From positions 1-35,894 of IMG/VR virus record IMGVR_UViG_3300020213_000070: a stretch of DNA of 35,894 bases; one strand, 5' to 3'. This DNA is from a virus. Of this stretch, positions 1 through 35,894 are shown in pieces (within the stretch, counting starts at the first letter, position 1; every line of letters begins with the position of its first letter). The translations under genes and the position numbers were made by a program. The notes below the pieces were generated by a model. The model did no database searches and was not told the origin of the DNA. It saw only the letters and a program-made list of their open reading frames with translations.

Positions 1-1
1 T

Positions 2-517
2 TCAGAAATGCGACCTGACCTCTGGGTAGGCTACAACATCGTCATATGGAAGAATGGCGAATGGACACAGTGCCGTTTTATCGGAGAAGAAACAGCCGCA
101 CAGAAAGGACACAACAAGGACACCGTATCTATCTGCCTCGCAGGAAACTTCTCTACAGGACTTCCGACAGACGCACAGAAGGACACCTTGCGTGTACTCG
201 CCCTCAACATTATCGAGCAGAACGCATACATGCTCAAAGTAAAAAAAGGCACAACAATTTCAATACCGAAGCAAAACATCTTTCCTCACCGTGGACTCCA
301 GCTAACAACAGAATGTTACGGCAACCTCCTCCCAGATGACTGGGCAAGGAAGACTGTGTACCCTCCGAAGAAAACAGATGTCCCGTTCATCCCTTTGCAA
401 AACAAAGATGGGGAGAAGATGGAACTACTAAGACAGCTCATTGTGCTCTACCAACAAATGATTGCTCAAATGATGCAGAAAAAGAGTCAAGGTTGTACAG
501 GGGAAAACTGTGGATAA
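2..517 (+). CDS. N-acetylmuramoyl-L-alanine amidase (endolysin), 5' end outside window
   Basis: Peptidoglycan amidase of the Amidase_2/PGRP type, expected to cut the bond between N-acetylmuramic acid and L-alanine during lysis. Visible family blocks are GYNIVIWKNGEW, then HNKDTVSICLAGNF, then FPHRGL and TECYGNLL, where the His and Cys match the second and third zinc ligands of the family. The first zinc-binding His normally lies upstream of this block, and the frame stays open to the window edge, so the gene very probably begins outside the window; the ATG at 8 is likely internal. The C-terminal 40 residues are a helical, Gln/Met-rich tail ending in Cys residues. It lies next to holin and transglycosylase candidates, fitting a lysis module. 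Confidence 0.85.
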   Translation, partial: SEMRPDLWVGYNIVIWKNGEWTQCRFIGEETAAQKGHNKDTVSICLAGNFSTGLPTDAQKDTLRVLALNIIEQNAYMLKVKKGTTISIPKQNIFPHRGLQLTTECYGNLLPDDWARKTVYPPKKTDVPFIPLQNKDGEKMELLRQLIVLYQQMIAQMMQKKSQGCTGENCG

Positions 518-573
518 CTATATTATCAAGGGCACATATTTAAAGGACAATACAGAGGTATCTTTTATAAGAA

Positions 574-693
574 ATGGACTACAACTCAAGCGAGTTTGAC
601 GAAAAGGATTGGGAGGAAACGCACAACAGAAAAAAAGTCTGCACTTGTGAAGACGACCCAAATTTTTGTGAAACGCATAATGAGTTTATATAA
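574..693 (+). CDS. small acidic Cys-containing protein (39 aa), unknown
   Basis: A 39-residue ORF starting MDYNSSEFDEKDWEE with a CTCEDDPNFC cysteine cluster that could bind a metal. It fills the space between the amidase and the terminator whose hairpin starts within its stop codon, which supports a real end of transcription unit here. No strong Shine-Dalgarno sequence is seen. No family recognised; the small size keeps confidence low. Confidence 0.45.
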   Translation: MDYNSSEFDEKDWEETHNRKKVCTCEDDPNFCETHNEFI

Positions 694-714
694 ACAGCCT
701 TGTGCTGTTTTTTA
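692..714 (+). terminator. intrinsic terminator after the amidase unit
   Basis: Stem AAACAGC/GCTGTTT (7 bp) with loop CTTGT, followed by a T tract. It overlaps the stop codon of the 39-aa ORF and sits directly upstream of the next -10 element. Confidence 0.75.
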
Positions 715-715
715 T

Positions 716-724
716 TGGTATAAT
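716..724 (+). promoter_or_regulatory. extended -10 promoter for the phosphoesterase gene
   Basis: TGGTATAAT: a consensus TATAAT (719-724) with the extended -10 TG. No good -35 at the normal spacing. The ATG at 730 begins only 5 nt after the hexamer, where transcription itself would start, so the mRNA is predicted to be leaderless or almost so. Confidence 0.7.
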
Positions 725-729
725 TACAT

Positions 730-1881
730 ATGGAACAGTACATTCAAAGTAATTTTGATAAGGGGTGGACACAGATAGCGGAACTGGTAAACCAGAAGTA
801 CGGAAAGCAATTTAATGGAGACTCTCTCCGTAAATGGTGCTACCGAAGAAATTTGAAAATGGGGGATTTTGTGAATAAGAAAACCGGGAACAACACGAGT
901 GCGTTTCAAAAGTATCTGACACAGGGTCGTACCCTTAAGGAGGTTCAGGAAAGGTTTAAAGATTGGGACACACTCCTCAAGGCAAAGTACGAAGGTTTGG
1001 TTTTGTTTGAACAAAGAAACACATACCACGAGCTTGTGTACATCCTGCTGTCAAAGCCTCCTGCGGGCATCAAACTTCTTCCAAAGACGTTTGTACACCA
1101 CGTTGGCAAAGACAGTCATGGGAACGAACAACCCTATCTTTTGGTGAACCTTCCAAAGTTCAAAGAAAAGGTTATCATTGCACCACTGTTTGATATTCAT
1201 TACGGACACCAAACTCACAATTTCGATAAGTTTCTTGGATATGTGAAATGGATTCGTGAAACACCAAACGTGTATGCAATTCTTGGTGGCGATATTATGG
1301 AAAATGCGATTGATGATGGTCGTGGAATGATGTACGACCAAGCTCACGCACCCATGACTCAGCTTGATAGGATAACAGAAATCCTTTCAACGATTGCCCA
1401 CAAGATACTTGTTTCGACTCCTGGAAACCACGAAGCGAGAACAAAGAAAAAGACAGGTATTGATGTTGCTCAGATTCTTGCAGAACGACTCAAGGTCCCG
1501 TATTTTAACGGACCAGTTACCATGACAATTATGGCTAACACCTACAAGTGGACTTTCTATGTCTTCCACGGTTTTGGGAACTCACAAACCAAGGGTGGAA
1601 AGATGAACATGGCTTCACGCCCGAAAGGTTGGACAGGCATGGTTCACTTCTTTGTGTCAGGTCATACGCATGACTGCATTGCAGAATCCGAAACAGCAAT
1701 CATGGAAGACCCGATTAATTGTCGGCTTCTATTCATGAAGCAGTGGACTGTTGTTTCACAAGCCTTCTTGGGTTGGTACGGAAGCTACGCATACGAAGCT
1801 GGCTACAAGCCTCCTGCTCAGGGTGGTGTGTCAATGGAACTGCTCGCTGACGGGAATTACCGTGCACATTTGACGGAGTAA
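730..1881 (+). CDS. calcineurin-like metallophosphoesterase with N-terminal HTH-like segment
   Basis: 383 aa. Metallophosphoesterase core from about residue 148, with the usual two-metal motifs: D155xH157, GGD ending at 188, PGNHE 231-235, H280-G281 and GHTHD 311-315. All expected metal ligands appear present, so it should be an active phosphodiesterase or phosphatase. The substrate is unknown; phage relatives are usually annotated only as phosphoesterase or putative DNA-processing enzymes. Residues 1-45 (KGWTQIAELVNQKYGKQF...SLRKWCYRR) look like a small helix-turn-helix, suggesting DNA association. The start is fixed by the -10 hexamer 5 nt upstream; there is no Shine-Dalgarno sequence. It stands alone between two terminators. 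Confidence 0.88.
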   Translation: MEQYIQSNFDKGWTQIAELVNQKYGKQFNGDSLRKWCYRRNLKMGDFVNKKTGNNTSAFQKYLTQGRTLKEVQERFKDWDTLLKAKYEGLVLFEQRNTYHELVYILLSKPPAGIKLLPKTFVHHVGKDSHGNEQPYLLVNLPKFKEKVIIAPLFDIHYGHQTHNFDKFLGYVKWIRETPNVYAILGGDIMENAIDDGRGMMYDQAHAPMTQLDRITEILSTIAHKILVSTPGNHEARTKKKTGIDVAQILAERLKVPYFNGPVTMTIMANTYKWTFYVFHGFGNSQTKGGKMNMASRPKGWTGMVHFFVSGHTHDCIAESETAIMEDPINCRLLFMKQWTVVSQAFLGWYGSYAYEAGYKPPAQGGVSMELLADGNYRAHLTE

Positions 1882-1884
1882 AAC

Positions 1885-1914
1885 AAAGGGCAGGTTATTA
1901 CTTGCCCTTTTACT
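1885..1914 (+). terminator. intrinsic terminator after phosphoesterase
   Basis: Inverted repeat AAAGGGCAGG/CTTGCCCTTT (10 bp including one G-U), loop TTATTA, then a T-rich tail. It begins 4 nt after the stop codon. Confidence 0.85.
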
Positions 1915-1927
1915 TTTGTAGTATAAT
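1898..1927 (+). promoter_or_regulatory. promoter for the holin-like gene
   Basis: TTACTT (1898-1903), 18-nt spacer, TATAAT (1922-1927). The -35 lies inside the upstream terminator hairpin. The predicted leader before the ATG at 1949 is about 15 nt and has no clear Shine-Dalgarno sequence. Confidence 0.6.
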
Positions 1928-1948
1928 AAAGGTGTCGCAAGACAATAT

Positions 1949-2152
1949 ATGAAATCATTTGAATTTGGTTCTCCAGAATTTAAAAGTTTAGTCAAAGGAC
2001 TTGGCGTAGCTCTCGCAGGTGCTTTGATAGTGTGGATTCCAACAATGTCAGACGGTCTTGATTTTGGAGTATGGACTCCGTTTATCGTGGCACTGTCATC
2101 TGTATTGGTGAACTTTTTGAGACTCTGGGCAACTGACAACACACAGAAATAG
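1949..2152 (+). CDS. small two-helix membrane protein, holin candidate
   Basis: 67 aa with two hydrophobic segments: about residues 17-33 (GLGVALAGALIVWIPTM) and about 42-59 (TPFIVALSSVLVNFLRLW), with charged ends. Size, two predicted membrane helices and position between an amidase and a transglycosylase fit a class II-type holin, which would open the inner membrane for the lysis enzymes. There is no specific holin motif, so this is a context-based assignment. Confidence 0.6.
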   Translation: MKSFEFGSPEFKSLVKGLGVALAGALIVWIPTMSDGLDFGVWTPFIVALSSVLVNFLRLWATDNTQK

Positions 2153-2157
2153 CACAC

Positions 2158-2673
2158 TTGTCTCTAGTCTTCGTCGGACTATACCCACAAGGAGAAACTC
2201 GGAAAGCCCGCTATGTATTCACTATACTTATATACCTTCTTTCATTTGTTATTGCAGTAAACCCACAAGTTACTCTGCCGATAACTACACAAGTGCACGC
2301 CTCTACAACGCCCGTAGAAGCCCCAAAAACGCCCGTGGTGGCGAATTTACCCGTTATGACGGATATAGAGAGGATTAACGGGAAAATAGAAAAACTTGCT
2401 CAAGGTAATGAAGTTGTGATAAAACAAGCAAAGCAAATAATAAGCCGTGAAAGTAGATACAAGAAAAATGCTGTCGGCGATAAAGACTACTGGTGTAAGC
2501 GTACTCAAAGTTACGGTCCCTCACATGGGTTAAGCCAAATAAATATTTGTTGGCACCCACATATTTCAATAGAACAAATGCAAAACGAAGACTTCGCAAT
2601 TAATTTTTTAGTTACAAACCTCCTTAAAGGAAAATGTCTTATGTGGTCTACTTGCCCGTTGAAAGACGGGTGA
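2158..2673 (+). CDS. lytic transglycosylase-like protein with N-terminal membrane anchor
   Basis: 171 aa with a TTG start 5 nt after the holin stop. A hydrophobic segment at about residues 19-41 (YVFTILIYLLSFVIAV) is a signal anchor, followed by a Pro/Thr-rich linker. The catalytic region has the SLT pattern: ISRESR with candidate catalytic E98, then SHGLSQIN at 122-129, matching the conserved (S)xGLxQI block. It would cleave the glycan strand between MurNAc and GlcNAc, either during lysis or at entry. It is shorter than many transglycosylases but keeps the core. It ends in a run of three hairpins, the last being a terminator. Start codon uncertain. Confidence 0.72.
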   Translation: MSLVFVGLYPQGETRKARYVFTILIYLLSFVIAVNPQVTLPITTQVHASTTPVEAPKTPVVANLPVMTDIERINGKIEKLAQGNEVVIKQAKQIISRESRYKKNAVGDKDYWCKRTQSYGPSHGLSQINICWHPHISIEQMQNEDFAINFLVTNLLKGKCLMWSTCPLKDG

Positions 2674-2691
2674 CCTCTTGTCCCACAAGAT

Positions 2692-2737
2692 GAGAGAGTT
2701 GGATAAGAAAAGGGGGATAACTATCTCTCTTTTTTTA
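2692..2737 (+). terminator. intrinsic terminator after the lysis genes
   Basis: GAGAGA-GTT pairs with AAC-TA-TCTCTC (two-base bulge), followed by a long T run (2730-2737). Two more perfect small hairpins precede it: CCCGT/ACGGG at 2655-2670 and TCTTGT/ACAAGA at 2676-2690. Confidence 0.75.
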
Positions 2738-2746
2738 TTGGAGGAG

Positions 2747-2752
2747 TATAAT
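2747..2752 (+). promoter_or_regulatory. -10 element for zinc-ribbon/HNH genes
   Basis: TATAAT just after the terminator T tract; no convincing -35. It precedes a leader with a good Shine-Dalgarno sequence (GGAGG, 2779-2783) in front of the ATG at 2788, one of the few clear ribosome-binding sites in the window. Confidence 0.5.
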
Positions 2753-2787
2753 TAAGGTCAGAACGCACATTTACACACGGAGGCAAT

Positions 2788-2985
2788 ATGACAGTCCAAT
2801 GGGAGAAGACAGACGAGCGTGGCTTTATTTATGTAACGTGTCCCTGCTGTAAGGCAGTGTACGCGTATCACGGGACTCATCCTGTGCATACCAAAGACCA
2901 ATTCGCTCTTGACTTGACTCACGAGCAAGCCGTCTCACTTCATCCAGAGGTATCGGAAGATGAGGAAGAGGAGAGCGACAGATAA
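2788..2985 (+). CDS. small zinc-ribbon-like protein (65 aa)
   Basis: 65 aa with one CPCC pair (VTCPCCKAVYAY) and an acidic tail (SEDEEEESDR). A second Cys pair is absent, so only half a zinc ribbon is visible. The start is supported by GGAGG 4 nt upstream. The stop overlaps the next gene by 26 nt, suggesting translational coupling. Function unknown. Confidence 0.65.
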   Translation: MTVQWEKTDERGFIYVTCPCCKAVYAYHGTHPVHTKDQFALDLTHEQAVSLHPEVSEDEEEESDR

Positions 2986-3175
2986 GCACCATAGAAAATG
3001 CAGAAGTTTGGGCGGCTTAAATGAGCCTAGAAACATCTCGGAAGTACCACGCAACAAGCACGAAGCGTATCACCTGCTTTTTTCAAATCTCACTGCTCCA
3101 CAAATAGCGGATGTACTGAACATGTTTTGGTTAGACCCTGATTACTTTATGGTTGCTGTCCCCCGCATTGGGTAA
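2960..3175 (+). CDS. small HNH-like protein (71 aa)
   Basis: 71 aa. KHHRKCRSLGGLNEPRNISEVPRNKHEAYHLLF resembles a compact HNH/HNHc core: HH at the first position, Asn in the middle and a terminal His. It lacks Cys zinc ligands beyond one. Such small proteins, with the LFSNLT..QIADVLN segment after the core, are familiar hypothetical proteins in phage and Patescibacteria sequences. Activity as a nuclease is possible but not shown. It overlaps the upstream gene by 26 nt. Confidence 0.6.
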   Translation: MRKRRATDKHHRKCRSLGGLNEPRNISEVPRNKHEAYHLLFSNLTAPQIADVLNMFWLDPDYFMVAVPRIG

Positions 3176-3196
3176 TCAACAAAGATGTTGTATTAT
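3168..3196 (+). promoter_or_regulatory. promoter of HNH endonuclease gene (leaderless)
   Basis: TTGGGT, 17-nt spacer, TATTAT (3191-3196). The ATG at 3203 follows the hexamer by 6 nt, so the start codon is at or next to the predicted transcription start. The -35 lies over the stop codon of the preceding gene. Confidence 0.6.
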
Positions 3197-3202
3197 GTTT
3201 AG

Positions 3203-3745
3203 ATGAAAAAGGTTTGCACCAAGTGTAAAAAAGAACTCTGTTTGGTTAATTTTCGAATTAGGACAGATAGACCATCAAAAGCACGAGCGTCTTGGTGCAA
3301 GGATTGTGTCAATAAGGGCACGTTTGACTTTAGGGCAAAGAATAGAGAATTTTGCAACGCCAGAGTTAGATTTTACAATTCACTAAAACCTAAAAATCTT
3401 AACTGGGTCAGAGACAGAAAGTTACCAACAGGATGTAACCACCATAATTGGAAAGGAGGATTAACAAAGCTAAGTGAAAAAATACGGAAAAGCTGTAAGT
3501 ATCAAAAATGGCGAACCGCAGTTTTCATTAGAGATAATCACACCTGTGTCTTGTGTTTTAAAAGGGGAGGAACCCTTAACGCAGACCACATAAAAAGATT
3601 TTGCGATTATCCTGAATTACGCTTGGAAGTTTCAAATGGCCGTACTTTGTGTGTGCCGTGTCATAAAAAAACCGATACTTGGGGGAGAAAAAAACAAGTT
3701 TGTATCGTCACCTTGCCCGTGTTGCAGAAAACTCGCTCAACGTAA
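3203..3745 (+). CDS. HNH endonuclease with N-terminal zinc ribbon
   Basis: 180 aa. The N-terminal CTKCKKEL...ASWCKDC is a four-Cys zinc ribbon common in phage HNH proteins. The C-terminal FIRDNHTCVLC...LNADHIKRF...GRTLCVPCHKKTD is a complete HNH nuclease core with the catalytic DH and two CxxC zinc pairs. It probably nicks or cuts DNA as a free-standing homing-type endonuclease. It has its own leaderless promoter and low resemblance to its neighbours, consistent with an independently moving gene. Confidence 0.85.
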   Translation: MKKVCTKCKKELCLVNFRIRTDRPSKARASWCKDCVNKGTFDFRAKNREFCNARVRFYNSLKPKNLNWVRDRKLPTGCNHHNWKGGLTKLSEKIRKSCKYQKWRTAVFIRDNHTCVLCFKRGGTLNADHIKRFCDYPELRLEVSNGRTLCVPCHKKTDTWGRKKQVCIVTLPVLQKTRST

Positions 3746-3763
3746 GTTACTAGTGAGGAGACA

Positions 3764-3844
3764 ATGAAAAACGACCACGACAATATGTTTCACTTTTTGT
3801 TGTTCTGTGCTTTCATGCTGTTCTTCCTTTCTTTTACTTTTTGA
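3764..3844 (+). CDS. 26-aa membrane peptide
   Basis: MKNDHDN followed by a hydrophobic Phe/Leu-rich stretch (about residues 9-26): a single predicted membrane helix. A Shine-Dalgarno-like GAGGAG (3755-3760) supports translation. Function unknown; it could be a small lysis or superinfection factor, but nothing in the sequence decides. Confidence 0.4.
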   Translation: MKNDHDNMFHFLLFCAFMLFFLSFTF

Positions 3845-3862
3845 GGGGGTGATTAAGATTCC

Positions 3863-3889
3863 CAATAGGCACTGTAATGGTGTCTATTG
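3863..3889 (+). other. hairpin in the 3845-3991 gap
   Basis: CAATAGGCAC pairs with GTGTCTATTG (10 bp with one G-U), loop TGTAATG. It is not followed by a T run, so it is a weak terminator or an mRNA 3'-end structure. The rest of the gap up to 3950 shows nothing I recognise. Confidence 0.45.
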
Positions 3890-3953
3890 TCTTATACACA
3901 GTTTTGTAAAACAAACACTCAAGTCGGTTCAACCATAACCTAACAGAAATTGT

Positions 3954-3976
3954 CCACAGTCGTGTGGGCTTTTTTG
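3954..3976 (+). terminator. short intrinsic terminator
   Basis: CCACA/TGTGG stem followed by GC and six T residues. It is weak in stem length but placed, like the others, directly before a -10 hexamer. Confidence 0.5.
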
Positions 3977-3979
3977 TTG

Positions 3980-3985
3980 TATTAT
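3980..3985 (+). promoter_or_regulatory. -10 element for the 61-aa gene (leaderless)
   Basis: TATTAT, followed 6 nt later by the ATG at 3992. No matching -35, because the upstream terminator occupies that position. Assigned by analogy with the other promoters in this genome. Confidence 0.45.
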
Positions 3986-3991
3986 TATGGG

Positions 3992-4177
3992 ATGAAGACG
4001 GAGTGGCTCAATAACAAACAAATCAAAAAAGGAGACTGGATTCTATTGCACGCAAAAGAGTGTTCAACAGTAACGTCTGTCGAGAAGTGCAACAACGCAA
4101 TCTATGTGAGAACGACATCAGGAGACTTCTTTCGATTAAAAACGAATCACCATGTGCAAAAGATTCTTTGTTTTTAG
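3992..4177 (+). CDS. small basic protein (61 aa), unknown
   Basis: 61 aa starting MKTEWLNNKQIKKGDWILL. The pattern (GDWILLHAKE...VTSVEKCNNAIYVRTTSGDFFRL) looks like a small beta-barrel domain. The frame also extends upstream to a TTG, but the ATG 6 nt after TATTAT is the better start. It is followed after 3 nt by an HNH gene, with which it probably forms a two-gene unit. Function unknown. Confidence 0.6.
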   Translation: MKTEWLNNKQIKKGDWILLHAKECSTVTSVEKCNNAIYVRTTSGDFFRLKTNHHVQKILCF

Positions 4178-4180
4178 CGT

Positions 4181-4558
4181 ATGAAAAAAGTAAAGAGACA
4201 ACACAATCAAAAAGACTGCGACAAATTACTGAGTCCTATTTTAGTAAAATTCAAGCCTGTCTGTTTGTTGTGTGGAGGCAGAACTCAAGTGGCACATCAC
4301 CACGTTCATAAGAGTAAGAGTTTGGCACTTCGATACGATTTTGAAAATCTTATAAATCTATGCAATGGGTGTCATTTTAAACTACACCACAACGAAAGTT
4401 ATTGGGCTTCACGAGTGCTCCAAATAAAAGGAATGAAGTGGTTTGTTGGTTTGGAAAAAAGAAAGGGAATATTGATGGTTGGAACACTCAAAATAAACTA
4501 CAACGAAGTATATGAAAAACTCCTCAATATCTTAAATGGACAAACTTTTCCCAGTTAA
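4181..4558 (+). CDS. HNH-type endonuclease, NinG-like zinc core
   Basis: 125 aa. CLLCGGRTQVAHHHVHKSKSLALRY...NLINLCNGCHFKLHHN gives two CxxC pairs around an HHH motif, as in NinG/HNH-family nucleases. The spacing of metal ligands and the catalytic His pair looks complete. The C-terminal about 50 residues are not recognisable. It starts 3 nt after the preceding stop and is probably co-translated with it. It could cut branched DNA (NinG-like) or act as a homing nuclease; the sequence does not separate these. Confidence 0.75.
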   Translation: MKKVKRQHNQKDCDKLLSPILVKFKPVCLLCGGRTQVAHHHVHKSKSLALRYDFENLINLCNGCHFKLHHNESYWASRVLQIKGMKWFVGLEKRKGILMVGTLKINYNEVYEKLLNILNGQTFPS

Positions 4559-4594
4559 GTAATTGACGCAAAGATAATTGAGTACACAAATAAG

Positions 4595-4603
4595 CTATCC
4601 ACA
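4595..4603 (+). promoter_or_regulatory. TATCCACAG box upstream of the sRNA promoter
   Basis: CTATCCACA followed by G. The same box lies 18-19 nt before the -35 of two other promoters (5237 and 11913). It resembles a DnaA box; it could be a binding site for an activator or for DnaA. Confidence 0.45.
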
Positions 4604-4613
4604 GGTGTGTGAT

Positions 4614-4641
4614 TTGCAAGCCGTTGTAGAGTTGGTATAAT
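4614..4641 (+). promoter_or_regulatory. promoter of a structured small RNA
   Basis: TTGCAA (4614-4619), 16-nt spacer, TATAAT (4636-4641), with extended -10 TG at 4633-4634 (TGGTATAAT). No ORF starts near the predicted start site (about 4648), so it should drive the RNA described next. Confidence 0.7.
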
Positions 4642-4647
4642 TACAGA

Positions 4648-4758
4648 GGTTAAATTACATTAAGATAATTTAGGAAAGAACACAGTCTTGGGGGAGTGAG
4701 CGAAAGCTCAATGTGACTTAATGCACATAATCGCTCCTCCAATAGTGTGTTTTTTTTG
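4648..4758 (+). ncRNA. putative phage small RNA: three-way junction ending in a terminator
   Basis: Starts about 7 nt after a good promoter and ends in a run of T residues. Pairings seen: closing helix AACACA (4679-4684) with TGTGTT (4746-4751), continued by TTGGGGGAG (4688-4696) with CTCCTCCAA (4734-4742, one G-U). Inside are two helices, TGAGC-GAAA-GCTCA (4697-4710, a GNRA tetraloop) and ATGTG/CACAT (4711-4728). The closing helix followed by T residues is also an intrinsic terminator. No ORF of note lies within it. It matches no RNA family I know; it could be an antisense regulator, a protein decoy or a leader remnant. Exact ends are estimates. Confidence 0.65.
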
Positions 4759-4764
4759 TTTCTT

Positions 4765-4914
4765 AGTCGCTGGGGGGTTTAACTGGAGCGACTTTAATAT
4801 AAACCAGTAACCGTTGTGGTGTGTCGCCTAAAACAGACACCGAGACTCATCGTAATGAAGTCCACAACTCTCTTACCGATGTTTTGTTTGTAGCACTTCG
4901 CTAAAATAAAACAT
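4765..4914 (+). ncRNA. second cluster of strong RNA hairpins in the gene-free region
   Basis: Four helices follow the first RNA. (a) AGTCGCT/AGCGACT, 4765-4793. (b) A three-way junction closed by GTTGTG (4813-4818) with CACAAC (4863-4868), holding GTGTC/GACAC (4821-4840) and GACTCAT/ATG-A-AGTC (4844-4862). (c) ATGTTTTGTTT/AAATAAAACAT with an inner AGC/GCT, 4879-4914. No ORF covers it. No clear separate promoter is seen, so it may be read-through from the upstream one or the leader of the gene at 5040. From 4915 to 5039 I see only AT-rich sequence and no further strong structure. Confidence 0.5.
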
Positions 4915-5039
4915 AACTTACTTTCTTGTATAAGACTGTGGGGGTAGGGGGGCTGTAACAACTCAATCTTTCGTAATAAAGTTTTAAACTATATAAATCT
5001 AATTAGTATCAATACAATAGTTCTTTAAAGGTTAGACTT

Positions 5040-5234
5040 ATGGAAATAAACATACAAAAATACCTTGAGCGATTCACAATCAAATATGAAATGACTTTAC
5101 TCCCTCCCCAATGGGAAGCTCTCCGAGTTGATAAGTGTCCCTTTTGTTGTAATAAAATATATAAGTCATTAGACGGGAAGCTAATCTATTGTAAAAGTAA
5201 AAAGCACGGAAAGTTTTTTATGAAGAAGAAATAA
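5040..5234 (+). CDS. small zinc-ribbon protein (64 aa)
   Basis: 64 aa with CPFCCNKIYKSLDGKLIYCKSKKHGKFF: a CxxC pair and a later C/H pair that could form a zinc ribbon. Basic C terminus (KKK). A weak AAAGG lies upstream of the ATG. It is isolated between the RNA region and the strong promoter at 5255. Possibly nucleic-acid binding; no family named. Confidence 0.6.
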   Translation: MEINIQKYLERFTIKYEMTLLPPQWEALRVDKCPFCCNKIYKSLDGKLIYCKSKKHGKFFMKKK

Positions 5235-5236
5235 AG

Positions 5237-5245
5237 TTATCCACA
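5237..5245 (+). promoter_or_regulatory. DnaA-box-like TATCCACAG site
   Basis: Exact TTATCCACA, 18 nt upstream of the -35 of the replication promoter. The same arrangement is found at 4595 and 11913. It could bind host DnaA or a phage activator. Confidence 0.5.
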
Positions 5246-5254
5246 GTTATGACA

Positions 5255-5283
5255 TTGACATCATTCTCAACAGGGTATATACT
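5255..5283 (+). promoter_or_regulatory. strong consensus promoter of the replication operon
   Basis: Perfect TTGACA, 17-nt spacer, TATACT (5278-5283). Predicted start near 5290, giving a leader of about 120 nt before the first ORF at 5412. As the best sigma70-type promoter here, it probably drives the ERF region and much of the small-gene array. Confidence 0.85.
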
Positions 5284-5289
5284 CTAAAA

Positions 5290-5411
5290 AGACAGGCGAT
5301 TACTTGGTTCAGACTGAGTAACCCGTACGTCACGACAACCTATTAGCAACCAGCTTATCGGTTGTCGCCTCCCCTTACTGATAAGCGAGGGAAGGCGATA
5401 GCCACAACTTT
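5290..5411 (+). promoter_or_regulatory. structured 5' leader, riboswitch-like
   Basis: Pairings seen: CGACAACC (5333-5340) with GGTTGTCG (5360-5367); CGCCTCCCCT (5366-5375) with AGGGAAGGCG (5388-5397, one mismatch). The loop of the first holds CTTATC (5354-5359) and the loop of the second holds GATAAG (5380-5385), which are complementary, so the two hairpins could kiss. AGGCGA (5294-5299) can instead pair with TCGCCT (5365-5370), breaking both. Mutually exclusive helices in a leader suggest regulation of the operon. It matches no riboswitch class I can name. Confidence 0.55.
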
Positions 5412-5492
5412 ATGAAAACAACACTACACGTTCTCGCGATCACCACATCAATGTATATCTTTTCTGTTCTTTTAATGGCTATCACAAACTAA
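5412..5492 (+). CDS. 26-aa membrane peptide, first ORF of the operon
   Basis: MKTTLHVLAITTSMYIFSVLLMAITN: one hydrophobic helix over most of its length. The stop is one base before the next ATG, indicating coupled translation. It may be a leader peptide connected with the structured leader, or a small membrane protein. No family. Confidence 0.5.
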   Translation: MKTTLHVLAITTSMYIFSVLLMAITN

Positions 5493-5493
5493 T

Positions 5494-5679
5494 ATGCAAA
5501 TATTCCTAGAATCAGTAAACGACAAAGACGAAACAGTAGTCGCTCGCAGATACGTTCTCACAGACACAATGTCTGACGATGCAATGCTTCTCATGATAAA
5601 AACATTTATCGAAGATAGCTTCCAGTACGATTCAGAAGACGGAGATATATTACAAGGTAAAGACGTAAGAGAAGACTAA
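5494..5679 (+). CDS. small acidic protein (61 aa), unknown
   Basis: 61 aa, strongly acidic (SFQYDSEDGDILQGKDVRED at the end), no Cys and no membrane segment. It is one nucleotide from the upstream stop and one from the next gene, so it is part of the early operon. The acidic character would suit a protein-inhibitor or DNA-mimic role, but this is only a suggestion. Confidence 0.6.
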   Translation: MQIFLESVNDKDETVVARRYVLTDTMSDDAMLLMIKTFIEDSFQYDSEDGDILQGKDVRED

Positions 5680-5680
5680 C

Positions 5681-5845
5681 ATGCAATACACCGCACATCA
5701 AAAATCAATCATCAGACAGATGGAAGCTCGCACCGCCAGATACTGTGAAAAAGAAGATTACTTCACAGACTTACAAACAGACCCAGAGTTTACAAGACGA
5801 GTTATCACATTAGAAGAAATATTAACCACAACCTATGACTACTAA
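5681..5845 (+). CDS. small protein (54 aa), unknown
   Basis: 54 aa starting MQYTAHQKSIIRQMEARTARYC, mainly helical. The end overlaps the ERF gene start by 11 nt. It lies between two recognisable operon members with the same spacing style, which supports it as a real gene. Function unknown. Confidence 0.55.
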   Translation: MQYTAHQKSIIRQMEARTARYCEKEDYFTDLQTDPEFTRRVITLEEILTTTYDY

Positions 5846-6245
5846 TTCACTACGACAAAAACTACTTTTGTGCCAAGAAGAAATCGGAGCAATAAAAAGA
5901 GATAGTACAAACCCCTTCTTCAAATCAAAGTACTTCGACATCAACGCAGTACTCGCAGAAGTGAAACCAATCTTAAATAAGCACGGACTTATCCTCATGC
6001 AATCCCTGACCACCCATGAAACGGGCAGAATTGCCCTTAAAACGTCGATTATGGATGCAGACGGTGTAGATGCAATTATTGAGACATGCGTGCTACCAGA
6101 GGGCAAAACAGCCCAAGAAACAGGGTCTGTCATAACGTACTACAGAAGGTACGCTTTACAGAGTATGCTCGCCTTGGAAGCAACAGACGATGACGCGAAC
6201 AGTGCAAGTGGAAAAACATTACAAGATGATGACCTTAGTTTTTAA
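5835..6245 (+). CDS. erf: ERF-family single-strand annealing protein
   Basis: 136 aa. The ERF (Sak/Erf-like) pattern is clear: FFKSKYFDINAVLAEVKPILNKHGL near residues 28-52, then GSVITYYRRYALQSMLALEATDDDAN near the C terminus, the conserved helix-strand end of the family. It would anneal complementary single strands and support phage recombination or replication of ends. It is shorter than typical ERF proteins (about 200 aa) because the variable C-terminal tail is missing; it ends in a short acidic DDDLSF, like the protein-interaction tip of SSB-type proteins. It overlaps the upstream gene. Confidence 0.85.
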   Translation: MTTNSLRQKLLLCQEEIGAIKRDSTNPFFKSKYFDINAVLAEVKPILNKHGLILMQSLTTHETGRIALKTSIMDADGVDAIIETCVLPEGKTAQETGSVITYYRRYALQSMLALEATDDDANSASGKTLQDDDLSF

Positions 6246-6248
6246 ACC

Positions 6249-6500
6249 ATGGACAAACAAAAAGTATTCGCAGAAGGGATGAGATTTGAAAAACCAAGAG
6301 AAGGCTCACCTGATTTTATAAAAGGTAGATTAAGTTTTGAAGTAGACAGTGCGATAGAGTTTCTCAAGAAACACAAGAACGAAAAAGGATGGGTGAACGT
6401 GGATCTGAAAAAGAGTAAAGACAAGGGAGTCCTTTATTTAGAGTTGAATGACTGGAAGCCGAATACAGACAAACCAACTTTTCCAACTCAAAGAACTTGA
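6249..6500 (+). CDS. small protein next to ERF (83 aa), unknown
   Basis: 83 aa. SPDFIKGRLSFEVDSAIEFLKKHKNEKGWVNVDLKKSKDKGVLYLELNDW has an alternating strand/helix pattern and is typical of small conserved proteins beside phage annealing proteins. It starts 3 nt after the ERF stop, so it is probably co-translated and linked to DNA metabolism. No named family. Confidence 0.7.
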   Translation: MDKQKVFAEGMRFEKPREGSPDFIKGRLSFEVDSAIEFLKKHKNEKGWVNVDLKKSKDKGVLYLELNDWKPNTDKPTFPTQRT

Positions 6501-6506
6501 CACCCT

Positions 6507-6818
6507 ATGAAACTACTCGACCTGTACAAAGAAATACGAGAAGACACCTTTAGCAAGGAACAGACAGAAAAGTATTACGACAACCTCTCTTTCTTTGATA
6601 TAGACGTAACGCTAGAGCTGGCACGACTTGAAAAGCTCGAAGCAATCTTTTACCTCACAGAAAAAGAGAGTGAAGAAAAGAAAACAGAAAAAGACATTGA
6701 CAGAAAGTGGAAGGTAACAGAAGACGGAGGAAAGATGACACTCTACAAAGCGTATTCAAAAGCAAACGCAAGAGCATTGAAAGCATTACAAACAAGAATA
6801 TACGCAAAATTATCATGA
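6507..6818 (+). CDS. helical protein (103 aa), unknown
   Basis: 103 aa, charged and largely helical; the middle (EKLEAIFYLTEKESEEKKTEKDIDRKWK) looks coiled-coil-like. The end (GKMTLYKAYSKANARALKALQTRIYAKLS) is basic and may touch nucleic acid. The stop overlaps the next start as ATGA. It belongs to the recombination operon by position; function unknown. Confidence 0.68.
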   Translation: MKLLDLYKEIREDTFSKEQTEKYYDNLSFFDIDVTLELARLEKLEAIFYLTEKESEEKKTEKDIDRKWKVTEDGGKMTLYKAYSKANARALKALQTRIYAKLS

Positions 6819-7033
6819 AAAAACCAGAAGTAACAATCGGAAACTACAAGCGGTGGAGATTACAAAGAGGAATCAAACTCACTATGGCAATCGTGCCTAT
6901 AAAAAATAGTAAGAACAAACGTGCAGTGTGCGAGTTTGAGGGAGAAATGTATGTAGGACAAGGAAAGACTCACAGCATAGCACTCGATAACTGCATGAAG
7001 TTGGTGAAAAAGTATGCAGATTTAAATAACTAA
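6815..7033 (+). CDS. small basic protein (72 aa), unknown
   Basis: 72 aa. I take the ATG at 6815, which overlaps the upstream stop (ATGA), rather than the longer frame that starts inside the previous gene. Sequence VTIGNYKRWRLQRGIKLTMAIVPIKN...GQGKTHSIALDNCMKLVKKY is basic with a strand-rich start and a helical end, reminiscent of small dsRNA- or DNA-binding folds but not assignable. Confidence 0.62.
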   Translation: MKKPEVTIGNYKRWRLQRGIKLTMAIVPIKNSKNKRAVCEFEGEMYVGQGKTHSIALDNCMKLVKKYADLNN

Positions 7034-7039
7034 CTAGAT

Positions 7040-7561
7040 ATGAAATACACACTAAAAAACAAAGAGGTTGAATTAACAGACGAAGAAGTGAAAGAAATTA
7101 TAAAAATAAATAGCACCCCTAAAGAAGAAAAAGTAACAGGTATCGCCATAAAAAACAGATTTACCGGTTCTACTATCTTTCAATCCACTAAGAATACTTA
7201 CAAGGAAGCAATTATTGAAAAAGGTAATGCTAACCTCCGTAATGCTGACCTCCGTAATGCTAACCTCAGTGGTGCTGACCTCAGTGATGCTAAACTCAGT
7301 GATGCTGACCTCAGTGGTGCTGACCTCAGTGATGCTAACCTCAGTGATGCTAACCTCAGTGGTGCTGACCTCAGTGATGCTAAACTCAGTGATGCTGACC
7401 TCAGTGGTGCTAACCTCCGTAATGCTGACCTCCGTAATGCTAACCTCAGTGGTGCTGAATTACAAAACGCAAAGTTCTGTGGTCGTGGAGGCACTCAGTC
7501 ACTAAAGGGAAGTCAGTTACCAGACTTTCTAGGGGCATTAGGGTTCGTGATAGAAGATTAA
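7040..7561 (+). CDS. pentapeptide-repeat protein
   Basis: 173 aa. Residues 62-146 are 17 consecutive pentapeptides of the A(D/N)Lxx type (NANLR NADLR NANLS GADLS DAKLS ...), which fold into a right-handed quadrilateral beta helix. Known relatives include the gyrase-protecting Qnr/MfpA proteins, which mimic DNA, but most family members have no known role. A non-repeat N-terminal region of about 60 residues and a C-terminal GxxFIED-like tail flank the helix. A gyrase-related or DNA-mimic anti-restriction role is possible from the family, not shown. The repeat DNA is almost uniform (see repeat entry). Confidence 0.85.
   Translation: MKYTLKNKEVELTDEEVKEIIKINSTPKEEKVTGIAIKNRFTGSTIFQSTKNTYKEAIIEKGNANLRNADLRNANLSGADLSDAKLSDADLSGADLSDANLSDANLSGADLSDAKLSDADLSGANLRNADLRNANLSGAELQNAKFCGRGGTQSLKGSQLPDFLGALGFVIED
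7225..7479 (+). repeat. 17 x 15-nt tandem coding repeats
   Basis: Units of the form (A/G)(A/G)TGCT(A/G)ACCTCAGT with very few changes, even at silent positions; the block NANLRNADLRNANLSGA occurs near both ends. Such uniformity at DNA level implies recent expansion by slippage or unequal recombination. Confidence 0.9.
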
Positions 7562-7579
7562 CTAACTAACTAACTAGAT

Positions 7580-7735
7580 ATGAACCTATACAAAGTAACC
7601 TTTATAAACCAAGAGACAGGAGCTTGCGCAACGAGCTATGTCCTTGCTGCGGGCTTAGAACAAGTGGAAAGTGAATACGCGGATATTACAAAAATTGAAC
7701 CACTTACTCCGCTAGATGATTTAACAGATAAATAA
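7580..7735 (+). CDS. small array protein (51 aa) with LTDK tail
   Basis: 51 aa, MNLYKVTFINQETG...DITKIEPLTPLDDLTDK. The first half looks like a small beta-hairpin domain; the final DDLTDK is encoded by the recurring linker DNA. It follows four tandem TAAC units and a TAGAT-ATG start. First member of the small-gene array. Function unknown. Confidence 0.6.
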   Translation: MNLYKVTFINQETGACATSYVLAAGLEQVESEYADITKIEPLTPLDDLTDK

Positions 7736-7993
7736 AAATATATGAGCATAGAATATTGCCACAAGTGTGATAGCCAAATAGATACAGACTTTGATGCCGA
7801 GCATTTTGACGAAGAAGTAAATGGTTGTGAAGCTACTTTTGAAGAAGTAGACGAAATCCCACAGCTCAAGGGAACGCTAGAAGCACTTAATGAGTTGTCG
7901 ATAATTAAAGAATAACTATATGACCCACGAAGAAACAATAAAACGAATACAAGAGTCAGAAGAAACAAAGACATTTATAGGGGGATTATTAAC
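7721..7993 (+). repeat. 273-bp duplication, copy A
   Basis: Nearly identical to 10458-10730 (one difference noticed, C versus T in the second ORF). It carries a 57-aa gene, a 31-aa gene start and the linker before them. Confidence 0.9.
7742..7915 (+). CDS. small acidic zinc-binding-like protein (57 aa), copy A
   Basis: 57 aa: MSIEYCHKCDSQIDTDFDAEHFDEEVNGCEATFEEVDE... with CHKC and a later GC that could complete a zinc site. Very acidic middle. An identical copy sits at 10479-10652, so it has been duplicated recently as part of a 273-bp unit. Preceded by the linker AACAGATAAATAAAAATAT. Function unknown. Confidence 0.62.
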   Translation: MSIEYCHKCDSQIDTDFDAEHFDEEVNGCEATFEEVDEIPQLKGTLEALNELSIIKE

Positions 7994-8015
7994 TAACAGC
8001 TCGCAAGAGGAATAG
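7920..8015 (+). CDS. 31-aa internally deleted derivative of the 142-aa array protein
   Basis: MTHEETIKRIQ joined directly to SEETKTFIGGLLTNSSQEE. Both ends match the two ends of the 142-aa protein at 11176-11604, with 111 residues missing in frame. It starts 4 nt after the upstream stop. Either a remnant or a small functional peptide kept by the array architecture. Confidence 0.55.
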   Translation: MTHEETIKRIQESEETKTFIGGLLTNSSQEE

Positions 8016-8017
8016 AT

Positions 8018-8344
8018 ATGACCTACACAGAAAAAAGATTTGAAGATTACCTAGAGACAGTATGCTCTGAAGCTAATCCAAGCGTACTAGATGATGATAT
8101 GCCCGACTTCTTTGACGCTTGGCTAGGAAATCAAGATGTAGAGGATATGATTCGCCATTGTAACAATTTCCTCGCCACCTCAATCACACAAGCCATAGCA
8201 GAAGATAGAGAGAGGGTGAGGCTGGAGATTGAGGGTTATTATATAGATGTAGATGCCATATTTAATGCTGAAAAATCAGGAGAATGGGTGTTGAGCATTA
8301 AACACTCAGACCTTCTCTGCATCCTAGACACTAACAAAGAATAA
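8018..8344 (+). CDS. array protein with QAIAEDRERV helix (108 aa)
   Basis: 108 aa: start cassette MTYTEKRFEDYLE, unique middle, then the shared helix SITQAIAEDRERVRLEIEGYY and a C-terminal ILDTNKE variant of the array tail. The shared helix is amphipathic and charged, probably a coiled coil for oligomer formation. The 5' sequence including the ATG matches the gene at 11607. Small proteins of this build are common hypotheticals in phage metagenomes; function unknown. Confidence 0.65.
   Translation: MTYTEKRFEDYLETVCSEANPSVLDDDMPDFFDAWLGNQDVEDMIRHCNNFLATSITQAIAEDRERVRLEIEGYYIDVDAIFNAEKSGEWVLSIKHSDLLCILDTNKE
8181..8220 (+). repeat. 40-bp repeat encoding the QAIAEDRERV helix, copy 1
   Basis: Repeats almost exactly at 9387-9426 and 9693-9732, with diverged copies at 13219-13240 and 13301-13330. 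In each case it is read in the same frame inside a different protein. Confidence 0.85.
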
Positions 8345-8364
8345 AGAATAAAGAATAAAGGTAT

Positions 8365-8994
8365 ATGAAAATACTAATAGCGTGTGAAGAAAGTCAAACA
8401 GTTTGTAAGGCGTTTAGAAAAAAAGGACACGAGGCGTTTTCTTGTGATATTCTTCCTTGTAGTGGTGGACATCCTGAATGGCACATACAGGGAGATGTGT
8501 TGCCCGAACTTAAAAAAGATTGGGATATGATAATTGCATTTCCACCCTGTACTCATTTAGCAGTTAGCGGAGCAGCGTGGTTTGTTGAAAAGATAAAAGA
8601 TGGGCGACAACAAGAAGGCATAGATTTCTTTATGGAGTTTGCTAATGCAAAGTGTCCCAAAGTAGTGATAGAAAACCCGGTAGGAATAATGTCCACCCAC
8701 TACCAAAAACCTACACAGATAATTCAACCGTACGAATTTGGCGAACCATTTTCCAAGAAAACCTGTTTGTGGATAAAAGGGCTACAACCGCTCAAAGGAA
8801 CAAAACTTGTGGACAAAGGGGAACGAATAACTTTCGCAAGTGGAAAATCAATGCCGAAGTGGTATTCAGACGCCTTTAGACTTCCACCAAAAGAACGGTC
8901 AATTGCACGAAGTAAAACATTTCAAGGAATAGCAGACGCAATGGCTTCTCAATGGTCCATCCTCACCTCCCTAGATAAACCATTAACTAACTAA
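8365..8994 (+). CDS. DNA cytosine methyltransferase-like protein with array tail
   Basis: 209 aa. Rossmann-type SAM-binding start (MKILIACEESQTVCKAFRKKGHEAFSCDILP), FPPCTHLAVSGAAWF matching the catalytic Pro-Cys motif of C5-cytosine methyltransferases, and IENPVG at the motif VI position. It belongs to the short phage version of the family, without a large target-recognition domain, so specificity is unclear and activity unproven. The family normally ends near FQGIADAMASQW; here a further SILTSLDKPLTN is added, which is the same tail found on unrelated array genes. It would methylate phage DNA against restriction if active. Confidence 0.75.
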   Translation: MKILIACEESQTVCKAFRKKGHEAFSCDILPCSGGHPEWHIQGDVLPELKKDWDMIIAFPPCTHLAVSGAAWFVEKIKDGRQQEGIDFFMEFANAKCPKVVIENPVGIMSTHYQKPTQIIQPYEFGEPFSKKTCLWIKGLQPLKGTKLVDKGERITFASGKSMPKWYSDAFRLPPKERSIARSKTFQGIADAMASQWSILTSLDKPLTN

Positions 8995-9002
8995 AAAATA
9001 AT

Positions 9003-9209
9003 ATGATTAAATTAAACATAAAAAGATTTGTAAACAACGACCAATATGAAGCTGAAATGGCTGATTATAAAGACCGTTCACGATTTGGAAGTTCAAGAAT
9101 AGATAATTCTGATTACCCTCGTAGAGAAATCGAAAAGAATATACTAGAAGTGTTCATCACAGAAGAGCAGTTTGAAGTAATACGAAAGTCAGCACTAGAA
9201 GTCTTTTAA
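9003..9209 (+). CDS. array protein (68 aa), unknown
   Basis: 68 aa: MIKLNIKRFVNNDQYEAEMADYKDRSRFGSSR... ending ILEVFITEEQFEVIRKSALEVF. The C-terminal helix-rich end resembles a small regulatory fold but is not assignable. Its TAA stop is made by the linker DNA (TTTTAACAGATAAAG) read in a different frame from the LTDK tails. Confidence 0.6.
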   Translation: MIKLNIKRFVNNDQYEAEMADYKDRSRFGSSRIDNSDYPRREIEKNILEVFITEEQFEVIRKSALEVF

Positions 9210-9232
9210 CAGATAAAGAATAAAGATATATG
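9207..9232 (+). repeat. array linker, read as stop in this frame
   Basis: TAACAGATAAAGAATAAAG followed by ATATATG. The same DNA is read as -LTDK-stop before 7742, 9563, 10479 and 12600, and as -NR-stop before 12838, so conservation is at the nucleotide level. Confidence 0.8.
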
Positions 9233-9556
9233 AACTACACAGAAAAAAGATTAGAGGAGTTTCGGAAAAGAACGGATATGCCACAAAGGTTTGAAGACAT
9301 TGAAAAATCTCTTTATTGCGGTGAAAAATACCCTGAAAGTGAATATGAATTATCGGAAACTAAATTAGAAGAGTTCCTCGCCGAATCAATCGCACAAGCC
9401 ATAGCAGAAGATAGAGAGAGGGTGAGGGGGGTGATAGAGAAACTTTATGAAGAGTTTTCTGTTCACCCAAACGAAAACGATAGAGAATATATGGTGGAAA
9501 GATTTAGATTATTTACTGATAAAATCCTCTCATCTCTTCCATTAACAGATAAATAA
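9230..9556 (+). CDS. array protein with QAIAEDRERV helix (108 aa)
   Basis: 108 aa: start cassette MNYTEKRLEEFRKR, an acidic unique part, shared helix SIAQAIAEDRERVRGVIEKLYEEF, then ILSSLPLTDK, a tail variant lacking DK. All three shared parts match neighbours at DNA level, while the middle is unique. Predicted mostly helical; function unknown. Confidence 0.66.
   Translation: MNYTEKRLEEFRKRTDMPQRFEDIEKSLYCGEKYPESEYELSETKLEEFLAESIAQAIAEDRERVRGVIEKLYEEFSVHPNENDREYMVERFRLFTDKILSSLPLTDK
9387..9426 (+). repeat. 40-bp helix repeat, copy 2
   Basis: Same as 8181-8220 apart from an A-to-G change (CAATCGCACAAG for CAATCACACAAG). Confidence 0.85.
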
Positions 9557-9562
9557 AGATAT

Positions 9563-9880
9563 ATGACCTACATACAAAGAAAAGTAGCGGAGTTTAAGGA
9601 AATACAAAAAGAGTCATACATGACCGCTACACCTAAGCCTCTCTTACTTCAACCTGAAGCAGTTGCATGGTATGAACAAGTCCTCATTGAAACAATCGCA
9701 CAAGCCATAGCAGAAGATAGAGAGAGGGTGAGGGGGGAGATATATAAAAAAAGAAAAAACATTCTATGGGAAAAGCACAACAGATTGGATATAAATTTAG
9801 ACGAAAGCAAGGGCTACAACCAAGCCCTAGACGACATCCTCTCCTCCCTAGATAAACCATTAACAGATAAAAATATATGA
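9563..9880 (+). CDS. array protein with QAIAEDRERV helix (105 aa)
   Basis: 105 aa: MTYIQRKVAEFKEIQ, unique segment, shared ETIAQAIAEDRERVRGEIYKK, second unique segment, tail DILSSLDKPLTDKNI. Two residues follow the usual tail because the linker lacks one TAA (AACAGATAAAAATAT), so the stop overlaps the next ATG as ATGA. A clear case of the linker altering protein ends. Confidence 0.66.
   Translation: MTYIQRKVAEFKEIQKESYMTATPKPLLLQPEAVAWYEQVLIETIAQAIAEDRERVRGEIYKKRKNILWEKHNRLDINLDESKGYNQALDDILSSLDKPLTDKNI
9693..9732 (+). repeat. 40-bp helix repeat, copy 3
   Basis: Matches copy 2 throughout; the flanking GG(T/G)G(A/G) sequence also agrees for a few bases. Confidence 0.85.
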
Positions 9881-10176
9881 AATACGAACCATATAATTTA
9901 GTAGGATTTGAGAAACTACTTGCATGGGGCTATAACCTAGGTTGGTATGGTGGTGATAAAAATCTATTCAAAATAACTATGCAGGGTGGTTTTGAAAGAT
10001 TTAGTGGACGTGCAAGTGAAACTTGGGAACAAAGATTTATAATTGAAACTGAAAGAATAACAAATGGCGAGGGAAAAGTAATTTGCCCTGAAATAAGAAT
10101 AGAAGGAAAACGGCACGAAACTCTAAATGATTTATGTGAAAGACTCCTCGCATCCTTAGACACTAACCCTAAATAG
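9877..10176 (+). CDS. array protein (99 aa) with LDTNPK tail
   Basis: 99 aa: KYEPYNLVGFEKLLAWGYNLGWYGGDKNLFKITMQGGFERF...ERLLASLDTNPK. The Gly/aromatic-rich middle looks like a compact beta fold. It ends in the second tail type, LDTNPK, shared with the gene at 11607. No family recognised. Confidence 0.62.
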   Translation: MKYEPYNLVGFEKLLAWGYNLGWYGGDKNLFKITMQGGFERFSGRASETWEQRFIIETERITNGEGKVICPEIRIEGKRHETLNDLCERLLASLDTNPK

Positions 10177-10178
10177 AT

Positions 10179-10472
10179 ATGAACGACTGGATAGTAAAAA
10201 TAGTAGATGTTGGTTATAAACTAGAAAAGGATATTTATATCTTTACTCGAACACAAAACGGGGGCAGGAAAATGTTGGGTGGTGAAATAATAACTGACGG
10301 AGTTATCCCCCCAAAACCCACATTGTCTTTAACACACCAACAAATGATTGCTTTAGTAAACGCTCTAAACAAAGAGGGAGTGAGCCCGGAGAAAGAATAT
10401 ACAGCCGGCAAACTTGAGGCAACAGAAAAACACCTAGAAGATATGAGGAAGATAGCATTAACAGATAAATAA
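10179..10472 (+). CDS. array protein (97 aa), unknown
   Basis: 97 aa: beta-rich first half (MNDWIVKIVDVGYKLEKDIYIFTR) with GGRKMLGGEIITDG, and a helical second half (LTHQQMIALVNALNKEG) common to small phage proteins. It ends IALTDK, produced by the linker. It begins 2 nt after the upstream stop. Confidence 0.62.
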   Translation: MNDWIVKIVDVGYKLEKDIYIFTRTQNGGRKMLGGEIITDGVIPPKPTLSLTHQQMIALVNALNKEGVSPEKEYTAGKLEATEKHLEDMRKIALTDK

Positions 10473-10730
10473 AAATATATGAGCATAGAATATTGCCACA
10501 AGTGTGATAGCCAAATAGATACAGACTTTGATGCCGAGCATTTTGACGAAGAAGTAAATGGTTGTGAAGCTACTTTTGAAGAAGTAGACGAAATCCCACA
10601 GCTCAAGGGAACGCTAGAAGCACTTAATGAGTTGTCGATAATTAAAGAATAACTATATGACCCACGAAGAAACAATAAAACGAATACAAGAGTCAGAAGA
10701 AATAAAGACATTTATAGGGGGATTATTAAC
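10458..10730 (+). repeat. 273-bp duplication, copy B
   Basis: Copy of 7721-7993, offset 2737 bp. It ends inside the 31-aa ORF, after which the two sites diverge, so a recombination joint can be placed near 10730. Confidence 0.9.
10479..10652 (+). CDS. small acidic zinc-binding-like protein (57 aa), copy B
   Basis: Identical in sequence to the 57-aa protein at 7742-7915 (CHKC start, acidic middle, LKGTLEALNELSIIKE end). Two identical copies 2.7 kb apart in a phage genome imply a recent event or ongoing gene conversion. Confidence 0.62.
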   Translation: MSIEYCHKCDSQIDTDFDAEHFDEEVNGCEATFEEVDEIPQLKGTLEALNELSIIKE

Positions 10731-10752
10731 CAACATTAAGATTAAGAAATAG
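10657..10752 (+). CDS. 31-aa deleted derivative, copy B with a new tail
   Basis: MTHEETIKRIQESEEIKTFIGGLLTNIKIKK: the same internal deletion as the ORF at 7920, but the last five residues (IKIKK) come from unrelated sequence. It shows the end of the duplicated unit and exchange of the C terminus. Confidence 0.5.
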   Translation: MTHEETIKRIQESEEIKTFIGGLLTNIKIKK

Positions 10753-10754
10753 AT

Positions 10755-11168
10755 ATGAAAAAAAAAGAAATTAGATGTCAATATACAAAAGAGGGAATAG
10801 AAACACTCAAAGGACAAAGACTAGGATATGCAAAGGAGTCTAACACTGAATATTGTAGTGTTCGCTGGGATGGAACAAAGAGTTGGACAAGGTATTCAAA
10901 GACCTTTATTGATACATCTCCATTACTAGCACTGTACTCTGATGATGAAATCAAAGAACTAGCTAAAGAAAAAGAGCCAATAATAACCCCACAGGCGATA
11001 TTATCCATCGAAAATTCACTTAGACAAATAAAAGAGTCAGGTCTTAGCGAGAAAGGTCTGGTAATTTTATTACGGGACTATATTGGTGCTACTAAAATAA
11101 ATAAGAAAGAAATTGAAGCGGTATTGCACGCACTTCCAAGATTAAAAGGATTTTACCTATCCAAATAA
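10755..11168 (+). CDS. array protein (137 aa), unknown
   Basis: 137 aa: MKKKEIRCQYTKEGIETLKGQRLGYAKESNTEYCSVRWDGTKSWTRYSKTFI is a small SH3-like beta pattern often seen in phage proteins; then a helical part (AILSIENSLRQIKESGLSEKGLVILLRDYIGATKINKKEIEAVLHALPRL). It lacks the shared helix and tail. It begins 2 nt after the preceding stop. Confidence 0.65.
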   Translation: MKKKEIRCQYTKEGIETLKGQRLGYAKESNTEYCSVRWDGTKSWTRYSKTFIDTSPLLALYSDDEIKELAKEKEPIITPQAILSIENSLRQIKESGLSEKGLVILLRDYIGATKINKKEIEAVLHALPRLKGFYLSK

Positions 11169-11175
11169 AACTATT

Positions 11176-11604
11176 ATGACCCACGAAGAAACAATAAAAC
11201 GAATACAAAAGTTAGTTCCGAGTGTTATGGCATTGGAGTTTGGGTGTGTATTAAAAAACGGCACAGCAACTAGTAGAGTTATAAAAGAAAGATTTGATGG
11301 AACTGTAATGATAAATGACTGGGGCGGTTGGCAAGATAAAAAAATGATAGAAGAAAACTTTGAAATCCTCGGCAAACCTATCACACTAGCAACAGTTTTA
11401 CAGGCAATCGAGAAAGTAAACACTATAGAAAAAGAAAACTATTGTGTTATTCCCAACGGAGGTATTTGTCATATGGGATATGTAGGTAGGTATTATCACC
11501 AAGACACTCACTGGAACCTATCCAAAGACAACTTCAACGACCAGTCAGAAGAAACAAAGACATTTATAGGGGGATTATTAACTAACAGCTCGCAAGAGGA
11601 ATAG
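11176..11604 (+). CDS. full-length parent of the 31-aa derivatives (142 aa)
   Basis: 142 aa: MTHEETIKRIQKLVPSVMALEFGCVLKNGTATSRVIKERFDGTVMINDWGGWQD... then CVIPNGGICHMGYVGRYYHQDTHWNLSKDNF and the end SEETKTFIGGLLTNSSQEE. It may be a small DNA-metabolism protein but is not recognised. Both termini are shared with the ORFs at 7920 and 10657, and its 3' end plus the next gene start match 7956-8030. Confidence 0.66.
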   Translation: MTHEETIKRIQKLVPSVMALEFGCVLKNGTATSRVIKERFDGTVMINDWGGWQDKKMIEENFEILGKPITLATVLQAIEKVNTIEKENYCVIPNGGICHMGYVGRYYHQDTHWNLSKDNFNDQSEETKTFIGGLLTNSSQEE

Positions 11605-11606
11605 AT

Positions 11607-11912
11607 ATGACATACACAGAAAAACGCAGGGCAATAATAGATAAATTCATCAACATCGACTCCATTGACGACCTAAGAGAAGCTGAAGTGGGGCTAGATG
11701 AATTTGCTAAGTATGTCGAGCAAGAGATGATAAAGAAGGTGGTGGGGGCACTTACAAGTGATATATCCACGAGTGATTTCAACGATAACGGGCGAAGTCA
11801 GTGGGAATTAAACAAAAATAGTAATAGAGGAGTAGAACCCTGCATAGAATGTGAAAATGCAACTAAAATACGGACACTCCTCTCCTCCCTCCAAGACACT
11901 AACCCTAAATAG
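11607..11912 (+). CDS. array protein (101 aa) with LQDTNPK tail
   Basis: 101 aa: start cassette MTYTEKRRAIIDKF shared at DNA level with 8018, an acidic helical part (DSIDDLREAEVGLDEFAKYVEQEM), a Cys pair (PCIECENA), and tail LLSSLQDTNPK. It starts 2 nt after the upstream stop. It is the last gene before the break at 11913. Confidence 0.63.
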   Translation: MTYTEKRRAIIDKFINIDSIDDLREAEVGLDEFAKYVEQEMIKKVVGALTSDISTSDFNDNGRSQWELNKNSNRGVEPCIECENATKIRTLLSSLQDTNPK

Positions 11913-11921
11913 TTATCCACA
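11913..11921 (+). promoter_or_regulatory. DnaA-box-like TATCCACAG site
   Basis: Exact TTATCCACA, 18 nt before the -35 of the promoter below, as at 5237. It begins with the base after the stop codon of the preceding gene. Confidence 0.5.
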
Positions 11922-11930
11922 GGGGTCTGT

Positions 11931-11958
11931 TTACTTTATCTAAGCGGTATGATAGTAT
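11931..11958 (+). promoter_or_regulatory. promoter of the zinc-finger gene (leaderless)
   Basis: TTACTT, 16-nt spacer, TAGTAT (11953-11958), then 6 nt to the ATG at 11965. Confidence 0.55.
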
Positions 11959-11964
11959 GTATGT

Positions 11965-12426
11965 ATGAAGAATGAAATAACAACTTGCCAAATATGTGGT
12001 CGTGATATTAAAGCAAAGACAGGGGTTATTGCACATCACGGTTATCAAAGACCTAATAGGGGTAGTGGGTGGCAGACTGCTTCTTGTAGGGGTGCCAGAG
12101 GGTTGCCTTATGAGGTATCTTGCGACCTACTCCCACCAACAATTGAGTATATTAAGATTTATATTGCGAACCAAAAGAAACACTTGAAAGATTTTACAGA
12201 AAATCCTCCCGAAGAATTATCTTTTATGAGTTTTGGTGGGAAAAATAAAAAGACCATTAGACCAGAAAAATATAAATATAATGAAGAAAGAGGTTTTTAC
12301 CCAGCCTTTAGTTATGAAAGTGAACACCACCACACTATTTACCAAATCAAAGGAGATATAAAAGCTAGTGGATATGACTTGGACTTTATGGAAAAAAGAT
12401 TAAAAAATTGGGTAGCACCAAAATAA
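11965..12426 (+). CDS. phage zinc-finger protein (153 aa)
   Basis: 153 aa. CQICGRDIKAKTGVIAHHGYQRPNRGSGWQTASCRGARGLPYEVSCDLL is a recognisable block of small phage and plasmid proteins: CxxC, an HHGY motif and a later Cys that together can bind zinc. The rest is helical and charged (IEYIKIYIANQKKHLKDF). Exact role unknown, probably nucleic-acid related. It starts 6 nt after its -10, without a Shine-Dalgarno sequence. Confidence 0.72.
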   Translation: MKNEITTCQICGRDIKAKTGVIAHHGYQRPNRGSGWQTASCRGARGLPYEVSCDLLPPTIEYIKIYIANQKKHLKDFTENPPEELSFMSFGGKNKKTIRPEKYKYNEERGFYPAFSYESEHHHTIYQIKGDIKASGYDLDFMEKRLKNWVAPK

Positions 12427-12428
12427 GT

Positions 12429-12593
12429 ATGAAAAATCCTAACGCAGTCAAACTTGGTAAACTTGGTGGACTCGCAAGTGCCAAAAGTCTAACCAAAAAA
12501 CAACGAATAGCAAGAGCAAAGAAAGCGGTACAAGCTAGAGAAGACAAAAGACTACGCCTCTCCTCCCTAGACAAACCATTAACAGATAAATAA
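12429..12593 (+). CDS. small basic protein with array tail (54 aa)
   Basis: 54 aa: MKNPNAVKLGKLGGLASAKSLTKKQRIARAKKAVQARE is a basic, Gly/Ala/Lys-rich motif of a widespread family of tiny nucleoid-like proteins, followed by the array tail LSSLDKPLTDK. I use the ATG at 12429, 2 nt after the upstream stop; a TTG lies further up. A third unrelated domain carrying the same tail. Confidence 0.65.
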   Translation: MKNPNAVKLGKLGGLASAKSLTKKQRIARAKKAVQAREDKRLRLSSLDKPLTDK

Positions 12594-12599
12594 AGATAT

Positions 12600-12827
12600 A
12601 TGACACACAAAGAAAAAAGAATAAATAGAGATGACCACACAATGCAAGAGTTTTGCGGGATAGTAGATAGGGACAGAAAAACAATATCTCGTTTAATAAA
12701 ACAAGGGCGAATAAATCCAATGGTTGTTAAAAGTAAACAGGGGACAAGAGAGTATAGATTTAGTGACACGGATATAAAGGCATTTTTTTGGGACGAACTA
12801 CCATTAGAAGTTAAATCAAACAGATAA
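12600..12827 (+). CDS. excisionase/MerR-like HTH protein (75 aa)
   Basis: 75 aa. TMQEFCGIVDRDRKTISRLIKQGRINPMVVKSKQGTREYRFSDTDIKAFF is a winged-HTH of the excisionase (HTH_17) type: helix, turn, recognition helix KTISRLIKQG, then the wing with YRFSDTDI. It may regulate transcription or DNA bending. The start MTHKEKRINRDD is the shared array cassette joined to this domain. Its stop is formed by the linker read in a third frame (AAC AGA TAA). Confidence 0.72.
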   Translation: MTHKEKRINRDDHTMQEFCGIVDRDRKTISRLIKQGRINPMVVKSKQGTREYRFSDTDIKAFFWDELPLEVKSNR

Positions 12828-12837
12828 ATAAAGATAT

Positions 12838-13017
12838 ATGAAAGAAACAACTATTAAAATTAAAGAGAAAGTCACATTTAGTTTTATGTATATTGATAGT
12901 GCAAAAAATGTAGCAATGTCCTTGGCACTATCTGGTTACTATGTAAAACTGCGACAAGAGAGCGGAAGCTACATTTTGTCAGTTTATACCGACAGACTTA
13001 ATAATAAAGATATATGA
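12838..13017 (+). CDS. small array protein (59 aa), unknown
   Basis: 59 aa: MKETTIKIKEKVTFSFMYIDSAKNVAMSLALSGYYVKLRQESGSYILSVYTDRLNNKDI, a beta-alpha-beta-beta pattern. Its last codons are the linker AATAATAAAGATATATGA, so the stop overlaps the next ATG. No family. Confidence 0.55.
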   Translation: MKETTIKIKEKVTFSFMYIDSAKNVAMSLALSGYYVKLRQESGSYILSVYTDRLNNKDI

Positions 13018-13430
13018 CCAACACAGATAAAATCTTAGAGGAGGTATTAAAGATAGCAGTAGACAGATTTCTAGGTTGGAAACTACCAAAAGACTTTCAG
13101 CCTGACGGTGGTATCAGTTTCAAGTCGGGCGTTTGCGAAACCATAGGGACTCATCTATTTACAGCACAACAAGCAAATGAAATGTTGAAGTATGTCCTTG
13201 AAGAAGCCCTCACCACCAAAATCACACAAGCCCTAGCAGAAGAACGCTCAAAGGCGTGGGAAGGAGAAGCGGTAAAGCAAGCGTATATTCAAGGAAAGTC
13301 ACAAGCCATAGCAGAAGAGAGGGAGAGGGTAGTGAAAGGATTATTAAAAGAATACAAAGGGCAAGAAAGTCAGATACAGGATGCAGTAAATTACATCTCC
13401 TCCCTAGACAAAAGCCCCAATTCTTCCTAA
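13014..13430 (+). CDS. array protein with two QAxAEER helices (138 aa)
   Basis: 138 aa: MTNTDKILEEVLKIAVDRFLGW, unique middle, then two diverged copies of the helix (KITQALAEERSKAW and KSQAIAEERERVVKGLLKEY), and YISSLDKSPNSS, a frameshifted version of the SSLDKPLTDK tail. The last clear member of the array. The doubled helix suggests tandem duplication of the cassette. Confidence 0.66.
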   Translation: MTNTDKILEEVLKIAVDRFLGWKLPKDFQPDGGISFKSGVCETIGTHLFTAQQANEMLKYVLEEALTTKITQALAEERSKAWEGEAVKQAYIQGKSQAIAEERERVVKGLLKEYKGQESQIQDAVNYISSLDKSPNSS

Positions 13431-13470
13431 AAAACGGAATACATTGGCAATGACAATAAGACCAAAGATG

Positions 13471-13499
13471 TGGAGATTATTATTAAATAGTGTTATAAT
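13471..13499 (+). promoter_or_regulatory. promoter of the 55-aa gene
   Basis: TGGAGA, 17-nt spacer, TATAAT (13494-13499); ATG 9 nt after the -10, so an mRNA leader of only a few bases. Confidence 0.55.
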
Positions 13500-13508
13500 A
13501 TAAACAAC

Positions 13509-13676
13509 ATGGAAGCAAGGAAATTCACCCTTGAGCAACTAAAGGCAATGGCATACGACTCATTGGTAAACCTCGAACAAAACCAAGCAAACCTAAGGGC
13601 AATCAACCAAGCTATAGCAGATTTCAAACCAGAAGAACCAATTGAAAGCACGGGGGAAGTAAAGGCAAAGAAGTAA
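13509..13676 (+). CDS. small helical protein (55 aa), unknown
   Basis: 55 aa: MEARKFTLEQLKAMAYDSLVNLEQNQANLRAINQAI is a single amphipathic helix; the tail is EST.EVKAKK. It looks like a small coiled-coil protein. It has its own promoter, and the next promoter follows 26 nt after its stop. Function unknown. Confidence 0.55.
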   Translation: MEARKFTLEQLKAMAYDSLVNLEQNQANLRAINQAIADFKPEEPIESTGEVKAKK

Positions 13677-13702
13677 AATGTATAAAAGAAATATCATCTT
13701 GC

Positions 13703-13730
13703 TTGACACAGGGTTTATGGGGAGTATAAT
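13703..13730 (+). promoter_or_regulatory. strong promoter of HNH gene (leaderless)
   Basis: TTGACA, 16-nt spacer, TATAAT (13725-13730), 6 nt to the ATG at 13737. One of the clearest leaderless cases in the window. Confidence 0.8.
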
Positions 13731-13736
13731 TGGGGC

Positions 13737-14177
13737 ATGGATAAAACCTGCCCGTGTGGAAAAGTCTTCTTTGTCAAACCCTACCTTCTTCACAGAAAGA
13801 AGTATTGTTGCAAAAAGTGTTTCTACAAATACCGCACAAGACCTGTCGGGCTTGTTTATCAGCTGGTTAAGGAGAACCCAACAAGTTTTAAGAAGGGGCA
13901 AAAGCCTTGGAATACGGGAAGTGGAAAACCGTATTTCGATAAAAATACAGGCTATTGGAACATTGGCAAGGACGGTATCCGATTAAAATACCACAGATAT
14001 GTAATGGAAAAACATTTGGGGAGGAAGTTGTCAAGTGAGGAGGTGGTGCACCATATTGACAACAACCCAAACAACAACAAAATTAACAACTTATATTTAT
14101 TTGCCAACAAATCTGAGCACCTGAAACACCATTGGCAAACAACAAGAAAATGGAAAAAAAATACCAAAGGACTATGA
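13737..14177 (+). CDS. HNH homing-type endonuclease (146 aa)
   Basis: 146 aa. CPCGKVFFVKPYLLHRKKYCCKKC is an N-terminal zinc ribbon; NTGSGKPYFDKNTGYW is the recurrent substrate-binding segment of phage HNH proteins; RYVMEKHLGRKLSSEEVVHHIDNNPNNNKINNLYLFANKSEHLKHH is the HNH-3 catalytic core with HHIDxxPxNN. Likely a free-standing homing endonuclease. The stop overlaps the epimerase gene as ATGA, so it has been inserted into this operon without a gap. Confidence 0.85.
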   Translation: MDKTCPCGKVFFVKPYLLHRKKYCCKKCFYKYRTRPVGLVYQLVKENPTSFKKGQKPWNTGSGKPYFDKNTGYWNIGKDGIRLKYHRYVMEKHLGRKLSSEEVVHHIDNNPNNNKINNLYLFANKSEHLKHHWQTTRKWKKNTKGL

Positions 14178-15172
14178 TATGCAGTGGAGTCAGCGGATTT
14201 ATTGGCTCTCATTGTTTAGAATACTTTCTCAAAAACACAGATTGGAATTTTATATGTCCATGCTCATGGAACCACAAAGGCACACCAGAAAGGATTACCG
14301 AGATATTTGACAGGACACCAGAGTACCGAGACCGAGCAAGAGTTCTCACACATGATCTCACTACTCGATTTACAGAACACACAATCTCCACACTTCCTCA
14401 GATTGATTACATTGTGAATGTTGCGAGTGATTCACACGTTTATCGCTCAATCGAAGACCCGGTACCCTTTATCCAAAACAATGTTGAGTTAATTCTAACG
14501 ATGCTAGAGCTTGCTCGTATAGTTAAGCCCAAAGTCTTTTTACAGGTCTCTACTGATGAAGTGTATGGCTCTGCACCAATAGGAACAAGGTACAAGGAAT
14601 GGGATGCAATACTTCCCTCAAATCCCTATGCGGCCTCAAAAGCAGCACAAGAAGCCCTCGCCATCTCTTATTGGAGAACCTATGATGTGCCTTTAGTTTT
14701 GACCAACACTGTCAACAACTTCGGTGAAAATCAGGATAGCGAAAAATATTTATCAAAGCTGATAAAACTTATTCACAATGACGAGACTGTAACCATACAC
14801 GGAAACGACAACTATATCGGTGGAAGATATTACCTTTATGTAGACAATCACGCAGACGCAATCCTCCACATCCTAGAAAATCTCCCTGTGAAAATGTGTA
14901 AAGATGAGCAAGATAGACCCCTAAGATTCAATGTAACCTCTGATGATGAGCTTGATAATCGTGAAGCCGCTCTTATGGTATCTGAACTGATGGGCAAGGA
15001 GTTGAAATATAAGCTTGTAGACTTCCATGTGGAACGAAAGGGTCACGATAGGAGATACGCACTAGACGGAACTAAGCTAAAAGAAACAGGTTGGGTTATG
15101 CCCTTCACCCTCAAAGAATCACTACAGAGGTATATAAAATGGTCGTTAGAAAATAAACAATGGCTCAACTAA
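14174..15172 (+). CDS. NAD-dependent epimerase/dehydratase (extended SDR), sugar nucleotide type
   Basis: 332 aa. GVSGFIG (5-11) is the NAD-binding loop, STDEVYG (126-132) and YAASK with Y152 and K156 give the catalytic triad of extended SDRs. This is the RmlB/GalE type, which converts nucleotide-sugars such as dTDP- or UDP-sugars. STDEVYG with the E is typical of 4,6-dehydratases. I use the ATG at 14174, overlapping the upstream stop; longer TTG/ATG frames exist. It heads a sugar cassette with the RGP-like and glycosyltransferase genes. Confidence 0.85.
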   Translation: MICSGVSGFIGSHCLEYFLKNTDWNFICPCSWNHKGTPERITEIFDRTPEYRDRARVLTHDLTTRFTEHTISTLPQIDYIVNVASDSHVYRSIEDPVPFIQNNVELILTMLELARIVKPKVFLQVSTDEVYGSAPIGTRYKEWDAILPSNPYAASKAAQEALAISYWRTYDVPLVLTNTVNNFGENQDSEKYLSKLIKLIHNDETVTIHGNDNYIGGRYYLYVDNHADAILHILENLPVKMCKDEQDRPLRFNVTSDDELDNREAALMVSELMGKELKYKLVDFHVERKGHDRRYALDGTKLKETGWVMPFTLKESLQRYIKWSLENKQWLN

Positions 15173-16032
15173 TGTCTAATATCGCTGTAGTAGTACCTTC
15201 GCACAAACAAGAACTCACCGACTTATTCTTAGGTAAGTGGCAAGCTCTGTTTGATAAGCACCAAGTAGAGTTTATCTTAGTCAACGATGCAGGTGATGTG
15301 CCTCACATAGAATATAAAGGAGAAGTAATAAAACTTGAAAACACCTTAATCTCAAACAAGTGTGCGGGAGTAAGGCAACTAGGCTTCCTCTACATAGCCC
15401 GGTACCTCCCAGATGTGGAGTACATTCTAACCTTTGACACCGACACCGAACCTATTGGCGACCCTATCCAAGACCACATAGACGCACTTAATATGAAAGT
15501 ACCTATCTCTTGGCTGTCTACTGCAAATGTACCGATGCGTGGATTTCCTTATGGAGTAAGAACCGAGGCACAGGTAATGCTCAGTCACGGAGTATGGGAA
15601 GGAGTCCCAGACTATGACGCACCCACACAGCTCTTGATGAACCCAGAGTTTAAGCCTACCTACTATCAAGGTGTGATACCAAAAGGAATATTCTTTCCAA
15701 TGTGTGGGATGAATCTTGCGTGGCGTAGGGAAGCCTTACCTTATGTCTACTTCGCACCCGTGGGAACATTTAAGGGGGCTGAAAGAATGGACGATATTTT
15801 TGGAGGAGTGATGCTTATAAAAGATTTTGCGAGATTAAATTGGGGTATCGTGTCGGGCTACGCAAGAATCCACCACACAAGAGCTTCTAACGTTTTCCAA
15901 AGCCTCGAACATGAAGCGGTGGGGATAAGGCACAACGAAGGACTGTGGAAAGACCCAGAAAACTACAGCGGAGACCCTTGGTTTGATGAGTTTCGTAAAA
16001 AAACTAAAGCGTGGTATGAACTAACAAAATGA
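15172..16032 (+). CDS. reversibly glycosylated polypeptide/UDP-arabinopyranose mutase-like protein (GT75)
   Basis: 286 aa. The GT75 pattern is clear: a DTD triplet (89-91) at the place of the metal/substrate-binding acidic motif, FPYGVRTEAQVMLSHGVW (125-142), then PDYDAPTQL, IPKGIFFPMCGMNLAW (169-184) and HTRASNVF near the end. In plants these proteins interconvert UDP-arabinopyranose and UDP-arabinofuranose; bacterial and phage members are less known. It could supply arabinofuranose for the transferases beside it, or be a related transferase. An in-frame ATG at 15160 exists, but TAATG coupling at 15172 fits this operon better. Confidence 0.8.
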   Translation: MSNIAVVVPSHKQELTDLFLGKWQALFDKHQVEFILVNDAGDVPHIEYKGEVIKLENTLISNKCAGVRQLGFLYIARYLPDVEYILTFDTDTEPIGDPIQDHIDALNMKVPISWLSTANVPMRGFPYGVRTEAQVMLSHGVWEGVPDYDAPTQLLMNPEFKPTYYQGVIPKGIFFPMCGMNLAWRREALPYVYFAPVGTFKGAERMDDIFGGVMLIKDFARLNWGIVSGYARIHHTRASNVFQSLEHEAVGIRHNEGLWKDPENYSGDPWFDEFRKKTKAWYELTK

Positions 16033-16775
16033 CTACCTATAACCTAGAACACCTAACCCAAGCTGAAGAACAGAGCAACCCAGGGCCGATTCAAGATGAC
16101 GAAGCCCTTCTTCTCTTTGGCTTAATAAGGACAACTAGAATTAAAAGAATCTTGGAGCTGGGGTCTGCTAGTGGGTATGGTGCTAAGAACTTTTGTGAGG
16201 CAGTAGGCGATAAAGGCACAGTCTACTCTGTTGATTGGGGAGTAGAGGAGATTACCCCAAAGGTCGCAGATAATCACGTTGTTATCATTAAAGAAGTCTC
16301 AGATTTAACCCCAGAAGACTTGGGTAATGAGGCGGTTGATCTGGTATTCTTTGATTGCCACGCCTACGAAGCCGAGCTTTGTGTGTTTCAAAAACTTCGT
16401 AGGGCATCCATCATCACCGATAAGACTATTCTAGTCCTTCACGACACTAACCTTTGGCCTACCAAGGACTCACCAAATACTTCAGGTATCCCGTGGCCTG
16501 AAATATCCTATGAAGTTGGGGGTGGTTGGGTCTTTTGTCCACCTGAACGGCAGTTAGTAAACGATTTCAAGGAAATGGGGTATGATGTACTTAATCTAGG
16601 AACAAGCAGAGAGGTACACGGCAAACACTTTCCCTATCGTTGTGGACTAAGTATCGCCCGCAAGTTTGTTCCTCTTGAATTAAAGTTTGGTGCTACAGCC
16701 CCGTGGATGATTCCGCAAAAGGTAGAGAGTGCTAAGTTTACTAAAATAGGTCCATTTGATTATGATAAAATATAA
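16029..16775 (+). CDS. class I SAM methyltransferase, CmcI/Methyltransf_24 type
   Basis: 248 aa. ELGSASGYG (43-51) is motif I of Rossmann methyltransferases; VDLVFFDCHAYEAEL and ILVLHDTNLWP fit the metal-binding DxH pattern of O-methyltransferases in this group. The substrate is probably a sugar or a small phenolic/hydroxyl group on a glycan, judged by neighbours. Start overlaps the upstream stop (ATGA). Confidence 0.72.
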   Translation: MTTYNLEHLTQAEEQSNPGPIQDDEALLLFGLIRTTRIKRILELGSASGYGAKNFCEAVGDKGTVYSVDWGVEEITPKVADNHVVIIKEVSDLTPEDLGNEAVDLVFFDCHAYEAELCVFQKLRRASIITDKTILVLHDTNLWPTKDSPNTSGIPWPEISYEVGGGWVFCPPERQLVNDFKEMGYDVLNLGTSREVHGKHFPYRCGLSIARKFVPLELKFGATAPWMIPQKVESAKFTKIGPFDYDKI

Positions 16776-17658
16776 AGACCAGGAGTTTAAGGTAGTGATC
16801 TGCACCCCAGCAGGAAGGGAGAAGTATCTTTCTGTCTTTAAGAAATCCATCTACAAGAAAATGGAAGAAGGTTTGATTGACGGCTGGCAACTCTGGTACA
16901 ACACCATAGACGCAGGAGACACCGCCTACCTCCTTAGTATGGAAGCAGAGAATCCAAAGGTAAGGATTTACAGGATAGGAGACGCAATAGACTCAACCGA
17001 AGACGGGGTAAGTGGTTTGTATGAGACATTTAACCCATTAAAGACACACAAGTTCTTTGCCAACGCTCAAGATGACGACACAATTTACATACGATTTGAT
17101 GACGATATTATTTGGATAGAAGATGGTGCTATTGAGAAGATGTGTCAGGCTAGGATAGACAACCCAGACGCTTTCATAATTTACCCAAACATAATTAACT
17201 CCACCACCTGCACAGCGTGGCATCAAGAGAAGGGTGTACTCAGTGAGGAAGCTGGTGTGGTGAGGAAGTATGACAAGACAGACCCGGACTACTCATACCT
17301 ACACGAATTTAACTACACCGACAACAGACTTATAAACCACATACACAACACCTTTAGAAAGAACTATGAAGAAAAGACACTATATAAATACTACTTGCCA
17401 AGCCGAAGCCTCGTAAACTTTGAACGATTCTCTATTTGTAGTATCTGCTGGTTTGGTAAGGATAAAATAAAACTTGGCTATATCGAAGAGCCACAACTGT
17501 CGTGGGAGCTACCAATGGCATTAGGTAAGCCGAACTTTTTTTGTGGAGATGCGTTGTTAGTCCACCTGTCGTACCATACCCAGCGACCACTATTAGAAGC
17601 ACAAGGGGATATACATCTTAAGTATTATGCCAAGATAAGTACAGAGAATTACGGGTAG
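16762..17658 (+). CDS. GT-A-like glycosyltransferase (298 aa)
   Basis: 298 aa. The DDD at 113-115 (IYIRFDDDIIWIEDGAIEKM) is the metal/nucleotide-binding triplet of GT-A enzymes. Upstream is VVICTPAGREKYLSVFKKSIY, like the first strand of this fold. The sequence YIRFDDDI followed by a long helical middle resembles glycosyltransferases of phage and surface-polysaccharide clusters. Substrate unknown. It overlaps the methyltransferase by 14 nt. Confidence 0.68.
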   Translation: MIKYKDQEFKVVICTPAGREKYLSVFKKSIYKKMEEGLIDGWQLWYNTIDAGDTAYLLSMEAENPKVRIYRIGDAIDSTEDGVSGLYETFNPLKTHKFFANAQDDDTIYIRFDDDIIWIEDGAIEKMCQARIDNPDAFIIYPNIINSTTCTAWHQEKGVLSEEAGVVRKYDKTDPDYSYLHEFNYTDNRLINHIHNTFRKNYEEKTLYKYYLPSRSLVNFERFSICSICWFGKDKIKLGYIEEPQLSWELPMALGKPNFFCGDALLVHLSYHTQRPLLEAQGDIHLKYYAKISTENYG

Positions 17659-17687
17659 TTGACATCTGTGTATGATAAGTATATACT
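17659..17687 (+). promoter_or_regulatory. strong promoter of HNH gene (leaderless, GTG)
   Basis: TTGACA, 17-nt spacer, TATACT (17682-17687), 6 nt to the GTG at 17694. The -35 begins one base after the upstream stop. Confidence 0.82.
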
Positions 17688-17693
17688 CTTATT

Positions 17694-18071
17694 GTGCCAA
17701 CAGGAACTTATAAAAGAACAGAATATCACAATGCCATTTCAAGGAAGAATGGTTTTCAAAAAGGAAACAAGCCGTGGCACACAGGAACGAAGGGTATAAT
17801 TGAGAACGGATTTCAGGCGGGGAAAGAACACCAAAACTGGAAAGGAGATGAGGTTGGGTACCAAGGGGTGCATATTTGGATTAGAAAGAACAAAGGAACA
17901 CCAAAAAAGTGTGAAGAATGTGGAACTACAAACAGAAAAAAGTGGTACGAGTGGGCGAACAAAGACCACACTTATAAAAGAAATTTAGAAGATTGGATAA
18001 GAATGTGCAGAGGGTGCCACAGAAAATATGATACTAGAAACCATTTATTAAAAAGAGACAAAATACAATGA
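17694..18071 (+). CDS. HNH endonuclease (125 aa), GTG start
   Basis: 125 aa, starting GTG. Repeated NGFQKGNKPWHTG/NGFQAGKEHQNWKG segments before the core are DNA-contact motifs of phage HNH proteins; the core is CEECGTTNRKKWYEWANKDHTY...WIRMCRGCHRKYD with two CxxC pairs and the catalytic His. Probable free-standing homing endonuclease. It overlaps the FkbM gene by ATGA, and the promoter lies just before its start, as for the other HNH genes. Confidence 0.82.
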   Translation: MPTGTYKRTEYHNAISRKNGFQKGNKPWHTGTKGIIENGFQAGKEHQNWKGDEVGYQGVHIWIRKNKGTPKKCEECGTTNRKKWYEWANKDHTYKRNLEDWIRMCRGCHRKYDTRNHLLKRDKIQ

Positions 18072-18817
18072 ATAAACTACATTTCTCACCAGAGCTAAAG
18101 GAGTGTGTGGAAGGACATTACGTTGCAGTAGTAGAAGATGATGAGTATAGACTCCAAGAACTTGCTGACTCTGACAAGGATATAGAATACATTGTAGACC
18201 TCGGAGCTAATGTGGGTATGTTCTCAATGCACGCTCACAATATCTTCCCTGACGCTAAGATACTGGCCTGTGAGCCTAACCCAGAGTGCATGAAGTACAC
18301 TAAGCTAAACACTGACAACGAACTTACTTACATAGAAGAAGCAATAATCGGAGATGAGAGAAAGGAAGTAACTTTTAATGTTTGCGAGTGGGCAGGGAAT
18401 GGACACGTTTCAGGAAACTTTAGATGGGATTTGTTCGAGCCTATGGGTTCAAAGCTAGACCACGAGATAACAGTACCAGCCTCAACGCTCAAAGAGATAA
18501 TGGATAGGCACAACTTCCCTCGAATAGACCTACTCAAGGTAGATACAGAAGGAATGGAGGGGCAAATACTCACGGCTTTTAAGCCCTATATGTCTCTCGT
18601 GAAACACTTTCGTGGCGAGTGGCATGGGCGAGAAGACAGTGAAATTATGAAAGCTGCGTTAAGTGATACACATTGTATATTTATTAGTAGGGTAAATACT
18701 ACTCACGGAGACTTTTTTGCAGTAAGAAAAGACTATGTGGGAGTAGAGGAAGTAATGAATGGACATACGTTTGTTAAGACTCCAGGATTACCCGATAAAC
18801 TAAAAACAGTTGACTAA
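18068..18817 (+). CDS. FkbM-family methyltransferase
   Basis: 249 aa. DLGANVGMFS (44-53) is SAM motif I; the FkbM end IDLLKVDTEGMEGQIL is present, as is CEPNPECMKYTKLN. These enzymes methylate hydroxyls of sugars or polyketides; in surface-glycan clusters they modify polysaccharides. Start overlaps the HNH stop (ATGA), which means the HNH gene separates it from the rest of the sugar genes without a gap. Confidence 0.8.
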   Translation: MNKLHFSPELKECVEGHYVAVVEDDEYRLQELADSDKDIEYIVDLGANVGMFSMHAHNIFPDAKILACEPNPECMKYTKLNTDNELTYIEEAIIGDERKEVTFNVCEWAGNGHVSGNFRWDLFEPMGSKLDHEITVPASTLKEIMDRHNFPRIDLLKVDTEGMEGQILTAFKPYMSLVKHFRGEWHGREDSEIMKAALSDTHCIFISRVNTTHGDFFAVRKDYVGVEEVMNGHTFVKTPGLPDKLKTVD

Positions 18818-18838
18818 CTTGTTGTATTTGTATACAAT
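18810..18838 (+). promoter_or_regulatory. promoter of the 57-aa gene (leaderless)
   Basis: TTGACT, 17-nt spacer, TACAAT (18833-18838), 6 nt to the ATG at 18845. The -35 overlaps the FkbM stop codon. Confidence 0.65.
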
Positions 18839-18844
18839 GTATGT

Positions 18845-19018
18845 ATGAGAAAACCACTATCAATGAAGCGAGTTACAATGTTATCGGCTAATTATTGCAT
18901 TTCACTAGGTGCAGAAAAGGGCAATGAAGTCTTGCCTGTTTTAATGGACTTTCTAGGGTATATGTGGGAACACAAAGATGAAGACTTATATTCGTTGCCA
19001 GTTTTAACTAAGAAATAA
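18845..19018 (+). CDS. small protein (57 aa), unknown
   Basis: 57 aa: MRKPLSMKRVTMLSANYCISLGAEKGNEVLPVLMDFLGYMWEHKDEDLYSLPVLTKK. No family. Start fixed by the promoter 6 nt upstream; the stop is followed one base later by the next ATG, making a two-gene unit with a glycosyltransferase-like protein. Confidence 0.55.
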   Translation: MRKPLSMKRVTMLSANYCISLGAEKGNEVLPVLMDFLGYMWEHKDEDLYSLPVLTKK

Positions 19019-19019
19019 T

Positions 19020-19613
19020 ATGAAAGGAATCGTCGTTGGTACATCAGCATTCACAAAGGATTATTTAAAACCCTGCTTAGACTCACTCAAAGGAACTCCG
19101 TATAAGGTACTGGTAGTATCAAATGATAACTACACCCCAGATTTTCCTATTGATAACCTTATAGTAAACGAATGGAATGGCTGGGAATTGGCAGTACTCC
19201 AACGAGGTAAAGAAAATTTTGATGAGTTTGTATTTATACACGATACTTGTTTAATAAAAGATATTAGTTTATTTGATAAAGTCTTTGCTATAGAAGGAAA
19301 TGTTGTCTTCACCAAATCCAATTTCCACTACATGGGAAAGTTTGTAACAAAAGAACTTCCTAACCTACCAATAGTCCACGATAAGATACTCGCTGTATAC
19401 CTAGAAGTAAGATGGTTAGATGGATTTAAGTACACAGAGTTCACACCAGACTTACCCGTACACACAAACGTCTTTGAAGAAATCCACGGCATGAAAAGAA
19501 TGAAGTTGGAGAATGAATATATGATAAAATGGAAGGGAACTTACTTCACAACAAAAGAACAAAGAGCAGAGATAGACGGAGAGATACTTAAAAGAGAGAA
19601 GGGTGTGGTATAA
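19020..19613 (+). CDS. GT-A-like glycosyltransferase fragment-sized protein (197 aa)
   Basis: 197 aa. MKGIVVGTSAFTKDYLKPCLDSLKGTPYKVLVVSNDNYTPDF and DEFVFIHDTCLIKDISLFDKVF look like the GT-A strand with a HDT in place of the DxD triplet. It is shorter than most GT-A enzymes. It may modify sugars made by the cassette. The end of the gene overlaps the extended -10 promoter of the packaging module. Confidence 0.55.
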   Translation: MKGIVVGTSAFTKDYLKPCLDSLKGTPYKVLVVSNDNYTPDFPIDNLIVNEWNGWELAVLQRGKENFDEFVFIHDTCLIKDISLFDKVFAIEGNVVFTKSNFHYMGKFVTKELPNLPIVHDKILAVYLEVRWLDGFKYTEFTPDLPVHTNVFEEIHGMKRMKLENEYMIKWKGTYFTTKEQRAEIDGEILKREKGVV

Positions 19614-19614
19614 T
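19606..19614 (+). promoter_or_regulatory. extended -10 promoter of the packaging module
   Basis: TGGTATAAT, no -35. It precedes a leader of about 110 nt before the small terminase at 19728, with a hairpin TTCCT/AGGAA (19697-19712) and an AGCAGGAA Shine-Dalgarno-like stretch. Confidence 0.6.
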
Positions 19615-19622
19615 ACAATGAT

Positions 19623-19685
19623 ATGGAAGATACTGAAAGACACTCGAACGGAACTTTTAAAAAGGGGTTTACTAAACAGGGGTAG
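19623..19685 (+). CDS. possible 20-aa peptide before the small terminase
   Basis: MEDTERHSNGTFKKGFTKQG, 8 nt after the -10. SNGTFKKGFTKQG resembles the FQPGQSGNISGRPKG start of the next gene, so it may be a truncated relative of it. Too short to be sure it is expressed. Confidence 0.25.
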   Translation: MEDTERHSNGTFKKGFTKQG

Positions 19686-19727
19686 CGTTTATTCCATTCC
19701 TAGTAACAGGAAAACAGCAGGAACATC

Positions 19728-19997
19728 ATGTCTAATCCTAACCCATCAATAAGCACAAGGTTTCAGCCTGGGCAATCAGGTAACATTAGTGGCAGACCAA
19801 AGGGAACAATGAAGCAATTTCTAAGTAAGAAGTTTATGGAAATGTCAGACGAGGATAAAGAACTATTCCTCTCAGATCACAAGGTAAGCGGTAAAGATAT
19901 GATTGAGTTTGCAGAGGGTAAAGCACAACAAGACACCTCAACCACCCTAGAGATAACGACACCAGTACCAATCTTAGTTAAGTTCATTGATGGATAA
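19728..19997 (+). CDS. terS: small terminase-like/DUF5681-type protein (89 aa)
   Basis: 89 aa. RFQPGQSGNISGRPKGT is the typical N-terminal motif of proteins before phage large terminases, followed by helices KQFLSKKFMEMSDEDKELFLSDHKVSGKDMIEFAEGKAQQ. Likely DNA recognition for packaging. Short for a small terminase, but the position and motif fit. The stop overlaps the large terminase start. Confidence 0.7.
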   Translation: MSNPNPSISTRFQPGQSGNISGRPKGTMKQFLSKKFMEMSDEDKELFLSDHKVSGKDMIEFAEGKAQQDTSTTLEITTPVPILVKFIDG

Positions 19998-21222
19998 CCT
20001 AAAAGTAGTAGAGATACCAATAGAGTACAAACGCTTGTTTGATAATGACTGGCGTGAAGCTGCTGTCTACGGAGGGAGATTCTCTTTGAAGTCTCACACA
20101 GTAGCAAGATACCTATTGATACAAGCTCGTATGAAGAAGACACGAATAGCGTGCTTCCGAGAGTTTCAAAGCTCTATTGCTGACAGTTCACACCAACTCC
20201 TTGCAGACCTTATAAACCTCTACGAACTAAAAGAGTTTGAGATAACAAACAACTCAATCATAAATAAGCTCAATGGCTCTGACTTTCTATTCAAAGGAAT
20301 GCACCGCAACGAGCAATCTATCAAGTCTATCGAGGGTATTGATATCGCATGGGTAGAAGAAGCACAATCAGTATCTAAGCCAAGCATTGATGTCCTTACA
20401 CCTACAGTTAGAAAGGAAGGCTCACGGATTATATATACATACAACAGACTCCTTGAAGATGACCCTGTACACCAAAGACTTGTACTAGAAGGTAGACCCA
20501 ACACACTCGTCATCAATGTGAACTACGACATCGCAATGAAGTACAAGATGATGCCCGATATCATTCGCCTTGAAATGGAGGATGACAAAGAGAAGCGACC
20601 TGCATTGTATAAACATAAGTGGCTAGGAGAGCCTAATAGTCTTGAAAGAAAGATATACAGAAACTGGGCTATCATTGAATCAATACCCCACGAAGCAAGA
20701 CTAGAACGCTATGGACTAGACTTTGGCTATTCAAACGACCCAACATCTATTGTTGCTGTTTACTACTACAACGGAGGCTATATCTTAGATGAGATAACCT
20801 TTCAAAAGGGGCTAAGCAATAAACAAATAGGGGACATACTAAGGAACCATGACACAGCTCTTGTTGTGGCTGATAGTGCAGAGCCTAAGAGTATTGACGA
20901 GATAGCAAGCTACGGAATCAGTATTGTAGGTGCTGTGAAAGGGAGTGATAGTATCGTGCATGGCATTACGACAATTCAAGCACAGAAAGTATCTCTTACC
21001 CAAAGGTCTCAGAACATCATTAGGGAATACAACAACTTCTTTTGGACTACCGATAAGAATGAAAAGATAATCAATGAACCAGAAGCCGGCTTTGACCATT
21101 CAATGGATGCACTACGCTACGCTCTTGCTTCACTTATCAAGGATGGAACGGGTGACATGGAAGCCGAGAAGGCTGAAAGGCTTATGAGTAGGTTAAGAGG
21201 GCAGGTTAATCAAACACGGTAA
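19990..21222 (+). CDS. terL: large terminase subunit
   Basis: 410 aa. The ATPase has a Walker A at GGRFSLKS (28-35; the usual glycines before K are replaced by L), a Walker B IDIAWVEEAQ (116-125) with catalytic Glu, and the nuclease domain GLDFGYSNDPTSIVAVY (241-257) with D243, VVADSAEPKS (291-300) and FDHSMDALRYAL near the end. It packages the genome into proheads and cuts at termini. PBSX/P22-type arrangement. Start ATG 19990 overlaps the small terminase. Confidence 0.9.
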   Translation: MDNLKVVEIPIEYKRLFDNDWREAAVYGGRFSLKSHTVARYLLIQARMKKTRIACFREFQSSIADSSHQLLADLINLYELKEFEITNNSIINKLNGSDFLFKGMHRNEQSIKSIEGIDIAWVEEAQSVSKPSIDVLTPTVRKEGSRIIYTYNRLLEDDPVHQRLVLEGRPNTLVINVNYDIAMKYKMMPDIIRLEMEDDKEKRPALYKHKWLGEPNSLERKIYRNWAIIESIPHEARLERYGLDFGYSNDPTSIVAVYYYNGGYILDEITFQKGLSNKQIGDILRNHDTALVVADSAEPKSIDEIASYGISIVGAVKGSDSIVHGITTIQAQKVSLTQRSQNIIREYNNFFWTTDKNEKIINEPEAGFDHSMDALRYALASLIKDGTGDMEAEKAERLMSRLRGQVNQTR

Positions 21223-21380
21223 TGGATAAAAGACCCACACTTCACGACCCAGCAGAGTTTGCTCTTATCAAGAGTATTTATTTTAAGAATGGGAGAGCCT
21301 TTAATGAAGACATTGACCCGATTGAGAGATTAGAACGACTGGAGAGTAGGCAGAGGAACGATAATAAGAGTTCGCGTTAG
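21222..21380 (+). CDS. small protein between terminase and portal (52 aa)
   Basis: MDKRPTLHDPAEFALIKSIYFKNGRAFNEDIDPIERLERLESRQRNDNKSSR. The start overlaps the terminase stop as TAATG, so it is probably coupled. Charged, no family. It could be a small head-assembly factor. Confidence 0.55.
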   Translation: MDKRPTLHDPAEFALIKSIYFKNGRAFNEDIDPIERLERLESRQRNDNKSSR

Positions 21381-21398
21381 TGCTTGCATTACTAAAAA

Positions 21399-21407
21399 TG
21401 GTATAAT
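21399..21407 (+). promoter_or_regulatory. extended -10 promoter, AAATGGTATAATTA type
   Basis: TGGTATAAT (21399-21407), with 7 nt to the ATG at 21415 (leaderless type). A 20-nt stretch around it is shared with the promoter at 31228. Confidence 0.65.
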
Positions 21408-21414
21408 TATATAA

Positions 21415-21597
21415 ATGCTTACAATAAAAACCGAGCCGGAACAAATCATCAAGATGACACCAAACGAGCAGACCATCATTGATACACTAAGAGAACTTAG
21501 ACCCTTTGAGACTGTAGCTATACAGAAGGACTCTAAGGGAAAACCCGACAATTTTATTGTGAAGAGAGAACAGAAGATATTCCTGACTAATAATTAG
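21415..21597 (+). CDS. small protein with portal-like N terminus (60 aa)
   Basis: 60 aa: MLTIKTEPEQIIKMTPNEQTIIDTLRELRPFETVAIQKDSKGKPDNFIVKREQKIFLTNN. The first 34 nt match the start of the portal gene at 21675, so the translation-initiation region has been duplicated. The middle resembles small phage proteins of the TLRELRPFE type. Function unknown. Confidence 0.6.
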   Translation: MLTIKTEPEQIIKMTPNEQTIIDTLRELRPFETVAIQKDSKGKPDNFIVKREQKIFLTNN

Positions 21598-21614
21598 ATT
21601 TGCAAATATGAATG

Positions 21615-21623
21615 TGTTATAAT
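21615..21623 (+). promoter_or_regulatory. extended -10 promoter of portal gene
   Basis: TGTTATAAT (TG at 21615-21616; TATAAT 21618-21623). About 45 nt of leader before the portal ATG, containing a GTCT/AGAC hairpin with an AGCAGGAA stretch like that before the small terminase. Confidence 0.6.
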
Positions 21624-21674
21624 TATAGGTAATAACGTCTAGCAGGAAAACTGGAGACATAAATTTAATTATTT

Positions 21675-23483
21675 ATGGTATCCATCAAAACCGAGCTGGA
21701 ACAAATCAAGGTTAATTATTCCAAGACTATTGACCTTGTAGAAGGTTTGTCATTCTCTCAAAAGCAAACAATACGAACGATTGAGTTTTACAACAACTCT
21801 AAGTATCTAAATGGACAGAAAGATGAACTCGGAAGGGAAAAGCCTTTCTTGCAGATTCTTAATGCTATCTGCGATGTGGAGAACACCGCTAAGGACTTAG
21901 ACACCAAAGATATTCAGATAACATCTGATGACGCAAACCACTACCTAGAGTCGTGGCTTCTTTCAAAGGATATATATGTATGGATGAAGGATACGAACTT
22001 TGCTAAGACATTGAATGAAATGAGAGATATGCACACCCGCTATGGCTCACTCCTCGTGAAGAAAGTTATGAAGGATGGAGAATTGACACTCGAACTCCCA
22101 GAGTGGAAGAACCTCATTACTGACCAAAGAAAGATACTAAGCAGACCTATTGTAGAAACTCACTGGATGACTGCGGTTGAGATAGCACAGAAGAAAGGGT
22201 GGAAGAACCTCACAGCAGTTCTCGACAAACTAGAAAATCAAACATCAAACACTACTATACCTGTGTATGAAGTACGAGGCACATTCTCACAGGCTATCTA
22301 CAAAGACGCAAAAGGTGAAGGATTCACTGACGCTGACAAATCAAAGTTCTCATATCAACTGTATTACATTGCCGGTCTTCCAAGTAAGGATGAGGGCAAG
22401 GTAGACAATGACGCATTTGAAATTATGTATTGCGAAGATAACACAGACGAAGTGTACAAGTATCTTGCTCGTAAGCCAAAGGCAGGTAGAGCGTTTGGAG
22501 TCGGTGTTATGGAAGAAGGAGAAGAAGCTCAAGTGTGGACTAATGACGCAATCTTGAAGCAGTACCGAGCAATGGAGTACACAACAAAGGTTATCGGACA
22601 GACTGCATCCAAGAAGCTCAAAGGAAGAAACCTACTCACTGAAACAGATGATGGAACTATCCTAGAAACTGAGGAGAATAAACCTATTACAGCTCTCAAT
22701 CTCCTACCAAGTGGAGGGCTCAACCAGTACAGCTTGATCATCAATCAGTGGTACGACCAACTACAGAAGACTACAAGTGCCTATGCCGCACAAAGAGGCG
22801 ATACACCACCGTCAGGGACTCCATTCAGACTCCAAGCAACTGTTCTTCAGCAATCATCTTCAGTCTTCCAAGTGCTTCAAGAGGAGTTTGGTATCTTTCT
22901 GACTGAAATAATTGAGGACTGGGTAATGCCGTATCTTGCGACTAAGCTCACCGCTGAACACATCCTCTCGTACGACTTCTCACCAAATGAACTGAAAGAC
23001 ATTGACTCAAAGTTCTCTATCCGAGAGGCAAACATGAAAGCCAAAGACATCATCCTTTCAGGCGGAGACATCACAGCAGAGGAGTACCAGACCTTTATAG
23101 ACAACTATGACGAGTTCATTAAACAAACAAAAAGCCAGAGATTCATTAACATTCCAAAGGACTTCTACAAGAATCTAAAGGTAAAAGTAACTGTGAACAT
23201 TACAGGCGAACAGAGAAACAAAGCAGCAACTCTTGAGAGTCTCAACAACATTCTTGTCACCTACGCTTCTAATCCTAACCTAGCTAACGACCCAGTAGCT
23301 TCACAACTCCTTACCAAGATTATCGAGCTATCAGGAGCTGGTATCAGTCCAGTGCAGATTACAAGTGCTATTAACGAAAAGGCTAAGGAAGCACAGGCAC
23401 AAATGGCTATGCAACCAACAGGACAGTCACAACAGGCAAGTCCCATGAGTCTACAAGCTAACGCAACACCTCAAAATGCCTAG
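21675..23483 (+). CDS. portal protein
   Basis: 602 aa, in the correct position between terminase and scaffold. Residues 60-330 have the mixed alpha/beta pattern of phage portals (WLLSKDIYVWMKDTNFAKTLNEMRDMHTRYGSLLVKKV; IYDLPEW-like segments; NPITALNLLPSGGLNQYSLIINQWYDQLQ). The C terminus (AQMAMQPTGQSQQASPMSLQ) is Gln-rich. It forms the ring through which DNA is packaged and ejected. No single catalytic motif exists for portals; assignment is from length, position and pattern. Confidence 0.82.
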   Translation: MVSIKTELEQIKVNYSKTIDLVEGLSFSQKQTIRTIEFYNNSKYLNGQKDELGREKPFLQILNAICDVENTAKDLDTKDIQITSDDANHYLESWLLSKDIYVWMKDTNFAKTLNEMRDMHTRYGSLLVKKVMKDGELTLELPEWKNLITDQRKILSRPIVETHWMTAVEIAQKKGWKNLTAVLDKLENQTSNTTIPVYEVRGTFSQAIYKDAKGEGFTDADKSKFSYQLYYIAGLPSKDEGKVDNDAFEIMYCEDNTDEVYKYLARKPKAGRAFGVGVMEEGEEAQVWTNDAILKQYRAMEYTTKVIGQTASKKLKGRNLLTETDDGTILETEENKPITALNLLPSGGLNQYSLIINQWYDQLQKTTSAYAAQRGDTPPSGTPFRLQATVLQQSSSVFQVLQEEFGIFLTEIIEDWVMPYLATKLTAEHILSYDFSPNELKDIDSKFSIREANMKAKDIILSGGDITAEEYQTFIDNYDEFIKQTKSQRFINIPKDFYKNLKVKVTVNITGEQRNKAATLESLNNILVTYASNPNLANDPVASQLLTKIIELSGAGISPVQITSAINEKAKEAQAQMAMQPTGQSQQASPMSLQANATPQNA

Positions 23484-23703
23484 TGCTCTCCAAGACTTTT
23501 ATTTGAATGAGAATATGAGAGGGGAAGTTAAAAACTACCTTATGTCTTTTCTCACCGATAAGGCAGTAGTGAAGGTGTTTGCTCAAGAGGACACGAAAGC
23601 AATCGCAGAGGCTAAAGATGTGATAGATGAAGCATTCTCTAACCTTGAACTCCTTTTCACATCAAAGTCAGAAACTAAAGAGATAAAGAACGAAGCGAGG
23701 TAG
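23476..23703 (+). CDS. small head-module protein (75 aa)
   Basis: 75 aa, overlaps the portal stop by 8 nt. MPSALQDFYLNENMRGEVKNYLMSFLTDKAVVKVFAQEDTKAIAEAKDVIDEAFSNLELLF is helical. Position suggests an assembly or head-completion role; no family identified. Confidence 0.6.
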   Translation: MPSALQDFYLNENMRGEVKNYLMSFLTDKAVVKVFAQEDTKAIAEAKDVIDEAFSNLELLFTSKSETKEIKNEAR

Positions 23704-23717
23704 TATTGATTGAGGGG

Positions 23718-23790
23718 TGCGTCTCAACAACGCATAGGCTCGCAGGTAAGCATAATCCTGCATAAACGCTTGGCAGTAAGCATAATCTGC
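23718..23790 (+). promoter_or_regulatory. three hairpins in the scaffold leader, two with identical loops
   Basis: TGCGT/ACGCA (23718-23734), then GCAGG-TAAGCATAAT-CCTGC (23742-23761) and GCAG-TAAGCATAAT-CTGC (23773-23790). The two last hairpins share the same 10-nt loop. They lie just upstream of the scaffold ATG at 23800 and could bind a regulatory protein or each other. Confidence 0.65.
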
Positions 23791-23799
23791 TACACATCA

Positions 23800-24306
23800 A
23801 TGGCTAACACCAACGACGACGCTGTGGTCATAGACACAGAGGATGAGGAAGCTACCAGTAGCAACGAAGACAGTGAGGAGGAAACTGTAGACCTTGCAGA
23901 TGAATTAGAAAAATTAGAAAAAGCTCGTGAAGCCAATCGAAACATCAACGCAAGAGCTAGAAGGGCAGAAGACGAACTTAAGCAATTAAGAAAATCTACG
24001 CCACCTTCAATTAACAACGACCCACAACTTTTAGAAGAACTTAAACTGATTGCCCGTGGTTTATCGGATGAAGAAATTGAACAAGCAAAAGTGGTAGCAA
24101 AAGGAAAGGGCATTGCCCTAACCGAAGCTGTCAAAGAACCCCTTTTCCTAACCTATCAAAGTGATTTGAAAGAGAAGAAAAGAAAGGAAGATGCAAAGCT
24201 CGGTGCTTCAAAGGGTTCAGGCGAATCGCAAGACCAGTCTGAAATCAAATCCGAGATGACACGAGAGGAACACATGAAGGCTTTTAAGAAAGTAATGGGT
24301 AAATAA
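23800..24306 (+). CDS. scaffolding protein
   Basis: 168 aa from the ATG at 23800; a longer TTG frame extends into the hairpins but is unlikely. An acidic N terminus, a long coiled coil (LADELEKLEKAREANRNINARARRAEDELKQLRK), and a charged C terminus (REEHMKAFKKVMGK) are typical of scaffolding proteins, which guide capsid assembly and then leave. It directly precedes the capsid gene. Confidence 0.8.
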   Translation: MANTNDDAVVIDTEDEEATSSNEDSEEETVDLADELEKLEKAREANRNINARARRAEDELKQLRKSTPPSINNDPQLLEELKLIARGLSDEEIEQAKVVAKGKGIALTEAVKEPLFLTYQSDLKEKKRKEDAKLGASKGSGESQDQSEIKSEMTREEHMKAFKKVMGK

Positions 24307-24347
24307 CATTACTAGTAAAAATACATAATTATTAGTTTATAAATTAT

Positions 24348-25262
24348 ATGGCAACTGGAACATTTCCAACAGCGTCACAATCCTCAACCACATTAGCGGA
24401 AAGTATTCCTCTAATCTGGGGTGAGAAAATCAACGAGTTCTTCAAATTGAAACTCTCGATTGCAGAGTTCTTCACAGACCGTTCTGCAGAATTAGCAGAT
24501 GGAGGTTCAGCACTCTACACTCCGAATCTTACCGAGTTTGCAGCAGCAGCTAAAAGTAACGCAACAGCAGTTACTCTTAACAACGCTACTGACACAAAGG
24601 TAACTCTCACTGTAGACCAGTGGTTTGAAGTATCATTTGCTATCGAAGACCGTGAAGCAGCACAGGTTAAGCAGTCATACTACCTCCAGGAGAGGTATGC
24701 TCAGAGTGCTGGTTACACAATGGCAAGAAAGTTAGAATTAGCACTAGCAGACCTTTTCAAAGGTTTCTCAACAGTAGTTGGTGCTTCTACTACCAACCTA
24801 GCCGACAGTGAAATCCGTGCAGCTATCTCAGCTCTCGAATCAGTAGGTATTGACACCCAGTCAGATGTCGCGTTCTTCCTTTCACCAGCAGTGTTCTGGA
24901 AACAAGTACAAAACCTCGATAAGTTTTCTCTCGCGATTAATTCACCAGTGAATGACCCAACAGCAAAACTTCCACGAGCAACTTTGTATGGTATCCCAGT
25001 GTTCGTATCTAACAACGTTCAGAACGTGTCAGGAACAGCAGGTAGATATAACACACTAGCCCACAAAGACGCTCTTCATTGGGCAAGGTCTCCACTTGGG
25101 TCAGGTGGTTCACTAGGTAGTTCAATGACAGGTAAGCATGGAGTTCGTATTCAATCGAACTACATTCCTGAATACCTCTCGACTCTTACAACCGCAGACT
25201 TGCTCTACGGTGTAGTTGAAAACCGAGATGAAGCAGGTGTAAGAATTCTTACAGCGGCGTAA
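24348..25262 (+). CDS. major capsid protein, HK97-fold type
   Basis: 304 aa. The pattern fits the N4 gp56/P22-like coat group: early helix LAESIPLIWGEKINEFFKLKLSIAEFFTDRS, VTLTVDQWFEVSFAIEDREAAQ, KLELALADLFKGFS, the P-domain strand RATLYGIPVFVSNNVQ, and the terminal HGVRIQSNYIPEY...LLYGVVENRDEAGVRI. It forms the shell after the scaffold. An AT-rich leader with a CTAGTAA/TTATTAG hairpin precedes the ATG. Confidence 0.88.
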   Translation: MATGTFPTASQSSTTLAESIPLIWGEKINEFFKLKLSIAEFFTDRSAELADGGSALYTPNLTEFAAAAKSNATAVTLNNATDTKVTLTVDQWFEVSFAIEDREAAQVKQSYYLQERYAQSAGYTMARKLELALADLFKGFSTVVGASTTNLADSEIRAAISALESVGIDTQSDVAFFLSPAVFWKQVQNLDKFSLAINSPVNDPTAKLPRATLYGIPVFVSNNVQNVSGTAGRYNTLAHKDALHWARSPLGSGGSLGSSMTGKHGVRIQSNYIPEYLSTLTTADLLYGVVENRDEAGVRILTAA

Positions 25263-25281
25263 TCAATTATAAGACTAATTG

Positions 25282-25322
25282 TGTGCCTCGTACTCAATGC
25301 AGATTGCGAGATATGAGGCACA
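25282..25322 (+). promoter_or_regulatory. strong hairpin after the capsid gene
   Basis: TGTGCCTC (25282-25289) pairs perfectly with GAGGCACA (25315-25322); an inner CTCAAT/ATTG.. stem continues it. No T run follows, so it is not a usual intrinsic terminator. It may limit expression past the capsid gene or protect the mRNA 3' end. Confidence 0.6.
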
Positions 25323-25335
25323 TCTGCACGCAATT

Positions 25336-25644
25336 ATGACAACAGTAATATCGCCAAACATACGAAAAGAAAGCGTTAGGATTGACCCAGATGGGAATGT
25401 TATTAATGCTAGAACCAAACAGATAATAGAACCAGTAACGCCAGAGTATGTTGCACCAGCAGTAGCTCCTGTAGTAGTTTCAATAGCCCCTACAATGGCT
25501 CCTGTAGCACCCTTAACTCCTATGGGGGAGTTATCAGTCCTAGACCAAATAGCACAAGCAAAGAAGCACCTAGCAGAATTAGAAGAATTAAAGAAGTTCA
25601 GGATTGCCGAGAAGAAGGCAGAGCTTGAGCTACTAGAACAATAA
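25336..25644 (+). CDS. Pro/Ala-rich protein after capsid (102 aa)
   Basis: 102 aa from the ATG at 25336; upstream in-frame codons run through the hairpin and are less likely. MTTVISPNIRKESVRIDPDGNVINARTKQIIEPV, then a Pro/Ala/Val linker (VAPAVAPVVVSIAPTMAPVAPLTP) and a coiled coil (QIAQAKKHLAELEELKKFRIAEKKAELELLEQ). It may bridge capsid and neck. Function unknown. Confidence 0.62.
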   Translation: MTTVISPNIRKESVRIDPDGNVINARTKQIIEPVTPEYVAPAVAPVVVSIAPTMAPVAPLTPMGELSVLDQIAQAKKHLAELEELKKFRIAEKKAELELLEQ

Positions 25645-25645
25645 T

Positions 25646-26734
25646 ATGAAAGTTTACTTCATTCACACTTCACTCGAAGGATGTTTTAACGTCAGATGTC
25701 TCTTTCCTTTACAGGAGAACGGCTGGGATGGTGACAGAACAACTCTAGCCATTAACCGAGCAACACCAGAGGAGAAGGCCAAGGCTTTAATGGGCGCAGA
25801 TGTAGTAGTATTCCACCGACCAGAATCAGAAGAACTTCTCACTGTGGCAAGGGCACTCAAGGCACAAGGCAAGAAGATAGTCTTTGACAATGATGACACC
25901 GCAAAAGACGCCGGAGGTTTCAAGTTTACGGAATACATGAATGAAGAAAGGGTGAAGCGTGGACTAGACATAATGAATAAGAACCTCGACACCTTCATTA
26001 CAGAGGCAGACCTGGTAACTTGCTCTACAGAGTTTCTCAAAAAGGAATACGAAGCCTTAAATCCTAATGTGATTGTCTTACCAAACACCGTAGACCCCTT
26101 CTATTACCCAGAACCTCTAAGGAATGAAACAGACATTGTGAGAATAGGTATCACCGGCTCTGTTGGGGTGACTGCTGACGTAGAAGGACTGAAACCAATC
26201 ATAGAACACTATCAGAACGACCCTAGAGTGAGACTTGTGCTTCTATCCCTTCCACCAGAAGGCAATAATGCTATATACAAGCAGTTATATGTAGAGGAAT
26301 ACGCCTTTTGGAATAAGATGAACATTGAATGGCACTCATACGCACCGACTGACGAATATTATGAGTATCTAAACAATCTCAAGCTCGACATGGTGATAAT
26401 CCCTCGACATGACTCGCTATTCAATCGCTGTAAGTCTAACCTCAAGTTTATAGAAAATTCTATGCTGGAGATTCCAACAGTTGCACAATCATTCTCTACC
26501 GGTGATTCCCCGTATGAAGTGAACAAATCAGACACAGAACACCTTCTTCTGGCTACTGATACAGCTTCATGGATTGAACAGATTGAGACCCTTATTACTG
26601 ACAAGGGACTACGAGTTGAAATGGGCAAAAAGGCAAAGGAATATGTGGAAAAGACATACTCGATTGCAAACAACGCTCACCTATGGAGAGACGCTTACGC
26701 TACTTTGTTTAAAAATGGTATAATTAACTCATAA
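25646..26734 (+). CDS. GT4-type glycosyltransferase inside the structural module
   Basis: 362 aa with a GT-B layout: N-terminal Rossmann start, KIVFDNDDT, then the linker VLPNTVDPFYYPEP, IGITGSVGVTADVEGLKP in the second domain, and the SLFNRCKSNLKFIENSMLEIPTVAQ donor-site segment typical of GT4 enzymes. It transfers a sugar from a nucleotide-sugar donor. Lying between capsid and connector genes, it may glycosylate virion proteins. It starts 2 nt after the upstream stop. Confidence 0.8.
   Translation: MKVYFIHTSLEGCFNVRCLFPLQENGWDGDRTTLAINRATPEEKAKALMGADVVVFHRPESEELLTVARALKAQGKKIVFDNDDTAKDAGGFKFTEYMNEERVKRGLDIMNKNLDTFITEADLVTCSTEFLKKEYEALNPNVIVLPNTVDPFYYPEPLRNETDIVRIGITGSVGVTADVEGLKPIIEHYQNDPRVRLVLLSLPPEGNNAIYKQLYVEEYAFWNKMNIEWHSYAPTDEYYEYLNNLKLDMVIIPRHDSLFNRCKSNLKFIENSMLEIPTVAQSFSTGDSPYEVNKSDTEHLLLATDTASWIEQIETLITDKGLRVEMGKKAKEYVEKTYSIANNAHLWRDAYATLFKNGIINS
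26716..26724 (+). promoter_or_regulatory. extended -10 promoter before the coiled-coil gene
   Basis: AAATGGTATAATTA at the end of the glycosyltransferase gene; the same form as 21399 and 31228. The ATG at 26739 follows 14 nt after the hexamer. Confidence 0.6.
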
Positions 26735-26738
26735 CACT

Positions 26739-27269
26739 ATGTACCCAAGACTTATTACAATCGATTCTGATAAATTGAAGAAACTCATGTTAGAGAAGGG
26801 TGCTTTGGTGGAAAAAGGCAGAGCTGTTTCAGTAGAAATTGATGCACTTGAGATAGAACTAGAGGAGATAAACAAAACACTTATAGAAGAAGAAAAAAAG
26901 GTGGATATTTCAGACATCTTAGAGAAAGAGAAGGCTGTAACAGTAAAAGTAGAAGACGCTATTGCAGAAATGAAGGTATACAAGCAAGAAATCTTTGACA
27001 GAATGACTGCACAGATGGCACCAGAGCTAAGAAACAAGTATGAAGAAGTAAAAAAGAATAAGGAAGATAAAGAGACAGAAAGAAACAAGATTGCACTCAA
27101 AGCACAGAAGTATAACGACAAGATTATACCTTTGAGCCGTGGATTCATGAAGCCGTTTTTACAAGACCAGTACGAGGATTACGATTCATTGTATTTAGAG
27201 GATGATGTAATCATAGCGTCAATCTTTAGCCACATAGTCGACTTTAAGACAAACTTTAAGAAAAAATAA
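26739..27269 (+). CDS. coiled-coil structural protein (176 aa)
   Basis: 176 aa, with a long heptad-like coil (residues 8-115, IEIDALEIELEEINKTLIEEEKKVDISDILEKEKAVTV...EEVKKNKEDKETERNK-type pattern). The final third is globular (LSRGFMKPFLQDQYEDYDSLYLEDDVIIASIF). Placed before the adaptor, so it may be a head or neck component. No family name. Confidence 0.65.
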   Translation: MYPRLITIDSDKLKKLMLEKGALVEKGRAVSVEIDALEIELEEINKTLIEEEKKVDISDILEKEKAVTVKVEDAIAEMKVYKQEIFDRMTAQMAPELRNKYEEVKKNKEDKETERNKIALKAQKYNDKIIPLSRGFMKPFLQDQYEDYDSLYLEDDVIIASIFSHIVDFKTNFKKK

Positions 27270-27279
27270 CCACACTATT

Positions 27280-28002
27280 ATGGCAGTCTTCTCGAATACA
27301 TCGACTGGTTTGGGCATCGTGGAGCAAGTCAGAGTTATGGCTCGTGTTGATGCTACCCAATGGGCAACCGCCAATGTGGTAAATTCGTGTAACAACTGGC
27401 TTAATCACATCTTTACCAGAGGAAAGGTGCTTGATAGACGCTTTCAGCTTGATGACACAAACCATACAAAACTCCCAAGAGGAACTACAGACCTTGTTGC
27501 AAACCAATCCGAGTATTCATTCCTTACTGATGAGCAGGGCAATAGAATCACCAACCTTACCAGAATCGACATACTAGATGCTTCAGGTCTATGGAGACAG
27601 CTTATTCCTATGGATCAAGCACAACTCGGAGGTATTGCTCTCGATGAATGGAATAAAACCGCAAATCTCCCACTTTACTACGACAAGATTGCCGATAACG
27701 TTATCAGGCTCTATCCAAAGCCTGCGGTATCAGTAACTTCAGGAATCATGTACTACTTTCAACGTTCACCTTCGTACTTCGTAGCAACAGACACAACAAA
27801 ACAACCTGGAGTGGCTGATGACCTCCACAGAGGCTTCATTGTGGCTTCAGCCTATGATGTAGCGTTTACATTGGGACTTCCTAACCTACAAGCACTCTCA
27901 GTAGAGCTACAGAAAGAAGAAGCGGTTATTGACGAGTACTTCGCAAGCAGAGAGACAGATGAGGTGTTAAAACTAACAACCAAGCGTAGAAGCTCACGAT
28001 AA
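27280..28002 (+). CDS. head-tail adaptor/connector protein
   Basis: 240 aa. WATANVVNSCNNWLNHIFTRGKVLDRRFQLDDTNHTKLPRGTTDLVANQSEYSFL is a familiar start of P22 gp4-like and adaptor proteins, and YYDKIADNVIRLYPKPAVSVTSGIMYYFQRSPSYFV follows. It would sit below the portal as the neck. It overlaps the next ORF by one base. Confidence 0.75.
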   Translation: MAVFSNTSTGLGIVEQVRVMARVDATQWATANVVNSCNNWLNHIFTRGKVLDRRFQLDDTNHTKLPRGTTDLVANQSEYSFLTDEQGNRITNLTRIDILDASGLWRQLIPMDQAQLGGIALDEWNKTANLPLYYDKIADNVIRLYPKPAVSVTSGIMYYFQRSPSYFVATDTTKQPGVADDLHRGFIVASAYDVAFTLGLPNLQALSVELQKEEAVIDEYFASRETDEVLKLTTKRRSSR

Positions 28003-28193
28003 TGGCAATCTCAAACATTTCACGACCAACATCATCACTTATAAACACAGCAAAGGTTGTCGGATATGAAACATGGGCTACCATCACCACAACATACGCC
28101 AGTGAGACTCGCACTTGGGCAGCCACAGGAACAATCTTTACTAACACATTAAGACCGGGTTCTTCACTTACTAACATAGCAAAACCAGCATGA
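28002..28193 (+). CDS. small structural protein (63 aa), internal repeat
   Basis: 63 aa. SNISRPTSSLINTAKV and NTLRPGSSLTNIAKPA are two copies of one motif around an aromatic Thr-rich centre (GYETWATITTTYASETRTWAATGT). Proteins of this type are frequent small genes near phage adaptor and fibre genes. Role unknown. Confidence 0.65.
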   Translation: MAISNISRPTSSLINTAKVVGYETWATITTTYASETRTWAATGTIFTNTLRPGSSLTNIAKPA

Positions 28194-29473
28194 GTATTTT
28201 AACCACAATCAACGCAGGAGATAATATCTCAACAAGTCGTACTGACATTAATACCAATTTCAGTAACCTTAACGCTGATAAGGTAGAGACTACTGTACTT
28301 GATACCGATACTACTCTAGCTGCTAATAGTGACTTGAAAGTGGCTACACAGAAGGCAGTAAAGGCGTATGTGGACTCAGGTGGTAACACTAACGCATCAA
28401 CAACGGTTAGGGGTGTGGTAGAGGAGGCAACATCAGGTGAAGTGGCGGCTGGAACTGGAACTGGAGCAACTGGAGCAAGGTTGTTTATAAACCCTTCCTC
28501 TATGCCCGCTATTTTCAATGGCTTTGGTTCAGGAGCAGACGGTGACTTAAATGTTGCTTCTGGCACAACAACAATGGCTGCCAATAGATACTATTCCAGC
28601 GTGACTGTTTCAGCTGGGGCTGTGTTAGATACAGCAGGGTATTCTCTCTATTGTAAGACAAGTATCAACAACGCAGGGACAATAAGGAACAATGGAAATG
28701 ACGGTGCTACTGGTCAGGGTGGTTCAAGTATTGGTGCTGGTACTGGAGTGGGAGGAGCAGGTGGAGCAGCTAAAACACTAAACACTTTTGGTGTTGGAAG
28801 TGCAGGAGGTGCTGGTGGTAATGGTAGGGGCCCTTCTGGTTCTCCAGCTGCAACGGCGGGTACAAATGGAGGTGCGGTTAACCCGTCATTGCCTGCGGTA
28901 AGCGGTGGAGCGGGGGGTATTAGTGCTGTTGCAGCAGGTGCTGGTGGTGTTGCGACAACTGAAACGCTAAACTTCCCTGCTACTTTTAGTGCAATTACAG
29001 GAGTAACAAGTGGTGGAGTAACAAACGTATCAGCACTTCTAAGAGTTCTGGGCTCAACTAGCATTGCGGTTTTATCAGCAGGTGCAGGTGGTGGAGGGGG
29101 AGGGGGAGCAGAAAGCAATGGAACAAACCAGGGTGCAGGCTCAGGAGGAGGTGGAGGTGGTGGAGGAGTAATTGTTATTGCTTCACCTACTATAATAAAC
29201 AGTGGGACTATCCAAGTAAATGCAGGAAATGGTGGACAAGGTGGTTCAGCAGACCCAGCGAGAGGTGATAGAGGCTCAGGTGGTGGAGGTGGAAGTGGCG
29301 GTGTTATAGTCCTTATCTACCAAACACTAACTGACACTGGCACTATTCAGGCTTTGGCTGGAACTGCAGGGGCTGTGGGAGCTGCTGGTGCTGTGGGAAA
29401 TAGTAACGCAGGTGTTGCTGGTAATGCGGGAAGGATATACAGACTATTGGTAGGTAATAACCTCATTGCGTAA
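28190..29473 (+). CDS. glycine-rich tail fibre/spike protein
   Basis: 427 aa. The N terminus (NISTSRTDINTNFSNLNADKVETTVLDTDTTLAANSDLKVATQKAVKAYVDSGG) is the widespread phage fibre module that connects to the tail; the rest is Gly/Ala/Ser-rich (GGAGGAAKTLN, GGGGGGAESNGTNQGAGSGGGGGGG) like a polyglycine-helix or beta-structured receptor-binding region. It probably contacts the host. The low-complexity Gly DNA may vary by recombination. Confidence 0.78.
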   Translation: MSILTTINAGDNISTSRTDINTNFSNLNADKVETTVLDTDTTLAANSDLKVATQKAVKAYVDSGGNTNASTTVRGVVEEATSGEVAAGTGTGATGARLFINPSSMPAIFNGFGSGADGDLNVASGTTTMAANRYYSSVTVSAGAVLDTAGYSLYCKTSINNAGTIRNNGNDGATGQGGSSIGAGTGVGGAGGAAKTLNTFGVGSAGGAGGNGRGPSGSPAATAGTNGGAVNPSLPAVSGGAGGISAVAAGAGGVATTETLNFPATFSAITGVTSGGVTNVSALLRVLGSTSIAVLSAGAGGGGGGGAESNGTNQGAGSGGGGGGGGVIVIASPTIINSGTIQVNAGNGGQGGSADPARGDRGSGGGGGSGGVIVLIYQTLTDTGTIQALAGTAGAVGAAGAVGNSNAGVAGNAGRIYRLLVGNNLIA

Positions 29474-30969
29474 TGCCTAAACAAATAGAAATAAGGGTAA
29501 ATAACTTCTCAGGTGGCATCGCAGATGATGTCAGGAAAGAGTCGTCTAGTGAATTTATAATCACTAAACACTTTGACATATTTTCAAATCCAAAGAAGCT
29601 AACACCCTATCGTTCATTTGAAGTAGACCACGCTACTGCTATTGGTGCGACTGACTTACGACAGTATTTTGTCAGAGACTTTCTCTATCCCTCTGGTTCA
29701 GGAAAGCTCTATGGGCTTGGTCAAACAGCAGGAGGATTGACTAAGATTTTACAAAAGGATTTAGCAGAGTCAGGACTATGGACTACCCCAGCTTCTTCAG
29801 AGGGTAATGGAGCAGTAAAGAACGGTTGTTTAGTGGAATACAAAGATTATGCGTGGGGCTTTCAAGGAACGACTCAAGTCTTTCGCTGGGGACTTCTTTC
29901 AGGTACTCCAACTATCACAAACTCACAAGGAACTGTGGCAACTATCACCAGTGTTGCTCAAGGTGTTATTGCACTAGACGATAACCTGTATCTTCCTTAT
30001 AACAATAAGCTCGTACGAGTGAACGCAGGAGGCACTGTGCAAGATGCAATTCTTACACTTCCTACAAACTTTAAAATTACTTCCATTTGTAACTTTGGAA
30101 AGTATCTAGCTATCGGCTGTGCCCCTATTTCAACATTTAATGGAGTATCAAAGGTTTTCTTATGGAATCTCACTTCTCCAGACGTCCAGGAGGTAATTGA
30201 CTGGGGAGAGGGTGAACTTCGAGTGATAGAAGCTATCGAAGGTATGATTGTCGGTGTTACTGACAGATATTTAAATAACGCTACAGGGGCTGGAAGGGGC
30301 TCTATGATTATACAAGGCTATTCTGGGGGTATTCCTCAAGTATTGAAAGAAGTCTTCACCTTGAAGCTCACAGGGAAGACTATGCCTATATCTAAGGCGG
30401 TCAAGAACAACCGTCTATTCTTTTCAGCAAAGATAATGACAAATGAAGCAGGTACAGAGTATGACGAGGGTATCTGGTCATTCGGAAGGAAGAACGCTAA
30501 CTATCCGTGGGCATTAACTCTAGATTTGATTGATGAGAACGTAACTACCGCAGGAATACAAGCCTTTGGTTCTGCCGCTAACTTCTTTTTCATAGCGTAC
30601 AACAACGATGGCAGTGTGGATAAGACAAATGACGTAGCTACCTACGCCTTCACTTCAATATATGACTCTCTTATACAAGAGTTTGGTGATGTAGAGATGG
30701 ATAAACGTCTAGACAGCTTCAAGGTGTCATTTAGAAGGTTGGTGTCAGGAGAGAGCATTACCGTCAAAGTTAAGGTAGATGATGCGGTGGCGTTCACTAC
30801 AATAGGAAGCTTTAGTACCGTAGGGGCACTGACAAAGACATTTAACGTCATAGAGTCTACTGGACTGGCTTTTCCAAGTGGAAAGGAGTTTAAGTTTAGG
30901 ATTGAAAGTACCGGTGGTGCGGAAATTACTAGCTGGACTGCTCGTGCAACAATTCTCTCTACAATCTAA
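29473..30969 (+). CDS. tail protein, P22 gp10-like beta-propeller type
   Basis: 498 aa. FSGGIADDVRKESSSEFIITKHFDIFSNPKKLTPYRSFE is a typical start of phage tail hub/stabilisation proteins; repeated strand pairs (DNLYLPYNNKLVRV, KYLAIGCAPISTFNGVSKVFLWNL, IVGVTDRYLNNATGAGRGSM) indicate a beta-propeller. It would plug the portal or form the tail tube in a podophage. Start overlaps the fibre stop as TAATG. Confidence 0.72.
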   Translation: MPKQIEIRVNNFSGGIADDVRKESSSEFIITKHFDIFSNPKKLTPYRSFEVDHATAIGATDLRQYFVRDFLYPSGSGKLYGLGQTAGGLTKILQKDLAESGLWTTPASSEGNGAVKNGCLVEYKDYAWGFQGTTQVFRWGLLSGTPTITNSQGTVATITSVAQGVIALDDNLYLPYNNKLVRVNAGGTVQDAILTLPTNFKITSICNFGKYLAIGCAPISTFNGVSKVFLWNLTSPDVQEVIDWGEGELRVIEAIEGMIVGVTDRYLNNATGAGRGSMIIQGYSGGIPQVLKEVFTLKLTGKTMPISKAVKNNRLFFSAKIMTNEAGTEYDEGIWSFGRKNANYPWALTLDLIDENVTTAGIQAFGSAANFFFIAYNNDGSVDKTNDVATYAFTSIYDSLIQEFGDVEMDKRLDSFKVSFRRLVSGESITVKVKVDDAVAFTTIGSFSTVGALTKTFNVIESTGLAFPSGKEFKFRIESTGGAEITSWTARATILSTI

Positions 30970-31226
30970 TGAACATTACAGAAATGCAGATGCAAATAGA
31001 CCAGCTTAGGAAAGACTTAGAGGCTCTTAACAATGAGTATTACAAGAACAACTTTTCAGCAGTACAGGACTTTAATAAAAAAAGCAACTTCACTACACGA
31101 CTGAAGGTGCCAAGTTATGTGACCGCACCAACAACCGCAGAAGTGGGAGAAATTATAGAAGTTGGAGGCAAATTGTATATTTGTAGTACAGCAAATATTT
31201 TTTCCTTAGTAGGTGCACAGGTATAA
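30969..31226 (+). CDS. small coiled-coil tail protein (85 aa)
   Basis: 85 aa: helix MNITEMQMQIDQLRKDLEALNNEYYK, then NNFSAVQDFNKKSNFTTRLKVPSYVTAPTTAEVGEIIEVGGKLYICSTANIFSLVGAQV, a fibre-type C-terminal module. Trimeric coil plus cap is common in tail fibres; it may attach to the tail or assist the fibre. Confidence 0.65.
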   Translation: MNITEMQMQIDQLRKDLEALNNEYYKNNFSAVQDFNKKSNFTTRLKVPSYVTAPTTAEVGEIIEVGGKLYICSTANIFSLVGAQV

Positions 31227-31227
31227 A

Positions 31228-31236
31228 TGGTATAAT
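31228..31236 (+). promoter_or_regulatory. extended -10 promoter before the large virion proteins
   Basis: TGGTATAAT at the end of the small tail gene; the surrounding sequence through TTATATAAAT is identical to that at 21397. The next ATG is at 31248, giving a leader of about 5 nt. Confidence 0.62.
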
Positions 31237-31247
31237 TATATAAATAT

Positions 31248-32978
31248 ATGGCATACACTAGCTCTCAAGTATCATCAATAAACGCAGCACGTGCAGCAAA
31301 TGTTGCTGCTGGAATAAACGCTTACTCAGGAGCAGGTGCAACCGCATCTTCAATCGCAAGTGGTCGTTCAGGAGCAGGTGCAACCCTCCCTTCTCAAAAC
31401 GTAAATAATCCTAACGTAGCATTCGTGGCACCAGATAATGTAGCTCCATTGCTGAGCAATGTCATTCAAGCTCCTAATATCGGAGTAAACAATCCCGAGA
31501 GTCAAAAGATAAACTTTGGAACTTCAAGTGTACTTAACCAACCCAATCTTTCAGGAATTAATCAGGGTCTACAAGTAAGTGCAAATGATTCACTGAAAAC
31601 ACTTACAGAACAAAAGAACCAAGCAACCAGTAATCTTGCCAGTATTTTCTCTCAGTACTTGAGTGCTCAAGACACCAATCAAGCACCTTCAGGAGCAGAT
31701 GCGTTCAAAAAAGCTCAAAATGAAACCGGTTTCCTACAGAAACAACAATTAGTCGGTGACTTAACTGGTCAACTAAATCAGATAGTCGCTACCTCACAGG
31801 CTCAACAGATTGCAGAGACAGGGCAAGGGCGTGGAATACCAGAAACTATCATCGGTGGTAGACAGGCTCAAATAGCTCGTGAAGCAGCCATCCTAGCACT
31901 TCCTGTCGCGGCACAACTTTCTGTAGCTCAGGGGAATCTTGCAATGGCGGAATCAAACATGAATATGCTTTTCAAGATATATTCTGACGATGCTACCAAC
32001 GCATACAATGCAAAATCAAAAAGAAATGAGTCCATTTTCACATTCCTAACGGGCAGAGAGAAAGCAAAGCTCGATGGTATACAAAAGCAAGAGGACAGAG
32101 CCTACGCAGAAGGACAAAACTTGCTAAAAACACAAGAAGATTTCGCCCAAATGGCACTCAAAAACAATCAAGGCGGACTAGCTGGCAAACTCATGTCTCT
32201 CAACCCTCAATCAGCTACCTACAAGCAAGACTTCTCTAAGTTAGTCTCTGGTATCAATGACCCTATGATGAAGTTGGATATGCAACTAAGGCAAGCTCAA
32301 CTGGCTAAGACGCAAAGAGAAACAGCGTTGATTGGACAGCCAACTGCGGCTGAAAGAAAAGCAGAAAAAGCTGCATTACAAACTACACAAGGACAGAATC
32401 AAGTACTGTCAGATAAATTAGTGTTAATCGACTCAATTAAAAGTTCTGGCGGCATGGCAAGTAGAGTGGGGACTAACTTTCTGAGTAGAACTCCACAAGG
32501 AAATGGATTGTTTGGAAAAATTAAGGCTGGAGTTCAAAGTGTAGCAAAAGTGCCACTTACTTTAGGAATAGGGACATTTGGAGATGTTTCAGACTCAGTA
32601 TCAGGAAAAGGACAGCAATTTGCAGGAGCGGTACACCGACTAACAAGTCAGGAGTTTTTAGATAAATTGATAGGCTCAAAACAACAAGGAGCAACCTTTG
32701 GTGCTTTGACTGATAGGGAGGGAGATGCTCTAAGGGCCGCAGCGACTCAACTTAATGACTGGGAAATTAAGAACAAAGAGGGATTGGGAACGGGTGTATG
32801 GAACATTGATGAGGCTTCATTTAACGGGGAATTAGACAGAATTAAAACACTGGCTCAAACTTCAATGCAGCGTTCAACTGGGGTTACTCTTTCTACAGAG
32901 GAACAAAGTCTCTTAAGTGGTGCTTTTGGTTCTAGCAGTACTGCACAAAGCCCTGCACTTTACTATAACTCACGCTAA
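31248..32978 (+). CDS. minor virion protein, probable ejection/internal protein (576 aa)
   Basis: 576 aa, Gln/Ala/Asn-rich and mainly helical (QAQQIAETGQGRGIPETIIGGRQAQIAREAAILALPVAAQLSVAQGNLAMAESNM-type pattern), no enzyme motif. In short-tailed phages, such Ala/Gln-rich proteins after the tail genes are ejected with DNA. The C-terminal third contains Ser/Gly-rich segments. Assignment by place and composition only. Confidence 0.6.
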   Translation: MAYTSSQVSSINAARAANVAAGINAYSGAGATASSIASGRSGAGATLPSQNVNNPNVAFVAPDNVAPLLSNVIQAPNIGVNNPESQKINFGTSSVLNQPNLSGINQGLQVSANDSLKTLTEQKNQATSNLASIFSQYLSAQDTNQAPSGADAFKKAQNETGFLQKQQLVGDLTGQLNQIVATSQAQQIAETGQGRGIPETIIGGRQAQIAREAAILALPVAAQLSVAQGNLAMAESNMNMLFKIYSDDATNAYNAKSKRNESIFTFLTGREKAKLDGIQKQEDRAYAEGQNLLKTQEDFAQMALKNNQGGLAGKLMSLNPQSATYKQDFSKLVSGINDPMMKLDMQLRQAQLAKTQRETALIGQPTAAERKAEKAALQTTQGQNQVLSDKLVLIDSIKSSGGMASRVGTNFLSRTPQGNGLFGKIKAGVQSVAKVPLTLGIGTFGDVSDSVSGKGQQFAGAVHRLTSQEFLDKLIGSKQQGATFGALTDREGDALRAAATQLNDWEIKNKEGLGTGVWNIDEASFNGELDRIKTLAQTSMQRSTGVTLSTEEQSLLSGAFGSSSTAQSPALYYNSR

Positions 32979-32979
32979 C

Positions 32980-35016
32980 ATGGCATTTAATACACAAGAA
33001 CAAGAAATAATAAAGTGGGGGCTACAGAATGGTAAATCCCAGCAGGATGTTACTCAGGCTATCACTAACTTTAGAACTGGAGTTGTTCCACCAAAACCAG
33101 CAGAACAAAAGCAATCCTTTCTTCAAGATGTTAAGGGAGATTTTCTTGGTGTTGGGCGAGACATCTTATCAAGCTCACAAAAAAGGGCAGACACTATAAC
33201 TGGTATTAGAGGTCAGATGCAGTCAGGACAGAAAAGCGATGCAAGTGCAATTTTCCAAACAGCAGGTCAGGTGGCAGGTGCTGGAGCAGACGCTATCGGC
33301 TCTGTTTTCAAAGGTGCTGTTAAACTAGCCCTCACTCCTAAAGGTGAACAGAGGACAATGGAACTTGTTTCAAGTTTTGGACAAGAAGTAGTGCAGAGAC
33401 CAGAAACACAAAAGCTCATTAGCTGGTATGAGGGGCTTTCACCAGAAACACAAGACAACCTTGACGCAGCTGGTGGGTTTGCGAGTCTCGCATCTGAGTT
33501 TATTGGTGTTGGAGTTGGCAAAAGAGGAGCTACTGCATTGAAAGAAGGTGCATCCACTGTCACCGCTGGAATAAGGCAAGGCGCAGGAGAAGTGGCTACA
33601 GAAACTTTTGCGTTAGGTAAAAGTATTGTACCGAAGAGCCCTGAAATTATGAATAGAGTTGCAAGACTCACACCTAATCAAGCGAGGAAGTTCAAGGCAC
33701 TAGCAGGTGAATCGCACGGAGAGTACCTTACGAAGACTGGTAACTTCGGTAGTCCACAGGAAATAGTTGAGAAAGAAGCTATTAAGTTTTCTCAATCAGT
33801 TAAATCTGTAGACGAGACACTTGATACCCTGCAAGGAACATTCAAAGCAGGTGTTATAGACGATGTATTGGAAGGACTAACAGAAAGAGTCAACCTTACT
33901 TCTTCAAAGAATGTACCATCCCCTATTTCTAAGCAGGTGTCAGACCTTGTTGCTAAAAATGCAAACGAAGGTCTCACAATGACTGATGTAAACGTAATGA
34001 AAAGACTCTACGAAAGAGAGGTCAAGCTCGGTTACAATAAAATGATGAATCCCGATAAAGTTCAAACAGCTACCAACATAGACAGTGCCCTCAGAGAGTG
34101 GCAAGTAGGAAAGGCGGAGGAACTAGGCTTCTCAAACCTTAAAGAGCTAAACAAACAAACTCAAATATCAAAAAACCTCATCAATAGTCTTGGAGATGAG
34201 GTAGTGGGCAAGACGGGTCTTAACAATGTAAATCTTACAGACTGGATTATGTTATCTGGTGGAGACCCTACAGCAATAGGTGGATTCTTAACAAAGAAAT
34301 TCTTTGGAAGCAAGAAAGTGCAAGCAAAAATAGCAGAGATGCTATCAGAGGTAAATCCACCAGAGGGCATTAAAAAGCCAATGGTTACTCCTTCCAAGCA
34401 AACACCGCTACCACAACAAGAAATATCAAAATTAAGGGCATCCCCTAAGACTACTCCACCGCCAAATTTTAGCAAGGGCGAAATCCCCACATCTAAGAAA
34501 AGCCGTTTTCAGTCAGCAAAAGACAACCTAAAGAATCCTAAGAACGCTCAGGGTGGATTTATAAAAGTACCAGGAGCAAAAGAGCCATCAAAACCAATAA
34601 CCAAGTCTGTATCATCCCCTAATAGTAGCATATCTGCCAAAGAAGCCATCGCTAAAGGAATGACAGAGGAGCAGTATGTGAAGGGCGTAGTGAAAGAACC
34701 ATTAGAAGCTGGAATTGATAGGAAAAATCTATCATCTGCTTATAGAGTGGGAAGTACTGATACCTATGTTCTTGCAAAAAAAACAGGTAAAACAATACCC
34801 AGAGAAACTACTATCATGAGTAGAGATGGGAAAGAAAAAACTATTATAATAGGGAGAGGTCCTGAAATAGAATATCGTATTGCGAACTTTGACCCAAAAA
34901 ATGACCCGAATCTTTACAATGCGTATTTAAGAGCTAAAAAGGGAACAACAAATCTAAAGGAAATAGAATCCCAACTCCGTGCAGAGTATCAAGCGGCCAA
35001 GAAGGCTAATAAATAA
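32980..35016 (+). CDS. large minor virion protein, possible ejection protein (678 aa)
   Basis: 678 aa from the ATG at 32980, one base after the upstream stop; a longer frame starts inside the previous gene. Alternating Ala/Gly helical segments (IFQTAGQVAGAGADAIGSVFKGAVKLAL; AGGFASLASEFIGVGVGKRGATAL) are compatible with membrane interaction. A basic Pro-rich stretch follows (SKQTPLPQQEISKL...), and the C-terminal part (EYRIANFDPKNDPNLYNAYLRAKKG) is charged. No catalytic motif found. Likely a DNA-ejection or internal head protein. Confidence 0.6.
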   Translation: MAFNTQEQEIIKWGLQNGKSQQDVTQAITNFRTGVVPPKPAEQKQSFLQDVKGDFLGVGRDILSSSQKRADTITGIRGQMQSGQKSDASAIFQTAGQVAGAGADAIGSVFKGAVKLALTPKGEQRTMELVSSFGQEVVQRPETQKLISWYEGLSPETQDNLDAAGGFASLASEFIGVGVGKRGATALKEGASTVTAGIRQGAGEVATETFALGKSIVPKSPEIMNRVARLTPNQARKFKALAGESHGEYLTKTGNFGSPQEIVEKEAIKFSQSVKSVDETLDTLQGTFKAGVIDDVLEGLTERVNLTSSKNVPSPISKQVSDLVAKNANEGLTMTDVNVMKRLYEREVKLGYNKMMNPDKVQTATNIDSALREWQVGKAEELGFSNLKELNKQTQISKNLINSLGDEVVGKTGLNNVNLTDWIMLSGGDPTAIGGFLTKKFFGSKKVQAKIAEMLSEVNPPEGIKKPMVTPSKQTPLPQQEISKLRASPKTTPPPNFSKGEIPTSKKSRFQSAKDNLKNPKNAQGGFIKVPGAKEPSKPITKSVSSPNSSISAKEAIAKGMTEEQYVKGVVKEPLEAGIDRKNLSSAYRVGSTDTYVLAKKTGKTIPRETTIMSRDGKEKTIIIGRGPEIEYRIANFDPKNDPNLYNAYLRAKKGTTNLKEIESQLRAEYQAAKKANK

Positions 35017-35021
35017 CAACA

Positions 35022-35894
35022 ATGGATAACAACAAATTAGAAAAACTAAAGAAGGTTCTTGAATTATTAAGTGAAACCACTATTTCACCAGAGCAACTTG
35101 CTCAGTTCCTTAAAGTTGTAACTGATTCCATTCAGAAAACGAAGGCAGTTCTTTCTGAAGAAAACACTCAAAACACACAAGACCTTAAAGCAAGACTAGA
35201 GCAATCTCTAACAGGGCTTGAGGAGGGTCAAATAAGCCTTAAAACTGCCCTAGAAGGCACGGTAAATGCCAAAGTAGACACTCTTGCGAAAGAGACAAAG
35301 GAAGTGCTTAAAAAGGCATTAAAAGCTCTTTCTGATATTTCTAAAATTAAAGTAAAAGACGGCAAAGATGCTGATGAGGATTTGATTGTGGAGAATGTCT
35401 TAGCAAAAATAAAACTTCCTGAATCAACTATTTTAGATACCAGAAAAGAAATCGTAGAGAAAATAAACAAGGGCAAAAAGAACGACACTAAGATAGAAGC
35501 TAAGCAGATTGAAGGAATAGACAAGTTCACCACTCAAGAGAGCCTTGATAGAGCTATTGCAATTTTAGATACACGAAGTCAGTACCTTATAAACAAAACA
35601 GTCAAAGTAGACGGCACAACTATCACAGGAAATGGAACTGACTCCAGTCCTCTGGTAGCTGTCAGTACAGGCTCTACAGAAGGAACAACAACAGAAGCAT
35701 CTAGTGCAACTACAACTATTGCAATCGCAGGTACAAGACATACTCACACAATCACAGCTCTGGCAGTCGCAGATGCTTTTGCTGCTCCTACTTCTGTTAT
35801 AACTCTCTCAGACAGAAATACCCTAGTGATAAGAATTAAAGACAATGCTACAGCCCGTGCTTTGACTTGGAACGCAGTATTTAGAGCTATAGGA
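35022..35894 (+). CDS. tail fibre protein, 3' end outside window
   Basis: At least 291 aa, open to the end of the window. N-terminal coiled coil (MDNNKLEKLKKVLELLSETTISPEQLAQFLKVV ... ARLEQSLTGLEEG), then VKVDGTTITGNGTDSSPLVAVSTG, and then a fibre domain with LAVADAFAAPTSVITLSDRNTLVIRIKDNATARALTWNAVFRAIG, a block common to phage tail fibres. It probably binds host receptors. The stop lies beyond 35894. Confidence 0.78.
   Translation, partial: MDNNKLEKLKKVLELLSETTISPEQLAQFLKVVTDSIQKTKAVLSEENTQNTQDLKARLEQSLTGLEEGQISLKTALEGTVNAKVDTLAKETKEVLKKALKALSDISKIKVKDGKDADEDLIVENVLAKIKLPESTILDTRKEIVEKINKGKKNDTKIEAKQIEGIDKFTTQESLDRAIAILDTRSQYLINKTVKVDGTTITGNGTDSSPLVAVSTGSTEGTTTEASSATTTIAIAGTRHTHTITALAVADAFAAPTSVITLSDRNTLVIRIKDNATARALTWNAVFRAIG

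Follow-up and report, generated by a model that had tools for sequence, protein, structure and literature searches.

The window analysed here, that is, the whole stretch of 35,894 nucleotides from the virus record IMGVR_UViG_3300020213_000070, contains a gene-free gap of 481 nt between an HNH ORF (4181-4558) and an ORF at 5040-5234. Within this gap, on the plus strand, lies a promoter (4614-4641) composed of a weak -35 box TTGCAA (4614-4619), a 16-nt spacer and TG-G-TATAAT, in which the TGG just before the -10 box TATAAT (4636-4641) gives an extended -10; overall it shows 10/12 consensus matches. The extended -10 promoter TGGTATAAT ends at 4641, 33 nt ahead of a long stem, P1, and this distance is within the limit of ~60 nt used for a sigma70-type promoter in the class of elements described below. 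A leader strand (4648-4664) comes next and consists of a segment a, GGTTA (4648-4652), a gap AATTA and a segment x, CATTAAG (4658-4664). The 5' arm of P1 (4675-4696) includes the outer strand AAAGAACACA (4675-4684) and the inner strand TTGGGGGAG (4688-4696), and its 3' arm (4734-4757) the inner strand CTCCTCCAA (4734-4742), the outer strand TGTGTTTTTT (4746-4755) and a run of eight T's (4750-4757), which together are predicted to form an intrinsic terminator. The pairs AAAGAACACA/TGTGTTTTTT are separated by a 3x3 internal loop from the pairs TTGGGGGAG/CTCCTCCAA, so that P1 has 19-20 pairs, where the class has at least ~15. Inside P1, two hairpins abut directly: H1 (4697-4710, TGAGC-GAAA-GCTCA, with a GNRA loop) and H2 (4711-4728, ATGTG-ACTTAATG-CACAT), the 8-nt loop of which contains x', CTTAATG (4717-4723). 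The junction strand J31 (4728-4733) contains a', TAATC (4728-4732), the pairing partner of the leader segment a.

The RNA of positions 4648-4758 folds with -39.4 kcal/mol against -19.9 +/- 3.0 kcal/mol for dinucleotide shuffles (z -6.4, 0/200), and the opposite strand folds to -27.4 kcal/mol only. The fold, the promoter and the terminator features of the window are solid. An earlier sequence-only reading of this DNA had already noticed the promoter, the space without a gene, the two adjoining hairpins and the terminal T run, and all of them were recovered; its closing helix of "6 plus 9 pairs" is right as to a long closing stem and needs a small correction in the counts, which are 10 outer and 9-10 inner pairs. 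That reading left out the 5' leader, which appears to be part of the structure. In addition, a perfect complement of 9 nt to CACAGTCTT (4681-4689, in the 5' arm of P1) occurs ~240 nt downstream, namely AAGACTGTG at 4932-4940, which adjoins the G-rich stretch GGGGGTAGGGGGG.

The first ORF downstream (5040-5234, plus strand) encodes 64 amino acids with a CxxC motif, gave no Pfam or PHROG match and stands at the start of the early region. It is followed by a second, separate leader on the plus strand (5255-5403), which has a promoter TTGACA-17-TATACT (5255-5283), GCTTATC (5353-5359), a loop GATAAGC (5380-5386) and a stem GGTTGTCGCCT (5360-5370)/AGGCGATAGCC (5393-5403); it is a weaker match to the class and is without a T run. 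An upstream GACAACC is able to pair with the 5' arm of this stem, and a 26-aa ORF begins just after the leader. A gene for an ERF recombinase is found ~1.1 kb downstream of the window element. Furthermore, the DnaA-box-like TTATNCACA occurs at 8 sites in the window (e.g. 5237-5245 and 11913-11921) against 1.9 expected, and 0/100 shuffles reach 8. The minus-strand ORFs 7636-7974 and 10235-10711, which are probably spurious, have a long identical start in common, which points to duplicated DNA in this region of small early genes.

Searches by sequence gave very little. The statement that the structure matches no recognisable RNA family holds for Rfam, which has no match at gathering score in the window element and none at E up to 5 for 4400-5300; over 14 related loci, Rfam found nothing but a tRNA. 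The sole near-identical sequence found is that of a sister phage (IMGVR_UViG_3300020195_000062, hereafter G001), in which P1, H1 and H2 are 100% identical, the promoter is kept and the differences are confined to the promoter spacer and the flanks. Classical covariation is thus unavailable for the window copy, because the structure of G001 is wholly identical, and this comparison is uninformative on the compensatory changes that had been proposed as a check. A covariance model built from one sequence (R1) was run on 1.8 Mb of related loci plus 35 records and detected only the sister phage, as did an exact pattern search. DNA similarity searches gave no match in phages and chance-level matches only in plasmids, and the neighbouring HNH and 64-aa ORFs used as queries gave no useful relatives. 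The nearest named TerL relatives include Nitratiruptor phages (36%), and a class scan of three named phages gave three weak matches only. As no homologue beyond the sister phage was found, the search was made by architecture instead.

About two dozen loci of uncultivated phages were found that have the same design in unrelated letters: a promoter, a leader strand, a long stem P1, often with T's at its end, and a loop complementary to the leader. The first scan of all fetched loci looked for a long stem around exactly two hairpins and then T's, ranked by energy per base, and it set six loci, all from TerL-related phages, clearly apart (L018, L035, L042, L048, L057 and L024); the window structure fits the same description. 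L024, a poorer match to the outline, was excluded from later tests. L012 and L192 came from a second scan, and L195 and L102, the latter a phage from the ERF set, from a descriptor in which no T run was required. The first set was selected on the T run, and the thresholds of the analysis were chosen while looking at the data; several members have no T run, and among those found without the T criterion (n=14) runs of four or more T's occur on the 3' arm in 10/14 and on the 5' arm in 2/14. The sizes of the parts agree among members, with 4-5 pairs in H1, 5-6 pairs in H2, mostly 8 nt in the H2 loop and ~5 nt in the junction strand, and in most of them a promoter-like -10 sits 30-70 nt upstream. 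Since the members have no alignable sequence and were collected by structure, the class is one of shared design, and common descent is not claimed; for relatives closer to individual members, too few sequences were found for classical covariation.

The genes close behind these elements encode DnaD-like helicase loaders (PHROG 5708, 8489, 2514 and 7498) or, in L042, a DNA primase. In L012, L018, L035, L042 and L192, 7-30 nt separate the end of the structure from the first gene of the replication block, and a replication start codon lies within ~40 nt downstream in most members, a criterion that was kept out of the fold definition. A search for relatives of the L018-type replication protein led to 69 loci. 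In this family, 13/20 metagenomic loci have leaders that score higher than each of 500 dinucleotide shuffles of the stretch concerned, and in these 13 the leader-stem-loop arrangement sits just ahead of the start codon. The arrangement is also present in L284, an independent MAG contig with a close replication protein; 0/8 tested Firmicutes prophage relatives beat their shuffles, and the arrangement is absent from the remaining 13 genome-collection relatives. Many leaders of the family are simpler, that is, they have no H1 and H2 and carry the complement in the loop of P1 itself, such as L217 (GCTTTGCG/CGCAAAGC for leader and loop) and L218 (ACCTTGCG/CGCAAGGT).

Elements also occur in other settings. 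The G017 genome holds two, L193 on the minus strand (13621-13686) and L192 on the plus strand (3301-3392), and the class is therefore not restricted to one per genome. Elements on the plus strand of L032 (7726-7800), L044 (8384-8454) and L033 (4510-4573) lie some kb downstream of the terminase gene and have leader complements 9-10 nt long; L032 and L044 have the stem sequence in common, with leader and loop changed together. Moreover, the minus strands of L034 (1818-1871) and L037 (4555-4608) carry a simple 54-nt hairpin terminator, 8 nt after a TGCTATAAT promoter and 26 nt ahead of a 75-aa ORF, in which the leader pairing is absent.

A feature that recurs among the members is the complementarity between leader and loop, which was first spotted by eye and tested afterwards. 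A leader complement to the loop of at least 6 nt is present in 21/23 members, against 2/23 in each of two controls (30 nt downstream, and same-sense matches), and its mean length over the 23 elements is 7.1 against 4.25 for shuffled leaders. Some single-member p-values are weak, and the strength is in the whole set. In the window, x is the exact complement of 7/8 bases of the H2 loop (x'), and a pairs with a', one G-U included. The score for a:a' plus x:x' gives p = 0.020 for the window only; shuffled leaders reach the 12 leader pairs in 42/1000 (p ~0.04), and in the RNA prefix x:x' has a pair probability of 0.37. The window-only class scan was reached by 28/300 shuffles and is not significant, in a version of the scan prone to missing short matches. 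The window's own support for the alternative fold predicted in this way is modest. It is by its matching architecture, together with a leader complement of modest significance, that the window element would be assigned to the class.

The complementarity is predicted to give two competing folds. The RNA prefix that ends before the 3' arm of P1 folds to a leader:loop hairpin, and in the full RNA P1 forms and the leader-loop pairing is gone. Two helices make up the early fold of the three-way-junction members, and in them a-gap-x pairs with x' in the H2 loop and a' in the junction strand. This two-helix antiterminator fits 12/12 such members, with a mean score of 29.7 against 14.5 with swapped leaders; only 1/132 leader swaps between members reaches the lowest true pair score, and AAA separates the helices in five or six of these members. 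Minimum-energy folds of the prefix contain leader:loop/junction pairs in 11/12, the exception being L042, and those of the full length in 0/12; L193, L196 and L197, found later, have the same two predicted states. Because the linkers are often 0-3 nt long and P1 has 15-25 bp, leader pairing and P1 should on geometric grounds exclude each other within one molecule of the short-linker members. For the same reason, a cis pseudoknot with intact P1 was rejected as a general state, as such linkers cannot span the stem. An HDV-like ribozyme, suggested by the strand order X-P2-X'-P2', was also rejected, the simple members having no P3 or P4, and nothing was found in support of a group I or II intron, a pRNA or a 6S RNA.

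An RNA that lies ahead of a replication gene and, in an early fold, sequesters the 5' arm of its terminator looks like an attenuator, and in its predicted folds the window element has both an intrinsic terminator and a competing leader antiterminator. We consider it rather likely, from these predictions, that the window element works as a transcription attenuator close to its promoter, a bistable 5' leader that heads the phage early region; it is probably an RNA brake, earlier undescribed, rather than a free-standing small RNA. As the polymerase moves off the promoter, the segments a and x, within the first ~17 nt, would bind a' in the junction strand and x' in the H2 loop to give a metastable antiterminator hairpin, in the loop of which the 5' arm of P1 would be held. 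Completion of the 3' arm would then let P1, together with H1 and H2, displace the antiterminator and, with the T run, act as the intrinsic terminator. Whichever fold prevails while the polymerase is over the T run may then decide between a terminated RNA of ~110 nt and read-through; termination itself and the co-transcriptional formation of the antiterminator are here deduced from the folds. Candidate triggers are the translation of a leader ORF, found in many relatives, a protein, another copy of the RNA and the speed of the polymerase. Since the switch lies directly ahead of a replication gene in most relatives, it likely sets the timing or strength of expression of the replication or early operon. 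Against an attenuator in the window stand the moderate support for the alternative fold, a missing leader ORF and the next ORF, which encodes no known family and is 282 nt off, with no replication gene within ~40 nt.

This distance suits another explanation, a free stable small RNA that has its own promoter and terminator and acts in trans, either on a protein or on targets in the host or the phage, which is how the sequence-only reading understood the element. The compact stable fold and the T8 run agree with it, as does a window phage that has neither a close downstream gene nor a leader ORF. However, the same design elsewhere ends 7-30 nt ahead of a replication start codon, the leader evolves to match the loop, a feature that a free small RNA does not need, and no target was identified, so that this explanation is unlikely. 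What stands of the earlier view is a phage RNA that is structured and has promoter and terminator of its own; a free-standing small RNA in the roles offered for it, antisense control, sequestration of a protein or host takeover, is unsupported as worded, the comparative evidence pointing to a leader attenuator. The terminated transcript of ~110 nt is still predicted, and such an RNA might have a role in trans as well. Another possibility is that the HNH gene (4181-4558) is simply followed by a strong intrinsic terminator, in which case the promoter-like site and the leader complement would be there by chance. The element is indeed located downstream of that ORF, the region has many promoter-like sites of similar quality (9 against 6.6 expected) and the window-only leader statistics are weak, but the three-way junction, the 8-nt H2 loop, the 5-nt junction strand and the promoter spacing closely match those of the members, and the promoter is of the extended -10 type and is retained in G001; a plain terminator is therefore very improbable.

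A leader-peptide attenuator, in which a ribosome on a short ORF would melt P1 and let the polymerase pass, with re-initiation at the replication gene, is suggested by the relatives. In 15/22 members the structure is crossed by an ORF with an ATG start, against 4.0 expected from shuffles, the stops of these ORFs cluster just ahead of the downstream start, and in L102 the leader ORF is continuous with the DnaD-like gene, which suggests a coupling to translation there. Short ATG-started leader ORFs are found, for example, in L195, L238, L227 and L048, and their peptides have no obvious similarity. No such ORF exists, however, in L018, L035, L217, L223, L239, L284 or the window, where all three frames are closed; the model fits many relatives and not the window copy, for which it is hardly to be expected, and leader translation therefore cannot be the general trigger.

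Several known systems resemble the proposed attenuator in part. In the plasmids pT181 and pIP501, a leader ahead of the replication gene picks either an intrinsic terminator or a competing fold, and this choice, made upstream of a replication gene, is what the elements have in common with attenuators of the pIP501 type. Premature termination in the pIP501 repR leader lowers the synthesis of the replication initiator (PMC4981023) and is the closest described logic. pIP501, however, has a leader of 329 bp and, as a separate molecule, an antisense RNA of 136 nt, RNAIII (PMC4981023), whereas the leader strand here has ~30-60 nt and the competing pairing joins the 5' end to the loop and junction of the terminator itself. 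An antisense promoter scan of the minus strand of the window found weak promoter-like sites only, at 4983 and 5168 (best 9-10/12). Trp-type leader-peptide attenuators choose between terminator and antiterminator with the strand order 2:3 / 3:4 and stall codons; that choice and the short leader ORFs of many relatives are similar, but no stall codons were recognised here, the window has no ORF and the strand order is 1:3 / 2:4. The put RNAs of HK022, which are also structured RNAs directly behind an early phage promoter, act on the polymerase, suppress later terminators and are not terminators themselves, whereas the present structure closes with a T run and competes with a leader pairing. The pRNA of phi29 has a three-way junction and intermolecular loop pairing, of which the latter is potential here, and serves in packaging, but the present elements have no Rfam match, are linked recurrently to replication genes and not to packaging, and end in a T-run terminator. 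Finally, Rli51 is described as a 5'UTR attenuator of a bacterial virulence gene that releases a trans-acting RNA (PMC11394854). The likeness is a terminated leader that can also serve as a small RNA, with a putative trans role here, and the difference is that Rli51 belongs to an unrelated bacterial virulence gene.

With a linker of 0-3 nt, leader and loop of one molecule could not pair across a full-length P1, and pairing between molecules is thus possible. It is conceivable, if rather improbable, that the exposed loop of a terminated RNA pairs with the leader of the next transcript, blocks its antiterminator and forces termination. If this were true, each phage lineage would have a same-strand, sequence-specific RNA counter of its replication transcripts, a control of copy number or superinfection without an antisense gene. 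Apart from this, the elements would constitute a class of RNA switch common to many uncultivated phages and known by its design and not by its letters. As sequence-based family libraries miss this class, other fast-evolving control RNAs of phages may be missed too. In addition, it would offer a simple system of competing co-transcriptional folds in which both partners have been naturally replaced in sequence.
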